From Candidatus Accumulibacter phosphatis (GTDB lineage: Bacteria > Pseudomonadota > Gammaproteobacteria > Burkholderiales > Rhodocyclaceae): DNA of 64,000 nt. The position numbers and the translations under genes were made by a program. The DNA lies in contig NZ_SPMY01000024.1 of the NCBI RefSeq assembly GCF_012939955.1, forward strand, positions 1 to 64,000, in the 5' to 3' direction. The notes beneath the pieces are model-generated. The model was not told where the DNA came from. It ran no database searches and saw only the letters and a list, made by a program, of their open reading frames with translations. Position 1 is the stretch's first letter. Each line of letters starts with the position of its first letter. Positions 1-64,000 of the stretch are shown here, one piece after another.

Positions 1-145
1 TTGCGCGACTTTCACATTAACGGTCATGACAACGTGGAGACCACCCCAAATCATGAAAGTCATGACCGTTTCCCTCTTCCCCCTGCCCCTTCTCCCGCAA
101 GGGAGAAGGGAGTTTCGTGAGTCGCTGGCGCGACTTTCACATTAA
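1..145 (+). repeat. REP-like triple-hairpin repeat, family A copy 1 (tandem)
   Basis: The full unit runs from about 20 to 145. It holds three stem-loops: ACGGTCATGAC (20-30) pairing with 59-69, CCCTTCTCCC (87-96) pairing perfectly with 101-110 around GCAA, and GTCGC (121-125) pairing with 130-134. Bases 1-20 repeat the unit's own tail (126-145), so a second unit ends at the window edge and the element is tandem here. Related copies lie at 3583-3706, 4053-4101 (partial), 29597-29710 and 59169-59371. All are intergenic or at gene edges. Confidence 0.8.
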
Positions 146-494
146 ACGAGAATCGACGACAGCAGGAGGCTTATCAGACCGTCGAAGCCGTGTGGCGTTA
201 TCGGAATTGCGACGGGATGGGCATCTTCCCTGAGTCGCCATCCGCACTTCCCCCTAACCGACGCTTCGCCTGCAGGGCGACCACGGATATTGCCAGGGCA
301 TGTTTCGGCGTGACGGCAGTGGGGGAACGAATTCGCCGTGGCTGTGGGTTTCGAGTTGCGCTTGGGGGTGGCTTCGAAGGAAAACTGATATCATGCCAAG
401 CGGATTGCATCGGCCAGGTCCCCCTGTCAGGGACCTGCTTCCGGTTTTGGCGGTGCCCGATGGTTCACGATTTTCCCTTTGTGGAGACCGGCAG
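146..494. other. Intergenic region upstream of the TelA-family gene
   Basis: I see no convincing gene in these 349 bases. Open frames here lack a ribosome binding site and protein-like composition. The segment presumably holds the promoter and leader of the gene starting at 495, but I could not pick a clear promoter. Confidence 0.4.
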
Positions 495-1712
495 ATGGTT
501 GCTTCGACGAGTGGGTCCGAAACCTCTAAAACGGACGAGCCGGGATTCGTTCTGACGCCGCCGGAACCGATCAAGCTGGTCGATGAACAACGCGCCTCGC
601 AGGCAACGTCCTTGCCGGCGGAACTCGCGGACGCGGTCGATGCTCAGGTCGAGCGTTTCATCAGTGCCTTGCTCAGCGAAGATGTGCACAGCGACGCGTT
701 CCGGGCAAAGGTCGACTCGGCGTTCCGCCTGGGCAGAGAAGAAATCGCCGCGACCGCACATTTGATGAGCGGACGCTTCATGGCGCGCAACATGGTCGGT
801 ATGGAGGATTCGACCGCATTCAAGGCGATCAGCGAAATGCGCCGGCATCTTGACGAGCTTGACCCCGGCAAGGAAGGCGATTTGCTTTCGCAGAACAAGC
901 TGCTCGGAATGATTCCCTACGGCGACAAGCTGAAAGCCTATTTCCGCAGATTCCAGAGTGCCAGTCAGCAGCTGCAGACCGCCATGCGCCAGATCTACGC
1001 GGCCCGGGACGACCTGCAGCGCGACGGTATCGACATCGATGCTACGCGGGTCAGCTTATGGGAAGCCATGCAGCATCTGAAGGCTTCGATACGTTTTGCC
1101 GAACAGCTTGACGGCCGCTTGGCAGAGAAAGTTGCCGCGGCCAGAAGCAGCGATCCGGAGCGCGCCAAGGCGCTGGAGCAGGAAGTTCTCTACTCTGCGC
1201 GGCAGAATCTGCAGGACATGCTCACCCAGATGGCCGTTTGTGTGAACGGCTATCTGGCCATGGATGTGCTCAAGAAGACTTGCCGCGAGTTGATCAACGG
1301 TTGCGAGCGGGTTGCCACCACGGGCCTGTCGGCACTGGCCGTGGCGCAGACGGTGGCGCGCGCTACGGGCAATCAGGTCAAGGTCATGGACATGCTTTCC
1401 GGCGTGAACAGCACCATCGAGAACATGATTGTCGAAACCGGCAAACAATTGAATAACCATGTCGAACGTAGCGCGGCGTTCGGTGGCAGCCCGCTGCTGG
1501 GGATCGAGAAACTCAAGGAAATGTTCGCCCTGACGTTCAAGGCGATGGATACGATGGACAACTTCCGCAGTCGAGCGCTCGAGGTGATGGGTCAGAACAA
1601 TGCTGTCATGCGCGACCAGTTGGCCAAAGCGCAGACTTACCTGGACAAGTCACGCCAGGAGCAAATCCGCGCGCTGGGTAGCCCTGGCCTGGAAGGGCCG
1701 GTCAGGCTGTAG
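495..1712 (+). CDS. telA: TelA/KlaA-family protein (toxic anion resistance family)
   Basis: This 405-residue, largely helical soluble protein looks like the TelA/KlaA/YaaN family (PF05816). Members are linked to tellurite and other envelope stresses, but their biochemical role is unsettled. The ATG at 495 is chosen because a GGAGACC-like site precedes it; the frame stays open upstream to 300 without protein-like sequence. The core has the long alpha-helical blocks typical of the family, for example IPYGDKLKAYFRRFQSA around residue 135. An XpaC-like gene, the usual partner of TelA proteins in Firmicutes, lies nearby at 2461-3232 on the other strand, which supports the family call. The substrate is unknown. 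Confidence 0.8.
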   Translation: MVASTSGSETSKTDEPGFVLTPPEPIKLVDEQRASQATSLPAELADAVDAQVERFISALLSEDVHSDAFRAKVDSAFRLGREEIAATAHLMSGRFMARNMVGMEDSTAFKAISEMRRHLDELDPGKEGDLLSQNKLLGMIPYGDKLKAYFRRFQSASQQLQTAMRQIYAARDDLQRDGIDIDATRVSLWEAMQHLKASIRFAEQLDGRLAEKVAAARSSDPERAKALEQEVLYSARQNLQDMLTQMAVCVNGYLAMDVLKKTCRELINGCERVATTGLSALAVAQTVARATGNQVKVMDMLSGVNSTIENMIVETGKQLNNHVERSAAFGGSPLLGIEKLKEMFALTFKAMDTMDNFRSRALEVMGQNNAVMRDQLAKAQTYLDKSRQEQIRALGSPGLEGPVRL

Positions 1713-1745
1713 AAGATTTCGTCGCCCTTGCACTCGTCGGTGGTC

Positions 1746-1774
1746 TTGATAAGGCGATTTCTGTCAAATAACAT
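1746..1774 (+). promoter_or_regulatory. Putative sigma70 promoter for the YiaA/B-type gene
   Basis: TTGATA (1746-1751) and TAACAT (1769-1774) are separated by exactly 17 bases. Transcription would start near 1781, giving a leader of about 145 bases before the ATG at 1925. The call rests on consensus match and position only. Confidence 0.45.
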
Positions 1775-1810
1775 ACCACCTTGCTTGTCTTTTCGCCCGC
1801 CTTCTGTGTT

Positions 1811-1851
1811 GCGACAACAGTTACATAGTTCGACTATGCGCCCGTTGTCGC
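1811..1851 (+). promoter_or_regulatory. Two-tier hairpin in the leader of the YiaA/B-type gene
   Basis: GCGACAAC (1811-1818) pairs with GTTGTCGC (1844-1851). Inside it CATAG (1824-1828) pairs with CTATG (1834-1838) across TTCGA. Symmetric 5-base internal loops separate the tiers. It lies between the putative promoter and the start codon and has no T-run, so it is more likely a leader structure or operator than a terminator. Confidence 0.45.
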
Positions 1852-1924
1852 GCCTTGAAGCCGACCGAAAATCCGGCGCAATCTGATACGTTCTTTTCCG
1901 GCAACCGCCTAAGGGGAAACACAA

Positions 1925-2398
1925 ATGACGCAGCACTACCTGATTCGGCGTGACACCTCGGCCTGGAATTTGCAGGTCTGGCTATCCTTCTCGATTGCCG
2001 CTTTGGCCTGTGCGATCGGCGTATGGAGCATGCCCAGCGAAGAGCTCGATCGCGCTTTTCTGGCCATCGGCCTGTTCTTTTGTCTCTTTTCAGCATTTAC
2101 GCTGGCCAAGATGATCCGCGACAATCGCGACGAGCGTGTCGATACCACCCCCTGGATCATGACCGTGTGGATCGGCTTCCTCGTCGCCGTCGTGCTCACT
2201 GCCTGGGGCCTCTTTCGGATGAAAATTGGCACCTGGGAAAAGAGCTACATGGTTGTCAGCTGGCTGTTTCTGGTCAGCGCCGCCTTCACCCTTGCCAAGT
2301 TGGTTCGTGACAAGCAGGAAGCCGATATTCTCGAATCGTCGAGCACGGAGAAGGCCTTGTTGTTTGCCGACGATCAAGCGCCTGCGGTGGAACGATAG
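1925..2398 (+). CDS. YiaA/YiaB-type inner membrane protein
   Basis: This 157-residue membrane protein has four hydrophobic segments arranged as two similar pairs (about residues 17-35, 41-60, 76-95 and 105-123). Each pair ends in a repeated motif, FTLAKMIRDNRDE and FTLAKLVRDKQEA. That duplicated two-helix pattern is the signature of the YiaA/B domain family (PF05360), whose function is unknown. AAGGGGAAAC precedes the ATG at 1925. The tail after residue 130 is acidic and polar. The gene is downstream of the TelA-family gene in the same direction but has its own likely promoter. Confidence 0.75.
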   Translation: MTQHYLIRRDTSAWNLQVWLSFSIAALACAIGVWSMPSEELDRAFLAIGLFFCLFSAFTLAKMIRDNRDERVDTTPWIMTVWIGFLVAVVLTAWGLFRMKIGTWEKSYMVVSWLFLVSAAFTLAKLVRDKQEADILESSSTEKALLFADDQAPAVER

Positions 2399-2460
2399 AC
2401 GCCGTCTCATCGCCAGACGGGTGCCGGCCTGGCGACGCTTCCTGAAACAGTGGGATGCGA

Positions 2461-3232
2461 CTAGCGCTTGCTGTTGATGAAGGTCTCGTGGTTAGCCAGT
2501 TTGCGAACTTCGTCTGCCGCGGCAAGCTCGAGCACCTTTCGCAAGCGGCCATGCAGGACATCCAGCTGATTCTGTAGCGATTCCTCGGGCGTTTTTTTCG
2601 CCCGGCCTGACGCTCAGGCCCTTGCTGGCATCGCGCACGGACAGATAGTGCCGGCACATATCGGGGAGGTAGCGGGCGATGACCTCTCTGACAAAAAACT
2701 GCTCTTCGACGGGTACGACCAGGGCTTTTTGCTCGTTCGCCAGCACATCGACCGCTCTCGCCAGCGTTTCTTTCAGGCCCGCAAGGGATCGCGCTGCATC
2801 ATGCGGAAGTCTGGGGGCTACCTGGGCGAGAAAGGTATCCAGCTTGGCGGCGTCTTTGCTGATGTCCGCCGCTTTTCCGGAACGTCCGCGGCGTGCCGCT
2901 CTGGCACGCATCACCAGCCCTAGGCCGCCAGCAAAGGAGACGATCGCCAGTCCGGCAAGCGGCAGGCTTGCCTGCACGGTGGCAAGGAGACCTCCCAGCA
3001 CGCCGATGGCCATGGCGATCAGTCCGGGAATCGACAGGAGTGCCGGCCGCAGGCCTCTACCGGCGTCGGCTTCGCGGTCAATCGCGGTCGCCAGAGGACG
3101 CCCGACAGTCCGTCGCTGTTGCGTGCGCAGCAGACGCTCGGTGACTGCCGCCCCATACGCCGCCGGCTTGGCAGTTCTTGCGCTACCCCGCTTCGGCAAG
3201 CTGCCGCTGACCCATTTCTTCTGATCTGCCAT
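2461..3232 (-). CDS. XpaC-like membrane protein, interrupted by a one-base frameshift
   Basis: A basic N-terminal region of about 65 residues is followed by two hydrophobic segments (about residues 66-105). A helical domain comes next, containing EEQFFVREVIARYLPDM. This layout and the YLP-type motif resemble XpaC (5-bromo-4-chloroindolyl phosphate hydrolysis family), commonly found beside TelA proteins. The frame breaks at a seven-T run (2592-2598 on the given strand). Removing one base lets translation continue as GEKTPEESLQNQLDVLHGRL and end at NSKR before the stop at 2461-2463. Without correction it runs into an unlike tail ending at 2492. I read the break as probable sequence error. Function unproven; family call moderate. 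Confidence 0.6.
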
Positions 3233-3582
3233 AAAGTCTTCTTGCGATTAGGCAACTGGCGAATCTGCCTCCCCGCATGCCTGGGATCGGGTGAGTGAAG
3301 CCGTCAAGGCGTGGGTGAGCGTGGCTTGTTGCGCCACCCATTGTATTTCGTCTGGCCGTGAACTCAAGCTGCTGGCAGCGGCGGCGTTTGGCCAGCCCTG
3401 AAGCATGGGCTGCGAAACCGGCCGCGGTCGGGCGTCGGCGGTGAGCGGTGGCTGGCTCGCCTCTATGGGGGTGAGCCAGGCGAGGCGCTCGGCATGAACT
3501 TGGCGATTGTGTATAGTGTTTCGATTGTCGCCATCATGGCCAGTCTTATTCTTGGAGTCTGCTTTGAATTTCCTGTGCCTGC
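3233..3582. other. Intergenic region
   Basis: This region upstream of the minus-strand XpaC-like gene runs to repeat copy 2. I see no gene, tRNA or strong terminator. The short frames present are not protein-like. It presumably includes the promoter of the minus-strand gene. Confidence 0.4.
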
Positions 3583-3706
3583 TTAATGTGAAAGTCGCGC
3601 AAGCGACTCACAAACCTCCCTTCTCCCTCGCGGGAGAAGGGTCGGGGAAGAGGAAAAACGGTCATGACTTTCATGATCTGGGGTGTTTCGATTGTCATGA
3701 CCGTTA
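3583..3706 (-). repeat. REP-like repeat family A, copy 2 (inverted orientation)
   Basis: This is the reverse complement of copy 1, starting TTAATGTGAAAGTCGCGC. It keeps all three hairpins: GTCGC/GCGAC, the CCCTTCTCCC/GGGAGAAGGG type stem (slightly diverged), and ACGGTCATGAC (3658-3668) with GTCATGACCGT (3694-3704). The last arm overlaps the ATG of the small lipoprotein at 3697. Confidence 0.8.
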
Positions 3707-3981
3707 GCAAGTCGAGGCCCAGCCGCGCGCTGCTGCTGGTCCTCCTGCTCTCGAGTTGCTCGGATAGCCGGCTCTTGAGCTATGGTGACGATACCAACTT
3801 TCTGCTCTTCGATCACCCGAACTCGGAAAAGGCCATCGCGGACGTTCGGGCCCGCGCCGAAAGTCTGTGCGCTCAGCGCAAGCAGCTGGCTGTCAAGACG
3901 GAGAGCGTCTGTTCGCTTAGCAGTTGTACGACGAGCTATCAGTGCTCGAGCAAGGCGGACGTTGTCAAGGACGCGCTTTGA
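3697..3981 (+). CDS. Small putative lipoprotein
   Basis: This 94-residue protein begins with a basic stretch, then the hydrophobic run ALLLVLLLSSC, a plausible lipobox with Cys near residue 22. The mature part is short and hydrophilic with four more cysteines (LCAQ, VCSLSSC, YQC), suggesting disulfides in the periplasm. The start is uncertain. The ATG at 3697 lies inside repeat family A, and an in-frame ATG at 3664 lies further inside the same repeat. I recognise no family. Confidence 0.5.
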   Translation: MTVSKSRPSRALLLVLLLSSCSDSRLLSYGDDTNFLLFDHPNSEKAIADVRARAESLCAQRKQLAVKTESVCSLSSCTTSYQCSSKADVVKDAL

Positions 3982-4052
3982 GCGACAGTCGCGGCCGGGC
4001 GCCTTGCCTGAGGGCAGGGATGAGCGTGCTATTGCACTGCAAATGGCGGGGA

Positions 4053-4101
4053 ACAGTCATGACCGGCAGCAGCAGGGCCGTCTCGACTTGTCATGACCGT
4101 T
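4053..4101 (+). repeat. Partial family A repeat (terminal hairpin only)
   Basis: ACAGTCATGAC (4053-4063) pairs with GTCATGACCGT (4090-4100) with one mismatch. This is the outer hairpin of family A without the two other stems. It lies between the small lipoprotein gene and the DUF1538 gene. Confidence 0.6.
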
Positions 4102-4190
4102 GGGACTTTCGCCCCAGGACCTTGGTGAGGAACGCCTGGCCGGGAACGTGATCCCTTCTTCTATGGTAGATTGGCGTGGGAGGAAGAACA

Positions 4191-5894
4191 TTGGCAGAAC
4201 GCAAGTTACGCTACGGCGTCTATCTTGGCGCCGTGCAGCGTCACAAGCGACAGATCAGCTTCGCTGCGCTTCTCGACGCCGAGCGCTTACGGCCCAAACG
4301 TCCCCCGCTGCGGGCCATCGATCTGCACCGTTTGCTGACGCCCTACGTTTCGGTGCGCTTCAGCGAGCAACTGCGTGCAGTCGTGCCGCTGGCTCTGATG
4401 CTGATCGGTTTTCAGGCCCTCGCGCTGCGCACTTCCTTGCTCGACGCCGACTCCGTAGCGCTCGGCATCCTGGCGGTGATCATCGGTCTGATGTTCTTCA
4501 TGGAAGGGGTCAAGATCGGCTTGATGCCCCTCGCCGAGAACGTCGGCTTCCAGATGCCGGGCAAGACGAACCCGGCTGTTCTGCTCTCTTTCAGCCTGCT
4601 GCTGGGTGTTGCGGCGACTTTTGCCGAACCGGCCATCGGGGCGCTACAGGCTGCGGCCAGTTCCATTTCTCCCGAGCGTTCACCGTGGCTGCGCCAGCTG
4701 CTCGGTCCCTACTCCCACTGGCTGGTTCTGGCCATTGCCGGCGGGGTCGGCCTGGCGGTGAGCATCGGGATGCTGCGCACGATGTTCGGTTGGAAGCTCA
4801 AGACGATGATCTTGCTGATCATGCCGCTGACTCTCGGGCTGACCGCCTGGTGCGCCCAGCAGCCCGAACTGGCGTCGATCATCGGTCTTGCCTGGGACTG
4901 CGGCGCGGTGACTACCGGCCCGGTTACCGTGCCCCTGGTGCTGGCGGTCGGGGTCGGTGTGGCGGCCTCGACGGGGCGTAGCGATAACCCGTTGTCGGGT
5001 TTCGGGATCGTCACTCTGGCGTCGATTTTCCCGATTCTTGCCGTGCTCACTACGGCGATCTATCTGACCAGTCAGGGTCCGGGGGCGATGCTGCCCATTC
5101 AGCCACCGGCACTTGGTGGCTGGTACAAGGAGACCCCTTTCGCCGAGATTATCGGCGCGCTGCGCGCCATCGTGCCGCTGGTTCTGCTGCTGGTGCTTGT
5201 CCAGACGCGCTTGCTGGGCCAGAAGATTCGTCAGCGCGACATCTTTATCTATGGCATTTCGATGGCCGTGGCGGGCATGTTGCTGTTCAATCTTGGTTTG
5301 ACCGAGGGGCTGGTGGCGCTCGGCGAACAGGCCGGCAACAATGTTCCCTGGGCGTTCTCTGAAAATCGGGAAACCGGCGCGCCGCCGCTTTATCCTTTCG
5401 CGTTGGGCATTGGCTTGACCCTCGCTTTTGCTTTCGCCATCGGCTTCGGCGCAACCGTGGCCGAGCCGGCGCTAAACGCCATGGGCATGACGGTCGAGAA
5501 CCTCACCGACGGGGCATTCCGCAAACGCATGCTGATTCATGCCGTTGCTGCCGGGGTTGGCGTGGGAGCCGCGCTGGGCGTTGCCCGCATCCTCTTCCAC
5601 CTGCCGGTGTGGATGCTGCTGCTCGGCGGTTATTCGATTGCCCTGGCATTGACCGTCGTTTCGCGCGAAGAGATCGTCAACCTCGCCTGGGACAGCGCCG
5701 GCGTCACCACCGGTCCGGTGACCGTGCCCTTGCTGCTGGCACTCGGCATCGGCCTCGGCGAAGTGGTCGGGGCCGCCGAAGGCTTTGGCATTCTCGCCAT
5801 GTGTTCGGTCGGCCCGATCATTTCGGTTCTGGGGACTGGCCTGTGGATCGACATGAAGACTCGCGGACGCAAGAGAAGGAGCAAGAAAGCATGA
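4191..5894 (+). CDS. DUF1538 family integral membrane protein
   Basis: This is a polytopic inner membrane protein with two homologous halves, as in DUF1538 (PF07556). Each half carries a version of the same signature: AWDCGAVTTGPVTVPL near residue 233 and AWDSAGVTTGPVTVPL near residue 500. Each half also has an EPA motif (EPAIGAL, EPALNAM). The internal duplication suggests a transporter-like fold; the substrate is unknown. I prefer the TTG at 4191 because GGAGGA sits 7 bases upstream. A GTG at 4176 in the same frame would place that site inside the gene. The stop overlaps the next ATG by 4 bases, so it is translationally coupled to two P-II-like genes. Confidence 0.85.
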   Translation: MAERKLRYGVYLGAVQRHKRQISFAALLDAERLRPKRPPLRAIDLHRLLTPYVSVRFSEQLRAVVPLALMLIGFQALALRTSLLDADSVALGILAVIIGLMFFMEGVKIGLMPLAENVGFQMPGKTNPAVLLSFSLLLGVAATFAEPAIGALQAAASSISPERSPWLRQLLGPYSHWLVLAIAGGVGLAVSIGMLRTMFGWKLKTMILLIMPLTLGLTAWCAQQPELASIIGLAWDCGAVTTGPVTVPLVLAVGVGVAASTGRSDNPLSGFGIVTLASIFPILAVLTTAIYLTSQGPGAMLPIQPPALGGWYKETPFAEIIGALRAIVPLVLLLVLVQTRLLGQKIRQRDIFIYGISMAVAGMLLFNLGLTEGLVALGEQAGNNVPWAFSENRETGAPPLYPFALGIGLTLAFAFAIGFGATVAEPALNAMGMTVENLTDGAFRKRMLIHAVAAGVGVGAALGVARILFHLPVWMLLLGGYSIALALTVVSREEIVNLAWDSAGVTTGPVTVPLLLALGIGLGEVVGAAEGFGILAMCSVGPIISVLGTGLWIDMKTRGRKRRSKKA

Positions 5895-6280
5895 GCAAGA
5901 AAACAAATGAGCTGATTGTCCTCACGGATGTGATGTTGATCACCGTCGTCGTCCAGCGGGGTGTTGCCGACCAGGTGGTCCAGGTCGCCGTTGAAGCCGG
6001 GGCGCAGGGGGCGACCGTTTTTCATGCGCACGGTAGCGGCGTTCGCCAGAAGCATCTCGGCATCCTCGGGCTGACGGTGAATACCGAAAAGGAGATCATC
6101 TATATCGTGGTGCCGTCGGAGCAGGCGGACACCATGTTCGAACGTATCTTCGTCTCGGCAAAGATGGACACACCGGGCATGGGCATCCTGTGGATGACCC
6201 GACTCGACAAGATGTCCACCTATGTGCCACACGATGTGGCGGCCCGCTTTGGCGTACACACGGAGCGCGCGGCAGGATGA
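5891..6280 (+). CDS. P-II-like signalling protein, first of a pair
   Basis: This 129-residue protein has the ferredoxin-like layout of the P-II (GlnB) superfamily. Conserved features include ITVVVQRGVADQVVQVAVEAG, a loop with ATVFHAHGSG, and EIIYIVVPSEQ. The classic GlnB uridylylated T-loop is not evident, so it is a P-II-like protein rather than GlnB/GlnK. It overlaps DUF1538 by ATGA and its own stop overlaps the next gene the same way. P-II-like proteins usually sense nucleotides or small effectors and gate a membrane partner; here that partner would be the DUF1538 protein (inference). Confidence 0.8.
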   Translation: MSKKTNELIVLTDVMLITVVVQRGVADQVVQVAVEAGAQGATVFHAHGSGVRQKHLGILGLTVNTEKEIIYIVVPSEQADTMFERIFVSAKMDTPGMGILWMTRLDKMSTYVPHDVAARFGVHTERAAG

Positions 6281-6612
6281 GTGTCCTGGCGCACATCGGC
6301 TACGGAGTCGAGAAGAAGCTGATCACGGCGATTGTCGTCAGCGGCCAAGGCATGAAGCTGACCAAGCTGGTGGAGAACGAGCCGGGCGTGTTGTCGGTCA
6401 GTCATCACCATGCGCGTGGCACGGGTCGCCGGCAGCCCGGTTCGCTTCTCTGGACCGAGCGCGATGTGGTGATGGTGCTGGTCGAGGCGCCGCAGTCCGA
6501 CGACATTTTCGCGCAGATCTTCCTGGCTGGCGAGCTCGGCGAGCCGAATCAGGGCATCATCTTCATGGAGGCCGTGTGCCGCGGCCATCCGATGATGCCG
6601 TTTGACGTTTGA
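6277..6612 (+). CDS. P-II-like signalling protein, second of a pair
   Basis: This 111-residue P-II superfamily protein is paralogous to the preceding gene. It has LITAIVVSGQGMKLTKLVEN, the loop SVSHHHARGTGRRQPG, and VVMVLVEAPQSDDIFAQIF matching the partner's final strand and helix. The start ATG at 6277 overlaps the previous stop. Two different P-II-like subunits in one operon could form a heteromer or respond to different signals. Which ligand they bind cannot be told from sequence. Confidence 0.8.
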   Translation: MSVLAHIGYGVEKKLITAIVVSGQGMKLTKLVENEPGVLSVSHHHARGTGRRQPGSLLWTERDVVMVLVEAPQSDDIFAQIFLAGELGEPNQGIIFMEAVCRGHPMMPFDV

Positions 6613-6927
6613 GCGGGGTCGCAGATCCGCGCGCTTGTTCTTGAGGGTCGCGAAAACCCAGCTCCCCAGGTCGTCAAGGCCGCCTAGCCGGCAAATGATC
6701 GGGCATTCCTGAGCGCGCTGGCCTGCTTTCGCAAGCGCTGGCCTCTTTTTGCTACTATCGGTCTGGCTTGAGCCTCGGCCCTGCCTTGCTCGCCGGCAAG
6801 GTCAGGACGAAAATGCCATCAGCCTCTTCGCCGACGCTTGGCCGCTCACGGTGCGACGTGTGGCGTGCTGACCGAATCACCCGGGTGACGGGCTCGATTG
6901 TCAAAACCTCTCTCGACAGGACTTTAC
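6613..6927. other. Intergenic region upstream of yajQ
   Basis: These 315 bases contain no supportable gene. The AT-richer segment near 6745-6765 (CTTTTTGCTACTATCG) could hold a -10 element, but no paired -35 is clear. No terminator with a T-run was found after the P-II gene. Confidence 0.35.
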
Positions 6928-7422
6928 ATGCCTTCATTTGATTTTTCTTCGGAAGCCGATATGGCGGCTTTGCACAACGCGATAGACGTCACCAAGCGGG
7001 CTATCGACAATCGTTACGACTTCAAGGCGACCAGTGCCAAAGTCGAGCTGAACGAGAAAGACAAGCTGATCACGCTGCACGGCGATTCCGATTTTCAGCT
7101 CGACCAGATCAAGGATCTGCTCTTTCCAGCCATGGAAAAGAAAGAAAAGGAGAGCACCAAGCGACTGGACGCCCAGGCGGTACAACAGATCTCGGGCAAC
7201 AAGGTCAAGCAGGAGCTGAAGATCAAGATCGGCATCGAGTCCGATTTGGCGAAGAAGATCGTCAAGCTGATCAAGGATTCAAAACTCAAGGTGCAGGCAT
7301 CGATTCAGGGCGATGCGGTACGCGTCAGCGCTGCCAAACGCGACGAACTGCAGGCCTGTATCGCGATGGTGACCAAGGCGATCACCGATTTTCCGATCAA
7401 ATACGGCAATTTCCGCGACTGA
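6928..7422 (+). CDS. yajQ: YajQ family nucleotide-binding protein
   Basis: This 164-residue protein matches the YajQ family (PF04461) end to end: MPSFDFSSE at the start, the AIDVTKRAIDNRYDFK helix, KVKQELKIKIGIESD in the middle and DFPIKYGNFRD at the end. YajQ proteins have two ferredoxin-like domains and bind nucleotides; some bind cyclic di-GMP and act on transcription regulators (family knowledge). It stands alone, with non-coding DNA on both sides. Confidence 0.93.
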   Translation: MPSFDFSSEADMAALHNAIDVTKRAIDNRYDFKATSAKVELNEKDKLITLHGDSDFQLDQIKDLLFPAMEKKEKESTKRLDAQAVQQISGNKVKQELKIKIGIESDLAKKIVKLIKDSKLKVQASIQGDAVRVSAAKRDELQACIAMVTKAITDFPIKYGNFRD

Positions 7423-7728
7423 TTGGCAATTCGCAAGATCGCCAGGTCGCTTGCACGTGTACTTCGGCTGCTGTGCCCGGGCTGTTCGCGGGGCGCCGCG
7501 GCAAGCGCGGGCGCTCTCTGGCCCGCAGCGGCGAATCCCTTCTGCAGCGCATTCTTGCCGCAACTCGAGCCTCGGTTGTGCTACCCTAGCTGGTTCTCGT
7601 TCGCACCAGAAACGCGCTGTTTGGCGTTTTGAAACCGCGGACAGCCGATGACTCTTGTGTTGCGAGTCCAGATTTGAAAGCTCTTCCGATCCGTTTGCAG
7701 CGTCGATGCATTTTTCGACCGCGCAGCA
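7423..7728. other. Intergenic region upstream of the helicase gene
   Basis: No coding region is evident. I looked here for a missing N-terminal SWIM zinc-finger domain of the downstream helicase in all three forward frames and did not see a CxC...CxH pattern. The helicase frame is closed by a TGA at 7675. Confidence 0.4.
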
Positions 7729-10700
7729 GTGCTTCCTGCCGGCATGGCCTTGCACGTGTATAAGCCCGGCGACGCGCCGGTGCCGGCAGAGCAAGCCCAG
7801 CGCAGCGTTTTTTCCTGGACCGAGGAGTTGCGCCAGGTGACGATGGCGGTCAGCAAGAAGGACCGCAGTCCAGCAGCCAATCGCCAGCGCCTCTTCTATC
7901 TCTTGCAGTGGACCACCGACGCACGTGGTTTCGGGGTTACGGTCAACAAAGGTCGCGATCCGGAAAGCGCCGAGGAACTGTGGAGCCTGGATCGTGCGCT
8001 GAGCAAGCCGCCGCGTTTCGTCAGTGACGAAGATCGTGTGATTCTGCGCCTCCTGTGGGCCGAGCGCTCTTTCGATACCGGCCTGCGCGCTTTTGGCCTT
8101 GGACCCGCGCACGGCAGTGAGGTGCTGCAACTGATGGCCGAGACTGGCCGTTTGTGCCGCAAGGATGACTTTTCCAGCCTTACCCTGGCGGTGGTGCGTC
8201 CGGCCGTGGTCAGTTGGCTGGTCAATGAGCAGGGGCGCCGGGTGCCGCTGCTCACTCCCGAGCCGGAGGAATGCCTGGTCATTCCCTTGCCGACACCGTG
8301 GTACATCGACCTCGAGCGGAGACTGATCGGGCCGTTGCAGGTGGATGGCAATCCGGCCGTCGTGGCGCGCCTGTTCTCCTTGCCACCCCTGTCGGCCATG
8401 GCCGCCGCGCTGGTTGGCGAGGCCTTGAGCGAACCGGCGCGTGAATTGCCCACTGCCGCCGAGACGGCCAGTGTCAATCTGCGCAGCATCGTTGCCGAAC
8501 CGCTTCCGGTGCTCCGCCTGCAGACTCTGAACACCCACGGCAACCGCAGTTGGCGAGACTACGCTGCGACGTTCAGCGGTGGCACTTTCGACGTCGCCTT
8601 GCCGGTTTTCCGTTACGCCGATGTCGAGGTGAAACCTGACGATACGCGCGATTTCTCGATTCTGGCGAGCGGCGAGATGGTTCGCATCGAGCGTCAGCGC
8701 GCGCGCGAAGAGCGGTGGATGGACGAGTCGACCGCCTGCGGTCTCGAGAAGATTCCGGGCTACGTGCTGCAGACCTTCGGCAGGCCGCCGGACAATGCCT
8801 ATGGACTGGCCGTTGAGAGCCTGTGGTCATCTTTCATGCACGACGAGCTGCCGCGTCTGCGCCGTGCCGGCTGGCAGATCGAGTTCGCCGACGATTTTCG
8901 CCATCGCCAACTCGAAGTCGAGGCCTGGGATGCAGACCTCATCGAGTCGGAAAATGGCTGGTTCGACCTGGACATGGGCATCTTCGTTGAGGGCGAACGC
9001 CTGCCGCTGGCGCCGCTGCTCGCCGCACTCTTTCGCCGTGACGGGCGTTGGCTGGAGGCCACGCAGCTGGCGGAAATTGCCGATGCCGAGATGATTGAGC
9101 TGGTGACGCCGACCGGGCAGCGCGTGCGGGCACCGGCCTGGCGCTTGAAACCGCTGGCGGCGACGCTGATCGATCTTTTCGACGGTTTTTCCGGCGGCAC
9201 ATCCCTGCGCCTGTCGCGTTTCGATGCCCCGCGTCTGGCGGAGCTCAACGATAGCAGTCGCTGGGAGTTCCGGGGGCAGCGCGATGTCCTGGCGCTGGCC
9301 GATCAGCTGAGCGCAGCGCAGGGCATTGCGCATATCGATCCGCCCGCTGGCCTGGGTCTCGAATTGCGCCACTACCAGACCGAAGGGGTCGCCTGGCTGC
9401 AATTTCTGCGCGTCCAGAACCTTTCCGGAATTCTTGCCGACGACATGGGTCTCGGCAAAACCGCGCAGACACTGGCGCACCTGTTGCTCGAAAAGGAGGC
9501 TGGGCGGCTCGATCGCCCGGCCTTGATCGTCCTGCCGACCTCCTTGATCTTCAACTGGAAAAACGAAGCGGCGCGTTTTGCGCCCGGCCTGTCGATCCTC
9601 TCGCTGCATGGTCCCGAACGCAAGAGCCACTTTGCCCAGATCGCTCAACACGACGTCGTGCTGACCACCTACCCGCTGCTCTGGCGTGACGCCGGGCAAC
9701 TGACCAAACACCGCTACCATCTGCTGATTCTCGACGAGGCGCAAACTGTCAAGAACGCGCGCAGTCAGGGAGCCGAGGTGGTGCGCAAGATTATCACTCG
9801 GCATCGCCTGTGCCTGACCGGTACGCCCCTGGAAAACCACCTCGGCGAGCTCTGGAGTCAGTTCGATTTCCTGCTGCCGGGTTTTCTCGGCAGCAACCAG
9901 AACTTCACCAAGTATTGGCGCACGCCGATCGAAAAGCAGGGCGACGAGGAGCGGCGTGACCTGCTCTCGCGCCGCCTGCGGCCCTTCATCCTGCGCCGCA
10001 AGAAAGAGGAGGTGGCGCGCGAGCTGCCGCCGAAAACGATCATCGTGCGCAGGGTCGAACTCGCTGGCAGCCAGCGCGACCTGTACGAAACAGTACGCGT
10101 GGCGATGGACGAGAAAGTGCGTGTGGAAATCGCCAGCAAGGGTTTCAACCGCAGCCAGATCGTCATTCTCGACGCGCTGCTGAAGTTGCGCCAGGTCTGT
10201 TGCGATCCACGCCTGGTCAAGGCCAAGGCCGCGCAGAAAGTCAAGGAGCGCGCCAAGCTCGATCTGTTGATGACCATGCTCCCCGAGCAGGTCGAAGAGG
10301 GCCGGCGGATTCTGCTCTTCTCGCAGTTCACCAGCATGCTGGCGCTGATCGAACAAGAACTCCAGCTGGCCGGCATTGACTACGTTCTGCTCACCGGCGA
10401 TACCAAGGATCGCGAAGCGCAGATCAGCCGTTTTCAGGCCGGCGACGTGCCGGTTTTCCTGATCAGCCTGAAGACCGGGGGGGTCGGACTCAATTTGACC
10501 GCTGCCGATACCGTTATCCACTACGATCCCTGGTGGAACCCGGCGGTGGAGAATCAGGCCACTGATCGCGCCCATCGTCTCGGCCAGGACAAGCCGGTTT
10601 TCGTCTACAAGTTGATTATCGCCGGCAGCATCGAGGAGAAGATCCTTGCCCTGCAGGAACGCAAGGCTGCTCTTGCGGCGAGCATTCTTGCCGCAGACAG

Positions 10701-10764
10701 CAGCGTGCGCGCCAAGTTTGGCAGCGAGGACATCGCCGCGCTCTTTGCGCCGCTCCCCAGCTGA
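7729..10764 (+). CDS. SNF2-family DEAD/DEAH-box helicase
   Basis: This large SNF2/Swi2-type ATPase has about 1011 residues. The N-terminal 550 residues form the bacterial SNF2-associated region. The motor follows with motif I in ILADDMGLGKTAQT (about residue 568), motif II as LDEAQ (about 668), LTGTPLENHLGELWSQ, and motif VI in QATDRAHRLGQ (about 943). It is probably a chromatin or transcription-remodelling translocase. The start is GTG 7729 or ATG 7744; neither has a strong ribosome site. Many relatives carry an N-terminal SWIM zinc finger, which is absent here. The C-terminal stop is 7 bases before the likely TTG of the next gene. Confidence 0.88.
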   Translation: MLPAGMALHVYKPGDAPVPAEQAQRSVFSWTEELRQVTMAVSKKDRSPAANRQRLFYLLQWTTDARGFGVTVNKGRDPESAEELWSLDRALSKPPRFVSDEDRVILRLLWAERSFDTGLRAFGLGPAHGSEVLQLMAETGRLCRKDDFSSLTLAVVRPAVVSWLVNEQGRRVPLLTPEPEECLVIPLPTPWYIDLERRLIGPLQVDGNPAVVARLFSLPPLSAMAAALVGEALSEPARELPTAAETASVNLRSIVAEPLPVLRLQTLNTHGNRSWRDYAATFSGGTFDVALPVFRYADVEVKPDDTRDFSILASGEMVRIERQRAREERWMDESTACGLEKIPGYVLQTFGRPPDNAYGLAVESLWSSFMHDELPRLRRAGWQIEFADDFRHRQLEVEAWDADLIESENGWFDLDMGIFVEGERLPLAPLLAALFRRDGRWLEATQLAEIADAEMIELVTPTGQRVRAPAWRLKPLAATLIDLFDGFSGGTSLRLSRFDAPRLAELNDSSRWEFRGQRDVLALADQLSAAQGIAHIDPPAGLGLELRHYQTEGVAWLQFLRVQNLSGILADDMGLGKTAQTLAHLLLEKEAGRLDRPALIVLPTSLIFNWKNEAARFAPGLSILSLHGPERKSHFAQIAQHDVVLTTYPLLWRDAGQLTKHRYHLLILDEAQTVKNARSQGAEVVRKIITRHRLCLTGTPLENHLGELWSQFDFLLPGFLGSNQNFTKYWRTPIEKQGDEERRDLLSRRLRPFILRRKKEEVARELPPKTIIVRRVELAGSQRDLYETVRVAMDEKVRVEIASKGFNRSQIVILDALLKLRQVCCDPRLVKAKAAQKVKERAKLDLLMTMLPEQVEEGRRILLFSQFTSMLALIEQELQLAGIDYVLLTGDTKDREAQISRFQAGDVPVFLISLKTGGVGLNLTAADTVIHYDPWWNPAVENQATDRAHRLGQDKPVFVYKLIIAGSIEEKILALQERKAALAASILAADSSVRAKFGSEDIAALFAPLPS

Positions 10765-10771
10765 GGCCTCG

Positions 10772-11164
10772 TTGTCGCCGCGGCTACTGCAGCAGTTTCT
10801 CTCCTTCGCCCTGATTGGTCTGCTTGGCACGGCTGCTCATTTCCTCGTTCTTTTCGTCCTCGTTTCACAGCTTGACTTCGGCCCGCTGCCCGCGTCGAGC
10901 GTGGGTGCCGTGACTGGCGCCCTGGTCAATTACGGGCTCAACTACCGGCTCACCTTCCGCAGCCGAAAAAAACACCACGATGCGCTCCCAAAATTCATGC
11001 TCGTGGCCACCGCGGGCTGGTTGCTGAATGGCCTGCTCATGGCTATCCTGTTGTCCCGACTCGACATTCACTATCTGCTGGTGCAAGTCATCGTTACCAG
11101 TCTGGTTCTGGTCTGGAACTTCCTCGCCAACCGCTTCTGGACGTTCAGAGCGCGCGCTGGCTAG
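10772..11164 (+). CDS. GtrA family membrane protein
   Basis: This 130-residue protein has four transmembrane helices and the GtrA-like pattern (PF04138): FALIGLLGTAAHF, GALVNYGLNYRLTFR and a terminal WNFLANRFWTFR. GtrA proteins are proposed to flip polyprenyl-phosphate-linked sugars and pair with a GtrB-type glycosyltransferase, which follows at 11250. The start is taken as TTG 10772 (SPRLLQQF), just after the helicase stop. The frame is open further upstream inside the helicase gene, so the start is uncertain. Confidence 0.75.
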   Translation: MSPRLLQQFLSFALIGLLGTAAHFLVLFVLVSQLDFGPLPASSVGAVTGALVNYGLNYRLTFRSRKKHHDALPKFMLVATAGWLLNGLLMAILLSRLDIHYLLVQVIVTSLVLVWNFLANRFWTFRARAG

Positions 11165-11249
11165 CGCATCCGGGGCCGCTGCTCCTGGAAGTCAGTGCCG
11201 AGCGAAAGCGAGGTATTTCTTTTCGATTGAACATACGCAGGTGCCACCG

Positions 11250-12302
11250 ATGACCAGAGGACCCGCGGCGAGCGCGGATTCGCCAGCCACGCTTGCGCAA
11301 CGAAGCAGACTCAGCCCGCGCGCGGATGATGCCCTGCCCAGCATTTCGATTGTTGCGCCTGCCTATAACGAGCAGGAAGTAATCGTTGAGTTTCATCGGC
11401 GCGTCAGCGAGAACCTGCGTGCCATTGGTGCTCCCTACGAGCTGGTGCTGGTCAACGACGGAAGCAGTGACCAGACGCTGGCGCTGATGCACGCCTTGCA
11501 GGCAGACGACCCGCAGGTGATGGTGGTCGACCTGTCGCGGAACTTCGGCAAGGAGATCGCGCTCAGTGCCGGCCTCGATCATTGCAGTGGCGAGGTGGTG
11601 GTCGTTCTCGATGCCGACCTGCAGGACCCCCCGGAACTGATTCCGGAAATGCTCGAGGGTTGGCGCGAGGGCTACGACGTCATCTACGGCGTGCGTAGCG
11701 ACCGTGAGGGAGAAAGCTGGCTGAAGAAAACTACCGCGCAGCTCTTCTATCGTCTTATTGGTAGCGTCAGTCGTGTCGAGATTCCCCGCGACACCGGTGA
11801 TTTTCGTTTGATGACCCGGCGGGTGGTGCGCGAACTTTCGCGGCTGCGTGAGGAACATCGCTTCATGAAGGGGCTGTTCGCCTGGGTCGGCTTTCCCTCG
11901 CGGCCGCTCATTTATCGTCGTAGCCCGCGTCTGGCCGGGGTCACCAAATGGAATTACTGGAAGCTTTGGAACCTCGCTCTCGAGGGGATTACCTCCTTCA
12001 CCATCGCGCCGTTGAAAATTGCCAGCTACCTGGGCATTTCGGTTGCTTTCCTGTCCTTGTTGTACGCTGCCTTCGTGATCTGGAAGACCTTGATGTACGG
12101 TGACCCGGTTCGCGGTTACCCCTCGCTGCTGGTGGCGGTGCTCTTCCTTGGCGGTGTGCAGCTGATCGCGGTCGGCGTTCTTGGCGAGTACATTGGACGG
12201 ATCTTCAACGAGGTCAAGGGACGCCCGCTGTATCTGGTCAATCGTATCCTCCCGTCGCACTTGCATACGACGATGGCAGCTGCAGCGAGGGACTCGAGTT
12301 GA
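11250..12302 (+). CDS. Family 2 glycosyltransferase, GtrB/DPM1-like
   Basis: This is a membrane-anchored GT2 enzyme of 350 residues. Nucleotide-sugar motifs are visible: IVAPAYNEQEV (about residue 35), LVNDGSSDQT, and the DXD-type site in VVVLDADLQDPPELIP (about 119-134). The acceptor-region motif RDTGDFRLMTRRVV follows. Two C-terminal transmembrane helices (about 250-275 and 285-310) are typical of undecaprenyl-phosphate glycosyltransferases. It most likely transfers a hexose to a polyprenyl phosphate for envelope glycan modification, with the GtrA protein as flippase. Start at ATG 11250; the frame upstream overlaps gtrA and is not protein-like. Confidence 0.85.
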   Translation: MTRGPAASADSPATLAQRSRLSPRADDALPSISIVAPAYNEQEVIVEFHRRVSENLRAIGAPYELVLVNDGSSDQTLALMHALQADDPQVMVVDLSRNFGKEIALSAGLDHCSGEVVVVLDADLQDPPELIPEMLEGWREGYDVIYGVRSDREGESWLKKTTAQLFYRLIGSVSRVEIPRDTGDFRLMTRRVVRELSRLREEHRFMKGLFAWVGFPSRPLIYRRSPRLAGVTKWNYWKLWNLALEGITSFTIAPLKIASYLGISVAFLSLLYAAFVIWKTLMYGDPVRGYPSLLVAVLFLGGVQLIAVGVLGEYIGRIFNEVKGRPLYLVNRILPSHLHTTMAAAARDSS

Positions 12303-12362
12303 GTGCTGGGCAAGGGGTGTTGGCCGGGTGACAGGCTTGCGGCGTGATAAGATTGCGGCTCT

Positions 12363-12563
12363 ATGGAACTCGTGATCAATGGCGAAAGCCGCCAATTTCC
12401 CTCGCCGCTTACGGTTGCTGAACTGGTCGCCGCGCTGAACCACGCCGGCAAGCGGATCGCCGTCGAACGCAACGGCGACATCGTAGCGCGCGGTCGTCAC
12501 GCCGAAACGGCGCTGGCTGACGGTGATCGTATCGAGATCGTCGTGGCCGTCGGCGGTGGCTGA
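12363..12563 (+). CDS. thiS: Sulfur carrier protein ThiS
   Basis: This 66-residue ubiquitin-fold sulfur carrier begins [12 protein letters not shown], has the TVAELVAAL helix and ends in the required GG dipeptide (VVAVGGG). The terminal glycine is converted to a thiocarboxylate that donates sulfur to the thiazole ring of thiamine. It lies 25 bases upstream of thiG, its direct partner. No TPP riboswitch signature was found upstream. Confidence 0.93.
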
Positions 12564-12588
12564 GCCTCATTCGGAAAGACAAGGACGC

Positions 12589-13383
12589 ATGCACGCATCT
12601 CCCCATAGCCTGACGATTGCCGGCAAGACCTATCGTTCGCGTCTGCTCGTCGGCACCGGCAAGTACCAGGATTTCGCCGCGACGCGGGCGGCGATCGATG
12701 CCTCCGGCGCGGAGATCGTCACCGTCGCCATCCGGCGCACCAACATCGGCCAGAACGCCGCTGAGCCGAACCTGCTCGATGCCCTGCCGCCCTCGCAGTT
12801 CACCATCCTGCCCAACACCGCCGGCTGCTACACCGCCGATGACGCGGTGCGCACTCTGCGTCTGGCGCGCGAACTGCTTGATGGGCATCCCTTGTGCAAG
12901 CTGGAAGTCCTTGGCGATCCGGGCAATCTGTTCCCGAACATGCCGGAAACGCTCAAGGCGGCGGCAACGCTGGTCAAGGAAGGCTTTGCGGTGATGGTTT
13001 ACTGCGCCGACGACCCGATTCAGGCGAAGATGCTCGAGGAAATAGGTTGCGTCGCGGTGATGCCGCTGGCTTCGCTGATCGGCTCGGGGATGGGCATCGT
13101 CAATCCCTGGAATCTGCGCCTGATCATCGACCAGGCCAAGGTGCCGGTGCTGGTCGATGCCGGGGTCGGTACCGCTTCCGACGCGGCGATAGCCATGGAA
13201 CTGGGTTGCGACGGCGTGCTGATGAACACCGCCATCGCCCACGCCCGTGATCCGCTGCTGATGGCCAGCGCCATGAAGAAGGCCGTCGAGGCCGGGCGCG
13301 AGGCTTTTCTCGCCGGGCGCATGGCGCGCAAGTTCTACTCGGCCGATCCCTCGTCGCCGACGACCGGTCTGATCGGTTCCTAG
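12589..13383 (+). CDS. thiG: Thiazole synthase ThiG
   Basis: ThiG joins deoxyxylulose phosphate, dehydroglycine and ThiS thiocarboxylate into the thiamine thiazole phosphate. The 264-residue TIM barrel shows [10 protein letters not shown] at the start, the KLEVLGDP strand containing the conserved Schiff-base lysine, [21 protein letters not shown], and the phosphate-binding end [20 protein letters not shown]. Start ATG 12589 follows an AAGGA-type site. It is co-directional with thiS. Confidence 0.95.
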
Positions 13384-13385
13384 GC

Positions 13386-14144
13386 ATGGCCGATCAGCAG
13401 GCCGATGGCAGCGTCGATCGGCCCGGACATATCCGTAGTTTCGTGCTTCGCCAGGGGCGTGTCTCGGCCGCCCAGCAGCGCTACCGTGAGGCGATGATGG
13501 GCCGCATCGGCGTTCCCTACGTCGCCGCACGTGTCGATCTCGATGCCCTCTTCGGGCGCTCGGCACCACAGATCCTGGAAATTGGTTTCGGCATGGGCGA
13601 GACTTCGGCGACCATTGCCGCCCACCATCCGGAACAGGATTATCTGGGCATCGAAGTGCACACGCCTGGCGTCGGCAGCCTGTGCAAGCTGGTTGCCGAG
13701 ATGGGCCTGGCCAATCAGCGCATTATTCAGCACGACGCGGTCGAAGTGCTACGCGAGATGATCGCGCCGGCGACGCTGGCCGGCATTCACATTTTCTTTC
13801 CCGACCCCTGGCCGAAGAAGCGCCACCACAAGCGACGCCTGCTGCAGCCGGCGCTGGTCAGACTCCTGGCCAGCCGCTTGCGTCCGGGTGGCTACCTGCA
13901 CAGTGCAACCGATTGGCAGGACTATGCAGAGCAGATGCTGCTCGTGCTCTCGTCCGAGGCGCTGCTCGAAAACACCGCGCCGGGGTTTGCGCCGCGCCCG
14001 GACTATCGCCCGCAAACCAAGTTCGAGCAGCGTGGCCTGCGGCTGGGGCACGGCGTCTGGGATCTGGTTTTTCGGCGGCGGCCCGAGGCCGTTCAGCCGG
14101 CTTCATTCAAGGCGGAAAATGACCGGCAGAATCAGCTCGCGTGA
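13386..14144 (+). CDS. trmB: tRNA (guanine-N7)-methyltransferase TrmB
   Basis: The enzyme methylates G46 in the tRNA variable loop using S-adenosylmethionine. It has the SAM motif [12 protein letters not shown], the acidic GIEVHTPG strand, and the family hallmark [16 protein letters not shown]. The C-terminal [17 protein letters not shown] is also typical. It starts 2 bases after the thiG stop, so it may share its transcript. Its 3' end overlaps the convergent TonB-like gene by 42 bases. Confidence 0.94.
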
Positions 14145-14633
14145 GTACGCCCAGTTCACCTTGCCCATCGCCCAGGCCGCTCTTTCGGCTGCCTTGTCGA
14201 GGATCGCGTGGCCGCTGCTGACGCCGACATGGACATCCGTGATGCTGCCGTTGTCGCTGACGGTGAGGATCAGGCGGACTTCGCCTTCGATGCCGCGGGC
14301 GACGGCTTCCTCCGGGTAGTAAAGGTGTTCCGAAAGCTTGCGTTGCGCCGCTTCGACTTCGTGCCTGGTGCTTGCCTTGGTCGTCGGCGGGCGGCGTGGG
14401 GTCGGCACTTTCGGGGGCGGCGGCGGTTTGACGACGGGCGGGGATTCGGTGCTCGCCAGGGTATTCTTCAACAGCGGTTCGGCGCTGACCTGCGGCGGCT
14501 TGACCGGCAGGCGTAACATCGCTTGCAGTATCGGTGGTGGCGGCGCTGGGCTGCGCTTGAACGCTTCCGGAAGGAGCAGGCTGGCGTGCAGGGCGAGCGA
14601 CAGGGCGAGGGCAAGAATCAGGCGGGGCGGCAT
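14103..14633 (-). CDS. TonB-like energy transducer
   Basis: This 176-residue protein has one N-terminal signal-anchor helix ([16 protein letters not shown]), a proline-rich periplasmic linker (residues about 30-90, with [16 protein letters not shown]), and a C-terminal TonB fold. That fold contains [39 protein letters not shown] and AAWAMGKV. It would couple the ExbBD proton motive force to an outer-membrane receptor; no exbB/exbD or receptor is adjacent. Start chosen at the ATG ending at 14633, where the hydrophobic segment begins. It converges on trmB with overlapping 3' ends. Confidence 0.8.
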
Positions 14634-14710
14634 GGGCTTGCCATTGTGAACCAAAAAGCGTGCAACGGAACAGACAGAACCGCGCTGTCGGGTCCGCAGG
14701 GAGAAGGCGA

Positions 14711-15892
14711 GTGAGGTACTTCGAGAGTTGCTTTGGTTGCACCGTCGGCAGATGGCTGTTGCTGGTTTGCTGCTTGCTGGCTGGGACGGCCTCGGCGCAG
14801 ATGTCGACCGCAAGCCCGGACCCGATCACTTTCGGTTTTGCGGTCGAACGCGGCGACTTGCGTACCGTGACCCGTTGGCTCGACGAAGGCCTGGACCCGG
14901 AGTACCAGGCCGCGCATATTGGCACGGGTTTGATGGTCGCCGCCTGGTATGGCCACATCGAGATGATGGCCCTGTTCGTCGAACGCGGCGCCGACGTGCG
15001 GCGCAGCAACCGCAACGGCGAGCAGGCACTGCAATTGGCCGCCTGGGGCGGGCATCTCGAGGCAATGCGCTGGCTCCTGGAGCACGGCGCGCCACTCGAA
15101 CGCCAGGGCAACCATTGGGGGGCGCTGCATTACGCGGTATTCAACGGCCACCAGCAGCTGGTCGAGGACCTGATCGCGCGCGGGGCCAACGTCAACGCAC
15201 TTTCACCGAACCTGTCGACGCCGCTGATCCTGGCTGCGCGCGAAGGCCGCGACGAAGTGGCACGGCGGCTGCTCGAATCGGGGGCTGATGCCACGGCCAG
15301 GAACGACTGGGGTGACAGCGCCCTGACGATGGCCATGCGCTACGACCATCTGCGCCTGGCGAAAATGATTTCGTCACCGGAGGAGTTCGAAATTGCGGTC
15401 AAGGCGCCGAAGGAGAGTTTTGGTGAAGCCGTCCGTTCGGCCGCCGTTCCCCCCGAGATTGACGTCATCCTCAAGGAGATTCGCGCTGCCGAAGCCGAAG
15501 GCAGGTCGAGTGTAGACCTGCACAAACAACTCCTGGCGACCACCAGGGCCCTGCGCAGTGCCAGCAACGCCAGCCCCAGGCCGGCGGTACAGAAAGCGAT
15601 GCCGCGTCCCTACATGCCGCCGTCGATGGTCATTACCGCCCGGCGTGGCCGGCCGGGCGCCGAGCGTGCGCAACTGATGGTCGAAGGCCAAGCTGCCGGG
15701 CAGGGCGTCGCGGCAACGCCTGCCGGCACAGGCAAGGCGGCGAGTCCCGCCGCTTTGCCGTCGCCAGCACAGAGCGCGGCTGCGGCGCAGGTGTCGGACT
15801 TGTTGCGCCAGATTCGCCTCGCCGAGGCGCAGGGACAAGCCGCTGACGACCTCCGGCAGCAGCTTTACCAGGCGGTCCAAGGGATGCAGTAA
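14711..15892 (+). CDS. Exported ankyrin-repeat protein
   Basis: This 393-residue protein has a signal peptide (WLLLVCCLLAGTASA) and about five ankyrin repeats between residues 35 and 205. They are recognisable as GTGLMVAAWYGHIEMMALFV, GEQALQLAAWGGHLEAMRWL, ALHYAVFNGHQQLVEDLI and TPLILAAREGRDEVARRL. The rest is low-complexity with two related helices near 255 and 370 (IRAAEAEGRSSVDLHKQL and IRLAEAQGQAADDLRQQL). Likely a periplasmic protein-protein interaction module; no partner can be named. GTG 14711 follows GAGAAGG. Confidence 0.75.
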   Translation: MRYFESCFGCTVGRWLLLVCCLLAGTASAQMSTASPDPITFGFAVERGDLRTVTRWLDEGLDPEYQAAHIGTGLMVAAWYGHIEMMALFVERGADVRRSNRNGEQALQLAAWGGHLEAMRWLLEHGAPLERQGNHWGALHYAVFNGHQQLVEDLIARGANVNALSPNLSTPLILAAREGRDEVARRLLESGADATARNDWGDSALTMAMRYDHLRLAKMISSPEEFEIAVKAPKESFGEAVRSAAVPPEIDVILKEIRAAEAEGRSSVDLHKQLLATTRALRSASNASPRPAVQKAMPRPYMPPSMVITARRGRPGAERAQLMVEGQAAGQGVAATPAGTGKAASPAALPSPAQSAAAAQVSDLLRQIRLAEAQGQAADDLRQQLYQAVQGMQ

Positions 15893-15911
15893 TCAGTAAG
15901 CTGGTTTCTCT

Positions 15912-17174
15912 TCAGTGGCGGTCGACGAGAAAGCGCTCGAGTAGCTGATTGAGAAAACGGCGGCCACGGTCGCTTGGCGCAATGCGCTGCAGCGGACGCT
16001 CGATCAGGCCGTCGCACTCGGCCTGGCGCAGTTCGTTCTCGATGCTGAGCAGCGGCAAGGAGGTACGCGACTCGAACAAGGCGCTGTCGAAACCCTGCAG
16101 CAGGCGCAAGGCGTTGAGCATGAACTCGAAGGGCAGGTCGACGGCGGCGATGGCGGACTCCTGCTGGATCGGCGTCCCGGCCGTGACTTTGGCCAGGTAC
16201 TGCTCGGGCCGCTTCCAGCGCATCTGGCGCAGCACACGGTCGTGCAGGGTCAGCTTGCTGTGTGCGCCAGCGCCGATCCCCAGGTAGTCGCCGAAATGCC
16301 AGTAGTTGAGGTTGTGTCGGCATTGCTGCCCGCTGCGGGCGAAGGCCGAGGTTTCGTAATGCGTGTAACCGGCGCTGGCCAGCCGGGCTTCGATGGCGTC
16401 CTGCATGTCGGCGCAGCTGTCGGCCTCGGGTAGGGTCGGCGGCTGCGCGGCAAAGGCGGTGTTCGCTTCAATCGTCAACTGATAGCACGAGAGGTGCGGC
16501 GGTGCGAAGGCGAGTGCTGCTTCGACATCTTCGCGCGCTTCGCTGAGCGTCTGCCCGGGCAGGCCGTAAATCAGGTCGATATTGAAGTTGTCGAAGTGCC
16601 GCGCGGCAATTGCGATCGCCTGCCGGGCGTCGTGATCGTCGTGGGCACGACCGAGCGCCTGGAGATGGCGGGGGTTGAAGCTCTGGATGCCGATCGACAG
16701 GCGGTTCACGCCGGCGGCGCGAAAGGCGGCAAATTTTTCGGACTCGACGCTCGCCGGATTGGCCTCCAGGGTGATTTCGGCGTTGGGCAGCAGTGGCAGC
16801 CGGCTGCGCAGGGCCGTCAGCAGCCGCTCGACGGCCTCGCCGGAGAGCAGGCTGGGGGTGCCGCCTCCCAGGAAAATACTGTCCACCCGGCGCCCCCAGA
16901 TCGTCGGCAGTGCCGCTTCGAGGTCGGCGATCAGCGCCGTCAGGTAGTCGTCTTCGGGGATCGCCGGCGCCGATCGATCGGCATTCTGCGTCCCCGGCAC
17001 GGCATGTGAGTTGAAATCGCAGTAGGGGCACTTCTGTACGCACCAGGGAATATGCACGTAGAGCGCCAGCGGCGGTGGGTTGCGGAACTGGATCAGCCGC
17101 TGCCCGGCCGCTGCCACCTCCTGAACCGGGATCAGCGGAATGACTCTGCCGTTCCGGCTCGCCGGCGCGGCCAT
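15912..17174 (-). CDS. hemW: Heme chaperone HemW (radical SAM)
   Basis: HemW binds heme and a [4Fe-4S] cluster and delivers heme to respiratory proteins. The radical-SAM motif is CVQKCPYCDF (CxxxCxxC followed by D-F), lacking the fourth cysteine of HemN, which marks it as HemW. Other features are SIFLGGGTPSLLS, NRLSIGIQSFN, NIDLIYGLPGQT and the HemN C-terminal HNLNYWHFGDYLGIG. It has 420 residues from the ATG ending at 17174. That ATG shares one base with the stop of rdgB, so the two are coupled. Confidence 0.93.
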   Translation of the reverse strand: MAAPASRNGRVIPLIPVQEVAAAGQRLIQFRNPPPLALYVHIPWCVQKCPYCDFNSHAVPGTQNADRSAPAIPEDDYLTALIADLEAALPTIWGRRVDSIFLGGGTPSLLSGEAVERLLTALRSRLPLLPNAEITLEANPASVESEKFAAFRAAGVNRLSIGIQSFNPRHLQALGRAHDDHDARQAIAIAARHFDNFNIDLIYGLPGQTLSEAREDVEAALAFAPPHLSCYQLTIEANTAFAAQPPTLPEADSCADMQDAIEARLASAGYTHYETSAFARSGQQCRHNLNYWHFGDYLGIGAGAHSKLTLHDRVLRQMRWKRPEQYLAKVTAGTPIQQESAIAAVDLPFEFMLNALRLLQGFDSALFESRTSLPLLSIENELRQAECDGLIERPLQRIAPSDRGRRFLNQLLERFLVDRH

Positions 17175-17761
17175 CAGCGACTTGCCAGCAGACGTTCGAC
17201 GAGGCGAGCCAGTGCCTGGCCGCGGTGCGAGCGGCGGTTTTTCTCGGCGGCGTCGAGTTCGGCGGCGCTCTTGTCGAGTGCGCGGACGTAAAACAGCGGA
17301 TCGTAGCCGAAGCCGCTTTCGCCGCGCGCGGCGGGCAGGATCTCGCCGTGCCACTCGCCCTCGGCGATGATCGGTTGCGGGTCGTCCGCGTGACGTACGA
17401 AGACGATGACCGCAACGTAGTGTGCGGCGCGCTGGTGGCTGTTGCCGAGTTCGGCGAGCAGCTTTTCGTTGTTGCGCGCGTCCGATCGTGGCTCGCCGGC
17501 GTAGCGCGCCGAGTACACGCCAGGGGCGCCACCGAAGGCGTCCACACACAGGCCGGAGTCGTCGGCCAGCGCCGGCAGGCCGGTCAGTTGCGAGGCATGG
17601 CGGGCTTTGGCCAGCGCGTTCTCGACAAAAGTGCAATGCGGTTCTTCGACTTCGGGAACATCGAGCTCGCCTTGCGGAACGAGTTCCCAGCCGAGCGGCG
17701 CGAGAATGGTGTCGAGTTCTTTGAGTTTTTTGGCGTTGTTGGAAGCGAGGACGAGTTTCAT
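17174..17761 (-). CDS. rdgB: dITP/XTP pyrophosphatase RdgB
   Basis: The enzyme hydrolyses non-canonical purine nucleoside triphosphates (dITP, XTP) to monophosphates, protecting DNA from their incorporation. The 195-residue protein starts LVLASNNAKKLKEL and has FVENALAKARHAS, LADDSGLCVDAFGGAPGVYS and GESGFGYDPLFYV, all Ham1-family landmarks. It is expressed between rph and hemW in the common proteobacterial order. Confidence 0.95.
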   Translation of the reverse strand: MKLVLASNNAKKLKELDTILAPLGWELVPQGELDVPEVEEPHCTFVENALAKARHASQLTGLPALADDSGLCVDAFGGAPGVYSARYAGEPRSDARNNEKLLAELGNSHQRAAHYVAVIVFVRHADDPQPIIAEGEWHGEILPAARGESGFGYDPLFYVRALDKSAAELDAAEKNRRSHRGQALARLVERLLASR

Positions 17762-17766
17762 GGCTG

Positions 17767-18483
17767 CTATAGGGCCTGGGCGCTTGTCTGCTCGGCAATC
17801 AGGCGGCCGATGCCGGCATCGGCCAGGTCGAGCAGTTCGATCATCTGGGCACGCGTAAAAGGCTCGCCTTCGGCGGTCCCCTGTACCTCGACAATGCCAC
17901 CGCTACCGGTCATCACGACGTTCATGTCGGTGTCGCAGTTGGCGTCTTCGGCGTAGTCGAGGTCGAGCACCGCGACGCCCTTATAGATGCCGACCGACAC
18001 CGCGGCGACATGATCACGCAGCGGGTTGCTGCTCACCTTGCCTGTGCTGAGCAGATGTTCGCAGGCGTCGTTGAGCGCCAGCCAGGCGCCGGTGATCGCC
18101 GCACAACGCGTCCCGCCATCGGCCTGCAGGACGTCACAGTCGAGCGTGATCTGGCGTTCGCCGAGCAGCTTGAGGTCGGTGACCGCACGCAGCGCGCGAC
18201 CGATCAGGCGTTGTATTTCCTGCGTGCGACCGGATTGCTTGCCTTTGGCCGCTTCGCGGCCACTGCGCGTGTGCGTCGAGCGTGGCAGCATGCCGTATTC
18301 GGCGGTAACCCAGCCCTGTCCGCCGCCGCGTAGAAAAGCGGGGACGGAGTCCTCGATGCTGGCCGTGCACAGCACGCGCGTGTCGCCCATTTCGATCAGC
18401 ACCGAGCCTTCGGCGTGGCGGGTGAATCGGCGCGCAAGGGTGACCTTGCGCAGTTGCGAAGCTTGACGGTGACTGGGGCGCAT
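17767..18483 (-). CDS. rph: Ribonuclease PH
   Basis: This phosphorolytic 3' exoribonuclease trims tRNA 3' ends. The 238-residue protein has the RNase PH landmarks [60 protein letters not shown] and [19 protein letters not shown]. Start is the ATG ending at 18483. Only 5 bases separate its stop from rdgB. The PP2C phosphatase gene lies immediately upstream on the same strand. Confidence 0.95.
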
Positions 18484-18491
18484 GAAAATTC

Positions 18492-19412
18492 CTATTTGGC
18501 GTACTTCTGAATGGTCGAGCGGATCTCTTCGATGGCCAGTTCGATCTCCTCTTCGCTGAGTTCGGTCTTGTGGCGCGGGTTGCGCCCGAACTCGTCGAGA
18601 CGCGTGGTTACCGTGTCGCGAGGCATTGATTTGGTTGAAATGAGGCTGCCGCCGGCGCTGCTCTCGTCGACGTAACTGTCCTGCCAGCGCACGGCGATCA
18701 TCGACAGGTTGTCGGCATGCGGCCCGCAACGGGTTTCTGCCTGGGCAAGCAGGGTCGGTACGGCATGCATCAGATTGGCGGTCTTCAGGGCCGTGGCCAG
18801 CAGCTTGTCAGGTAGTCCGTTCCAGGCGCCGTCGGTGCAGAGGACCAGCACGTCTTCGGCTTCGAGTGTCGTCTTGCGCGAAAACTCGATCTCTGGCGTC
18901 TGTTGGCCGCCCAGGCAGCCGTAGATCTTGTTCCGGTCCGGGTGCGTGCTGGCCTGCTCTTCATTGATGATGCCCTGTTCGAGTAACAAGCGTACGCGGG
19001 AGTGGTCTTTGGTCTGGGCCAGGGCTCTGCCCTTGCGCAGTAGATAAAGTCGAGAATCACCCGAGTGCGCCCAGTAGGCGATGTTGTTCTGCACGAAGCA
19101 GGCGACGCAGGTGGTGCGTGGTGAGTCCTGCAGCTGATGCTTGGCGGCAAAATCGAGGATGGCGCGGTGCGCGTTGAGCATGCCAGTCTGCAGAAACAGA
19201 AAGGGGTCGCGAATGGGCGTCGTGACCTGGCGCTGGAAGGACTCGGTCAGCGTTTGTACGGCGATCTGGGCAGCCACTTCACCGAAGTAGTGACCGCCCA
19301 TGCCGTCGGCGACGACCATCAGCAGGCTGTCGCGGGAATAGCAGTGTGCCAGCCGATCTTCGTTATTGGCGCGCTTGCCGGCGCGGCTCTCTTGGTAGAT
19401 CGTGAATTTCAT
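18492..19412 (-). CDS. PP2C-type protein phosphatase
   Basis: This 306-residue metal-dependent Ser/Thr phosphatase has the PP2C metal motifs: NNED (residues 16-19), VVADGMGGH (34-41), [21 protein letters not shown] and [15 protein letters not shown]-terminal extension of about 55 residues ends in a helical acidic segment ([12 protein letters not shown]). It overlaps the kinase gene by 4 bases. The two form a kinase-phosphatase pair that presumably controls the same targets. Targets are unknown. Confidence 0.9.
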
Positions 19413-20377
19413 GGGCTTCTGGATTTCTTAAATTTGCCGACCATCTGGTCGAGCCACTTTGCTTTCGGCTGTGGCGTCGGTGGGATGACCGCTTCAGTGA
19501 GCGCTTTCTGCAGCGCGAAGACGCTTTGTGGCCGGTAACGATGGTTCAGGCACAGGCACCAGTCGATCGTTTCCAGCAACTGGTCCGAGTACTGACCTTC
19601 CCAACGGACCATCGCCGGGACCAGGCGATCCTTTTCGAGACGGCCGTCGGCTGCTTGTGGGGTGCTCGCCGAGATGCACGCATACATCGAAGCGCCGACG
19701 CTGTAAATGTCGCTCCAGGGGCCGAGGAGTTCCCGCTGGCTGTAATGCTCCGGCGAGGCGAAACCCGGTGTGTACATCGGCTTGAGCATTGGCGTGTCGC
19801 AGGCTAGCGTCTGGCGCGCCGCGCCAAAATCGATCAGCACCGGGGTCTGGTTGTTGCGCATGTAGATGTTCGACGGCTTGAGGTCGAGGTGCAGCAAGCG
19901 GTGTGAGTGCACCTCGCGCAGGCCGTTGAGCATTTTGGTGAAGACGTTGCGAATGAAGTTTTCGGTGACCCCGGCCCTGTTTTTCTGGATCAGCTCCTGC
20001 AGGGTGCGGCCGTGTTCGTACTCCATGACCATGTAAACGGTGTCGTTGGCGCGAAAGAAGTTCAGGACGCGGATCACGTTCGGGTGCGAGAGACCGGCCA
20101 GTGACCTGCCTTCTTCGAAGAAACACTTCATCCCGTAGCGGAACGCCGGAAGATGATCTTCGCTGATCACCGGCGCCGTTTTTCCTTCGCCGCGCAAGGC
20201 TAGCGTGTTGGGCAGGTACTCCTTGATGGCGACGCGCGTGCCGTGACTATCGGTGGCCACATAGACAATCGAAAAGCCACCCAGTGAGAGCTGATGCTCA
20301 ATGCAGTACTCATCGAGTTGGAACGCTGGGGGAAGGGGGTGGTTTGCTTGTTGCACCATAGGTGTCGAAGCTATCAT
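19409..20377 (-). CDS. Ser/Thr protein kinase
   Basis: This cytosolic Hanks-type kinase has 322 residues and no transmembrane segment. Visible motifs are the glycine loop LSLGGFSIVYVA (30-41), catalytic lysine AIKEYLP (K52), LLHLDLKPSNIYMR with HLD in place of HRD (163-165), DFGAARQ (183-185), and SPEHYS in place of APE. Replacement of the arginine makes it a non-RD kinase. The start could be 20377 or the ATG ending at 20359 (MVQQAN). It is co-transcribed with the PP2C phosphatase downstream and diverges from yicC. Confidence 0.88.
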   Translation of the reverse strand: MIASTPMVQQANHPLPPAFQLDEYCIEHQLSLGGFSIVYVATDSHGTRVAIKEYLPNTLALRGEGKTAPVISEDHLPAFRYGMKCFFEEGRSLAGLSHPNVIRVLNFFRANDTVYMVMEYEHGRTLQELIQKNRAGVTENFIRNVFTKMLNGLREVHSHRLLHLDLKPSNIYMRNNQTPVLIDFGAARQTLACDTPMLKPMYTPGFASPEHYSQRELLGPWSDIYSVGASMYACISASTPQAADGRLEKDRLVPAMVRWEGQYSDQLLETIDWCLCLNHRYRPQSVFALQKALTEAVIPPTPQPKAKWLDQMVGKFKKSRSP

Positions 20378-20462
20378 TCAGAGTGTCGGCCATTGTCCGG
20401 TCTTTGGGGGTGGGCTGTAAAGCCGGCTGCGGACCTACCTCCGTCCACCAGTCAGGATTCCA

Positions 20463-21329
20463 ATGATCTACAGCATGACCGGCTATGCCGCGGCAGCGTG
20501 CGCCGTCAAGGGCGGCGCCGTACAAATCGAGTTAAAAAGTGTCAACTCCCGCTATCTCGACTATCACTTTCGCGTTTGTGACGAGCTGCGCATTGCCGAA
20601 CCCGCGCTGCGCGAGCTGATCGGCGCGCGCCTGGTGCGCGGCAAGCTCGAGTGTCGGGTCAGTTTTATCGCCACGGCCAGTGCGGCGCAGCAAGCGAGCC
20701 TGAACGCCGAATTGCTCGCCCGCCTGGGCCGGCTCGATACACAGATCCGCGCGGAGCTACCGCTGGCCGCGCCGCTGGCGGTCAGCGACGTGCTGCGCTG
20801 GCCGGGCATTTTCGGTGACGACTCGCTCGATATCGAAGCCGTGTTGCCGGCTTGTCGGGAACTGGCCCGCGCGGCACTTGACGACTTCGTGGCCAGTCGG
20901 GCGCGTGAGGGCGAGAAGCTCGCCGCCGTGATCCTGGACAAAGTTACCTGCATGCGCGGGCTTTTGCGCGATATCGAGCCGCGCATCCCGGCGGCCCTGA
21001 TCGCGTTCAACGAGAAGCTGCGGCAGCGCCTGCTCGATGCGCTCGATACGGTGAGCGACGACCGGATTCGACAGGAGGTGGCGGTCTTCGCGGCGCGCAT
21101 CGATGTCGCCGAGGAACTGGCGCGCCTGGCGACCCATCTCGATGAAGTCGAGCGCGTTCTCCGGAGCGGCGGCGCCAGCGGCAAACGTCTCGATTTCCTG
21201 ATGCAGGAACTGATGCGGGAAGCCAATACTTTTGGCTCCAAGTCGCTGGTTGCCGAGTTGTCGCAACTGGCGATCGAGTTCAAGCTGCTCATCGAACAGA
21301 TGCGCGAGCAGGTGCAGAACCTGGAGTAG
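20463..21329 (+). CDS. yicC: YicC family endoribonuclease
   Basis: This is a complete 288-residue YicC protein. It has MIYSMTGYAA at the start, the SVNSRYLDYHFR motif, and the C-terminal hallmark GKRLDFLMQELMREANTFGSKS. E. coli YicC is reported as an endoribonuclease involved in sRNA turnover. In many proteobacteria it lies near gmk; here about 8.4 kb with an integrase-bearing element separate the two. An intrinsic terminator follows at 21368. Confidence 0.94.
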   Translation: MIYSMTGYAAAACAVKGGAVQIELKSVNSRYLDYHFRVCDELRIAEPALRELIGARLVRGKLECRVSFIATASAAQQASLNAELLARLGRLDTQIRAELPLAAPLAVSDVLRWPGIFGDDSLDIEAVLPACRELARAALDDFVASRAREGEKLAAVILDKVTCMRGLLRDIEPRIPAALIAFNEKLRQRLLDALDTVSDDRIRQEVAVFAARIDVAEELARLATHLDEVERVLRSGGASGKRLDFLMQELMREANTFGSKSLVAELSQLAIEFKLLIEQMREQVQNLE

Positions 21330-21367
21330 TGAATCACGCCGCATCATGAAGTCTCTCGCCTTAAGTT

Positions 21368-21394
21368 AAAGCCCCGTATTTTGGGGCTTTTCTT
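21368..21394 (+). terminator. Intrinsic terminator after yicC
   Basis: AAAGCCCC (21368-21375) pairs with GGGGCTTT (21383-21390) across a 7-base loop, followed by a short T-rich tail (TTTTCTT). It ends the yicC transcript just left of the integrated element. Confidence 0.75.
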
Positions 21395-21437
21395 CGTCAT
21401 GACGTTGCAACTTGTCGCATGAGAGCGCACAATGTCC

Positions 21438-21490
21438 GTGCACTACCAAGTGCACCACGTGGTGCACCTATAGCCAAGCAGGTGGTGCAC
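21438..21490 (+). promoter_or_regulatory. GTGCAC palindrome cluster (possible attL / integrase or repressor site)
   Basis: GTGCACTACC (21438-21447) is followed by an 18-base perfect palindrome GTGCACCACGTGGTGCAC (21450-21467) and another TGGTGCAC (21483-21490), which sits just before the ribosome site of the integrase. Direct and inverted GTGCACC half-sites next to int fit arm-type sites or an operator. Confidence 0.45.
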
Positions 21491-21503
21491 ACCAGGAGGC
21501 GAT

Positions 21504-22772
21504 ATGGGCAAGCTGACTGACTTGGATATTCGGAACTGGATGAGGAGCGGCGAGCGCTTCGAACAACGGGGCGACGGAGACGGGGTATATCTGTGCTTTC
21601 CCGCTCGGTTCGCCGTGCCGGTCTGGAAGTTGCGCTATCGTTTCGCTGGCAAACCTCGCACGGTGAACCTTGGCAGTTACCGTGACTTGTCAATTGCTGA
21701 CGCCAGAAAGACGGCCAAGGAGCTACGCGCGCGGGTTGCGTTGGGCTATGACGTTGCCGGAGAAAAGCAGGAGCGCAAGCGCGAGGCTGTCGCCAAGATC
21801 GAGGCTGAGAAGGCGGTCATTACCATGGGCGCGTTGGCCGATGACTACTTCTCGTCTCAAATTCTTGGACGCTGGAAACATCCCAACATCGTGCGCAGCC
21901 GGATCGAGAACGACATCAAGCCGAACATTGGGAAGCTGGCCATAGGAGAGATACGACCAACGCACGTTGACGCGATGCTCAAGGCTATCGTCAGGCGGGG
22001 TGCTCCGACGATGGCGAATGATGTCCTGCGTTGGGTCAAGCGAATGTTTGACTACGCCATCAAGCGCCAGATGATCAGCTTCAATCCGGCGGCGGCTTTC
22101 GATCTGGCGGATGCTGGCGGCAAGGAGGAGTCCCGCGACCGCTGGCTTACCCGTTCGGAGTTGGCCGCCCTGTTTGCTGCGATGCGAAGCGCGCGAGGAT
22201 GGAATATCGAGAACGGCCTGACGGTGAAGCTGCTACTGCTGTTGGCGGTTCGCAAGGGCGAACTGATACAGGCAAGGGTTAGTGAATTCGATCTCGACGC
22301 GGCCGTTTGGTATCTGCCAGCCGACCGGACAAAAACAGGTGCGGCGATTGACATCCCTCTCCCTAATCAAGCTGTTGCGTGCCTGCGTGAGCTTGTGCGG
22401 TTGGGCAACGGGTCTGGATGGCTGCTACCGGCGCGCAAGATGCAGGAGCGCATGGTCCCTCATATCGACCTCAACACCGTTGGCGCCGCGCTTGCGAAAA
22501 ACATCAAGCCTTTGATGCCCGGCGCAGAGAACTTCACGTTGCATGACTTTCGGCGCACGGCGCGCACTCACTTGGCCGCGCTGGGGGTGGCACCGCATAT
22601 CGGCGAGCGCTGCCTGAATCACGCTATCAAGGGCGTGGAGGGCATCTATAACCAGCACGATTTCTTCGACGAACGCCGGGAGGCACTTCAGAAGTGGGCC
22701 GACCTACTCGATGTGATTGCAGGCGACGAGCAGGGCAAGGTCGTACCGCTCAGGCCGGCGAAGATGGCTTGA
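21504..22772 (+). CDS. int: Tyrosine recombinase / P4-type integrase
   Basis: This 422-residue site-specific recombinase has the P4-type layout. An N-terminal arm-binding region contains WKLRYRFAGKPRTVNLG and YRDLSIADARKTAKEL, followed by a SAM-like core-binding domain and a catalytic domain. Catalytic residues visible are Arg in LLAVRKGEL (about 250), the HDFRRTARTH box (about 345-354) and the tyrosine nucleophile in GIYNQHD (about 382). CAGGAGG precedes ATG 21504. No tRNA adjoins it, so the target is the yicC-gmk interval itself. Confidence 0.92.
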   Translation: MGKLTDLDIRNWMRSGERFEQRGDGDGVYLCFPARFAVPVWKLRYRFAGKPRTVNLGSYRDLSIADARKTAKELRARVALGYDVAGEKQERKREAVAKIEAEKAVITMGALADDYFSSQILGRWKHPNIVRSRIENDIKPNIGKLAIGEIRPTHVDAMLKAIVRRGAPTMANDVLRWVKRMFDYAIKRQMISFNPAAAFDLADAGGKEESRDRWLTRSELAALFAAMRSARGWNIENGLTVKLLLLLAVRKGELIQARVSEFDLDAAVWYLPADRTKTGAAIDIPLPNQAVACLRELVRLGNGSGWLLPARKMQERMVPHIDLNTVGAALAKNIKPLMPGAENFTLHDFRRTARTHLAALGVAPHIGERCLNHAIKGVEGIYNQHDFFDERREALQKWADLLDVIAGDEQGKVVPLRPAKMA

Positions 22773-22867
22773 CCCGGGCCTGCCCGCGCCTATCCTGCCG
22801 CGAATGGCTGCGAAGCCCTGGCTGGAAGGCGCGGAGTCGTGATTCAGGGGCTAGAAAAAGGAGCATT

Positions 22868-23366
22868 GTGGACGATTCGGATGCATCCGGTCGAGACCGG
22901 CTATTCCGGCGCTATGTGCGCTTGTACAACGCGAAGGCTCGTCAGCTTGGCCTCAAGATGTTTCGCGGAACGACAAAACCCCGACGCGCGATCCGTTTGC
23001 GCGACCTCTTGGATCCCCGTCGCGTTCGTGCATTGGTGTCGTTTGCATCGAGCGAGGAAGAGGAGAAGTTCAGGGCAGACTTCTACTTTTCGTTGTACTC
23101 CGACGTTCGTCCACTTGCATCCCTTGGCTTCACGAAGCGGCGGCAAGCGTCTGAATGGGGGGCGGCGTGGCGCGGCAGAACAGCGCAAGGAAGGCGACGG
23201 GAATCGCCGGTCGGTGATCGATGCCGCACACGCGATTCTTGCGGTATGTCGGCGAAAGCCATCGGCACGTCAGCTGGCGAAGTTGATCGAAGAAAAAACG
23301 GGTATCCCGGCAAACACTGTTCGAGGGCACCTTCAGAAACTGAAAAAAGAACGAATTCTGGATTAG
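22868..23366 (+). CDS. Winged-helix-like element protein, interrupted by a one-base frameshift
   Basis: After GTG 22868 (preceded by AAGGAG) one frame encodes a basic N-terminal part with FASSEEEEKFRADFYFSLYSD, ending near ASEWG. From about 23160 the adjacent frame continues with VIDAAHAILAVCRRKPSARQ, then LAKLIEEKTGIPANTVRGHL and KKERILD, which reads like a helix-turn-helix. The two halves join if one G is removed from the six-G run at 23157-23162, giving about 165 residues. Probably an element regulator or DNA-binding accessory protein. I do not recognise a named family for the N-terminal half. Confidence 0.55.
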
Positions 23367-23455
23367 GGGCTTCGATCTCATCCAAGGGAAGTTTCTAGTA
23401 TCAGGACCATGCAAGCCGCGGCATCCCGTTGCGGGGCTCTTCATAGAGGTACAGC

Positions 23456-23707
23456 ATGGTTCAGCACACAAAGAACGAGCGCGCGATCCCCGACGCTCTC
23501 AGGCATTTCGATTACCTTCCTGATTCGGCAAGTGTCCGTCTGCCAGTCGTGGCGGCGCTCGTGGGATGCTCCACAGCAACCGTCTGGCGCATGGTCAAGC
23601 GTGGCACGCTGCCTACTCCTCGGCAAAGGGGTCTGCGGATTACCGCTTGGTCTGTCGGCGAGCTTCGAAAAGCGCTTGCTGTCGTTTCACCGGCGGTGAG
23701 TGCGTGA
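23456..23707 (+). CDS. AlpA-like helix-turn-helix regulator
   Basis: This 83-residue protein has a MerR/AlpA-type helix-turn-helix: LPVVAALVGCSTATVWRMVK, followed by RGTLPTPRQRGLRITAWSVG and ELRKAL. AlpA proteins act as excisionase-like or transcriptional regulators in integrated elements. AGAGGTACAGC precedes ATG 23456. The stop overlaps the GTG of the next small gene by 4 bases, which suggests it heads the helicase operon. Confidence 0.75.
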   Translation: MVQHTKNERAIPDALRHFDYLPDSASVRLPVVAALVGCSTATVWRMVKRGTLPTPRQRGLRITAWSVGELRKALAVVSPAVSA

Positions 23708-23886
23708 GCCACAAAGGAAAAGCCGCCGCGGTAACGAGCACCGAGACGGCTTCGAAAACGACACCAAACAGCACGCATTCTAGCATCGTCGATCCGCTGC
23801 GCGGCTGGTTCGCGCTCGCCAGCAACGTGAAGCCTTCGCGCAACCGCCAGCCGAAACGAGGCTGGCAAAGGGGGGCGCGGAGATGA
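23704..23886 (+). CDS. Small basic protein, unknown
   Basis: This predicted 60-residue Ser/Thr-rich basic protein has a GTG start at 23704 overlapping the stop of the AlpA-like gene. Its stop overlaps the start of the primase-like gene in the same ATGA manner. The coupling on both sides is the main support; the sequence itself is uninformative. Confidence 0.45.
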   Translation: MSHKGKAAAVTSTETASKTTPNSTHSSIVDPLRGWFALASNVKPSRNRQPKRGWQRGARR

Positions 23887-24311
23887 GCCAAGTCGACAAA
23901 CTGCTTCAGCGTCTCGACAAGGTGAAGCGCACCGGGCTCGGGACGTTCTCTGCGCGCTGTCCTGCACATGACGACCGCGGGCCAAGCCTTGCGATTCGCG
24001 AAACCGACGACGGGCGAATCCTTGCGCACTGCTTCGCCGGGTGCGACGTGCAAGACGTTTTGTCCGCTGTCGACCTGACGTTCAGCGACCTGTACCCACC
24101 CCGGGCGCTCGATCACCGGATTAACCCGGAGCGCCGGCCATTCCCTGCGGCCGATTGCCTGCGCGCTGTTGGTTTTGAGGCGCTGGTCGTCTGCGCTGCA
24201 GCGGCGGCGATGCTGGCCGGCGAGCCGTTCAGCGAGATTGACCGCGAACGGCTGATTCTTGCTGCAAGCCGCATTCAGTCGGCGATGCAGGCAGCGGGGT
24301 TATCGTCATGA
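23883..24311 (+). CDS. CHC2-like zinc-finger, primase-type protein
   Basis: This 142-residue protein resembles the zinc-binding N-terminal domain of phage and plasmid primases. Putative ligands are in ARCPAHDDRGPSLAI (Cys, His) and ILAHCFAGCDVQDVLSAV (two Cys), matching a CHC2-type ribbon. No Toprim or polymerase domain follows; the second half is a helical tail. It would cooperate with the helicase encoded immediately downstream (4-base overlap). It could also be only the DNA-recognition part of a split primase-helicase. Confidence 0.7.
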   Translation: MSQVDKLLQRLDKVKRTGLGTFSARCPAHDDRGPSLAIRETDDGRILAHCFAGCDVQDVLSAVDLTFSDLYPPRALDHRINPERRPFPAADCLRAVGFEALVVCAAAAAMLAGEPFSEIDRERLILAASRIQSAMQAAGLSS

Positions 24312-25582
24312 GCATTCTTCAACGCACAATTCGTCAACGAGAAGAATCTACGTCCAGACTCGAAGACGTGGCCGAACGCATGCGTGGCGCAAGGCCAGAG
24401 CACCGGCCGAGCAAGGAAGCCGCGCCAGAGCGCGAATACGCGGGGACTGTGCAGATTAGCAGAGCCAGCGACGTGAAGATTGAGCCGGTATCGTGGATCT
24501 GGAACGGATGGCTGGCGGCTGGGAAGCTTCAGATCCTGGGAGGCGCACCAGGTACCGGGAAGACGACGATTGCCATGAGCATGTCGGCGGCGCTGACGGC
24601 CGGCGGACGCTGGCCGGATGGCACCCGCGCAAGCGTCGGCAACGCCGTGATCTGGAGCGGCGAAGACGACCCGGCCGATACGCTGATTCCGCGGCTTGTG
24701 CTGTCCGGCGCCAATCTGTCCCGCGTGCATTTCATTGACGGCGTGCAGGAGGGCCACGAGAAGCGATCATTCGACCCGTCGAAGGATATGCCAGCGCTGC
24801 GGCGCAAGCTGCTGGAAATCGGCGACGTTCGCTTGCTGGTCGTCGATCCGATCGTTTCGGCAATTGCCGGCGACAGTCACAAGAACGCCGAAGTGCGGCG
24901 CGGACTTCAACCGCTCGCCGACCTGGCCGCGTCAATGAAGTGTGCGCTGCTCGGCATCACTCACTTTTCGAAGGGTACAGGCGGCCGGGATCCGGTAGAG
25001 CGCATTACCGGAAGCCTTGCCTTTGGCGCAGTCGCACGCATCGTGCTGGTCGCTGCAAGGCAACAGGAAGAGGCGGAAGACGGGCGCACCGTGCGTCTGC
25101 TGCTTCGCGCCAAGTCAAACATTGGACCGGACGATGGCGGCTTCGAGTACGACTTGCAACCGGCCGAACTGAAAAGCCATCCAGGTATCTTCTCGTCATC
25201 GGTGCAATGGGGTGTTGCCGTCGAAGGGGCGGCGCGCGATCTGCTTGCCACGGCCGACGCGACCGGCGACGACGCCGGTGGCGGGAGTCCGCTTGCTGAT
25301 GCAATGCACTTCCTTGAAGTGGAACTTGCGGAAGGCGCACGGGCGGTGACCGAGTTGGAGTCGGCTGCGGGTAGCGCCGGCCATTCATGGGCGACCGTTC
25401 GGCGAGCAAAAAAGGCGCTGAAAATTGAAGCGCAGAAAGGCGGAATGAAAGCCGGCTGGGTGTGGGAGCTACCACGAAGGTGCTCAAGTAGTAGCGAAGA
25501 TGCTAACAAAAAAGGGTTAGCGCCTTCGGGAAGTGTTGAGCACCTTCGTGGCGATCAAAGCATTGTCGAGGTGGAGATATGA
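24308..25582 (+). CDS. RepA-like AAA ATPase / replicative helicase
   Basis: This 424-residue protein is of the AAA_25/RepA hexameric helicase type. Walker A is ILGGAPGTGKTTIAMSMSAA (about residues 76-95), the WSGEDDPADTLIPRL motif follows, and Walker B is VRLLVVDPIVSAIAG (about 176-190). LGITHFSKGTGGRDPVERI is the typical sensor region, and a winged-helix-like segment lies near residues 335-375. It presumably unwinds the element origin. The last 35 codons are unusual: the DNA there forms a large nested inverted repeat (25472-25551), so the protein tail is repeat-encoded. Confidence 0.82.
   Translation: MSILQRTIRQREESTSRLEDVAERMRGARPEHRPSKEAAPEREYAGTVQISRASDVKIEPVSWIWNGWLAAGKLQILGGAPGTGKTTIAMSMSAALTAGGRWPDGTRASVGNAVIWSGEDDPADTLIPRLVLSGANLSRVHFIDGVQEGHEKRSFDPSKDMPALRRKLLEIGDVRLLVVDPIVSAIAGDSHKNAEVRRGLQPLADLAASMKCALLGITHFSKGTGGRDPVERITGSLAFGAVARIVLVAARQQEEAEDGRTVRLLLRAKSNIGPDDGGFEYDLQPAELKSHPGIFSSSVQWGVAVEGAARDLLATADATGDDAGGGSPLADAMHFLEVELAEGARAVTELESAAGSAGHSWATVRRAKKALKIEAQKGGMKAGWVWELPRRCSSSSEDANKKGLAPSGSVEHLRGDQSIVEVEI
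25472..25551 (+). repeat. Nested inverted repeat with four iteron-like units, inside the helicase gene
   Basis: CCACGAAGGTGCTCAA (25472-25487) has a perfect inverted copy at 25536-25551. Inside, CGAAGATGCTAAC (25495-25507) pairs with GTTAGCGCCTTCG (25516-25528) with one mismatch. The arm itself holds a tandem: CGAAGGTGCTCAA then CGAAGATGCTAAC. The 80 bases thus contain four versions of CGAAGRYGCT-AA, two in each orientation. An iteron-type origin or protein binding site is a reasonable reading; it could also be a mobile palindrome. Confidence 0.6.
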
Positions 25583-25917
25583 GCCCGGCGACCATCATCA
25601 GAGAGGCGGCGGGGGACGGGGTGAATCTCTCGTTATCGGAGGCTGAGACGATCAAGGCGGCGGGCGACCAGGCCGCGGTCAATCGCTGGCTTCCGGCGAT
25701 CCGAGCGCACAAGGCTTTCATTGTCGTGCTACTGGTTGACGCTGCGGTACGCCGCTGGCTGGCAGCGATCGGCGAAACCGACCAAGAAACCATAGACGAG
25801 GTGCTTGCCGCGTGCCGGCGAGACAGTGAGGTGCGGGCGTACTTCCTTGGACGTGCCCGAAACGCTGGAATGGACGCGCATTCAAGCGCCGGGAAGGTGG
25901 TCGACACGACATGCTGA
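25579..25917 (+). CDS. Small element protein with TIKA-type N-terminal motif
   Basis: This 112-residue protein overlaps the helicase stop by 4 bases. Its N-terminus (IIREAAGDGVNLSLSEAETI then KAAGDQAAVNRWLPAIRAHK) is a pattern I associate with short proteins downstream of primase or helicase genes in betaproteobacterial mobile elements. The C-terminal half (DQETIDEVLAACRRDSEVRA then YFLGRA) is a helical segment. Function unknown. Confidence 0.6.
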   Translation: MSPATIIREAAGDGVNLSLSEAETIKAAGDQAAVNRWLPAIRAHKAFIVVLLVDAAVRRWLAAIGETDQETIDEVLAACRRDSEVRAYFLGRARNAGMDAHSSAGKVVDTTC

Positions 25918-26213
25918 GAACATCAAAAACCGCAGCGCACAATGCCGATAGCAATTGTAAGCAGGAACCGTGCCCCATTTTGAAGTGCATGGCATTGCAT
26001 GGGTATATGGTGGACATGGTGCGAAAATTGCGTGCAGTGCACTGCACAATGCTAACGGCAACACCGCTTGTGCTGGCCGCTGGCGTCGCTTTTTGGCGCA
26101 GTGGTGTATCGGGTTTGCCGGGGCGTGGTTCGTTCGCTGTGGCGCGTGTGCGTGGCCTTGCTGCGGCATCGCCGATTGAAATATCAAGGGAGGTACAGAA
26201 TGGTTTGGGCTAA
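25911..26213 (+). CDS. Possible small protein, weak
   Basis: ATG 25911 overlaps the previous stop by 7 bases and opens a 100-codon frame containing CMALHGYMVDMVRKLRAVHC. Its 3' end overlaps the DUF5681 gene in another frame, and its second half is not convincingly protein-like. Either a short gene ends in this frame or the segment is non-coding leader DNA. Confidence 0.3.
   Translation: MLRTSKTAAHNADSNCKQEPCPILKCMALHGYMVDMVRKLRAVHCTMLTATPLVLAAGVAFWRSGVSGLPGRGSFAVARVRGLAAASPIEISREVQNGLG
26032..26047 (+). promoter_or_regulatory. Perfect 16-base palindrome GTGCAGTGCACTGCAC
   Basis: The palindrome shares the GTGCAC core seen at both proposed element ends. It lies upstream of the DUF5681 operon start, so an operator role is possible. 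Confidence 0.4.
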
Positions 26214-26601
26214 GGGGCAAAGCGGGAACCCTGCGGGGAAGCCGGCAGGCGCGAGGAACAAGTCAACGCGCATGGTGCTTGCCATCATGGAGCGCGGCGC
26301 CAAGGAAATCACCGAGGCCGTCGTCAAGCTGGCCAAGGAGGGCGACTTGTCCGCGGCGCGATTGGTGATTGAGCGACTGCTACCGCCGGCCAAAGATCGC
26401 CCGATCTTCCTGGAGCTACCGGAAGCCGACACCGCCGCCGGCATCGCTCAGGCTCAGGCGGTCATCGTGCGGGCTGTGGCTGCCGGCGAGCTGTTGCCCG
26501 GCGACGCCGCTACCTTGGCCGGTATCGTGGAAGTCCGCCGCAAGGCACTGGAGACGCAAGAGCTTGAACAACGGATTGCCGCACTGGAGGAAACGAAATG
26601 A
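26200..26601 (+). CDS. DUF5681 domain protein
   Basis: This 133-residue protein begins WAKGQSGNPAGKPAGARNKS, the DUF5681 hallmark, seen in many phage and integrated-element proteins that often lie near terminase genes. The remainder is helical with LAKEGDLSAARLVIERLLPP, a TnpX/terminase-small-like helical region, and a coiled C-terminus. AAGGGAGG precedes the ATG. It starts a run of three genes overlapping by 4 bases. No terminase large subunit is present. Confidence 0.72.
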   Translation: MVWAKGQSGNPAGKPAGARNKSTRMVLAIMERGAKEITEAVVKLAKEGDLSAARLVIERLLPPAKDRPIFLELPEADTAAGIAQAQAVIVRAVAAGELLPGDAATLAGIVEVRRKALETQELEQRIAALEETK

Positions 26602-26861
26602 GCACAGCACTTGAACGCCGCGCCGCCAAACTGGAGCAGGCGGCGCGCCCGGCAGAGAAGCAAGTCGACCTGATTGTTCGGCGCATCATATCGCCCGCTG
26701 GCGCCGAGGTTATCCGCGCCAAGATCGGCGACACAATTGTGGACCGCCGCGACGACGAGACAGAGAGCGCATTCGTGGCACGATCGAAGGGTGAAGCCCT
26801 GGCCGCGACTTGCCGCCGGCCTTGTCGCGTGCTTCTTCTACCTGCGGAGGTGCTGCAATGA
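26598..26861 (+). CDS. Small coiled protein, unknown
   Basis: This 87-residue protein overlaps the DUF5681 stop by ATGA. Its N-terminus STALERRAAKLEQAARPAEK is a basic coiled segment typical of short proteins in phage packaging regions; then RRIISPAGAEVIRAKIGDTI. Its end (RRPCRVLLLPAEVLQ) overlaps the next ATG. Function unknown. Confidence 0.5.
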   Translation: MSTALERRAAKLEQAARPAEKQVDLIVRRIISPAGAEVIRAKIGDTIVDRRDDETESAFVARSKGEALAATCRRPCRVLLLPAEVLQ

Positions 26862-27049
26862 GCATGATTGGTAGACGAGTCGTCAGACTGGAGAAGGCCT
26901 GCCCGAGTGGATTGGAAGCGCTTTCAGACCAGGAACTGCAAGTGAGAATCGACGAGATGTGCACCCGGCCAGATGTTCAAGCGTGGATTGCTCAAGGCGA
27001 GGACGACGACCCCGAGCGCGTGCCGGTGCTGCGGCTGCTGTCGCTGTGA
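26858..27049 (+). CDS. Small helical protein, unknown
   Basis: This 63-residue protein starts at ATG 26858, overlapping the previous stop by 4 bases. MIGRRVVRLEKACPSGLEAL resembles the RRLxxLE start of the preceding gene, so the two may be related. It is acidic toward its end. Translational coupling is the main support. Confidence 0.5.
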   Translation: MSMIGRRVVRLEKACPSGLEALSDQELQVRIDEMCTRPDVQAWIAQGEDDDPERVPVLRLLSL

Positions 27050-27061
27050 GCAGACGACGGT

Positions 27062-27310
27062 TTGAGGTGGCGCGCCGATCCTGTCGGTTTCGTCGTCTCG
27101 TTGAATCTCAAGCGCAGGCATTTGAGCGAAGGCCAGCGGGCAATGGTGGCGGCGAAGATGGCGAATAGTCAAGCTGGCACGTTCAGCGGCAATCAGCACG
27201 TGCCCTCTGCAAATTTGCAGACACCTGCAATCAGCCAAACCAAAGCCGCCGACCTTCTCCAAGTCTCTACGCGCTACATGGCAACCGCCATTAGAGATAA
27301 AGTGAGCCGC
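27062..27310 (+). pseudogene. Remnant of a ParB/phage-associated HTH protein
   Basis: The frame contains DPVGFVVSLNLKRRHLSEGQ then RAMVAAKMANSQAG, and later ISQTKAADLLQVSTRYMATA. This pattern (NLxRRHLxxxQRAMVAAKxA followed by QxxAAxLLxVSxR) is common in ParB-like and methyltransferase-linked element proteins. Both ends are missing: the upstream ParB-like domain is absent, and after about 27300 the frame runs into the antisense of the membrane protein gene. I read it as a truncated fossil. Confidence 0.55.
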
Positions 27311-27819
27311 TATCGGCTGACTGCGCCGGCGATGATCAAGGCGCCGATCAGAATGGCCATAGGTATCGGTGCTGCAGCGAAGGCCCCCATCACCGCGAGA
27401 ATGATTAGCCCACCAATTATCAGAGACGCTAGCTTCTTCACCAAGTCAAGCGCCAGCAACCCCAAACCCTTTGCGATATTGACACCGAGCAAGACATAGC
27501 GGCGCCAACGAGGGCCCTCTGCCTGATCCCGTTCTTCCGCCGCATCTGCTAGTTCCTTGATCTCCTCATCGTAGAGGGCTGTCTGCGATTCTGGGTCAGC
27601 AACAAACGCCTGCTTCTTCCGAAAGAAATGCGTCGCGAGGCCTGCGCCAGCAAGCAAGACGACACCAGCCCACCCAAAGTAAGTAGGCTCATCGCCAACC
27701 CACCCGCCTATGCACAGCGTTCCGGCGATCACTGCCGACATGATCGCTACCACGGTGGCATCCTCGCGCCGCAGCTCTATGGGAATCTCTTCGTAGTGTC
27801 CGAACCTTTTCATTGTCAT
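27310..27819 (-). CDS. Membrane protein of unknown function (element cargo)
   Basis: This 169-residue minus-strand protein has two N-terminal hydrophobic helices (about 25-42 and 46-65), a charged middle region with ADAAEERDQAEGPRWRR, and two C-terminal hydrophobic helices (about 115-150). The start may be the ATG ending at 27819 or at 27813. It runs against the rest of the element. No family recognised; candidate cargo. Confidence 0.55.
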   Translation of the reverse strand: MTMKRFGHYEEIPIELRREDATVVAIMSAVIAGTLCIGGWVGDEPTYFGWAGVVLLAGAGLATHFFRKKQAFVADPESQTALYDEEIKELADAAEERDQAEGPRWRRYVLLGVNIAKGLGLLALDLVKKLASLIIGGLIILAVMGAFAAAPIPMAILIGALIIAGAVSR

Positions 27820-27835
27820 CGGTCTGCAATCGCGT

Positions 27836-28008
27836 CATAGGATTACGCCTAGAGACTTGGCAGCCTCACGAAAAGTGTCTCGAACCCCTTCTGCCGCGTC
27901 AACTGGTATTTCCCCGCCGGTCGTCGGGTGTACGCGATGCAGTGCACCTTCTCGGGTTTCTTGGAGGAGGCTGGAGCGATTAAAGGAAGCCGGCCATGAA
28001 CGAGCGGA
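27836..28008 (-). pseudogene. Possible C-terminal remnant of a minus-strand gene
   Basis: The frame ends in a strongly protein-like sequence, GALHRVHPTTGGEIPVDAAE then GVRDTFREAAKSLGVIL and a TGA at 27836-27838, 17 bases before the membrane protein start. The frame is closed by a TGA at about 28009 and has no good start codon, so the N-terminus appears lost or frameshifted. It and the membrane gene may once have formed one operon. Confidence 0.4.
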
Positions 28009-28110
28009 TCAAGATCGAGCGTTGCGACGTCGCTACCGATATCGGCGGATGGGCTGGCTTCCTTGCTAGGTACAGGGGGATAACCGCCTATCACAAGGCC
28101 AGACGCCGCT

Positions 28111-28132
28111 GTGCACCACAATGTGCACTACC
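28111..28132 (+). promoter_or_regulatory. Right-end GTGCAC site (possible attR)
   Basis: GTGCACCACA (28111-28120) is followed by GTGCACTACC (28123-28132). The latter matches 21438-21447 exactly and also has CACAAT upstream. It is proposed as the right boundary of the element. Confidence 0.35.
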
Positions 28133-28339
28133 GGCGATGGTCGATTGGCAGGAACGCTTTAACCACGCTGTATACGAAGCCCACTTAGATAGCAGGTGCA
28201 ATCTGGAGTGATCAGCGATGCCGGGCCAGCGCGCCAGGCGCCAGCAAGGACTTTCGTGGTTGTTCTGGCGGCAAAGTTTCGCTTCAAACGGCCGCTGAGC
28301 TGTGATAGTTTGGAGCTTCCTGTCATGGAGGAATAGATT

Positions 28340-28735
28340 ATGCCTATTGGATTGAGTCGTTTCACATTGAGGAAGGCAGCATCTGCCGTGTGCGCGGCAT
28401 TGCTGCTTACCGCCGGTACGGTTGGCGCCACCGAGGAGGTGCCACTGGTCACTGGTACGCACTGGACGACGTCTGCTCCGGAGGTCAAGAAGGCCTATCT
28501 GGTCGGTCTGTCCAATGCCATCCTGGTCGACGTCGCCTATCAGGCAGACAACCCCAAGGCGACCATGAGCGACTTTTCGCCGAAAGTTGCCAAGGGGATG
28601 AAGGGTCAGACACTGGACACGACGCTCGCAGCCCTTGACAACTGGTACGCGGCGCATCCCGATCAGTTGCAACGCCCGGTGGTCGAGACGATCTGGTTCG
28701 AGCTGGTCGTGCCCGGACTCAACAAAAGCAAATAA
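28340..28735 (+). CDS. Small exported protein, unknown
   Basis: This 131-residue protein has a signal peptide (about residues 1-30, AALLLTAGTVGA). The mature part includes THWTTSAPEVKKAYLVGLSN and WYAAHPDQLQRPVVETIWFE, a pattern loosely like small periplasmic proteins of the Rap1a/HdeA type. ATGGAGGAATAG precedes ATG 28340. It pairs with a glycine-zipper lipoprotein 12 bases downstream. Function unknown. Confidence 0.65.
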   Translation: MPIGLSRFTLRKAASAVCAALLLTAGTVGATEEVPLVTGTHWTTSAPEVKKAYLVGLSNAILVDVAYQADNPKATMSDFSPKVAKGMKGQTLDTTLAALDNWYAAHPDQLQRPVVETIWFELVVPGLNKSK

Positions 28736-28747
28736 CGGAGGCGAGAG

Positions 28748-28972
28748 ATGAAAACAACTGGATTGGCTTTGGCAACGGCGGCCGCATTGACCGTTCTCGG
28801 TTGTACCAACATGACGCCGCGCGAGCAGGGAACGGTCAGTGGAGCGGCGATTGGCGCGGCTGCGGGGGCGGGCATTGCCGCCATCTCCGGCGGTAACGGC
28901 TGGACCGGAGCGGCAATTGGCGGCGTAATTGGCGCCACGGCCGGTAACATCAAGGGCAAGAACCAACAATAG
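28748..28972 (+). CDS. Glycine-zipper lipoprotein
   Basis: This 74-residue protein has the lipobox LTVLGC (Cys 19). A glycine-zipper core follows: GAAIGAAAGAGIAAI and GAAIGGVIGATAGNI, two GxxxG-rich helices as in the OmpA-associated YMGG/Gly-zipper lipoproteins. GGAGGCGAGAG precedes its ATG, 12 bases after the upstream stop, so the two genes are co-transcribed. Probably an outer-membrane-associated lipoprotein. Confidence 0.78.
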   Translation: MKTTGLALATAAALTVLGCTNMTPREQGTVSGAAIGAAAGAGIAAISGGNGWTGAAIGGVIGATAGNIKGKNQQ

Positions 28973-29080
28973 CAACGAGGCTACGGAACGACCATCGGGC
29001 CTTGCGCACCGAGCGGGCCGACTGTTGCTGGGAGTGTTGGTGGGATCGTTGCCAGAAGAGCCGCGCAAGCGGCTCTTCGT

Positions 29081-29440
29081 CTATTTGGTGATCGCTTCGT
29101 TGCGACCCGAAAAGCGGTCGCTCAGGCGAAATGCCGCATCGCTGACTTCGCCACGCGGGTTGTCATTGCAGTAGCGAGTGACGTGTTTCTCGACGGTTCC
29201 GCTGGACATCGCCGACACCTGCTGGCTGCGATTCACGTAGTTGTGGCCGGTAAGCACGCCGCGTATCCAGGCGACATACAGAGCGCGCTCGTCGGCGTCG
29301 GCTTTGGATTCCGTCCAGGCACGGCACGACATGTCGTCGAGGTCGAGCATCTTGACTGGAATCGTGACCGCGCCAGCGTTGCTGGCGGCCAGGGCGGCAA
29401 GCAAAAGGGCGGTGCGCTGTGTGAACTTGCATCGGGACAT
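29081..29440 (-). CDS. Small exported protein, Rap1a/HdeA-like pattern
   Basis: This 119-residue protein has a signal peptide (LLLAALAASNAGA). The mature region carries MSCRAW, YVAWIRGVLTGHNYVN and VTRYCNDNPRGEVSDAAF. Two cysteines are spaced as in small disulfide-bonded periplasmic helical proteins (Rap1a/HdeA type). It is transcribed toward the glycine-zipper gene. The name is a pattern resemblance, not a firm family assignment. Confidence 0.6.
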   Translation of the reverse strand: MSRCKFTQRTALLLAALAASNAGAVTIPVKMLDLDDMSCRAWTESKADADERALYVAWIRGVLTGHNYVNRSQQVSAMSSGTVEKHVTRYCNDNPRGEVSDAAFRLSDRFSGRNEAITK

Positions 29441-29596
29441 CGAGTGGTTCCTCGCCAAGTGGAGAACTGAAGGCTGTGATTCTCCACTGTACGGCTCGGC
29501 GAGTCCATGCCGCCGAAGCAGCAAGCGGCGCGGCGATGGCGCTCGCCTGGCGCGCGCGCGGGTACAATTGCGCTTTCGCATCACTGTAAAAACCCC

Positions 29597-29710
29597 GCGT
29601 ACGCGACTCACGAATCTCCCTTCTCCCCGCTGCGGGAGAAGGGCCGGGAAAGAGGGGGGGCAGTCATGACTTTCATGATTGGAGGTCCCTCAACATGTGG
29701 TGACCATTAG
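29597..29710 (-). repeat. REP-like repeat family A, copy 3 (degenerate)
   Basis: Inverted orientation, just upstream of gmk. The GCGACTCAC tail, the CCCTTCTCC/GGGAGAAGGG stem and GTCATGACTTTCATGAT are retained. The outer arms are eroded (CAGTCATGAC against GTGGTGACCATTAG). Confidence 0.7.
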
Positions 29711-29726
29711 CTGGCCAGGAAGAACC

Positions 29727-30335
29727 ATGATCGGAGATCTCTACATTGTCACGGCGCCTTCAGGCGCTGGCAAAACGACCCTGGTGCGACACCTGCTTGA
29801 GAACGATCCGCGCATCCGGGTGTCGGTTTCTCATACCACGCGGGCGCCGCGAGCTGGTGAACGCGATGGTTTCGAATACCACTTCATCGGCGTCCAGGAT
29901 TTTCTCGACAAGGTCGGGAGCGACGACTTCCTCGAATGGGCACAGGTACATGGCAACTATTACGGGACATCGACCAGCGGCATCGAAGCGGCCCTGCAAG
30001 CCGGCCAGGACGTGCTCCTGGAGATCGACTGGCAGGGTGCGCAGCAGGTACGTCGCGTATTTCCGGCGGCAATCGGCGTCTTCATCCTGCCACCGTCGCT
30101 TGGCGAGCTCGAGCGTCGTCTTCGCGGGCGCGCGACCGACAGCGACGAGACGATTGCCCGGCGCGTCGCCGCGGCGCGGGAAGAGATGCGCCATGTCGAC
30201 GAATTCGACTATGTTATTATCAACGACGATCTACAGCGAGCGCTGCTCGACCTATTGGCGGTGGTTCACGCCTCGCGGCTTCGCTGCCCCGTACAGCGCC
30301 GGCGCCATTCCATCCTTTTCGCAACAATGCTTTGA
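29727..30335 (+). CDS. gmk: Guanylate kinase
   Basis: The enzyme phosphorylates GMP to GDP. The 202-residue protein has the P-loop [13 protein letters not shown], the GMP-binding [17 protein letters not shown] and EYHFIG, the [13 protein letters not shown] strand, and FDYVIINDD near the end. Start ATG 29727 follows a GGAAGAACC site. It heads the conserved gmk-rpoZ-spoT group, linking GMP supply to (p)ppGpp metabolism. Confidence 0.95.
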
Positions 30336-30354
30336 TTCTCCTGGGAGATTTTGC

Positions 30355-30561
30355 ATGGCACGAGTGACCGTAGACGACTGTCTGCAGCGCATACCAAATC
30401 GTTTTCAGATGACCCTGGCCGCGACCTACCGCGCCCGTCAGCTTGCTGCCGGCGCAACACCGCTGGTTGATGGTGGCCGTGACAAGCCAACGGTAATTGC
30501 CCTGCGCGAGTTGGCCGCTGGCAAGGTCGGTCTGGAAGTTCTCAACCGCGGTCAAGCCTGA
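30355..30561 (+). CDS. rpoZ: RNA polymerase omega subunit
   Basis: The omega subunit assists beta' folding and forms part of a ppGpp binding site. The 68-residue protein begins [19 protein letters not shown] and contains [12 protein letters not shown] and [16 protein letters not shown], full length for the family. GGGAG precedes the ATG by about 8 bases. It is 19 bases after gmk and 30 before spoT. Confidence 0.95.
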
Positions 30562-30591
30562 ACCTCGCGGACCAGTTTTCCGTGTGTCACC

Positions 30592-32814
30592 GTGGATCCA
30601 GTGGTCACCGCGAGCATTTCAGCTGCCCCAGCTGAGCTAGCGGTGGCTGACAAGCCCTCGGACTTCCTCCCTCCCGAGGATGATCCCGCGTACAGCGTCT
30701 TCATCGACAGCCTGAATTACCTGTCGGAGGACGAAATCAATCTGGTTCGCAAGGCCTATCTGTTTGGCGAGGAAGCGCATCGCGGACAGGTCCGCAAGTC
30801 GGGAGAGCCGTATATCACGCATCCCCTGGCGGTGGCCGGCGCCATCGCCGAGTGGAAGATCGACGTCGAGGGAGTGGTCGCTGCACTGCTGCACGACGTG
30901 ATGGAGGATACGGCGGTCAGCAAGGCCGAGATCGTCGAACACTTCGGCAAACCGGTCGCTGACCTGGTCGATGGCCTGTCGAAACTCGACAAGATCGAGT
31001 TTCAGTCGCAGGAAGATGCGCAGGCCGAGAACTTCCGCAAGATGCTGATGGCCATGGCACGCGACCTGCGCGTGGTGCTGATCAAGCTGGCTGACCGCCA
31101 CCACAACCTGCAGACGATGGCGGCGGTTCGCGTCGACAAGCGCCGTCGCATCGCCCGCGAGACGCTGGAAATCTATGCGCCGATTGCCGGTCGGCTGGGC
31201 CTCAGTACGCTTTTCAACGAGCTGCAGGATCTGTCGTTCCAGCTGATCTACCCGATGCGCGCGCGTGTTCTTGGGCGCGCCCTGAAAGCGGCGCGTGGCA
31301 ACCGGCGCGAGTTGCTGTCGCGGATTCTCGAGGGCATCAAGGGCAAACTGAACGCTGCCGATATCGAGGCGCAGGTTTTCGGTCGCGAGAAGAGTCTCTA
31401 TTCGATCTATCGCAAGATGCTCGACAAGCGCCTGTCGTTTTCTCAGGTGCTCGATGTTTACGGATTTCGCGTCGTCGTCAAGGACGTGCCCACCACCTAT
31501 CTCACCCTCGGTTCGCTGCATGCGCTCTACAAGCCGGTGCCGGGGAAGTTCAAGGACTATATAGCCATCCCCAAGCCGAACGGCTATCAGTCTTTGCACA
31601 CCACCTTGATCGGTCCGCACGGGACGCCGTTCGAGGTGCAGATTCGTACGGCGGCGATGGACAAAGTGGCGCAGGAAGGGATCGCTTCGCACTGGTTGTA
31701 CAAGGGCAGCGACTCGCTCGGCGAAGCGCTGCAACAGAAAACGACCAAGTGGTTTCACTCTTTGCTGGAGCTGCAGAGTTCAACCGGTGATTCCTCGGAG
31801 TTCCTCGAACACGTCAAGGTCGACCTCTTCCCGCACGAGATCTACGTCTTCACCCCGAAGGGCAAGATCATCGCCTTGCCGCGCGGTGCGACGGCGGTCG
31901 ACCTCGCTTACGCCGTGCACACCGATATCGGCAATCACAGCGTCATTGCCCGGGTCAACTTCAACCTGGTGCCTCTGGCCACCGAGCTTGTCAGTGGCGA
32001 TAGCGTCGATATCGTTACCGCAGCCGATGCCCACCCGAGTGCCGAGTGGCTGACGCACGTCAAGACGGGTCGGGCGCGCAGCAAAATTCGCCACTACCTG
32101 AAAACGGCGCACCAGGACGAGTCCACGGCGCTGGGTGAAAAGATGCTTGGGCAGGAGTTGCGGGCGCTTGGCATCAGCGCCTCCGAGGTGCCAGTGGCGC
32201 GCTGGAGGAGTGTGCTGCGCGATTCCGGAAACCGACTGGTCAAGGAGGTCTACACCGACATTGGGCTCGGTTTCCGCCTGGCCGGCGTGGTCGCTCGCCG
32301 CCTGTTGAACAAGGAGAGCGCGTCGCTGCCTGCCGACAAGAGCAAGCCGGGCAGTTCCCTGGTCATTCGTGGCAGTGAAGGGATGGCTGTTCAGTTTGCG
32401 CCCTGCTGCCAGCCGATCCCCGGCGATCCGGTCATCGGTTCGATCTGGAAGGGCAAGGGGCTGGTGATTCATACCCATGATTGCCCTGCGATCCGCAGAG
32501 CCCGCAAGGCCAGACCGGCGAAGTGGATCGATGTCGAGTGGGCGCCGGAAGCGGGCCAACTGTTCAGTGTCCGCCTGCAGGTCGTGGTCCAGAATACCCT
32601 CGGTGCCTTGGGCAGGATTGCCACCGAGATATCCAGTTCCGGAACCAATATTCTGAATGTCCACATGGACGAAAAAGACTCCGGGCTGTACACGACCTTG
32701 CATTTTACGGTCCAGGTCGCTGATCGCACCTCACTGGCGCGCCTGATGCGCAGCCTGCGCCGCATTCCCGAAGTGGTCCGTATCGCTCGCGAGCAAGGGC
32801 TCCCGGCGGCCTGA
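30592..32814 (+). CDS. spoT: Bifunctional (p)ppGpp synthetase/hydrolase
   Basis: This long RelA/SpoT homologue has 740 residues. The HD hydrolase is intact (AHRGQVRKSGEPYITHP, LLHDVMEDT with HD at 101-102, and DRHHNLQTM). The synthetase region has FRVVVKD, KDYIAIPKPNGYQSLHTTLIG and the EVQIRT motif. The TGS domain (VFTPKGKIIALPRGATAVDL), the Cys-containing region FAPCCQPIPGD and a C-terminal ACT domain follow. Both activities are therefore expected. GTG 30592 is the start; alternatives downstream exist. Confidence 0.94.
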   Translation: MDPVVTASISAAPAELAVADKPSDFLPPEDDPAYSVFIDSLNYLSEDEINLVRKAYLFGEEAHRGQVRKSGEPYITHPLAVAGAIAEWKIDVEGVVAALLHDVMEDTAVSKAEIVEHFGKPVADLVDGLSKLDKIEFQSQEDAQAENFRKMLMAMARDLRVVLIKLADRHHNLQTMAAVRVDKRRRIARETLEIYAPIAGRLGLSTLFNELQDLSFQLIYPMRARVLGRALKAARGNRRELLSRILEGIKGKLNAADIEAQVFGREKSLYSIYRKMLDKRLSFSQVLDVYGFRVVVKDVPTTYLTLGSLHALYKPVPGKFKDYIAIPKPNGYQSLHTTLIGPHGTPFEVQIRTAAMDKVAQEGIASHWLYKGSDSLGEALQQKTTKWFHSLLELQSSTGDSSEFLEHVKVDLFPHEIYVFTPKGKIIALPRGATAVDLAYAVHTDIGNHSVIARVNFNLVPLATELVSGDSVDIVTAADAHPSAEWLTHVKTGRARSKIRHYLKTAHQDESTALGEKMLGQELRALGISASEVPVARWRSVLRDSGNRLVKEVYTDIGLGFRLAGVVARRLLNKESASLPADKSKPGSSLVIRGSEGMAVQFAPCCQPIPGDPVIGSIWKGKGLVIHTHDCPAIRRARKARPAKWIDVEWAPEAGQLFSVRLQVVVQNTLGALGRIATEISSSGTNILNVHMDEKDSGLYTTLHFTVQVADRTSLARLMRSLRRIPEVVRIAREQGLPAA

Positions 32815-32984
32815 ACCTGGAAACAGCCGTTGAGCCAGCATTCCCTTTTCCCAGTGTTTCCCCTCGCTCTCGCGGAAGCGCATGCCATGCCTTCGCGCAT
32901 CCCCTGTTGCGAGCGAGCCTTCCGGCGGCTTGCACCTTACCCGCGCGGCTTTCTCGGCGCAGCTGCGCCGCAGCGGTTTTCGGC

Positions 32985-34220
32985 TTGAAAGTTGTCGTCC
33001 TCGGCGCCGGCGTTGTCGGCGTCACCAGCGCCTGGTATCTGGCCCGGGCCGGGCATCAGGTGACGGTACTGGAGCGCCAGGCGGCGGCCGGCCTGGAAAC
33101 CAGCTTTGCCAATGGTGGCCAGATTTCGGTTTCGCACGCCGAGCCGTGGGCCAACCCGCATGCACCGCTGCGCGCCCTGGCCTGGATGCGCCGCGAGGAC
33201 GCGCCGCTGCTGTTTCGTTTGCGCTGGGATGCGTGCCTGCTGGACTGGAGTCTGCGCTTCCTGCGCGAGTGTACTGCGCGGCGTACGCGCGCCAACATGC
33301 GCGACATCGTCGCACTGGCTTTGTACAGCCGCTGCCAGTTGCAGGCGCTGCGCGCCGAAACCTCGCTCGACTATGACCATCTCGAACGTGGCATCCTGCA
33401 TATTTATACGGATCGACGCGAATTCACGGTCGCCAGTGCGGCCGCGGCAGTGATGCGTGGCTTTGGTTGCGACCGGCAAACGGTGAGCGTTGACGAGTGC
33501 CTGGCCATCGAGCCGGCGCTCGCTGCAGTACGGCAGCGACTGGTCGGCGGGGACTACACCATCGACGATGAATCCGGCGACGCGCACCGCTTCACGCAGC
33601 AACTCGCCGCCCGCTGTGCGGCGAACGGTGTCGTTTTTCGCTACGCTGCCAAGATCGACCGCTTGCTTGCCGCGGGCGGCCGCATTGCGGGTGCCTTGGT
33701 CGGCGGCGAGTTGCACCAGGCCGACGCCTACGTCGTCGCGCTGGGCAGCTACACTCCCCTGTTGCTGCGCCCGCTTGGCCTGCGTTTGCCCATCTATCCG
33801 GCGAAAGGCTACTCGGCGACGGTTGCGCTTGGGGCACAGAGCATCGCGCCGAGTGTCAGCCTCACCGACGATGGCCACAAGATCGTGTTTTCGCGCCTTG
33901 GCCAACGCCTGCGCATTGCCGGAACCGCCGAGTTCAATGGCTACAATACCGAACTCAACAGCATCCGCTGCGACGCCCTGATGCGCCGGACCAGAGAGCT
34001 CTTTCCCGACTTGCGACCAGCCGCCGAGGCCGAATTCTGGTGCGGGCTGCGCCCGGCCACGCCATCCAATGTGCCGCTGATCGGACGCTCGCCAATCAGC
34101 AATCTATACCTCAACACCGGTCACGGTACGCTTGGCTGGACGATGGCCTGTGGCTCGGGCGCTGCCCTGGCCGACATTGTCAGTGGCCGCAAGCCTGAGC
34201 CGCCTTTCCGCTTCCTTTGA
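32985..34220 (+). CDS. dadA: D-amino acid dehydrogenase small subunit-like FAD oxidoreductase
   Basis: This DadA-type flavoprotein of about 411 residues is expected to oxidise D-amino acids and pass electrons to the quinone pool. FAD motif is VVVLGAGVVGVTSAWYLARA. SFANGGQISVSHAEPWANP is the DadA signature, and GLRPATPSNVPLIG with LNTGHGTLGWTMACGSG closes the FAD site. I prefer TTG 32985 (KVVVLGAG) because relatives begin there; the frame is open to 32907 without protein-like sequence. No adjacent alanine racemase is seen. Confidence 0.82.
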   Translation: MKVVVLGAGVVGVTSAWYLARAGHQVTVLERQAAAGLETSFANGGQISVSHAEPWANPHAPLRALAWMRREDAPLLFRLRWDACLLDWSLRFLRECTARRTRANMRDIVALALYSRCQLQALRAETSLDYDHLERGILHIYTDRREFTVASAAAAVMRGFGCDRQTVSVDECLAIEPALAAVRQRLVGGDYTIDDESGDAHRFTQQLAARCAANGVVFRYAAKIDRLLAAGGRIAGALVGGELHQADAYVVALGSYTPLLLRPLGLRLPIYPAKGYSATVALGAQSIAPSVSLTDDGHKIVFSRLGQRLRIAGTAEFNGYNTELNSIRCDALMRRTRELFPDLRPAAEAEFWCGLRPATPSNVPLIGRSPISNLYLNTGHGTLGWTMACGSGAALADIVSGRKPEPPFRFL

Positions 34221-34238
34221 TCCAGGCGAGGCTTGAGC

Positions 34239-35082
34239 ATGCTGGTTGATACCCACTGCCACCTTGCCGCAGCGGCGTTCGCCGACGATCGCGATGCGGT
34301 GCTGGCGGCGGCCGCAGCCGCCAGCGTTTCGGCAATCGTCGTCCCGGCCGTCGATGTCGCCAGCTTTACCGCGGTGCACGCCTGTTGCCAGCGCTACCCC
34401 GGCTGTGTGGCGGCCTACGGCATTCATCCGCTTGCCGTCCAGCACGCCAGCGACGCCGATTTGGGGCACCTGCAGAAGTGGCTGCAGCAGCTGCCCGCCG
34501 GATCGGATCGGCCGGTCGCCATCGGCGAGATTGGCCTCGATCTGTTCATCGCCGATCCGGCGCTCGACCGCCAGGAGCACTTTTTCATTGAACAACTGAA
34601 GATCGCCCGAGCATGCGATCTTCCGGTGCTCCTGCACGTTCGCCGTGCTGTTGATCGGGTGCTCAAGCAGCTCCGCCGGATCCGCGTCAGGGGCGGCATC
34701 GCGCATGCCTTCAACGGCAGTCGCCAACAGGCGGACGAGTTCATCAAGCTAGGCTTCAAACTCGGTTTTGGCGGCGCCATGACCTACTCCGGCTCGACGC
34801 GTATTCGTCGCCTGGCCGCGTCCCTGCCGCTGCAAGCCATCGTCCTCGAAACCGACGCCCCGGACATGCCACCGGCGTGGCTGGCGGGGGGGGAGGAATG
34901 CGCCCGCCGAGTTGCCGCGGATCGCTGCCTCGTTGGCCGGCCTGCGCGACATGGGTGTCGCCGATCTGGCCGACGCGACTTCGGCCAACGCGCACGCAGT
35001 TCTGCCTCGGTTGCGTTTGATTGGCCGATCGGGTACGTTAGCGCCTGACGGCTTCGGGCTTCCGATATTTCGCAGCGAGTGA
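34239..35082 (+). CDS. TatD-family hydrolase, interrupted by a one-base frameshift
   Basis: This is a metal-dependent hydrolase of the TatD DNase family. Metal motifs are LVDTHCHL, YGIHPLAV, AIGEIGLDL, LPVLLHVRRA, GIAHAFNGS and IVLETDAPDMPP. At the eight-G run (34886-34893) the frame shifts. With one G fewer the sequence continues as RNAPAELPRIAASLAGLRDM and DLADATSANAHAVLPRL, the normal TatD C-terminus, and ends at TGA 35080-35082. Uncorrected, the tail is unlike the family. I treat it as one gene with a probable sequence error. Confidence 0.8.
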
Positions 35083-35231
35083 GCAGCGGGCCAATGAATA
35101 ATGAATGATGAATGAGCAGGACGGGAGAGCGGTGCTTCTCTGGGCAGCGCAAGGCTAATGCGTAAGCCTCGGTCAAGCTTATCGCTCTGCCATCGCCTCT
35201 TGCTGAAAACAACCATTGCCAAGCTCTCATA
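35083..35231. other. Intergenic region upstream of rquA
   Basis: The segment contains a short low-complexity stretch of tandem AATGA/ATGA words (about 35094-35113). No gene is seen. The rquA promoter should lie here; TTGCCAAGCTCTCATA just before the ATG is AT-richer, but no confident promoter could be assigned. Confidence 0.35.
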
Positions 35232-35985
35232 ATGAAAAACCAACTGGATCGACCGGCGGCTACGTGCGTGGCTGTCAAGGACAGCCTCCCTGACATACCT
35301 CACTATCTGCAAGCGCATTACTGGTGGGCCTATGTCCATCCGCGGGCGGTGCATATATTCGAGCGGCAGTGGCTGGTAAATCTGATTCTCTGGGGCAATT
35401 ACAAGCGTTTGTGCAATGCCGTGCTGCACGACTACGGCCACGATTTGGGCGGCCGTACGCTGCAGATTGCCTGTGCCTACGGTGACCTGACGCCGCGGCT
35501 GGTGGACTGCGTGGCGCCGGGTGGTTCGCTCGAGATCGCCGATATCCTGCCGATCCAGCTCGAGAATCTGGCCAAGAAATTGCCGAAGGATGCGCCCGTC
35601 CAGCTGCATTGCATGGATTCGGCGGCGCTTGGCTTTGCCGACGCGAGTTTCGACCGTGCATTACTGTTCTTCCTGCTGCACGAGCAGCCGCAGGCGGTGC
35701 GCGAAAAAAACGCTCGCCGAGGCGCTGCGGGTGGTGCGTCCGGGTGGCACGCTGACCATCGTCGACTACGCGCCGCTCAGCAAAATGAATCCCATGCGTT
35801 ACCTCTGGAAGCCGGTCCTCGACCGGCTCGAGCCCTTTGCGCACGACCTGTTCAGTGAACAGGTCACTGCCTGGTTGCCGAAAGACAGTTCCTTCGTGAG
35901 CGTCGGCGATCAGCGTTTCTTCGGTGGTATGTATCAAATGTTGACGCTCAAGATTGTTGGCCCGCAGGCAGGCTCGGCAAGCTGA
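35232..35985 (+). CDS. rquA: Rhodoquinone biosynthesis methyltransferase-like protein RquA, one-base frameshift
   Basis: RquA converts ubiquinone to rhodoquinone, replacing a methoxy with an amino group. The protein has the family-specific stretch YLQAHYWWAYVHPRAV, ERQWLVNLILWGNYKRL, the atypical SAM motif QIACAYGDLTPRL instead of a GxGxG loop, and RALLFFLLHEQPQAVREK. After a seven-A run (35704-35710) the frame shifts. With one A fewer it continues TLAEALRVVRPGGTLTIVDY, LEPFAHDLFSEQV and RFFGGMYQML to the TGA at 35985. It lies 102 bases upstream of frdA. UbiE-type methyltransferases lack the YWWAY and LLFFLLHEQP motifs. Confidence 0.87.
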
Positions 35986-36012
35986 CGCGTGCATAATCAG
36001 CCGGCCCTGCGC

Positions 36013-36028
36013 CAGGAGCGTGCTCCTG
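36013..36028 (+). other. Small hairpin between rquA and frdA
   Basis: CAGGAGC and GCTCCTG form a perfect 7-bp stem around GT, without a T-run. It may stabilise or attenuate transcription between rquA and frdA. Confidence 0.35.
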
Positions 36029-36087
36029 CGGGGCTTCTCGGATTGTTGGTCGCGCCTGGCAATGGCCGGCGTGAGAAAGGATGAAGC

Positions 36088-37874
36088 ATGGAGAGTTACA
36101 AGGCAGATGTAGTGATTGTGGGCGGCGGCGGAGCCGGCCTGCGGGCCGCCATCGCTGTGGCGGAGTCTGATCCTGCCCTCAAGATCGCGCTGATCTCGAA
36201 GGTCTATCCGATGCGTAGCCATACCGTGGCCGCCGAAGGCGGCTCGGCAGGTGTGAAACTGCCCACCGATAGCCTCGAGTACCATTTCAACGACACCGTC
36301 GGCGGTGGCGACTGGTTGTGCGAGCAGGATGTGGTCGAGTACTTCGTTGCCCACTGCAACGAAGAGTTGACCCAGCTCGAGCACTGGGGTTGCCCCTGGA
36401 GTCGCACCCCGGACGGGCACGTCAATGTGCGCGCTTCGGCGGCATGAAGATCGAGCGCACCTGGTTCGCCGCCGACAAGACCGGTTTTCACATGCTGCAC
36501 ACGCTCTTTCAGACGTCGATCAAGTATCCGTCGATCAAGCGCTTCGACGAGCATTTCTGCGTCGATCTGGTGGTCGAGGACGGTCGTGTCCAGGGCGTCG
36601 TCACCATCGAGATCGGCTCCGGTGAGATGGCACTGGTCGAAGGAAAATCGGTGGTCATCGCCACCGGCGGCGCCGGGCGCGTCTTCCGCGAGAACACCAA
36701 TGGTGGCATCGTCACCGGTGACGGCATGGCCCTGGCCTACCGCCACGGCGTGCCGCTGCGGGACATGGAGTTCGTCCAGTACCACCCGACCTGCATGCCC
36801 GGCACCGGGCTGCTATTCACCGAAGCCTGCCGCGGCGAAGGCGGTTTTCTGGTGAACAAGGACGGCTATCGCTACCTGCAGGATTATGGTCTCGGCCCGG
36901 CCGAGCCTTCACCGCGCAACAAGGCCATGGAACTTGGCCCGCGCGATCGCCTCAGCCAGGCTTTCTGGTACGAGCAGCAAAAGGGGCGCACCATCGAAGG
37001 CCAGCACGGCTCGGTCGTCCATCTCGACCTGCGCCACCTCGGCGAGGCCAAGCTGCGCGAGCGCCTGCCGCAGATTTACGAGCTCGCCGAGCAGTTTCTC
37101 GGCGTCGATCCGGCGCGCGCGCCGATCCCGGTGCGACCGGCGGTGCACTACACCATGGGCGGCATCATGGTCGACGGGCTCTGTGCGTCGCCGCTGCCGG
37201 GCCTCTATGCGGCCGGTGAATGCTCCAGCGTCGGCATCCATGGTGCCAACCGTCTGGGTTCGAATTCGCTGTCCGAGCTGTGCGTTTTCGGCAAGGTCGC
37301 CGGCGAGGAAGCGGCGCGTTTCGCCAAAGCGGTGGCGCCGGGCAATTCGGCCAGTCTGCTCAAGCAGGCGCAGGCGGTTGAACAGCGACTCGTCGGGCTA
37401 AAGATGAAAACCGGCGGCAGCGAGCGCATCGCCACGCTGCGCAAGGAAATGGCGCAGACCATGGAGGACGGCTGCGGCATCTATCGCCTGGCCGAGACCA
37501 TGCAGCAGACCTGCAACAAGCTCGACGAGCTCAAGGAGCGTTTCAAGGACGTCAATGTCGAGGACAAGGCGAGCGTCTGGAACACCGAGTGGCTACTGGC
37601 CATCGAACTCGAGTACCAGCTCGACGTAGCGCAGACGATGGCCTATTCGGCCCTCAATCGGCGCGAGTCGCGCGGTGCGCACCAACGTCTCGACGGTTTC
37701 GAGAAACGTGACGACGAGAACTTCCTGAAGCACTCGCAGGCGCATTATGTCGCCGGCGGCGCGCCGCGCATCGACTATGGCGCGGTCAAGATTACCAAGT
37801 CGCAGCCGGGCACGCGCGCCTACGGTGCTGCAGGCGAAAAGGCAGAGCAGGAAAGGAAGGCATCCAATGTCTGA
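36088..37874 (+). CDS. frdA: Fumarate reductase flavoprotein subunit FrdA, one-base frameshift
   Basis: This catalytic subunit reduces fumarate to succinate on covalently bound FAD. FAD motif [10 protein letters not shown] is at residues 11-20 and the flavin-linking His is in [11 protein letters not shown] (H45). Active-site regions are [19 protein letters not shown] and [10 protein letters not shown]. The first frame stops at 36447; a missing C near 36432 (GTGCGCG for GTGCGCCG) would join it to the second half as [19 protein letters not shown], as in E. coli FrdA. Sequence and the separate frdC/frdD anchors mark this as FrdA rather than SdhA. The end overlaps frdB by 8 bases. Confidence 0.93.
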
Positions 37875-38622
37875 AAATCAGAGAATCATCGAAATCGAGG
37901 TGCTGCGCTACAACCCGGAGACCGACAAGGAGCCGTCCAAGCAGGTCTTCGAGGTACCTTTTACGGACGACATGTCGGTCTTGCAGGGCGTGCAGTACAT
38001 CAAGGACTATCTCGACGGCTCGCTGAGCTTCCGCTGGTCGTGCCGGATGGCGATTTGCGGCAGCTGCGGGATGATGATCAACGGCGAACCCAGCCTCTCC
38101 TGCGAGACTTTCCTGCGCGACTACTACCCGGCGCGGGTGCGTGTCGAGGCGCTGGCGCATTTCCCGATCGAGAAAGATCTGGTCATCAACATGGAGGGCT
38201 TCATCGAGAAACTCGAAAGCATCCAGCCCTACATCATCCCCAAGGAAGAGCGCACGCTGGCGCAAGGCGAGTATCTGCAGACGCCCGCGCAACTGGCGAG
38301 CTATGAGCAGTTCAGTTCGTGCATCAACTGCATGCTGTGCTACGCCGCCTGCCCGCAGTTCGGACTCAATGCAGAGTTCATCGGACCGGCCGCGATGGCC
38401 CTGCTGCACCGCTACAACATCGATTCGCGCGATGCTGGCAAGGCCGAGCGCATGGAGTTGGTCAATTCCGAAGAGGGGGTGTTCAACTGCACTGCGGTTG
38501 GCTACTGCTCCGAGGTTTGCCCGAAGCACGTCGACCCGGCCAACGCCGTCAACCAGAACAAGACCAATAGCGCGGCCGATTATTTCCTGCGCTTCCTTAC
38601 TCCGAAGGGGGGTGCCAAGTGA
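37867..38622 (+). CDS. frdB: Fumarate reductase iron-sulfur subunit FrdB
   Basis: FrdB carries electrons from quinol to FrdA. The 251-residue protein holds the [2Fe-2S] ligands in [13 protein letters not shown] plus SLSC (C59, C64, C67, C79). The [4Fe-4S] motif is [12 protein letters not shown] (C152, C155, C158), and the [3Fe-4S] ligands are C162 with C208 and C214, then CPKHVDP (C218). These are complete for a three-cluster subunit. The start ATG 37867 lies inside the 3' end of frdA and its stop overlaps the frdC GTG. Confidence 0.95.
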
Positions 38623-39017
38623 ACAAGCGTCGTCCCTATGTTCGTCCAATGGCCGGATGGTGGCGGAAAAATCCATTCTTCGTCGAGTACATGATTCACG
38701 AGGGAACCGCCCTCTTCGTGGCCGCCTATGCCCTGATCCTGCTCACCGGACTGGTTTACCTTTCGCGCGGCGAAGCGGCCTGGAACATCTGGCTCGAAGG
38801 TCTGAAAAACCCCTGGTACATCGCTTTCCACTGGCTGACGCTGGCGGCGATGTGCTACCACACCTACACCTGGTTCAAGATCATGCCGCGGACCATGCCG
38901 CCGGTCATCGTCGGCGGAAAACGACTGCCGGATTTTGCAATTACCGGTAGCGGGCTAGCCGTCGCCGCGACCGCCAGCCTTGCCATGCTGGGCCTGGTAT
39001 GGGGGATGGCACGATGA
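38619..39017 (+). CDS. frdC: Fumarate reductase membrane anchor FrdC
   Basis: This 132-residue, three-helix anchor begins [20 protein letters not shown], very like E. coli Frd[19 protein letters not shown] follows in the middle helix region. With FrdD it binds the quinol and anchors FrdAB at the cytoplasmic face. No heme ligand pattern typical of SdhC is seen. GTG 38619 overlaps the frdB stop; its own stop overlaps frdD by ATGA. Confidence 0.92.
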
Positions 39018-39382
39018 AAAAGACACTGAAACGTTCCAACGCTCCCATCTTCTGGGCGCTGTTCGGCGCTGGCGGCATGCTGTCGGCGCTGCTTGGCCCG
39101 ATCCTGGTGTTTATCACCGGCCTGGCCGTTCCGCTCGGCATGCTACTGCCGGCCGACACCATGAGCTACGCGAACATGCTCGCTTTTGCCCAGAACATTA
39201 TCGGCAAGGGCTTCATCTTCGCGATCATTTCGCTCTTTCTCTGGCACGCAGCCCATCGCATCTTTCACAGTCTGCACGACGTCGGTATTCACGCCGGTAT
39301 CGTTGCCAAGCTGATTTTCTACGGTGGGGCCATGGTCGGGACGCTGATCACCGCCTATACCTTGCTGGCCATCGGTTTCTAG
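39014..39382 (+). CDS. frdD: Fumarate reductase membrane anchor FrdD
   Basis: This 122-residue protein has three transmembrane helices and the FrdD features KRSNAPIFWALFGAGGMLSA near the start, AFAQNIIGKGFIF, and HAAHRIFHSLHDVGIH. It completes the FrdABCD tetramer. Start ATG 39014 overlaps the frdC stop. About 120 bases of non-coding DNA separate it from the convergent PilZ gene. Confidence 0.92.
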   Translation: MKKTLKRSNAPIFWALFGAGGMLSALLGPILVFITGLAVPLGMLLPADTMSYANMLAFAQNIIGKGFIFAIISLFLWHAAHRIFHSLHDVGIHAGIVAKLIFYGGAMVGTLITAYTLLAIGF

Positions 39383-39502
39383 CTGTCGGGGGTGTAAAGC
39401 GTAAAGCGGGGTCGGGTACGCCGTAAGGCTGCCCGGCCCCGTGGTCATTCTGTCATGGCGAAGAGGCGTCGCCGACGTGGCAATCCAGTCCCCTCCTCTC
39501 GC

Positions 39503-40306
39503 CTAGGTCATGCCGCTGAGGCGGGCTTTGCGTTCGCGTTCGACGCGCGTGATGTAGCGCTGCACCATGCTCATCCTGGCTCCGGGTATGGCCACGAACT
39601 CGCAGCCGACGCGAACGTAGCGTGCGCCGCCGCGGGTCGTGACGTCGAACTTGTTGCGTATACACAGATTGGCGACCAGCAGACCCTCGTCGGGAAGTGT
39701 CATCTTGCAGTCGCCGAGCACCATGCCGCTCGGCAGCAGGGCCGCCAGACTGGGCGTGGCCATCAGTCCGACACCGCCACCGCTGATGTCCAGCAAGGAC
39801 GCTTCGGCGATCAGCGTGCTACCGTCCATGCGCTTGATCGTGGTGACGAACTTGACCGGTTTGGCGATCGGTGTCGACAGGCGGAAATACTCGCGACGCT
39901 GCAAGCGCAGCACCTTGTCGGGAAGCGCCGCGCGAAAAGCCGGGCGACCATCGCAAAGCGTCTCGGCAAGCTGGGTCAGGGTAAACTGCACCTTGACCTT
40001 GTCCACCATCGCGCTCAGGACGAGCTGGCTGGCCTGCAGCGCCTGGCGATTGACCGCGTCGTCGCGACCACAGTCGAGGACCAGTTCGCCGTTGCCCGCG
40101 TCGATCTCCAGCAGCGAGGTCAACAGGAAGTCCCTACCATGATCGAGATAGGCGCTGACCAGCGCTCGTCGTTGAATCAGCGAACGCAATACGGCCACAA
40201 TTTCGGCTTTCGAGTGCAACAGATACTCGCTGTAATCCTCGGCCTGTTCGATTTCGAGGCTGCGGGTTTCCTCTTTCCGTCTCGGCTCAAGGTCCGTATT
40301 TTCCAT
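39503..40306 (-). CDS. ycgR: Flagellar brake protein YcgR-like (PilZ domain)
   Basis: This 267-residue cyclic di-GMP effector has an N-terminal YcgR-type domain (about 25-135), then a PilZ domain. The c-di-GMP motifs are RLQRREYFRLSTP and LDISGGGVGL. In enterobacteria YcgR slows the flagellar motor when c-di-GMP is high. Proximity to the flagellar cluster fits that role. Start is the ATG ending at 40306. The frame upstream covers repeat DNA and is not coding. Confidence 0.87.
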   Translation of the reverse strand: MENTDLEPRRKEETRSLEIEQAEDYSEYLLHSKAEIVAVLRSLIQRRALVSAYLDHGRDFLLTSLLEIDAGNGELVLDCGRDDAVNRQALQASQLVLSAMVDKVKVQFTLTQLAETLCDGRPAFRAALPDKVLRLQRREYFRLSTPIAKPVKFVTTIKRMDGSTLIAEASLLDISGGGVGLMATPSLAALLPSGMVLGDCKMTLPDEGLLVANLCIRNKFDVTTRGGARYVRVGCEFVAIPGARMSMVQRYITRVERERKARLSGMT

Positions 40307-40416
40307 CTGCCTTCCTGCAAACGCCTGGAGCGGGAAGTTTAATGCAAAAGCGGGGTCGGGGTAAGCGAGCGTGGCGGCTTGCGGCGCAATTGTGAGCCTG
40401 CGTCGGCCCGTGCTCG

Positions 40417-40521
40417 GCTCCCCTCCACCCTGGTGGGGGAGGGGTTGGGGGAGGGGGGCTTTACTGCTTCTCTGCGCGCGCTTCCCTCCTCTCCCCAACC
40501 CCGCGAGGGGATAGGGGCTAT
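40417..40521 (+). repeat. Inverted-repeat element, family B copy 1
   Basis: A left arm beginning CTCCCCTCCACCC with GGGGGAGGGGTTGGGGGAG is followed by a short spacer. A complementary right arm CCTCTCCCCAACCCC follows, with GGGGATAGGGGCTATGGGCG at the end. Together they can form a long imperfect hairpin. The same layout and end occur at 46575-46713. It lies between the PilZ gene and the FlhB-like gene. Confidence 0.7.
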
Positions 40522-40538
40522 GGGCGGTGGCCGCCACG

Positions 40539-40865
40539 TCAGGGTTTGGCGGGAACTTCGGCAGGGGCTGCAAAGAGCGGTGGCGGGGTGGGCGTGGCGC
40601 CGTTTTCCAGTTGATACAGCCAGGCCAGCAACTCGGCGACAGCCAGGTAGAGCTGTGGGGGGATGTGCTGGTCGAGGTCGACCTGCATCAGCAGCGAGAC
40701 CAGCTCGGCCGATTCGTGTACGTAAACGCCGTGTTCGTGGGCGCGGGCGATGATCTGCTCGGCGAGCAGGCCGCGTCCCTTGGCGACGACGCGGGGCGCC
40801 GCGTCGGTCTGGCTGTAGGTCAGCGCGACGGCGTTTTTGAGGGAATTATCCGGCGCTTTGGCCAT
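40539..40865 (-). CDS. FlhB C-terminal-like protein
   Basis: This 108-residue protein matches only the cytoplasmic C-terminal domain of FlhB/YscU: NAVALTYSQTDAAPRVVAKG then RGLLAEQIIARAHEHGVYV, and IPPQLYLAVAELLAWLYQL. The NPTH autocleavage motif and the transmembrane domain are absent, so it is a stand-alone paralogue of the FhlB/FlhX kind, which can affect export specificity. It overlaps the fliK 3' end by 20 bases. Confidence 0.8.
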   Translation of the reverse strand: MAKAPDNSLKNAVALTYSQTDAAPRVVAKGRGLLAEQIIARAHEHGVYVHESAELVSLLMQVDLDQHIPPQLYLAVAELLAWLYQLENGATPTPPPLFAAPAEVPAKP

Positions 40866-42062
40866 GCTCCTCGCCTGCACGTGGTGCCGTGACGCCAAGC
40901 GAGGCGAGGTCGAGTCCGGCTTTTTCCAGCTGGCTGCGCAGGCCGGCCGTTTCGCTGCTCAACAGCTGCCGCGTTGCGGCGTCATTGGCGACGACGCTGA
41001 GCGTGATCTGCTGCCCCTGGATGTGCAGCCGGGCATCGACTTCACCCAGCCGGGGCAGGAACAGACGCAGTCGCGTCTGCCAACTCTCGCTGCTCGCCTC
41101 GCCTTCGCCATCGCTGTGCCGGCTGTGGTTGGCGTTGTCGATATCCCAGAGAACCTGCTGGCCGGGCCAGACCTGTCCCTGCCAGGAAAAATTCTGCGTC
41201 GCGAAAGCTTCGAGTTGCTGCTGGACGATGGCCTGCAGCTGCGGCGCGACCGCTGGCGGCGCTGGCGAGGAGGCGGCTGGCTGGCTGCTGAGGTTTGCCT
41301 GGCTGGCCGCCGTGGCGCCTCGGTTTGCGGCTTCGTTCGAGGCCGGCGGTGCTTGCGGCCTTGCGGCGGCTGCCGGCTCGCCGCTGTTGCGCGCCGCGGC
41401 GTTCTCACTGCCCGCCGCTGTCATCAGCCCTTGTTGGGCACTCGCGCCCTGCTGGGCAGGCGTCGTTGTCGGCGGCAACCTGCCTTGCGGTTCCTGCAGC
41501 AGCTGCGCCTTGCTGTAACGCCCTTCGACCCATTCCGCCTGATGCGCTTCGTAGAACATGCCACTCTGCACAATGGCCTGTTTGAGCAGCGGCAGGAGAT
41601 CGGTGCCGCTATTCGGCGGGCTGGCAGCAATCGCCTGTTTGCCGTTCAGCGGCAGTGCTACGGCGGCGCCGCCCTTGCCGTCACGCGCACCTGGGCCAGC
41701 AGCGTGCCGATCAGTTGCCCGGTGCGGCTCAACTGCGTGGCGGTCGATTCGTTCCCCGCCCTCCCTCCCTCCGCCGCGCCGCGGGCAACGACGGCCAGGG
41801 TCAGCTTGCCATTGCTCGCGGAGACTTCCAGCTCGATGGTGTCGCCGCTCTTGGCGGCAAAGGGCAGTGCCAGGGTGACGCTGCGCTGGTTGATCAGCGC
41901 GCGGTAGGTGCCGTTCGGCAGCAGAGCCTGCACTTCGGCCAGCAGGCGTTGGCCAGCGGCCAGCCCCGGTAACTTGTCGGTGATTTCCTGCGCTGGCGGC
42001 GTCGGCCGCAGGGCGAGGTCGGCGCTCGGCTGAACGCGGGTGCTGATTTCCGGGACGATCAT
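40846..42062 (-). CDS. fliK: Flagellar hook-length control protein FliK, one-base frameshift
   Basis: The N-terminal half (from the ATG ending at 42062) has LPGLAAGQRLLAEVQALLPN, TYRALINQRSVTLALPF and TQLSRTGQLIGTLLAQVR. It stops at 41658. The other half continues in another frame from DGKGGAAVALPLNG through a Pro/Ala/Gln-rich linker to the FliK C-terminal domain (LGEVDARLHIQGQQITLSVV, LEKAGLDLASLGV). A missing C near 41684 (GTGCGCG for GTGCGCCG) would join them into about 405 residues. FliK is secreted and stops hook growth by switching export specificity. Break probably a sequence error. Confidence 0.75.
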
Positions 42063-42352
42063 TCGGCGGCGGGTGCTGCCGCGCGCAGTAGTACGCGCAG
42101 TTCATCCATGCGCCTCGCCAGGCGCGGTTGAATCAAGGTGTCACAGCGCAGGCTGCTTTCGATCAGCGCGCGGGCGCGCTGCTGTTCTTCTGCCGGCAGT
42201 TCGGCGCTCAGTGCGTCGGGCAGGCTGTCGGCCAGCGCGCGCCGATCTGCCTCGTGCCTGGCGAGGGCTTGCCAGTCCCTGCTTTCTGCGGCGCCAAGCA
42301 TCGCCTCGGAGTAGGCCAGCAGCTGCTCCAGCGCGCTCAGCCCGGCACTCAT
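42059..42352 (-). CDS. fliT: Flagellar protein FliT-like
   Basis: This 97-residue, largely helical protein sits in the usual FliT position after fliS. It has LLAYSEAMLGAAESRDWQAL then ARHEADRRAL, the helical pattern of the FliT chaperone for FliD. It overlaps fliS and fliK by 4 bases each, so translation is coupled. FliT sequences are poorly conserved; the call relies on context plus helix pattern. Confidence 0.75.
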   Translation of the reverse strand: MSAGLSALEQLLAYSEAMLGAAESRDWQALARHEADRRALADSLPDALSAELPAEEQQRARALIESSLRCDTLIQPRLARRMDELRVLLRAAAPAAE

Positions 42353-42768
42353 GCCACGGCCGCTTTCTGCGGCGTCGCACTCGGCGAAATCGCGCGCCAG
42401 GCGCCGTGAATCTCCTCGAGCAGGGCGGCAACTTCCTCCAGCGCCGGCAGGTCGTTGTCGAGGTTGGCGTGCAGCAGGCGCAGGACCAGGTAGTCGTACA
42501 GCGCGTCGAGGCGCTCGGCGATCTCGCCGCCCTTTTCGAGGTCGAGGCTCACCTTGAGACCGTTGCCGATGATGTCGATCGCTTTCGAAATGGCTTCGCC
42601 CTTGGCCGCCGTGCGCTTGTCCTGCATCGCCGCGCGCGCGTTGCCGACCGCCGCCTGCGCCCCTGCGAAGAGCAGCAGGATCAGGCGGTGCGGGTCGGCG
42701 ACCTCGATGGCGGCGTCGACGCCGACCTTCTGATAGGCGGAAATCGCGTGTCTTGCATTGCCGAACAT
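42349..42768 (-). CDS. fliS: Flagellin export chaperone FliS
   Basis: FliS binds the flagellin C-terminus in the cytosol and prevents premature polymerisation. The 139-residue helical protein has ARHAISAYQKVGVDAAIEVA, DPHRLILLLFAGAQAAV, KGEAISKAIDIIGNGLKVSL and ERLDALYDYLVLRLLHANL, all FliS landmarks. It lies between fliD and fliT. Confidence 0.93.
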   Translation of the reverse strand: MFGNARHAISAYQKVGVDAAIEVADPHRLILLLFAGAQAAVGNARAAMQDKRTAAKGEAISKAIDIIGNGLKVSLDLEKGGEIAERLDALYDYLVLRLLHANLDNDLPALEEVAALLEEIHGAWRAISPSATPQKAAVA

Positions 42769-42778
42769 CTTCAGTTCC

Positions 42779-44197
42779 TCAGAGAGAATAAGTGGGCAGG
42801 ATGGCGAGCTGCTGCTCGAGGAAATTGCTGGTGCTGGTCATCCCGGAGATCAAGGTGTCGAGGGCCGTGAATTGCTTGCGATAGCGCGCTTCGATCCCCT
42901 CCAGGCGGTCCACAATCACCTCCGACTGCTTGCCGAGGCTGGCGATCGAGGTCGTGATTCCGGCGCGGCGCGCGGCGATCAGGCCGTTGCTGCCGACCAG
43001 TCCCTCGGCGGCGTCCTTGAACGCGCTGCCGAAGGCGGCTACCAGGTTGGCGACTGCCGAGAGATCCTTGCTGATCGCGGCGCTCAGCTTGGTGGAATCG
43101 ACGCTCAGGGTGCCGTTTTTCTGCAGGCTGACGCCGACGTCCGAGAGGCGCTGGAAGCTGCTGCCGGCAACTGCCGCCGGGATGTTGCCAAGGACGCTGC
43201 GAAAGCTGTTCTGCGCCGTGCGCAGGGTACTGTCGCCGTTCAGTGCGCCGGCTGTCTTGGTTGCCGCATTGTAGGTGCCGAGACTGCTGGCGGTGCTGCT
43301 GAAGTCGTTGAAGGCCTTGACCAGCGCGTTGACGCCGGTAGTCAGGCTGGAGTGGTCCTTGCTGATGGTCAGCGTCGTGCTCAGCGCCGTCGCCGGTGAT
43401 TCCGGGCCCTTGAGCAGGTTCAGGGTGATGCCGTCGATGGCCGTGCTGACCTGGTTGCTGACCCCTTCGACGGCAATGCCGTTGAGCTTGAACGCCGAGC
43501 CCTGCGCCGCCTGCGACTGCACGAAGGTGTCGCTTGGCGCCGGTGCCGCGTCGGGATCGTAGGCCAGGCCGGCGATTCCCGAGAGCTTGATGAACTGGTT
43601 GCTGCCGGCGTCGTTGCTGGTCAGCAGCAGTTGCTTGCCGGCGGTGCCGTTGATCACCAGGGCAGAAACGCCGGCGTTGGCGCCGTTGATCGCATCGCGG
43701 ATGGTCTCCGGCGTGGCGCCGTCGGCGATGCTGATGTCGGTGCTCTTGTGCGGGCTGCTGCCGCCGAGGCTGTCGAGCGACAGGGTCAGCGTGCCGCCGA
43801 GCGGCAGCGTATGGCCGGTGCCGGAGAAGGGCGTCGCGGCACCGGTGCCACTGGCGACGCTGTGCTGCCTGGCCAGCTGGTTGACTTCCAGGCTGTAGCT
43901 GCCGGCGACTGCGCTCGAAGAGGTGGTCGCCGCAGCGACCGAATAGTCGCTGAGCGTCGTTGCGAAAACGGTGAATTTCTGCGTCGCCGTCGTGCCGGTC
44001 GCCGGGACCAGGGTTCCCGCAGCGGTCTGCAACGCCGAAATCGTTCCCTGCAGCGAACCGAGCGCCGAAATCTTGGCCTGGTAGCTTGCTTCCTTCTGCG
44101 ACAAAGCGGTCAGCGGCCGTTGTTCCAGCGACATCAACTGGCTGATGATGCTGTTTACATCAAGATTCGAGCCCAGGCCCGGTGAGGAAAGCGCCAT
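42779..44197 (-). CDS. fliD: Flagellar filament capping protein FliD
   Basis: This 472-residue hook-associated protein 2 forms the filament cap. The N-terminal FliD domain (SSPGLGSNLDVNSIISQLMS, LEQRPLTALSQKEASYQAKI, FTVFATTLSDYSVAA) is followed by variable middle domains. The C-terminal domain includes HSSLTTGVNALVKAFND, TLRTAQNSFRSVLGNI and QRLSDVGVSLQKNGTLSVD. It is transcribed with fliS, fliT, fliK and the FlhB-like gene. Confidence 0.93.
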   Translation of the reverse strand: MALSSPGLGSNLDVNSIISQLMSLEQRPLTALSQKEASYQAKISALGSLQGTISALQTAAGTLVPATGTTATQKFTVFATTLSDYSVAAATTSSSAVAGSYSLEVNQLARQHSVASGTGAATPFSGTGHTLPLGGTLTLSLDSLGGSSPHKSTDISIADGATPETIRDAINGANAGVSALVINGTAGKQLLLTSNDAGSNQFIKLSGIAGLAYDPDAAPAPSDTFVQSQAAQGSAFKLNGIAVEGVSNQVSTAIDGITLNLLKGPESPATALSTTLTISKDHSSLTTGVNALVKAFNDFSSTASSLGTYNAATKTAGALNGDSTLRTAQNSFRSVLGNIPAAVAGSSFQRLSDVGVSLQKNGTLSVDSTKLSAAISKDLSAVANLVAAFGSAFKDAAEGLVGSNGLIAARRAGITTSIASLGKQSEVIVDRLEGIEARYRKQFTALDTLISGMTSTSNFLEQQLAILPTYSL

Positions 44198-44257
44198 GAT
44201 CTTCTCCTGCCGCTGCTACCGGCATGCTTGCTTGCATGGGGCACGAGCGCGCGTTGT

Positions 44258-44674
44258 TCAGGCCGTCTGCGTGACGAACAGCCCTTTGATGCTGTCCAGC
44301 GTCTTGGCGATGGCCATCATTTCTTCCGACGGCATCTGGCGGATCACTTCCTTGGTCGAGCGGTCGATGATCTTGACCACCAGTTGCCCGCTGTCGTCGT
44401 CCACGCTGAACTCGATATTGCTGTTGGTCGGTTTGACGAACTCGCGAACGCTCTGGATGGCGGTCTCGAGCTTCTCGCTGTCGGGTGGCGCCTGCACCGG
44501 CGCCTGCGCCTGCAGGTGCGCTTGTACCTGCTGCAGGGCCTGCGCCTGATTGGCCGGCGCCGCCGCGTTGTTGCCGCTGGCCGTGGCCCTTGCTTCCCGG
44601 GCGGCCGCGCTGATCGCCTGGTGGCCCTGTGGCGCTGGCGAAGAAGCTGAAGAGACTGTGGGTGGGATGTACAT
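44258..44674 (-). CDS. flaG: FlaG family flagellar protein
   Basis: This 138-residue protein has a disordered Ala/Gln/Pro-rich N-terminal half. A FlaG domain follows in the last 75 residues: FVKPTNSNIEFSVDDDSGQL, VVKIIDRSTKEVIRQMPSEE and MMAIAKTLDSIKGLF. FlaG affects filament length in several bacteria. It lies between fliC and fliD on the same strand. Confidence 0.9.
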   Translation of the reverse strand: MYIPPTVSSASSPAPQGHQAISAAAREARATASGNNAAAPANQAQALQQVQAHLQAQAPVQAPPDSEKLETAIQSVREFVKPTNSNIEFSVDDDSGQLVVKIIDRSTKEVIRQMPSEEMMAIAKTLDSIKGLFVTQTA

Positions 44675-44699
44675 CTCACACTCCTTGGTGAAGAGACGC

Positions 44700-44733
44700 C
44701 GGGGCGCGACCGCGTGACCGCGGGCGCGCCCCG
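44700..44733 (-). other. Hairpin between fliC and flaG
   Basis: CGGGGCGCG (44700-44708) pairs perfectly with CGCGCCCCG (44725-44733), with further pairing in the loop. There is no T-run. It may protect the 3' end of the abundant fliC message or partly terminate transcription before flaG. Confidence 0.55.
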
Positions 44734-44760
44734 ATGTTACCGCTATTTAAAACCTTTCGC

Positions 44761-46302
44761 TTAGCCGCGCAACAGCGAGAGCACGTTCTGTGGCAGCGAG
44801 TTGGCTTGCGCGAGCATCGCCGTACCGGCCTGCTGCAGGATTTGCGAACGCGTCAGGTTGGCCGTTTCCGCCGCGAAGTCGGCATCGACGATGCGGCTCC
44901 GTGAGGCCGAGAGGTTCTCCGACGTCGTTTGCAGGCTGGAAACCACCGAAGCGAAACGGTTCTGATACGAACCGAGCGAAACGCGAGCGTTGCTCACCGT
45001 GGCCAGGGCGCCGTCGATGGCTGACAGGGCGTTGGTCGCGGAGTTGGCGGTGAGGACACTCACGTTGGCGATGCTGGAAACCGTTGATGACACCGTAGCG
45101 TTCGTGACGCCGCCTCCGGCAGCAAAACCAGCATAGTCAGCGTGCGCGCCGCCCCAGACAATTCCGTCGGTGCTGGTGCTGTTCAAGGTCACGGTGCCGT
45201 GATTGGCTTCGGCTGTCGCAGTTTGGAGGTCACCCGCTTTTGTTCCGACATTGGCGTCTGCGAGACCCGTTTGTGCGAGAAAGTCGTCTCTGTCACTGTC
45301 CGCGGTAGCATCGTCGACTGCTGTGCCGTTCAGGCCAATACTGATATCGCGTCCGTCGGCGGCGGTCAATGTCAGCTTGCCGTCGGTTGCGTTAGCGGAA
45401 GCGGTAACCCCGGTTTGTGTTGCGATGGCGTTGATGGCGGCGGCGATGTTGGCACCTTGGCCAGCACCAGTCGTGCCGTCGGCAATCGCGCCGACTTTGA
45501 TGCCATTGATGCTGAAGGTGTTCGCGGCAATTGCGCCAGCGTCTGTATCATCTATTGCTGCTCCTTCGACCTTGTTGGGATCGGCTGTGGCGGTCACACC
45601 CGAGTTGGACGAGATGCCGTTGATCGCCGCAGCGATCGAGAAGGCGCTGGCAGCGCTCTGGCCAGGGCCGCTACCGAGGGAAGAGGCACCGACCTGGAAG
45701 CCGTTCAGCGTCAGGTCGCCAGCGGAGAGTGCGTCGGAAGTTGCCGTGCCTTGCTTGGTAGCCGCAAAACTGGTGCCGGTGCCGCCGAGGGCCGAGGTGC
45801 GCGCGCTGCCGATCGCGGTGATGGTCAGGCGGTCGTTGGTCGTACCGTTGGCGCCGATCTGGAAGTTCTGGGCGACGAAGGAGCCATCGAGGAGTTTGGT
45901 GCCGTTGAAGGAGGAATTCTGTGCGACGCGGTCGATTTCGGCGGCCAGCGACTGGACTTCGAGGTTGAGTGCCTCGCGGTCGGATGCGGAGTTGGTGGCG
46001 TTGCCGGCCTGGACGGCGAGTTCGCGCATCCGCTGCAGGTTGTTGCCGATCTGATCGAGGTCGCCTTCAGCCGTTTGCGCCAGCGAGATGCCGTCGTTGG
46101 CATTGCGTGTCGCCTGGTTGATACCGCGGATCTGGGCGTTCATGCGGTCGGAGATGGCCAAGCCGGCGGCGTCGTCCTTGGCGCTGTTGATGCGCAGGCC
46201 GGACGAGAGGCGTTGCAGGGAAGTCGCCAGTGAGGTCTGCGACATGTTGAGGCTACGCTGTGAGTTGAGCGAGGCGACGTTGGTATTGATGACTTGGGGC
46301 AT
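44761..46302 (-). CDS. fliC: Flagellin
   Basis: This 513-residue filament subunit has a conserved N-terminal D0/D1 (PQVINTNVASLNSQRSLNMS, LQRLSSGLRINSAKDDAAGL) and C-terminal D1/D0 (SLGSYQNRFASVVSSLQTT, LTRSQILQQAGTAMLAQANS, LPQNVLSLLRG). The surface-exposed middle (about 190-400) is Ala/Thr/Gly-rich. It contains two flagellin_IN-like repeats, LTLNGFQVGAS and FSINGIKVGAI, each followed by an AAAIN-type helix. A sigma28-like promoter lies 112 bases upstream. Confidence 0.95.
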   Translation of the reverse strand: MPQVINTNVASLNSQRSLNMSQTSLATSLQRLSSGLRINSAKDDAAGLAISDRMNAQIRGINQATRNANDGISLAQTAEGDLDQIGNNLQRMRELAVQAGNATNSASDREALNLEVQSLAAEIDRVAQNSSFNGTKLLDGSFVAQNFQIGANGTTNDRLTITAIGSARTSALGGTGTSFAATKQGTATSDALSAGDLTLNGFQVGASSLGSGPGQSAASAFSIAAAINGISSNSGVTATADPNKVEGAAIDDTDAGAIAANTFSINGIKVGAIADGTTGAGQGANIAAAINAIATQTGVTASANATDGKLTLTAADGRDISIGLNGTAVDDATADSDRDDFLAQTGLADANVGTKAGDLQTATAEANHGTVTLNSTSTDGIVWGGAHADYAGFAAGGGVTNATVSSTVSSIANVSVLTANSATNALSAIDGALATVSNARVSLGSYQNRFASVVSSLQTTSENLSASRSRIVDADFAAETANLTRSQILQQAGTAMLAQANSLPQNVLSLLRG

Positions 46303-46413
46303 TTTGCTTCTCCTATCACTGTCAATTTGACTTCAGACTTCAGTTGCCGGTGACTGCCTGGCGAGGCTTCTGCCGGTCGATCCTGTGTGGCGATTTGTTC
46401 GCTGACAACTTTA

Positions 46414-46440
46414 CTTACGACGGCCTGCCGGAAAACTTTA
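46414..46440 (-). promoter_or_regulatory. Sigma28 (FliA)-type promoter for fliC
   Basis: On the minus strand TAAAGTTT (46440-46433) is an exact -35 match to the FliA consensus. After 11 bases comes GTCGTAAG (46421-46414), a partial match to GCCGATAA. Spacing and position, about 110 bases upstream of the fliC start, support the call. Confidence 0.65.
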
Positions 46441-46574
46441 GTAATTTTCTTTGTGCGCGCCGTGTAAGACTTTTAGCGGCATCCGGGCGGCGAAGTTGAG
46501 GGCCGGGAGGCAAGAAATGACCGCCTGCGACAGCTTGGCAGTAAGCCCCGGCGGCCTCGTTCAGCCACCGCTCT

Positions 46575-46713
46575 GCTCCCCTCCACCCTTGCGGGGGAGG
46601 GGGTTGGGGGAGAGGGGGGCTTTCCTGGTCAGGCCTGTTTCGGGAGTGGCGATTGCCACTGGCCCCCTCTCCCCAACCCCTCTCCCGCGAGTGGCGAGGG
46701 GCGAGGGGCTATT
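46575..46713 (+). repeat. Inverted-repeat element, family B copy 2
   Basis: The left arm (CTCCCCTCCACCCTTGCGGG and on to about 46620) and right arm (CCCCCTCTCCCCAACCCCTC and on to about 46713) are complementary over roughly 45 bases with mismatches. They enclose about 40 bases. It ends GAGGGGCTATTGGCG, like copy 1. It sits between divergently transcribed fliC and surE. Confidence 0.7.
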
Positions 46714-46776
46714 GGCGCACTGCTTGCTCTTCCGCCGGGCGCGCGAACTGAGTTTTCCGTGTCCGGCGCAGGCGGT

Positions 46777-46933
46777 TATAATTGACGTCGGCGTAGTGGT
46801 GGTGGTCGGGTCTCGCGGAATGTCGCCGGCAAAGGTTTTCTGCAAAGGCTGCCGGGCGCTGTCCTGTGCGCTCCGGGCGAGCGACAATCGCCCGCGCCGA
46901 TTTTGATAAGGCCGGCAGCTTGCCGGTTTTTTT
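46777..46933 (+). ncRNA. Candidate short RNA or surE leader (promoter plus terminator)
   Basis: A perfect TATAAT (46777-46782) is followed by about 125 GC-rich bases with no open frame. Then comes an intrinsic terminator: CCGGCA (46912-46917), GCT loop, TGCCGG (46921-46926), seven Ts (46927-46933). The terminator lies 27 bases before surE on the same strand. This is either a small RNA of about 145 nt or a leader that attenuates the surE-pcm-nlpD-rpoS operon. The -35 (TTTCCG, 46754-46759) is weak. Confidence 0.4.
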
Positions 46934-46959
46934 GTCCCTTTGCCCGTGTTCGTGGATTG

Positions 46960-47706
46960 ATGATGCGCATCCTGCTCTGCAATGATGATGGTTACTTCGC
47001 ACCCGGGATCGAGCACCTGGCACGGGTGCTGTCGGACATCGCGGAGATCACCGTTGTCGCTCCCGAACGCGATCGTAGCGGGGCGAGCAATTCGCTGACC
47101 CTGGATCGGCCCCTGTCGCTGAAGCGTGCCGCCAATGGTTTTTACTACGTCAACGGGACGCCGACCGACTGCGTGCATCTGGCGGTCACCGGCATGTTCG
47201 ACGAATTGCCGGACATGGTGCTTTCGGGCATCAATATTGGCGCCAACATGGGCGACGACACGATCTACTCGGGGACCGTCGCCGCGGCTACCGAGGGCTT
47301 TCTGCTCGGCGTTCCCGCGCTGGCGATTTCGCTGTGCAGCAAGGCGGGGGAGCATTACGCGACCGCCGCAAGGGTGGCGCTCGATTTGGTGGTCATGCTG
47401 CAGAAACAGGCGCTGCGTGAGCCGGTGCTGCTCAACGTCAATGTTCCCGATGTGCCCTACGAGGAATTGCGCGAGACCGTTGTTACCCGTCTTGGCAAAC
47501 GCCACAAGGCGGAGCCGGTGGTGCGCGCGCTGTCGCCACGGCACGAGACCGTTTACTGGGTCGGTGCTGCGGGCGAGGCGCAGGATGCCGGCGAGGGGAC
47601 CGATTTCCATGCCGTGCAGAACAAGCAGGTTTCGCTGACTCCGCTGCAGGTCGATCTGACCCACAACGCCCAGCTGGCGCTGCTGCGTGGCTGGTTGGCA
47701 GCATGA
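46960..47706 (+). CDS. surE: 5'/3'-nucleotidase SurE
   Basis: This stationary-phase survival nucleotidase has metal motif [63 protein letters not shown] and AATEGFLLG. It has about 248 residues. ATG 46960 and 46963 are adjacent in-frame candidates; relatives begin MRILL, favouring 46963. It overlaps pcm by ATGA and starts the surE-pcm-nlpD-rpoS operon. Confidence 0.94.
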
Positions 47707-48362
47707 ATCGCGTCGTTTCCGGAACGGGCATGACTTCGCAGCGCACGCGGGCGCGGATGATCGAGCGCTTGCGCGAGCAGGGAATCGACGATGAAGAAGT
47801 GCTGGCGGCGATCGCCGCCGTACCGCGCCATGTCTTTGTTGAAGAGGCGCTGGCCTCGCGCGCTTACGAGGATACCGCGCTGCCGCTGGGTTTTGCGCAA
47901 ACGATCTCGCAGCCTTATGTGGTGGCACGGATGATCGAGGCGCTCTGTGCGGGTGGTCGCCCGCTGGGCAAGACGCTGGAGATCGGCGCCGGCTGCGGTT
48001 ATCAGGCGGCGGTGCTGGCGCAGTTGACGGATGAGGTTTTTGCCATCGAGCGCATCGCGCCCTTGCTGGCCAAGGCCCGGCTCAACCTGCGCGCGATCAA
48101 GCAGCTCAAGATTCGCCTGAAGCACGCTGACGGTCGCCTGGGCCTGCCTGAAGCCGCGCCTTTTGACAGCATCATCGTCGCCGCGGCGGCGGCGCGTGTG
48201 CCCGCGGCATTGGTGCAGCAACTCGCGCCCGGCGGGCGGATGATCCTGCCGCTGGGGGTGGCGACGCAGCAGTTGATGTTGATCGAAAAGCAGGGCGAGG
48301 CGCTTGTCGAAACCCGTCTCGATGCCGTGCGTTTCGTTCCGCTATTGACGGGAATCGAATGA
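47703..48362 (+). CDS. pcm: Protein-L-isoaspartate O-methyltransferase
   Basis: The enzyme methylates isoaspartyl residues in damaged proteins, starting their repair. The 219-residue protein has [38 protein letters not shown], the SAM motif [17 protein letters not shown], and [12 protein letters not shown]. It overlaps surE and nlpD by 4 bases on each side. Confidence 0.94.
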
Positions 48363-49219
48363 AGGATAAGGGCTTTTTCTCTGCTCGTGGGTCCGTACCG
48401 GGATGCCCGGGGTGTCTGGCCTTGCTGGCCGTGCTGCTGCTCGCCGGCTGTGCCAGCCAGCCGCCGTCGGCGGTCAGCGATGGCGCTGCTGTCGCTTCCG
48501 GCAAGGACGTCTATGTCGTCAAGAGGGGCGATACCTTGCACTCCATCGCCGCCGCGCTGGGCGTGGATTTCCGCAGCCTGGTGATCTGGAACAATATCGA
48601 CAATCCGAATCACATTGTTGTCGGGCAGGGGCTGCGTACGCAGTCGCCGGGATCTTCGTCGGTCGAGCTGCAAAGCCAGAGCGGCAGCGGCGACACCCTG
48701 AAACGTGAGCCGCAGGTGGGCAAGGAAAGCTACTCTGAGCAGACCCTGGCACGGGCTCTTGCACAGGTGCAGCGGAAGACGCCGGCAGCCACCTCGAAAG
48801 CTGCGCCTGCGCCTGCGGCAGACGCCAAGGCGGAGGCTGCTGCGGACAGTGCCAACAGCAACTGGATCTGGCCGGCCAGCGGCAAGGTGGTCGGTACCTT
48901 CAGCGAAGGCGGCGCCAAGGGCATCGATATCGCCGGCGCGGCGGGTGACCCGGTGCTGGCCGTCAGCGACGGCAAGGTGGTGTATAGCGGCACTGGCTTG
49001 CGTGGCTACGGCAAACTGGTGATCGTCAAGCACAGCAGCACTTACCTGACGGCCTACGCGCATAACCAGAAGATTTTGGTAAAGGAAGACCAGAGCGTCG
49101 TCAAGGGGCAGAAGATCGCTGAAATGGGTAATACGGATGCCGACCAGGTGAAGTTGCACTTCGAGGTCCGCAAGCAGGGCCGGCCGGTCGATCCACTGAA
49201 GCATTTACCGGCGCGCTGA
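48359..49219 (+). CDS. nlpD: Murein hydrolase activator NlpD
   Basis: This 286-residue lipoprotein has lipobox LLLAGC (Cys about 31). A LysM domain follows ([39 protein letters not shown]), then an Ala-rich linker and a degenerate M23 peptidase domain ([58 protein letters not shown]). The HxxxD metal site is not intact in the GID region, as in activator-type LytM proteins, so it probably activates amidases during division. The rpoS promoter often lies inside nlpD. Confidence 0.92.
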
Positions 49220-49225
49220 TCGCCA

Positions 49226-50203
49226 ATGTCCGGACGCTTCGATTCCGATGCCGACTCTGATCGTGAGGGTCGCCTGGAGAGTTATCTCGACGAACCGGAG
49301 TTTTTAGGCGCTGAGCCGCTCCCGCTCGTCGAGCCGGAGTCCGAAGAGGCTTTGCAGTCGCCCGAAGCCGAACTGCTCAACGACGTCACCCAGCACTACC
49401 TGAACGACATCGGCGCCAAGCCGCTGTTTTCGCCGGCCGAGGAAGCGGCCTGGGCACGACGCGCCCGGGCCGGAGAGTTTTCGGCGCGGCAGAAGATGAT
49501 CGAGCACAACCTGCGCCTGGTGGTGAACATCGCCAAGCACTATCTCAACCGTGGTATGCCCCTGCTCGACCTGATCGAAGAGGGGAATCTCGGGCTGATC
49601 CATGCGATAGAAAAATTCGAGCCCGATCGTGGCTTTCGTTTCTCGACCTATGCCACCTGGTGGATCCGGCAAGGCATCGCTCGGGCGATCATGAATCAAT
49701 CGCGGACGATCCGCCTGCCGGTGCACGTGGTCAAGGAAATCAACATCGTGCTGCGCGCTGTTCGCCACCTGGAAGCGGCGAACGGGCGGGATATCGGCGT
49801 CGACCAGATCGCGCATCTGATTGACCGCCCAGTCGAGGACGTGCGCCGCGTGTTGGCCCTCAACGAGCGCATCGCTTCGCTTGATGCGCCGCTACAGGTC
49901 GACCCCAGTCGCACCATCGGCGAGGTGATCGCCGATGACAGCCTGATGGATCCCGACGAACTGTTGCAGTGCAGCGAGGTGGGTGACCTGCTCGGTACAT
50001 GGGTGGGGCAACTCGCCGAGAAACAGCAGCAGGTGCTGCAACGCCGCTACGGACTTGACGGTGGCGAGACATCCACCCTCGAGGAAATCGCCCGCGACCT
50101 GAACCTGACTCGCGAACGCGTTCGCCAGATTCAGATCGAAGCGCTCGATCAGCTACGGCGCATCATTCGACGCGGCGGCGTGACGCGCGACAACCTGCTC
50201 TAG
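49226..50203 (+). CDS. rpoS: RNA polymerase sigma factor RpoS
   Basis: This stationary-phase sigma factor has 325 residues. Region 1.2 is [20 protein letters not shown]. Region 2 is [20 protein letters not shown] then [20 protein letters not shown], with [20 protein letters not shown]. Region 3 follows [11 protein letters not shown], and region 4.2 is [20 protein letters not shown]. It is 6 bases after nlpD. Its TAG overlaps the stop codon of the convergent mltB (shared CTAG). Confidence 0.95.
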
Positions 50204-51240
50204 CGCGTCGCTGCCAGCCGGTTGTGGCGCACTTCGCGCACGACTTCTGCCAGCTGGAAAACCGACATCGCGTAGAAGCTCGAGCGGTTGTAGCGGGTAA
50301 TCACGTAGAAGTTGTCGAAGCCGAGCCAGTATTGTGTTGGCCGGCCCGGCGTTTCCAGATCGATCAGCGCTGCCGCTCGCTGGGCGTCGGCGTCGGCTGG
50401 GCGGGCCATGAAGACGCCGCGCGCGCTCAGTTCCTGGACCGTCAGCGCAGGCTTGATTCCGGCTGCGATCAGCGCTGCGGGGTCGCCGTCGACGCGTGCC
50501 GGCACGGCCACCGGAGCGCCTTTCTGCCAACCATACTGCTGCAGGTAGCGAGCCACGCTGCCGATGGCGTCGGCGGTGCTGTGGCGCAGGTCAATACGAC
50601 CATCGCCATCGAAGTCCACCGCGTAGTTGCGCTGGCTGCTGGGCATGAACTGCGGGATGCCCATGGCGCCGGCGTAGGAACCCTGGATGGCGAGCGGGTC
50701 GTCGCCGTTTTCGCGGCTCAGGAGCAAGAAGTTTTCGAGCTCGCTGCGAAAGAATTCGGCTCGCGGCGGGTAATCGAAAGCCAGTGAGGCGAGGGCTTCA
50801 AGGACGCTGAAACTGCCGGTGTTTTGTCCGTACGAAGTCTCGACGCCGATGATGGCGACGATGATTTCGGCGGGAACGCCGTAGATTGCTTCGGCCCGCT
50901 GCAGGAGGGCGCCGTTCTCTTCCCAGAAGCGCAGGCCACCCGCTTCGCGCGGGCCGTTGACGAAGCGTTGCCGGTAGCTTTGCCACGAGCGCTGTTTGCT
51001 CGGGCGGGCCGGCGGGCGGATCAGGCGCAACACCGTGGCGTTCGAGTGAATGCTGGCGAACTGGCTGGTCAATGCGCTGATGTCGAAGCCGTGCTGCTTG
51101 TGCATGTCGACGATGAAGGCCTGCACCTCTGCTTGTTCGCTGAAGGCGGCGGACTGCTGGGCGTGGCCGGAAAGTGGCAGCAGAGTGGTGAGCAGAGCAG
51201 CGAGCAGGCGGCAGCGCAGGCCGGTGAGTGTTCTTTTCAA
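50200..51240 (-). CDS. mltB: Lytic murein transglycosylase B-like
   Basis: The enzyme cleaves peptidoglycan to 1,6-anhydromuropeptides. The 346-residue protein has a signal peptide ([16 protein letters not shown]). The catalytic Glu lies in [16 protein letters not shown]. Family motifs [20 protein letters not shown] and [20 protein letters not shown] follow, with [20 protein letters not shown] near the end. Start is TTG (51240) with AAGGAG 9 bases upstream. No lipobox is obvious, so it may be soluble periplasmic. It overlaps tgpA by 4 bases. Confidence 0.9.
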
Positions 51241-53261
51241 GAGTGTTTTCTCCTTCGCGGTGGCAGGCGGCGTACGCACTGTTGCAGGCGTCGCAGCAGC
51301 TGGCTGTTGCCGGCGCTGCGACCGTAGCGCAGCTCGGCATAATAGCCCGCTGCTTCGCTGGTGAGGGCGGCAAGATCCGGTCTTTCGCGGTCCACCCGGC
51401 GCGCGAAATCGAGCGGCCCTTCCCATTCGGCGCGCAGTATTCCGCGCCCCTTGAGCGCTGCGCAGTACTTTTGCCAGGCGCGTTGCACCGGGTCCGCGGC
51501 GAGTCGTCGCGGCAGCGTCCACAGGATGACGAGCAACAGGGCGAGGCCACAGAGTATGGCCAGCGAGGCGCTCATGCCGCGCCAGTCGGGGTCACGCCAG
51601 CCGAGGCGCGAGAGCACTTCGCGCTGGCGTTGCGGATTGTAACCGAGTACCCACTGATTCCACGTGTTGTTGGCCGCTTCCCAGCGGTTGCGCAACTGGC
51701 GCAGCCAGTCGCTGTCGAGGCGGACGATCATCGGCAAGGGCTCGCCTGCCGGCAAGGCGGCGTCGATTCCCTGTTCGATGCGCGAGGGGGCTACGGCGGC
51801 GGTCGGATCGAAGCGCACCCAGCCTTGTCCGGCCAGCCAGATTTCGGCCCAGGCGTGGGCATCGGACTGGCGCACGACGACATAGCCGTCGACCGGATTG
51901 AGCTCGCCGCCCTGGTAACCAGCGACCACCCGCGCCGGAACGCCGGCTGCGCGCATCAGGAAGACGAAGGCCGACGCGTAGTGCTCGCAGAAGCCGCGGC
52001 GGCTGTCAAAGAGGAACTCGTCCATGGCGTTCGCGCCGAGCAGCGATGGACGCAGGGTGTAGTAGAAGTCCTCGTTGCGAAACATTGCCAGTGCCGCTGC
52101 GGCGATTTCTTCGGGCGGGCGCGAGGCCCATTCGCTGGCCAGTGCGCGGCTGCGCGGATTGATTTCCTTCGGTAAAGCCAGCGCTTGCTGCAGGATCGCT
52201 GGTGCTTCGATCACATTGGCGCGGTAGTCGATTGACGAGGCAAAGGAAAACTGCGTGCGTACGCGTAGCGGCTCGCGAGCCAGGGCTTCGAGCGTCGGCG
52301 CCAGCGCGCTGTCGGGCGGCAGGCGGGTGGCGATGTCCAGGGCCAGCAACCAGCGCCGGTTGTGGGCTTCGAGGATGCTGCTGTAGGCCAGCGGCGCGCC
52401 GATTCCTGTGACCACCGGCAACTGCTGCGCCGCCTTGGCCGGCAGGGCGCGTGCGCGCCAGGTATGGCCGTCGTACTCGTCGAATACCGGACCGCGCCAG
52501 TAGAGGTCGGATTTCTCCGGCGGCTCACCGGCGAAACGGCTGCGCAAGGCGATGGCGCCGGAGAGGGTCAGGCGGCTGATGGTGCCGGGTGACATCTCTT
52601 CGGAGAGGCCGCTGAGTCCGGAGTAGGCGTCCTGCGGCAAGCCCCACAGCGGGCCCGCAACGCGAGGGAAGAGGAGGTAGAGAATGAGCATGAAAGGCAG
52701 CGCCTGCGCCAGCAGCAGGGCGGCATGGCGGAGGATGGTGGCGACCGGCTGGGCACCGCCGTGCAGCCGGATCAAGGCTGCGGTGAGCAGGGCGATGGCG
52801 GCCAGCAGCCAGGCGCCGGTGGGGATGCTCTGCGAGTACAGGTAATGGGTGAGCAGCAGAAAATAGCCGAGCAGGACGACCACCAGCGCGTCGCGCCGGC
52901 TGCTCATCTCCATGGGTTTCAAGGCCATGAAAACGACCAGCAGCGCGACCCCCGCATCCTTGCCGAGGAGGGTGCCGAATTGCCAGGCAATGGCTGCGAT
53001 GCTGCCGATGACCAGTGGCGCCAGCGCCCAGCGCGGTGGCAGCGGGCGCCGCTGCTGCCATAGCCAGGCGCGCCACAGCAGCGTGCCGCCGACGAGCAGC
53101 GACAGCCACCAGGGCAGGTGCGCGGCGTGCGGTCCGGCAGTCGCCAGGGCAACGGCGAGCAGCCAGGGTATGGCGCCGTGTTCGAGCGTCAGCAGGGGCA
53201 GCGACCCCGGCCTGGCGCTAGGCTTGCCGACTGCTTTCAGGTGCTTCACCACTTTCACCAT
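51237..53261 (-). CDS. tgpA: TgpA-type membrane transglutaminase-like protein
   Basis: This 674-residue inner membrane protein has about six N-terminal helices (residues 30-205) followed by a periplasmic transglutaminase-like domain. The Cys/His/Asp triad lies in FDSRRGFCEHYASAFVFLMR, QSDAHAWAEIWLAGQGWVRF and DPTAAV. One more helix near 565-585 precedes a cytosolic tail. In Pseudomonas TgpA is essential; its role is unclear. It is the third gene of a moxR-DUF58-tgpA-mltB run, overlapping DUF58 by 44 bases. Confidence 0.9.
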   Translation of the reverse strand: MVKVVKHLKAVGKPSARPGSLPLLTLEHGAIPWLLAVALATAGPHAAHLPWWLSLLVGGTLLWRAWLWQQRRPLPPRWALAPLVIGSIAAIAWQFGTLLGKDAGVALLVVFMALKPMEMSSRRDALVVVLLGYFLLLTHYLYSQSIPTGAWLLAAIALLTAALIRLHGGAQPVATILRHAALLLAQALPFMLILYLLFPRVAGPLWGLPQDAYSGLSGLSEEMSPGTISRLTLSGAIALRSRFAGEPPEKSDLYWRGPVFDEYDGHTWRARALPAKAAQQLPVVTGIGAPLAYSSILEAHNRRWLLALDIATRLPPDSALAPTLEALAREPLRVRTQFSFASSIDYRANVIEAPAILQQALALPKEINPRSRALASEWASRPPEEIAAAALAMFRNEDFYYTLRPSLLGANAMDEFLFDSRRGFCEHYASAFVFLMRAAGVPARVVAGYQGGELNPVDGYVVVRQSDAHAWAEIWLAGQGWVRFDPTAAVAPSRIEQGIDAALPAGEPLPMIVRLDSDWLRQLRNRWEAANNTWNQWVLGYNPQRQREVLSRLGWRDPDWRGMSASLAILCGLALLLVILWTLPRRLAADPVQRAWQKYCAALKGRGILRAEWEGPLDFARRVDRERPDLAALTSEAAGYYAELRYGRSAGNSQLLRRLQQCVRRLPPRRRKHS

Positions 53262-54204
53262 GCAGCGCCAGGGCTTGCAGGCAGCTCGCCCGGTGTGCCT
53301 CGCCTTGCCCGACGGCGAGCTGTTTTCCGGGCAGCTTGAGGCCGTAGCGTGCCTGCGCTTCGTCGGCGCTCAATACCCAGCCGGTCAGTATCGACAGTCG
53401 CTCTTCGGGGCCGTCCTCGCTCGCCGTCAGCGACCAGGCTAGCCACAGTTCCTCGGCGGCGCCACCGGCGAACTGCTTGACCAGGTGCGCTTGTTCGTCC
53501 GACCGCCGGGCGACCGCTTTCCAGGCGATGTGCCGGGTCGGGTCGCTGAGCTGGCGCGGCCGCAAGCCGGCAAAATCTTCCTGGCCGTTGTCGCCGTGCA
53601 GATGATCGGCGTGCATGGTCGGCGACGGCGCGGGCAGCGCTGTTCGTATGGGCCGTGGATAAACGATGCACGACCAGCGCGGGTGGAGGTAGCTCCAGGC
53701 GCGGAAGAGCCCCAGCGGATAGCGCGTGGCGAGTGTTACCCGACCCGGGTCGAGGCGGCCTCGCCGCTGCGTGGCAAAGGGGACAGCGACCGAAGCGCGC
53801 CCTTCTGCGGGCAGGTCGACACTGCTCGTCGCTTGTCCGGCAAAGGAAAAGTCGAGAGCGCGACGCGTTTGCCGACGGGTATTTTCGAGCTGTAGCGGGA
53901 AGTGTGCCAGATCCCCGGCGAAAACTGCGGGCACTCGCCCGGGCGTCAGGCGCAGGCCGAAGAGGTTGTGGAAGGTATGCACCATGGCCACGATACCCAG
54001 TCCGGCGAGCAGGAAAATCAGCGCGTGGCCGAGACTGAGGTTGTAGTTGATGGCCCCGATCAGCATGACCATCAGAACGACGGCATAGAGGATGCCGGCC
54101 CGCGTCGGCACGATGAAGATGCGGCGCTGGCTGAGGACGATCGGTAACTGCTCGTCAGGAGCCAGGCGAAACAGCCAGCGCTGGAAGGAGGCCAGCGCCG
54201 GCAT
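53218..54204 (-). CDS. DUF58 domain membrane protein
   Basis: This 328-residue protein has two N-terminal transmembrane helices (about 35-80: IFIVPTRAGILYAVVLMVML, LIFLLAGLGIVAMVHTFHNL). A beta-rich region and the DUF58 domain follow, with GDNGQEDFAGLRPRQLSDPT then RHIAWKAVARRSDEQAHLVK. DUF58 proteins commonly co-occur with MoxR ATPases and transglutaminase proteins, as here. Probably part of an envelope-associated chaperone or assembly complex; mechanism unknown. Starts within 1 base of the moxR stop. Confidence 0.9.
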   Translation of the reverse strand: MPALASFQRWLFRLAPDEQLPIVLSQRRIFIVPTRAGILYAVVLMVMLIGAINYNLSLGHALIFLLAGLGIVAMVHTFHNLFGLRLTPGRVPAVFAGDLAHFPLQLENTRRQTRRALDFSFAGQATSSVDLPAEGRASVAVPFATQRRGRLDPGRVTLATRYPLGLFRAWSYLHPRWSCIVYPRPIRTALPAPSPTMHADHLHGDNGQEDFAGLRPRQLSDPTRHIAWKAVARRSDEQAHLVKQFAGGAAEELWLAWSLTASEDGPEERLSILTGWVLSADEAQARYGLKLPGKQLAVGQGEAHRASCLQALALHGESGEAPESSRQA

Positions 54205-55130
54205 CAGAGAACCGGGATGGCGCGGATCAGGGCGGCGATGTCTTCCGCGCCGGCATGGCTGCCGCTGAGCAGTTGCAGCCGGTGGCGCGCAACGGCCGGC
54301 AGGACGGCCTGCACATCTTCGGGCAGGACCATCTCGCGGCCGGCGGTAAACGCCCAGGCGCGCGCCGCTGCCAGCAGTGACAAGGCGGCGCGGGGACTCA
54401 GGCCATGCACCAGGCGGGCGTCTTCACGGCTCGCTTCGACCACGCGCTGCAGATAGTCGAGAACGGCGGCCGAGGCATGCACCGCTGCCACCTGCTGTTG
54501 CAGTGCCGCAAAATCGCTCGCGCTCAGGCGCGCGCTAAGCGTTGGCAGTTGCTCGCGGCGGCCGCCGCTTTCGAGCAGCGCGCGTTCGGCGGCGTGATCC
54601 GGGTAGCCGAGTTCGATGCGCAGCAGGAAGCGATCGAGCTGCGATTCGGGCAAGGGGAAGGTGCCGATCTGGTTCGAGGGATTCTGCGTGGCAATGACGA
54701 AAAACGGTTGCGGCAGGGGGCGTGTCTCGCCCTCGGTGGTCACCTGTCCCTCTTCCATGGCTTCGAGCAGTGCGCTCTGCGTTTTTGGCGTCGCGCGGTT
54801 GATCTCGTCAGCAAGCACGACCTGCGAGAACACGGGGCCGGGCAGAAAGCGGAAATCGCCGCGGTCGCGGTCGAAGACCGAAACCCCGAGAATGTCGGCC
54901 GGCAGCATGTCGCTGGTGAACTGGACGCGCGAAAACTGGAAACCGAGCAGGCGAGCCAGGGTATGCGCCAGCGTTGTCTTGCCGACGCCGGGGAGGTCTT
55001 CGATCAGCAGATGACCTTTGGCCAGCAGGCAGCACAGGGCCAGGCGCGTCTGCCGGCTCTTGCCAAGAATCACCTGGTCGGCGGCGGCAAGGATTTCGTC
55101 AAGCGGAGATTGTCGGGTGATTGGTCGCAT
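54204..55130 (-). CDS. MoxR-family AAA+ ATPase
   Basis: This 308-residue AAA+ ATPase has Walker A in LIEDLPGVGKTTLAHTLARL (about residues 42-61), SDMLPADILGVSVFDRDRGD, and Walker B LADEINRATPKTQSALLEAM (about 109-128). Also seen are VTTEGETRPLPQPFFVIATQ, the arginine-finger region PESQLDRFLLRIELGYP, and LSPRAALSLLAAARAWAF. MoxR proteins act as chaperones with VWA or DUF58 partners. It heads the four-gene minus-strand operon. Confidence 0.93.
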   Translation of the reverse strand: MRPITRQSPLDEILAAADQVILGKSRQTRLALCCLLAKGHLLIEDLPGVGKTTLAHTLARLLGFQFSRVQFTSDMLPADILGVSVFDRDRGDFRFLPGPVFSQVVLADEINRATPKTQSALLEAMEEGQVTTEGETRPLPQPFFVIATQNPSNQIGTFPLPESQLDRFLLRIELGYPDHAAERALLESGGRREQLPTLSARLSASDFAALQQQVAAVHASAAVLDYLQRVVEASREDARLVHGLSPRAALSLLAAARAWAFTAGREMVLPEDVQAVLPAVARHRLQLLSGSHAGAEDIAALIRAIPVL

Positions 55131-55201
55131 GGCTTGTCGTAGTGGCGCAATTGCGACGATAATAAACCATCATCAGATAACTTGATTTCCCGCAGATCCC
55201 G

Positions 55202-56167
55202 ATGTCCATGGCGACCTCCGATTGCGGCAGAGAGGCAATAGTGACCAGTACCGCATTCATCACCCATCGAGACTGCCAGTTACACGACATGGGCTCGTAT
55301 CATCCGGAATGCCCGGATCGCCTGACCGCGATCAGTGATCACATGATTGCGCAGGGTGTTGATTCGTATTTTGCCTATCACGATGCCCCGCTGGCGAGCT
55401 TTCAGCATCTGCGGCGGGTGCACCCGGCGGCTCATCTGGAACGTGTCAAGCGTGCCTCGCCAGAGCTGGGTATCGTGCACCTCGATCCGGATACGGCAAT
55501 GAACCCGCATACCTGGAAAGCGGCGCTGCGCGCGGCTGGGGCAGGGGTGCTGGCGGTCGACCTGGTGATGGCCGGTGAGGTGCAGAACGCTTTCTGTGCG
55601 GTGCGCCCGCCCGGTCACCATGCCGAACGCGAGTCGGCGATGGGCTTCTGTTTCTTCAACAACATCGCCGTCGCTGCGGCGCATGCCCTGGAAGAGCACA
55701 AGCTGTCGCGGGTGGCGGTTGTCGATTTCGATGTGCACCATGGCAATGGCACCGAGGACATCTTCAAGGGCGATCAACGCGTGCTGATGGTCAGCACCTT
55801 CCAGCATCCCTTCTACCCCTACAGCGGCACCGAGAAACCGGCTTCGAACATGCTCAACGTGCCGCTCAGCCGTGATACCGACGGCGAAGAGTTTCGGCAG
55901 GTGGTCAGTGAGTTGTGGATGCCGCGTCTGCGCGAGTTTCAGCCGGAGATGATCTTCATCTCGGCCGGTTTCGATGCGCACTACGAAGACGAGATGGGCG
56001 GCTTGCGGCTGCTCGAGAAAGATTACGCCTGGGTCACCGGCCAATTGACCGAGCTCGCCGAAGAGTGCGCGCAAAAGCGCATCGTGTCGATGCTCGAAGG
56101 CGGTTACGCACTCTCCGCGCTGGCGCGCAGCGTCGTCGCCCACTTGCGGGTGTTGGCTGATTTCTGA
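55202..56167 (+). CDS. Histone deacetylase-family hydrolase
   Basis: This 321-residue zinc-dependent deacetylase is of the arginase/HDAC superfamily. Active-site motifs are VRPPGHHAERESAMGFCFFN (tandem His), VVDFDVHHGNGTEDIF (zinc Asp/His), ISAGFDAHYEDEMGG (zinc Asp) and SMLEGGYALSALARSV. Substrate is probably an acetylated polyamine or other small amide rather than protein (family inference). ATG 55202 is the first start; others follow in frame. It diverges from moxR. Confidence 0.9.
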   Translation: MSMATSDCGREAIVTSTAFITHRDCQLHDMGSYHPECPDRLTAISDHMIAQGVDSYFAYHDAPLASFQHLRRVHPAAHLERVKRASPELGIVHLDPDTAMNPHTWKAALRAAGAGVLAVDLVMAGEVQNAFCAVRPPGHHAERESAMGFCFFNNIAVAAAHALEEHKLSRVAVVDFDVHHGNGTEDIFKGDQRVLMVSTFQHPFYPYSGTEKPASNMLNVPLSRDTDGEEFRQVVSELWMPRLREFQPEMIFISAGFDAHYEDEMGGLRLLEKDYAWVTGQLTELAEECAQKRIVSMLEGGYALSALARSVVAHLRVLADF

Positions 56168-56179
56168 GGCTGTTTTTTT

Positions 56180-56251
56180 TCCGTGAACGGTGTTTTTCCG
56201 TCAACGGTGTTTTCTCCTGCGCCCCGGTGCTTGGCCATTTTCATGGCCAAG
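56180..56251 (+). repeat. 17-base tandem repeat and hairpin between the deacetylase gene and dapA
   Basis: TCCGTGAACGGTGTTTT is followed directly by TCCGTCAACGGTGTTTT (about 56180-56213). CTTGGCCAT (56230-56238) pairs perfectly with ATGGCCAAG (56243-56251) around TTTC. Without a following T-run the hairpin is not a clear terminator. Confidence 0.5.
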
Positions 56252-56328
56252 GCGCGTGCCTTCAGTTAAAATTGGAGGCTTGATTTTCCACGGCCGAACC
56301 CTTTCGGCTCTTGCTCGGGCGCCCACCC

Positions 56329-57213
56329 ATGACCATGATTACAGGATCGATCGTCGCGATCGTCACCCCGATGCACGCCGATGGCAGCCTCGACCTGCCG
56401 GCTCTGCGCCGTCTTGTCGACTTTCACGTGCAGGAGGGGACTGACGCCATCGTCATTGTCGGCACGACCGGCGAATCGCCGACGGTAAATGTCGACGAAC
56501 ACTGCGAACTGATACGGGTTACCGTCAAGCAGGCTGCTGGCCGCGTCCCGGTGATCGCCGGGACCGGCGCCAATTCCACCGCTGAAGCCATCGCGTTGAC
56601 CCGTTTCGCCCACCAGGCAGGTGCCGACGCCGCGCTGTCGGTGGTGCCGTACTACAACAAGCCGACCCAGGAAGGCCTCTATCGCCATTTCCGGGCCATT
56701 GCCGAAGCCGTCGAGATCCCGGTGATTCTCTACAATGTGCCGGGGCGGACAGTTGCCGATCTGGGCAATGACACCGCGCTGCGACTGGCCGAGATCGAGA
56801 ATATCGTCGGCATCAAGGACGCTACCGGCAACATCGAACGCGGTACCGACCTGATCGCCCGTGCCCCCGCAGGCTTTGCCGTCTATAGCGGCGACGATGC
56901 CAGTGCCTGTGCCTTGATCCTGATGGGTGCCCAGGGGGACATCTCGGTGGTGGCCAATGTGGCGCCACGTTTGATGCATGAAATGTGTACCGCGGCGCTG
57001 GCTGGAAACGCGATCGTCGCGCGCGCGCTGCACGCGCGCCTGCTCGGCCTGCACCAGCAGTTGTTCTGTGAGGCGAATCCGATTCCGGTCAAGTGGGCGT
57101 GCCAGGAGTTGGGCCTGATCGAGGCTGGACTACGGCTGCCGCTGACGCCACTATCGCCCGCTTGTCACGAGCGGGTTCGCCTTGCCATGCGCCAGGCTGG
57201 CGTACTCGCCTAG
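56329..57213 (+). CDS. dapA: 4-hydroxy-tetrahydrodipicolinate synthase
   Basis: The enzyme condenses pyruvate with aspartate semialdehyde in lysine and diaminopimelate synthesis. The 294-residue TIM barrel has [11 protein letters not shown] (active-site Thr pair), [17 protein letters not shown] (Tyr), [11 protein letters not shown] and the Schiff-base Lys in [13 protein letters not shown] 56329 is likely; an in-frame ATG at 56335 is close. It is 14 bases upstream of bamC, the common dapA-bamC arrangement. Confidence 0.95.
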
Positions 57214-57227
57214 ATCGGAGTTGCCAA

Positions 57228-58379
57228 ATGAGTCCTATCGTTGCGCACGTTCGACTTGCCGGCTTGCTGATGGCGCCGCTGCTGCTGCTGGCCTGCAGCA
57301 CGACCTTCGAGACCAAGAAAATCGACTACAAGACGGCCTCCAAGAGCCAGGTGCCGACGCTCGAAATACCGCCTGATCTGACTTCGCCGACGCGCGATGA
57401 TCGTTACGCCGTTCCCGACACCGGTGGCGGCAAAGGGTCGGCGACCTACTCCGCGTACAACGCCGAACGTTCGCCAGAGGCGCTGGCTCAGCAGAAGAGC
57501 GACGTCCTGCCGGAAGTCGACAACGCGCGCATCGAACGCGCCGGTAACGAGCGTTGGCTGGTGGTCAAAGGCTCGCCCGACAAGCTTTGGGGACCGGTCA
57601 AGGACTTTTGGCAGGAAACCGGCTTTGTCCTCAAGCTCGATCTGCCCGATGCCGGCGTGATGGAGACCGACTGGGCCGAAAACCGCGCCAAGATTTCGCA
57701 GGACTTCATTCGTAACATCCTCGGCAAGGTCATCGATTCGGTGTACTCGACGGCCGAGAGGGACAAATTCCGCACTCGTCTGGAAGCGGGAATCACCCCC
57801 GGCACGACCGACATCTTCATCAGTCATCGCGGCATGTACGAGATTTTCGTCTCCGAGGGCAAGGAACAGACCAAGTGGCAGCCGCGCCCGCCCGATCCGG
57901 AACTTGAAGCCGAGATGCTGCGTCGCCTGATGATTCGCCTGGGCAGCGACGAGAAGCGCGCGACGGCAGCCATTCAGGCGGCCCAGGAAAAACCCGTCGA
58001 GCGTGCTTCCCTTTCGCGCGGTACAGACGGGGCCGGCACCCTGGATGTCGATGAGTCCTTCGAGCGCGCCTGGCGGCGAGTCGGTCTGGTGCTTGATCGT
58101 GTCGGTTTTACCGTCATCGACCGCGATCGCTCCAGGGGCCTGTACTTCGTTCGCTATGTTGATCCTGAAACGGACGACGCGAAGCAGGAGCCCGGTTTCT
58201 TCTCCAAGCTGAATCCGTTCAAGGACAATCCGGCCGAAAAGCAAAAGATTCAGTACCGGATCTTCGTTAAGGATGCGGGCAGTCGGTCGACGGTCCAGGT
58301 ACTGACGGCCGAAGGTGGCGTCGATCAATCCGAAACCTCGAAAAAAATCCTCAACCTGCTCTACCAACAGTTGAAGTGA
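57228..58379 (+). CDS. bamC: Outer membrane assembly lipoprotein BamC
   Basis: This BAM complex accessory lipoprotein has 383 residues. The lipobox is LLLLACS (Cys about 23), followed by an unstructured Pro/Lys segment with LEIPPDLTSPTRDDRYAVPD. That segment is the conserved N-terminal motif that contacts BamD. Two helix-grip domains follow: NERWLVVKGSPDKLWGPVKD and LDVDESFERAWRRVGLVLDR. Its stop overlaps the start of the next gene. Confidence 0.92.
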   Translation: MSPIVAHVRLAGLLMAPLLLLACSTTFETKKIDYKTASKSQVPTLEIPPDLTSPTRDDRYAVPDTGGGKGSATYSAYNAERSPEALAQQKSDVLPEVDNARIERAGNERWLVVKGSPDKLWGPVKDFWQETGFVLKLDLPDAGVMETDWAENRAKISQDFIRNILGKVIDSVYSTAERDKFRTRLEAGITPGTTDIFISHRGMYEIFVSEGKEQTKWQPRPPDPELEAEMLRRLMIRLGSDEKRATAAIQAAQEKPVERASLSRGTDGAGTLDVDESFERAWRRVGLVLDRVGFTVIDRDRSRGLYFVRYVDPETDDAKQEPGFFSKLNPFKDNPAEKQKIQYRIFVKDAGSRSTVQVLTAEGGVDQSETSKKILNLLYQQLK

Positions 58380-59146
58380 TGCGTTTCGCGTCGCTGGGCA
58401 GCGGCAGTCAGGGTAACGCCCTGATTGTCGAGGCCGGCGAGACGAAGGTGATGGTCGATTGCGGTTTCTCGACTCGCGTGGCGACGGCCCGGCTGGCCCG
58501 TCTGGGCGCCACCCCCGATCAACTGGCGGCGATACTGGTCACCCACGAGCATGGTGATCACCTGGGCGGTGTCTTCGCCTTTGCCCGTCGTCATCGGCTC
58601 ACGGTCTATCTCACGCACGGTACGCATGCGGCGGCTACGCGAGGCTCGGCGAGTTTGCCTGAGTGTCGACTGATCGACGGACACACGGCTTTTGCGATTG
58701 ACGGCCTGGAAGTGCTGCCTTTCCCGGTTCCTCACGATGCACGCGAACCCGTGCAATACCGGTTTGATGATGGCCAGCATCGCCTTGGCGTGCTCACCGA
58801 TAGCGGCTCGATTACGCCGTACATCGTCGAAGTGCTGGGCGCCTGCGACGCGCTCGTGCTCGAGTGCAACCATGACCGCGCCCTGCTCGCCGCGTCGCGC
58901 TATCCGGCGGTCCTCAAACAGCGGATCGGCGGACGTTTCGGGCATCTGGAGAACAGTCAGGCGGCAAGTCTTGTGCGCCAGATCGACGGCGCCCGCCTGC
59001 AACATCTGGTGGCGGCTCACCTCAGCCAGGAGAACAATCGTCCGCAGCTGGCCGTCACTGCGCTCGCCGCGGCCCTCGGCTGCAGCGATGACTGGATCGG
59101 CGTCGCTGATCAGGAGGGCGGCTTCGCCTGGCGGCAGTTGAGCTGA
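58379..59146 (+). CDS. Metallo-beta-lactamase fold hydrolase (YycJ/WalJ-like)
   Basis: This 255-residue MBL-fold protein begins MRFASLGSGSQGNALIVEAG. It has the metal motif VTHEHGDHLGGV, LGVLTDSGSIT, VLECNHD and HLVAAHLSQENNRPQLA. The LSQENN motif is typical of the YycJ/WalJ group of nuclease-like MBL proteins. I use ATG 58379, which shares its A with the bamC stop codon; a GTG 3 bases upstream is also in frame. Probably co-transcribed with dapA-bamC. Confidence 0.88.
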   Translation: MRFASLGSGSQGNALIVEAGETKVMVDCGFSTRVATARLARLGATPDQLAAILVTHEHGDHLGGVFAFARRHRLTVYLTHGTHAAATRGSASLPECRLIDGHTAFAIDGLEVLPFPVPHDAREPVQYRFDDGQHRLGVLTDSGSITPYIVEVLGACDALVLECNHDRALLAASRYPAVLKQRIGGRFGHLENSQAASLVRQIDGARLQHLVAAHLSQENNRPQLAVTALAAALGCSDDWIGVADQEGGFAWRQLS

Positions 59147-59168
59147 AGAAGCCGCACGCTTGTCAGGC

Positions 59169-59371
59169 TAACGGTCATGACATGTCGAGACACCCCTGAT
59201 GATGAAAGCCATGACCGTTTTCCCTCTCACTTGCAGTGCGCATTCCGGCTTGCACGCCGGAATCGTTCGACGGGCTGGGCGCATGCGCCCAGAATTCCCC
59301 GTCTCACCCCCGGCCCTTCTCCCGCAAGGAGAAGGGAGTTTCGTGAGTCGCTTGCGCGACTTTCACATTAA
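59169..59371 (+). repeat. REP-like repeat family A, copy 4, with nested insertion
   Basis: The ends match copy 1 (TAACGGTCATGAC...CATGACCGT and the CCCTTCTCCCGC...TTTCACATTAA half). About 77 extra bases (about 59230-59307) separate the two halves. The insert has its own palindromes: ATTCCGGC (59242-59249) with GCCGGAAT (59256-59263), and GGGCGCATGCGCCC (59277-59290). Confidence 0.75.
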
Positions 59372-59390
59372 GAGGGGACGCAGCGGGTCG

Positions 59391-59426
59391 GCAAAGAAAA
59401 GCCGGCTTGCGCCGGCTTTTCTTTGC
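59391..59426. terminator. Bidirectional terminator, 16-bp perfect stem
   Basis: GCAAAGAAAAGCCGGC (59391-59406), TTGC loop, GCCGGCTTTTCTTTGC (59411-59426). The stem is perfect, with A-rich and T-rich flanks inside it. It lies between the plus-strand MBL gene and the minus-strand lipoprotein gene and can serve both. Confidence 0.8.
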
Positions 59427-59446
59427 TTGCTCTGGAAGCGCAACGA

Positions 59447-59767
59447 TTACTTCTTCATTGCGTCCTGGGCAGCATCGCCAGCGCCCTTGGCTGCGGCGTC
59501 GACAACTTCCTTGGCCTTGTCCATGGCCTCGTCGGTGGTGGACTTGCTGGCGTCGGCAGGCGCAGCCGCCGGTGCAGGAGCAGCATCCGGAGTAGCCGCC
59601 GCAGGAGCAGCAGTAGGAGCGGCGGCAGGAGCAGCATCAGCAGGAGCAGGAGCAGGAGCAGCGGCCGGAGCGGGCGCAGGAGCTGCGACGGTCTTGGCCT
59701 CTTCTTTCTTTCCACAGGCGGTAACGGCAAGAGCGAGCAGTGCAGCGAGGAGTAGCGAGCGTTTCAT
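59447..59767 (-). CDS. Ala/Pro-rich lipoprotein
   Basis: This 106-residue lipoprotein has lipobox ALAVTAC (Cys 18), then GKKEEAKTV. A long Ala-Pro low-complexity region follows (about residues 28-75), and a short C-terminal helix TTDEAMDKAKEVVDAAAKGA. The layout is a membrane-tethered flexible linker plus amphipathic helix, as in small outer-membrane lipoproteins. AAGGAACC lies before the ATG ending at 59767. The DNA of the linker is a degenerate GGAGCAG-type repeat. Confidence 0.75.
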   Translation of the reverse strand: MKRSLLLAALLALAVTACGKKEEAKTVAAPAPAPAAAPAPAPADAAPAAAPTAAPAAATPDAAPAPAAAPADASKSTTDEAMDKAKEVVDAAAKGAGDAAQDAMKK

Positions 59768-59958
59768 AGGGGGGTTCCTTAGCGACGGTGAAAGGGTGTA
59801 CAACGATCATGAAGGCAAACGGTTGACCGTAGTGCACATCGACCAAGGGCCTATTTTAACACCGCTTGTCGCTATGGGCCGAGCAAAATTTGTGCGCCGC
59901 AGTATGGGCTGCGCGCATCCGCTCGGCAATTGGCGCTGCCCTTGATGGTGGCGATCGC

Positions 59959-60318
59959 TTAGCGGTTTGGGGGCGGGGTGGCTCCGTCCAGGCGCAGGAG
60001 AGCAGGGTCAATCCAACTGAAAGCGAGGGCGATGACGGCGAGCGCAAGGACCAGCAGCGTCGCGACCAGCAGGCTACTCAAGATCATTTGATCGGTAAAT
60101 ACCCGCCTGGGCCATCCCGCCAGACCGAGATAGCCAGCGAAGGGCACGTAGTGGTCAGTGCGGCCGGGATCGAGCGCCTCGTTCCTGGCAATGAAACGCA
60201 AGTCGCAGGCGCAGCAACGAAATGGAGCCTCGTTCCTGCGCCGAAGTATCATTCCTTCCCATAGGCCGCGTCGCCTTGAACGGCGGATGTCTTTGGAGTT
60301 ACAGTCAGGGCATTTCAT
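59959..60318 (-). CDS. Zinc-ribbon membrane protein, unknown
   Basis: This 119-residue protein has a zinc ribbon at its N-terminus (MKCPDCNSKDIRRS and FRCCACDLRF, two CxxC pairs). A transmembrane helix (about 80-100, LSSLLVATLLVLALAVIALA) and a short tail follow. Such CPxC...CxxC plus one helix proteins are common and uncharacterised in betaproteobacteria. Start at the ATG ending at 60318. Confidence 0.7.
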   Translation of the reverse strand: MKCPDCNSKDIRRSRRRGLWEGMILRRRNEAPFRCCACDLRFIARNEALDPGRTDHYVPFAGYLGLAGWPRRVFTDQMILSSLLVATLLVLALAVIALAFSWIDPALLRLDGATPPPNR

Positions 60319-60559
60319 GATTTAGGCCAAGGCTCCAATCGTTGCTTTGAGTCCCCGCAACGGAGGTCAAAGAGTGGTCGGTAATCCGTGCGCGATGAGC
60401 TTGATTCTAGGGATTCCTCCGCAGCTGTCTGTGCAGATTGTCACTCTTCGCCTTGCCTTGTCGGATTTTTTGTCGGCGCTCTCTGACCCGGGTGTGCTCG
60501 GTGCGTCGGCACGGGCCTGCTGCCGGAGTGGGCGGTCTTGGGGTGCTACACTGCGCCAC
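60319..60559. other. Intergenic region
   Basis: The region lies between divergent genes. I see no RNA gene or clear promoter. An in-frame extension of the downstream gene back to 60347 exists, but it lacks protein-like composition. Confidence 0.35.
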
Positions 60560-60961
60560 ATGCGCCCGACTCTTCTCCTTGCCGCCGCACTGGCGACGAC
60601 TCTCGTCGACGCCACTGCGGGAAATTTCGCCGTTTCTGGCGCAGTAATCGTCGGGCCTCGGTACGCACCTTACGGCGCAGTTTTTCCGCCGTCGTTTGCC
60701 GACGACTCGTTTGCACCTTGCCCGGCTTTGAACTGTGCGAATTACGGGCAACTGCGACGCTTCCTCGATCGCTACGAGCGCAACTACGGTGGGCGTTTTG
60801 CGCCGAATCCGCCACCCGTCCAGTTTTCGCCGCTGCCACGTGACGTGGCCCCGACGCCGGAAGCGCACATCCAGCCGCGCTACCGCGGTGCGAGTCAGCT
60901 TCGTCCCGAGTTCGAACAGGCGGGGCAGAGACTCGATGAGCGTCCTGCGGTCGGCCAGTAG
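60560..60961 (+). CDS. Small exported protein, unknown
   Basis: This 133-residue protein has a signal peptide (LLLAAALATTLVDATAG). The mature region is Pro/Tyr/Asn-rich: VGPRYAPYGAVFPPSFADDS, CPALNCANYGQLRRFLDRYE and a Pro-rich tail. Two cysteines may form a disulfide. ATG 60560 is chosen because the signal peptide begins there. No family recognised. Confidence 0.55.
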   Translation: MRPTLLLAAALATTLVDATAGNFAVSGAVIVGPRYAPYGAVFPPSFADDSFAPCPALNCANYGQLRRFLDRYERNYGGRFAPNPPPVQFSPLPRDVAPTPEAHIQPRYRGASQLRPEFEQAGQRLDERPAVGQ

Positions 60962-61030
60962 ACGGCGCGCTGGTGTCGCGCCTTCCCTGCGGCGACACAG
61001 ACACAGTTACCCAGTTGGACTAGGTGCCGG

Positions 61031-62065
61031 TCAGGCCTGCGTGCTGACCCCGGCGGACTCAAAGCTGGCCATTTCGTTGAGGAAAGCGACGGCACTGCGG
61101 ACCAGAGGCCAGGCCAGCGCGGCGCCGCTTCCTTCGCCAAGGCGCAGTCCGAGATCGAGCAAGGGCTCGGCGTGCAGGGCGCGTAATTGGGCCTGGTGAC
61201 CCGGTTCGGCAGAGCGGTGACAGAAAACGCAATAGTCGCCAATCGCCGGAGCGATTTCGGCGGCGACCAGGAGTGCCGAAGTGACGATGAAGCCATCGAT
61301 CAGCAGGAGCATGCCACGCTCGGCTGCGGCGAGCATGGCGCCAGCCATCATGGCGATTTCGAAACCGCCGAACTCGGCGAGCACGCTCAGCGCTGGTGCG
61401 CCAGGCGCCAGTGCCGCACGGGCCGCAGCTCGTGCCAGCAGTGCCTGTTTGCGTGCCAGTCCGGCGTCGTCGAGGCCCGTGCCGCGGCCGACGCAGTCGG
61501 CCAAGGGCGTGCCGGTGAGCTGATGGGTAAGCAGGGCTGCGGCGGCGGTGTTGCCGATGCCCATTTCGCCGAAACCGATCACCTGGCAGCCGTCATCGGC
61601 GAGCTGGCGAGCGATCGCCGCGCCGCGCGCGATGGCCGCCTGGCAGTCGTCCTCGCTCATTGCCGCCTGCTCGATGAAGTTGTTCGTCCCGAAGCCGATC
61701 TTGGCGTCGACCAGGCCGTCGCGGGCGCCGAAGTCGTGCGCCACGCCGGCGTCGATGACCTGCAGTTGCAAGCCGTTGTGGCGAGCGAAGACATTGATTG
61801 CTGCGCCGCCGGCGAGGAAGTTCTCGACCATCTGCCAGGTCACTTCCTGCGGGTAGGCCGAAACGCCGGCACGGGCGGCGCCGTGATCGCCGGCGAAGAC
61901 CAGCAGCTGCGGCTGCCCGAGGCTCGGCGTCAGCGATTGCTGCAGCTGGCCGATCTGCTGTGCCAGGCGCTCGAGTTGGCCGAGCGAACCGGGAGGTTTG
62001 GTTTTGCCATCGATGCGCGCCTGCAGCGCAGGAAGCGGGATCGTCGGCGGGATGGAGAAGTGCAT
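61031..62065 (-). CDS. cobT: Nicotinate-nucleotide-dimethylbenzimidazole phosphoribosyltransferase
   Basis: The enzyme makes alpha-ribazole phosphate, the lower ligand precursor of cobalamin. The 344-residue protein has [80 protein letters not shown], and the catalytic Glu region [20 protein letters not shown]. Start at the ATG ending at 62065. It diverges from cobU across 63 bases; no cobalamin riboswitch was recognised there. Confidence 0.95.
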
Positions 62066-62128
62066 CGTCTGGCGAGCCCCGGCAAAGGGTCGATTATACC
62101 CGCCCCGCGGCATGCTAATCTTCGCCGG

Positions 62129-62674
62129 ATGCGAGAACTGATCATTGGTGGAGCCCGTTCGGGCAAGAGTGTCCTGGCCGAGCGCCGGGCCAGCGAGAGT
62201 GGCCTGCAGGTGGTCTACCTGGCGACGGCGCAGGCGCTCGACGGCGAAATGTCGCAGCGCATCGCGCACCATCGGCAACGGCGCCGCGCTGACTGGGGGT
62301 TGATCGAGGAGCCCGTCGATCTGGCCGCTGCCTTGCGCAGGCACGCGGCACCGGGCGTTTGCCTGCTGGTCGATTGTCTGACCCTGTGGTTGTCCAACCT
62401 GCTCTTTGCCGGTGACGCCGCGCGCCAGGTCGAAGCAGGCGAAAGCGTTTCCTGCCCGCTCTTTGCTGGCGCTACCGCCGCCCTGGTCGAGATCTTGCCG
62501 CATTTACCCGGGCAGATCATCCTGGTCAGCAACGAGGTTGGTTGGGGCATCGTACCGATGGCGGCGCTGTCGCGCCTGTTTGCCGACGAGCAGGGCCGCT
62601 TGAACCAGCGGGTGGCGGCGGTATGTGAGCGGGTGACCCTGGTGGTCGCCGGCTTGCCGCTGACCTTGCGTTGA
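62129..62674 (+). CDS. cobU: Adenosylcobinamide kinase / guanylyltransferase
   Basis: This bifunctional enzyme phosphorylates adenosylcobinamide and then transfers GMP. The 181-residue protein has the P-loop [38 protein letters not shown] (containing the guanylylated His region HHRQRR), [13 protein letters not shown] and [12 protein letters not shown]. Start at ATG 62129. It works with cobT on nucleotide loop assembly. Confidence 0.94.
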
Positions 62675-62729
62675 TCTTGCGTTGATCCGGCGCTGTTTTC
62701 GACAAGCGTGATGAGTGCTATTCTCCAGG

Positions 62730-62748
62730 TTGTCAGACAACTTGTCTG
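62730..62748 (+). promoter_or_regulatory. Overlapping TTGTC/GACAA inverted repeats upstream of the usp gene
   Basis: TTGTCAGACAACTTGTCTG holds three half-sites in alternating orientation: TTGTC, GACAA, TTGTC. It follows a TATTCT -10-like element (62719-62724) and precedes the usp start by about 20 bases. It would cover the start of transcription, as a repressor operator does. The binding protein is unknown. Confidence 0.45.
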
Positions 62749-62769
62749 CCCAGCGAGGAGCAGTGAGCA

Positions 62770-63234
62770 ATGTACAAGCGAATCATGGTCGCCCTGGACC
62801 AGAGTTTCATGACCGACAGGGTACTGGAAACAGCCATCGAACTGGCCAAGAGCACCGGTGCGCAGGTAGCCATCTGCCATGCCATTGACGAAACCGTGCT
62901 TGCCCAACGTGATGTGGCGATGATGTTGCCGAACAGTGTCGGCAAGACCGAAGCACGTTTGCGCATGGGGGCTGAAGGTTTTCTCGGCAAGGCTGCCGAA
63001 AAGGCGCGCGCGGCCGGACTCGAGGTCGAGATCAAGGTCGTGGAGTCGGAGCAGAAACATGTTTCCGACATGCTCATCGAGGCGGCGGCCGAATGGCGTG
63101 CCGACCTGCTGGTGGTCGGCACGCACGGCTGCCGCGGCATCGAGCGCTTTTTCGTTGGCAGCGTCGCCGAGCGCCTGGTTCGCAAGGGGCGCAGGTCCTT
63201 GCTGCTGGTGCGCGGCGAAGATCCGGTCGACTAA
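62770..63234 (+). CDS. Universal stress protein
   Basis: This 154-residue UspA-domain protein has IMVALDQSFMTDRVLETAIE, VAICHAIDET and the nucleotide-binding signature ADLLVVGTHGCRGIERFFVG then SVAERLVRKGRRSLLLVR (G2xG9xG(S/T) type). It probably binds ATP. CGAGGAGCAGTGAGC precedes ATG 62770. It sits between cobU and the convergent cobQ, with a possible operator upstream. Confidence 0.9.
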   Translation: MYKRIMVALDQSFMTDRVLETAIELAKSTGAQVAICHAIDETVLAQRDVAMMLPNSVGKTEARLRMGAEGFLGKAAEKARAAGLEVEIKVVESEQKHVSDMLIEAAAEWRADLLVVGTHGCRGIERFFVGSVAERLVRKGRRSLLLVRGEDPVD

Positions 63235-63237
63235 CGG

Positions 63238-64000
63238 TCACCACCTGTCGAGTTGAGCCGTGCACGGCGCGGGCAGCAGCGCTTGCGCTGGCAGCCAGGC
63301 CGCCAGCTGACGCAGGTCGAGGTGCGCTTCGACGGCGTCGGCGAGGCGATCGATGTCGGCTTCCCGGCGCTGCTGTGCGTCGAAATCCTGCCTTGGCCGG
63401 TGGCCTGCCCAGGTCAGCAAGGCGGCCAGTGCGGCTGGCGAGTCGAAGAGGCCGTGGCAATAGGTGGCCAGAATCTGGCCATCGCTCGATAGCGCGCCAT
63501 CCGGCTGGCCGGCGAGCCGCAGGGCCGGGGTGGCCAGGGCCGCGCCCTGGGTGACGCCCATGTGGATGCGGTAACCGCTGACGCTCGCCGCGCCCGGCAG
63601 CAACAACTCGCCGCTGACGTTCTGCAAGGTTTTTTCAACGGCCAGCCGCGTTTCGTACTCCAGCCAGCCGAGTCCCGACGAGCTGCCCGGAGGACCTTCG
63701 AGTCCCAGCGGATCGTGTAACTGGTGGCCGAGCATCTGCAGCCCGCCGCAGATGCCGATCAGCTTGCCGCCGTAACGCAGGTGCCGTCGGATCGCTTCCT
63801 CCCAGCCTTGCGCGCGCAGCCATGCGAGGTCGGCCTGCACCGCTTTTGACCCCGGCAGCACGATCAGGTCGCAGGCCGGTGCGGCCTCGTTGGGACCAAT
63901 GAAACGAAAATCGACTTCCGGGTGGAAGCGCAGCGGATCGAGGTCGTTGTGGTTCGAAATGCGCGGGTACACCGGTGCCACCACACGCAGCGCCGTGTCC
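63238..64000 (-). CDS. cobQ: Cobyric acid synthase CobQ, C-terminal part (cut by window edge)
   Basis: CobQ amidates four side chains of adenosylcobyrinate diamide. Only the last 254 codons are in the window; the synthetase domain lies beyond 64000. The visible part is the glutamine amidotransferase-like domain: [40 protein letters not shown] (with the Cys in GICGG), [31 protein letters not shown] and [13 protein letters not shown]. Its stop lies 3 bases from the usp stop, tail to tail. Confidence 0.92.

Follow-up and report, generated by a model that had tools for sequence, protein, structure and literature searches.

Candidatus Accumulibacter, a wastewater phosphorus-removing bacterium, carries a predicted rhodoquinone synthase gene, rquA, directly upstream of the fumarate reductase genes frdABCD, and this locus probably represents an anaerobic respiratory cassette, in which rhodoquinone is made by RquA and fumarate is reduced via FrdABCD. 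In the proposed mechanism, RquA would convert ubiquinone to rhodoquinone by the reaction described in published studies, namely replacement of a methoxy group by an amino group from SAM, and the resulting rhodoquinol, which is of lower potential, would deliver electrons to fumarate via the adjoining FrdABCD. Coupled to complex I or another dehydrogenase that reduces quinone, the route would permit anaerobic disposal of NADH as succinate, which could then be converted via propionyl-CoA into storage polymer. We infer that flux through the rhodoquinone-frd route matters in the anaerobic phase.

Within the analysed window of 64,000 nucleotides, rquA, frdA, frdB, frdC and frdD follow one another on the same strand (Table 1). 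The names given to these five genes in the first-pass annotation hold, as do its 102 bases between the rquA stop codon and the frdA ATG and, from the codons read, the frdA/B, frdB/C and frdC/D overlaps. Its description of frdABCD as complete is correct in that all four subunits are present in order, but frdA lies in two frames in the assembly. Accumulibacter was one of its two guesses for the host, the other being Propionivibrio. The order tatD, rquA, frdA is constant in all 24 Accumulibacter loci read, which excludes chance as an explanation of the gene pairing.

Table 1. Features of the rquA-frd locus and the evidence for them (positions in the window).
Feature	Positions	Strand	Evidence and remarks
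tatD-like gene	34233..35048	+	Pfam TatD_DNase 182.1 bits, profile 1-210 of 253 only; upstream neighbour conserved in 24/24 Accumulibacter loci; frame change near 34.89 kb
rquA, predicted rhodoquinone synthase gene	35232..35985	+	NF038261 pieces 180.8 + 79.5 bits, tree; split near 35.71 kb
hairpin 1, 3' of rquA	36003..36034	+	single-sequence and alignment folds
hairpin 2, ends at frdA ribosome-binding site	36050..36074	+	alignment A2, paired cells, covariation
frdA, fumarate reductase flavoprotein	36088..37874	+	PRK09231 pieces 1-116 and 115-594; frame change near 36.43 kb
frdB, iron-sulfur subunit	37867..38622	+	PRK12385 427.8 bits, cut-off 333; 1kf6_B E 3.7e-100
frdC, membrane subunit	38619..39017	+	PRK04987 100.2 bits, below cut-off 143; 1kf6_C E 1e-21
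frdD, membrane subunit	38999..39382 (start 38999 or 39014)	+	PRK05470 149.1 bits, cut-off 60; 1kf6_D E 5.5e-30

The assignment of the first gene product to RquA, and not to UbiE/Coq5, was confirmed by profile, tree and genome content. Its N-terminal piece alone exceeds the curated equivalog cut-off (NCBIfam NF038261, 180.8 versus 175 bits), as do the rquA copies of 25 relatives, and the three motifs reported earlier as RquA-specific (YWWAYVHPRAV, LLFFLLHEQP and ACAYGDLT) are found in the 35232 reading frame. In a tree of 89 rows, built by a quick method with just two outgroup rows on long branches, the Accumulibacter protein groups with RquA, apart from UbiE/UbiG. The genome also has separate UbiE and UbiG genes; a misidentified UbiE is thus rejected on all three grounds. 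The two aspartates required in the Rhodospirillum rubrum enzyme (D118 and D143; PMC9814641) are present, as judged by motif and 25-residue spacing. Accumulibacter RquA is predicted to form rhodoquinone from ubiquinone. The two proteins share the curated family, both required aspartates and an altered SAM motif, whereas the Accumulibacter copy is split in the assembly.

As assembled, rquA (profile 1-136, then 140-216) and frdA each lie in two frames, so that neither has an uninterrupted reading frame, which counts against the cassette reading. Together with the break in tatD, the frame changes fall within 1.6 kb; a comparison with Ca. A. meliphilus shows no other intragenic difference that alters the frame from 29.7 to 39.4 kb, and each of the three is seen again in comparison with two further relatives. 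An alternative, that rquA, frdA and also tatD are genuine pseudogenes in this strain and the genus pathway is dead here, draws on this concentration of frame changes and on the lack of a second rquA over the NF038261 cut-off in the genome. We consider it unlikely. In all 24 same-genus loci a single frame continues past the positions at which rquA and frdA are broken here, and an assembly artefact is therefore the likely cause. Two of the three breaks occur at homopolymer runs, the breaks are clustered and include tatD, the sequence 3' of them retains high identity to the two nearest relatives (93% for RquA and 98.8–99.4% for FrdA), and frdB, frdC and frdD are intact, although each of these features would also be compatible with very recent mutation. 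Programmed frameshifting in rquA was rejected, since relatives keep one frame there. Among the 24 loci, tatD itself is in two pieces in one (L021).

The fumarate reductase is of the E. coli type. By NCBIfam, FrdB and FrdD score over their cut-offs, FrdA matches in two pieces, and FrdC falls below its cut-off yet matches 1kf6_C; FrdC and FrdD are the membrane anchors. A structure search of FrdB, FrdC and FrdD returned the E. coli quinol:fumarate reductase (PDB 1kf6) as the closest solved structure for each, and the four subunits occur in the same order in both organisms, with the difference that the Accumulibacter genes are preceded by rquA. Five of the six 1kf6 residues that we take to form the quinol site are kept. 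Arg28 of E. coli FrdC is replaced by His in 20 of the 20 Accumulibacter loci having FrdC in a set retrieved with FrdA pieces; this residue was rejected as a mark of rhodoquinone use, since other rquA-linked enzymes carry R or M. Menaquinol is the classical substrate of E. coli-type fumarate reductases, whereas we infer that FrdABCD of Accumulibacter uses rhodoquinol.

Across the genus, rquA scores over the cut-off in 26 of 28 genomes and lies beside frd in every one of the 26. No rquA loss is claimed for genome G009, whose frd contig ends before the rquA position. Menaquinone genes, on the other hand, are variable: they are present in 13 genomes, absent or decayed in 13, and two genomes were assigned to neither group. 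The full men set occurs in 12 of the 26 rquA-bearing genomes, whereas rquA is kept in all 13 genomes that lack menD and menB over the cut-off; MqnC is over the cut-off in none of the 28, so that in these 13 genomes no menaquinol pathway was found for FrdABCD. At two menaquinone loci the genes have decayed where they stand, leaving visible remnants, with an intact rquA-frd alongside; the MenF row of the comparison, translated in a wrong frame, was left out. Judging by gene content, the core of the genus thus consists of rhodoquinone and fumarate reductase, with menaquinone as the variable part. The genome studied here belongs to the menaquinone-encoding group, having menF, menD and a menE-like gene together (for which menE is the top-scoring family, though under the cut-off), menB beside menC, and menA; according to the available part of a 2014 paper, classical menaquinone genes had already been noted in Ca. 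A. phosphatis (PMC3914697). The first-pass annotation had proposed fumarate respiration without menaquinone and had named a complete menaquinone pathway combined with undetectable rhodoquinone as grounds for refuting it. Of these two, a menaquinone pathway is encoded. The proposal is not supported for this genome, but it does hold for roughly half of Accumulibacter, namely the genomes that have rquA and no men genes.

Since enzymes of this type usually work with menaquinone, the presence of menaquinone genes in the genome counts against the cassette reading and favours a rival in which FrdABCD works mainly with menaquinol, rhodoquinone being a minor pool or serving another enzyme and the gene adjacency being a relic. 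This rival, quite improbable in our judgement, is at odds with the 13 men-lacking genomes that retain rquA and with the decay of two men loci while rquA-frd stays in place. A sample of 348 genomes of the order (own genome left out) also speaks against it, since MenD is encoded in none of the 12 FrdD-positive genomes. In favour of the cassette reading, 6 of these 12 encode RquA, compared with 30 of the 336 genomes that are FrdD-negative (one-sided Fisher test, 4.8e-4, kinship ignored). The other six FrdD-positive genomes have neither RquA nor MenD, indicating that E. coli-type frd can occur without either marker, which counts against that reading.

That FrdABCD is instead a second succinate dehydrogenase working with ubiquinone, with rhodoquinone used otherwise, is highly improbable: although SdhA is below the cut-off in three of the 28 genus genomes (G003, G016 and G026), and a symbiotic Accumulibacter that lost its SDH is said to rely on fumarate reductase (available part of PMC13310139), SdhA is found in the other 25, including the present genome, where a separate SDH had been proposed as a check, a low-potential quinone favours fumarate reduction, and the available part of a transcript study (PMC12604563) places frd in the reductive branch and found frdAB transcripts raised at low phosphate in one experiment out of two.

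The earlier suggestion that rquA and frd are co-inherited is strongly supported by the 26/26 adjacency, the constant order in 24 loci, and the situation in Dechloromonas. Two Dechloromonas genomes resemble Accumulibacter at the DNA level over rquA-frdABCD but nowhere in the surrounding sequence, so that the segment looks like a transferred cassette. Several gene arrangements were found in a search that used FrdA pieces, not whole FrdA, as the query.

Linkage of rquA to complex II has been known since 2018, and Accumulibacter is a further case. The available sections of Stairs 2018 (PMC5953543) place rquA in the vicinity of respiratory-complex genes, those of complex II among them, in a possible operon, often with a second frd/sdh elsewhere, and list Rhodocyclales among the orders; closeness there means within 15 genes, and neither Accumulibacter nor Dechloromonas is named in those sections, whereas the Accumulibacter pairing is immediate, genus-wide, and accompanied by menaquinone genes in half the species. 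In the available text of a quinone survey of Pseudomonadota (PMC11707229), whose main text there does not name Accumulibacter, rquA is mostly betaproteobacterial, as here, and co-occurs with O2-independent ubiquinone synthesis in 73 of 84 genomes; likewise, a UbiV-family gene of that pathway is present in 27 of the 28 Accumulibacter genomes. Co-occurrence of rquA with menaquinone genes differs, at 5 of 84 genomes in the survey versus 12 of 26 in Accumulibacter.

A wider reading, to which we give roughly even chances, is that Accumulibacter has rhodoquinone rather than menaquinone as its core anaerobic quinone, made beside and for frd by a cassette passing between phosphorus-removal bacteria; rhodoquinone would then make menaquinone dispensable, hence the repeated loss of its pathway. 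If true, rhodoquinone would supply the electron carrier that anaerobic redox-balance models of polyphosphate-accumulating organisms lack, and the step would become measurable: rhodoquinone would be expected in anaerobic sludge biomass, and as the only low-potential quinone in men-negative species. The literature searched yielded no paper on rhodoquinone in Accumulibacter, and the 2025 transcript study (PMC12604563) treats Accumulibacter frdABCD with "quinone" and "quinol" nowhere in its main text. The rquA-frd pairing, kept even where the menaquinone pathway was lost, offers a testable idea for electron disposal without oxygen.

The 102-base gap between rquA and frdA holds two hairpins. Hairpin 1 may be a terminator-like element or a 3' stabiliser; it was not among the hits of a consensus terminator scan, and in its alignment fold one row (L019) ended before the start codon. 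Expression of rquA together with frd is plausible, but the terminator-like hairpin weighs against it, as does the lack of an FNR-type box in the 260 bases upstream of rquA (25 sequences, up to two mismatches). Scans found no sigma-70-type promoters at 34800–39700 (1.1 expected by chance) and no known RNA family at 32000–42000 of the window. Hairpin 2 is paired in 93.5% of 168 cells in a pair count on the alignment, with covariation above all 500 shuffles; this signal is clearer than that from per-sequence composition shuffles, of which a fraction of 0.05 to 0.50 reached the observed value. In Dechloromonas the rquA-frd gap is about 15 bases at one locus (L090), and at another (L123) rquA and frd seem to overlap.

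The rquA gene ends 102 bases before frdA, and frdB, frdC and frdD follow with overlaps, the layout described in the first-pass annotation. The protein is RquA rather than UbiE/Coq5, as proposed there: its first piece alone exceeds the curated RquA cut-off, and in an 89-row tree, whose outgroup consists of only two rows on long branches, it groups with Accumulibacter RquA, apart from the UbiE and UbiG of its own genome. Its position among the RquA proteins of named species, e.g., Ca. A. meliphilus and Ca. A. regalis, also bears out Accumulibacter, one of the two genera suggested earlier. Two Asp residues required in R. rubrum RquA (PMC9814641) were found by motif and spacing. The nearest solved structure for FrdB, FrdC and FrdD is that of E. 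coli (1kf6); FrdC scores under its NCBIfam cut-off. Five of six quinol-site residues are kept in the fumarate reductase. FrdC position 28 is Arg in E. coli, whereas all 20 Accumulibacter loci with FrdC have His, a replacement that might tune the quinol site.

Coordinates of features in the window
Feature	Position	Strand
Phage-type integrase and AAA_25 protein (Pfam)	21504-22772 and 24308-25582	
Frame change in tatD-like gene	about 34890	+
rquA	35232-35985	+
rquA-frdA gap	35986-36087	
Hairpin 2	36050..36074	
frdA-frdB-frdC-frdD	36088-39382	+

The frd set was called complete, and all four genes are indeed there in order, but frdA is in two frames as assembled; likewise, the identity of RquA holds, whereas its gene is not intact in the assembly (5.04 Mb, 149 contigs, 97% complete, 5% contamination). 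The window makes up the first 64 kb of its contig C26. The profile matches are split over two frames at 1-136 and 140-216 for RquA and at 1-116 and 115-594 for FrdA, and that of the tatD-like gene ends at position 210 of 253. That gene changes frame at eight consecutive G. In comparison with Ca. A. meliphilus, the three breaks are the sole frame-changing differences inside genes over 29.7-39.4 kb, the remaining ones being all intergenic, and all three were seen again against two further relatives. All 24 loci read from the same genus keep a single frame across the break points in rquA and in the initial part of frdA, and past the breaks identity to the two nearest relatives is 93% for RquA and 98.8-99.4% for FrdA. 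The breaks most likely represent an assembly artefact, recent mutation in this strain being less likely; together they mark 1.6 kb in which the assembly is suspect.

Among 28 Accumulibacter genomes (own included), RquA and FrdD each exceed their cut-offs in 26. RquA over cut-off was not found in G003, which is 72% complete, or in G009, whose frd contig stops before the place of rquA. The order tatD, rquA, frdA is kept in 24/24 loci read (in one, L021, tatD is in two pieces), and in G004, outside these loci, rquA and frdD share a contig at a distance of about 3 kb. With the window, rquA thus stands by frd in 26/26 rquA-bearing genomes of the genus, in line with the co-inheritance suggested earlier. 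NF011991, which we take to be UbiV of O2-independent ubiquinone synthesis, occurs in 27/28 genomes. SdhA over cut-off is present in 25/28, so fumarate reductase is seldom the sole complex II. The genomes lacking it are G016 (90% complete), G026 (93%) and G003 (72%), possibly through incompleteness; G016 and G026 nevertheless carry rquA-frd.

The first-pass annotation envisaged fumarate respiration without menaquinone, and a menaquinone-free cell is contradicted by the genome itself. MenD (contig C20), MenB (C25) and MenA (C44) exceed their cut-offs, as does MenC, which adjoins MenB; MenD neighbours an isochorismate synthase (MenF) and a ligase scoring best to menE, under the menE cut-off. A 2014 paper already described Ca. 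A. phosphatis as having classical menaquinone genes (PMC3914697). MqnC over cut-off was found in none of the 28 genomes. Counting as positive any genome with MenB and MenA over cut-off and MenD either over cut-off or as a fragment at the end of a contig (G001 and G023), 13/28 are menaquinone-positive (G000, 1, 8, 9, 13, 14, 15, 18, 22, 23, 24, 25, 27). Another 13 have neither MenD nor MenB over cut-off (G002, 4, 5, 6, 7, 10, 11, 16, 17, 19, 20, 21, 26), including G010, assembled as one contig; all 13 have rquA over cut-off, and G006, G011 and G016 retain MenA. The other two fall in neither class (G003, MenB only; G012, MenD only, 820 contigs). The usual neighbours still flank a recognisable menB-menC site in G011, with MenB broken and MenC reduced to a 47-residue stub, and in G016 a MenB fragment lies beside the same kinase, with no MenC seen. 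Judging from these remnants, the menaquinone genes have decayed in place in both genomes, which nest with starred support among menaquinone-positive species in a 25-row rquA-frdA DNA tree. At least four changes in menaquinone presence are needed on this tree, which follows the locus rather than the species, with G012 unscored and G003, G004 and G009 left out. Since men genes are absent or decayed in relatives keeping rquA-frd, the latter is the stable part and menaquinone the variable part.

The most likely mechanism of the locus is rhodoquinone-dependent fumarate reduction by RquA and FrdABCD. RquA turns ubiquinone into rhodoquinone, the amino group coming from SAM (PMC9814641), and would do so in Accumulibacter. 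Given potentials of -63 mV for rhodoquinone versus +100 mV for ubiquinone (PMC5953543), rhodoquinol would be able to reduce fumarate through FrdABCD, and electrons of anaerobic glycogen use would, on the presumed flux, reach succinate and propionyl-CoA. Transcripts of frd have been reported in Accumulibacter (PMC12604563). A published proposal assigns quinone re-oxidation in these cells to another quinol reductase (PMC4930944) and is compatible with the mechanism given here.

Two hairpins, both conserved across the genus, lie in the rquA-frdA gap, and the second one ends at the ribosome-binding site of frdA. In hairpin 2, 93.5% of 168 cells are paired, versus 23 to 55% in slid control versions, and covariation exceeds all 500 shuffles; under per-sequence composition shuffling, 0.05 to 0.50 of shuffles reached the observed value. 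Folded as a consensus, the entire gap falls 12.7 standard deviations below column-shuffled alignments, and the hairpins have no Rfam match. These features suggest an element for mRNA processing or stability, by which rquA and frd could be made at different levels; alternatively, a hairpin may serve as a terminator after rquA.

Outside the genus, two Dechloromonas loci (L088 and L090) show DNA similarity to Ca. A. meliphilus spanning rquA to frdD (81.7% over 4.1 kb in L088; in two pieces in L090), blastn finding no other similarity in their 16.7 kb stretches, where tatD also has no match. Their RquA proteins nest inside the Accumulibacter clade (support 86-94, unstarred). The simplest reading of these comparisons is that rquA-frdABCD was transferred as a unit between the two genera. 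FrdC of L088 is apparently frame-shifted.

In an order sample of 349 genomes (at least 90% completeness requested), RquA (E up to 1e-40) occurs in 37, FrdD in 13 and MenD in 25. With the own genome excluded, RquA is present in 6/12 FrdD-positive versus 30/336 FrdD-negative genomes (Fisher one-sided 4.8e-4, a test that ignores kinship). The other six FrdD-positive genomes have neither RquA nor MenD, which counts against a tight rule, and MenD is found in 0/12. Among the best 80 of 291 rquA loci in named genomes, frd genes accompany all 22 Accumulibacter-like loci and 12/58 others, many of which are short, so that absence there says little. The arrangements include rquA then frd (L088, L090, L123, L131), frd then rquA (L091, L138 and genome G077), tail to tail (L095, L104, L120, L124, L127) and on opposite strands with some 3 kb between them (L096), suggesting that the association arose repeatedly.

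Linkage of rquA to complex II is of a known kind, having been reported in 2018 (PMC5953543), with rquA described as mostly betaproteobacterial in 2024 (PMC11707229); the main texts of these papers do not name Accumulibacter or Dechloromonas. A rhodoquinone-Accumulibacter link was not found in the literature searched, which covers few subscription journals, while the genus is named in connection with menaquinone (PMC3914697). As far as we have seen, the new elements are rquA-frd as a genus-wide core of Accumulibacter, its coexistence with menaquinone genes in half the species, the loss of the latter in place, and the Dechloromonas cassette. About 10 kb upstream of rquA, the integrase and AAA_25 protein suggest an integrated element.
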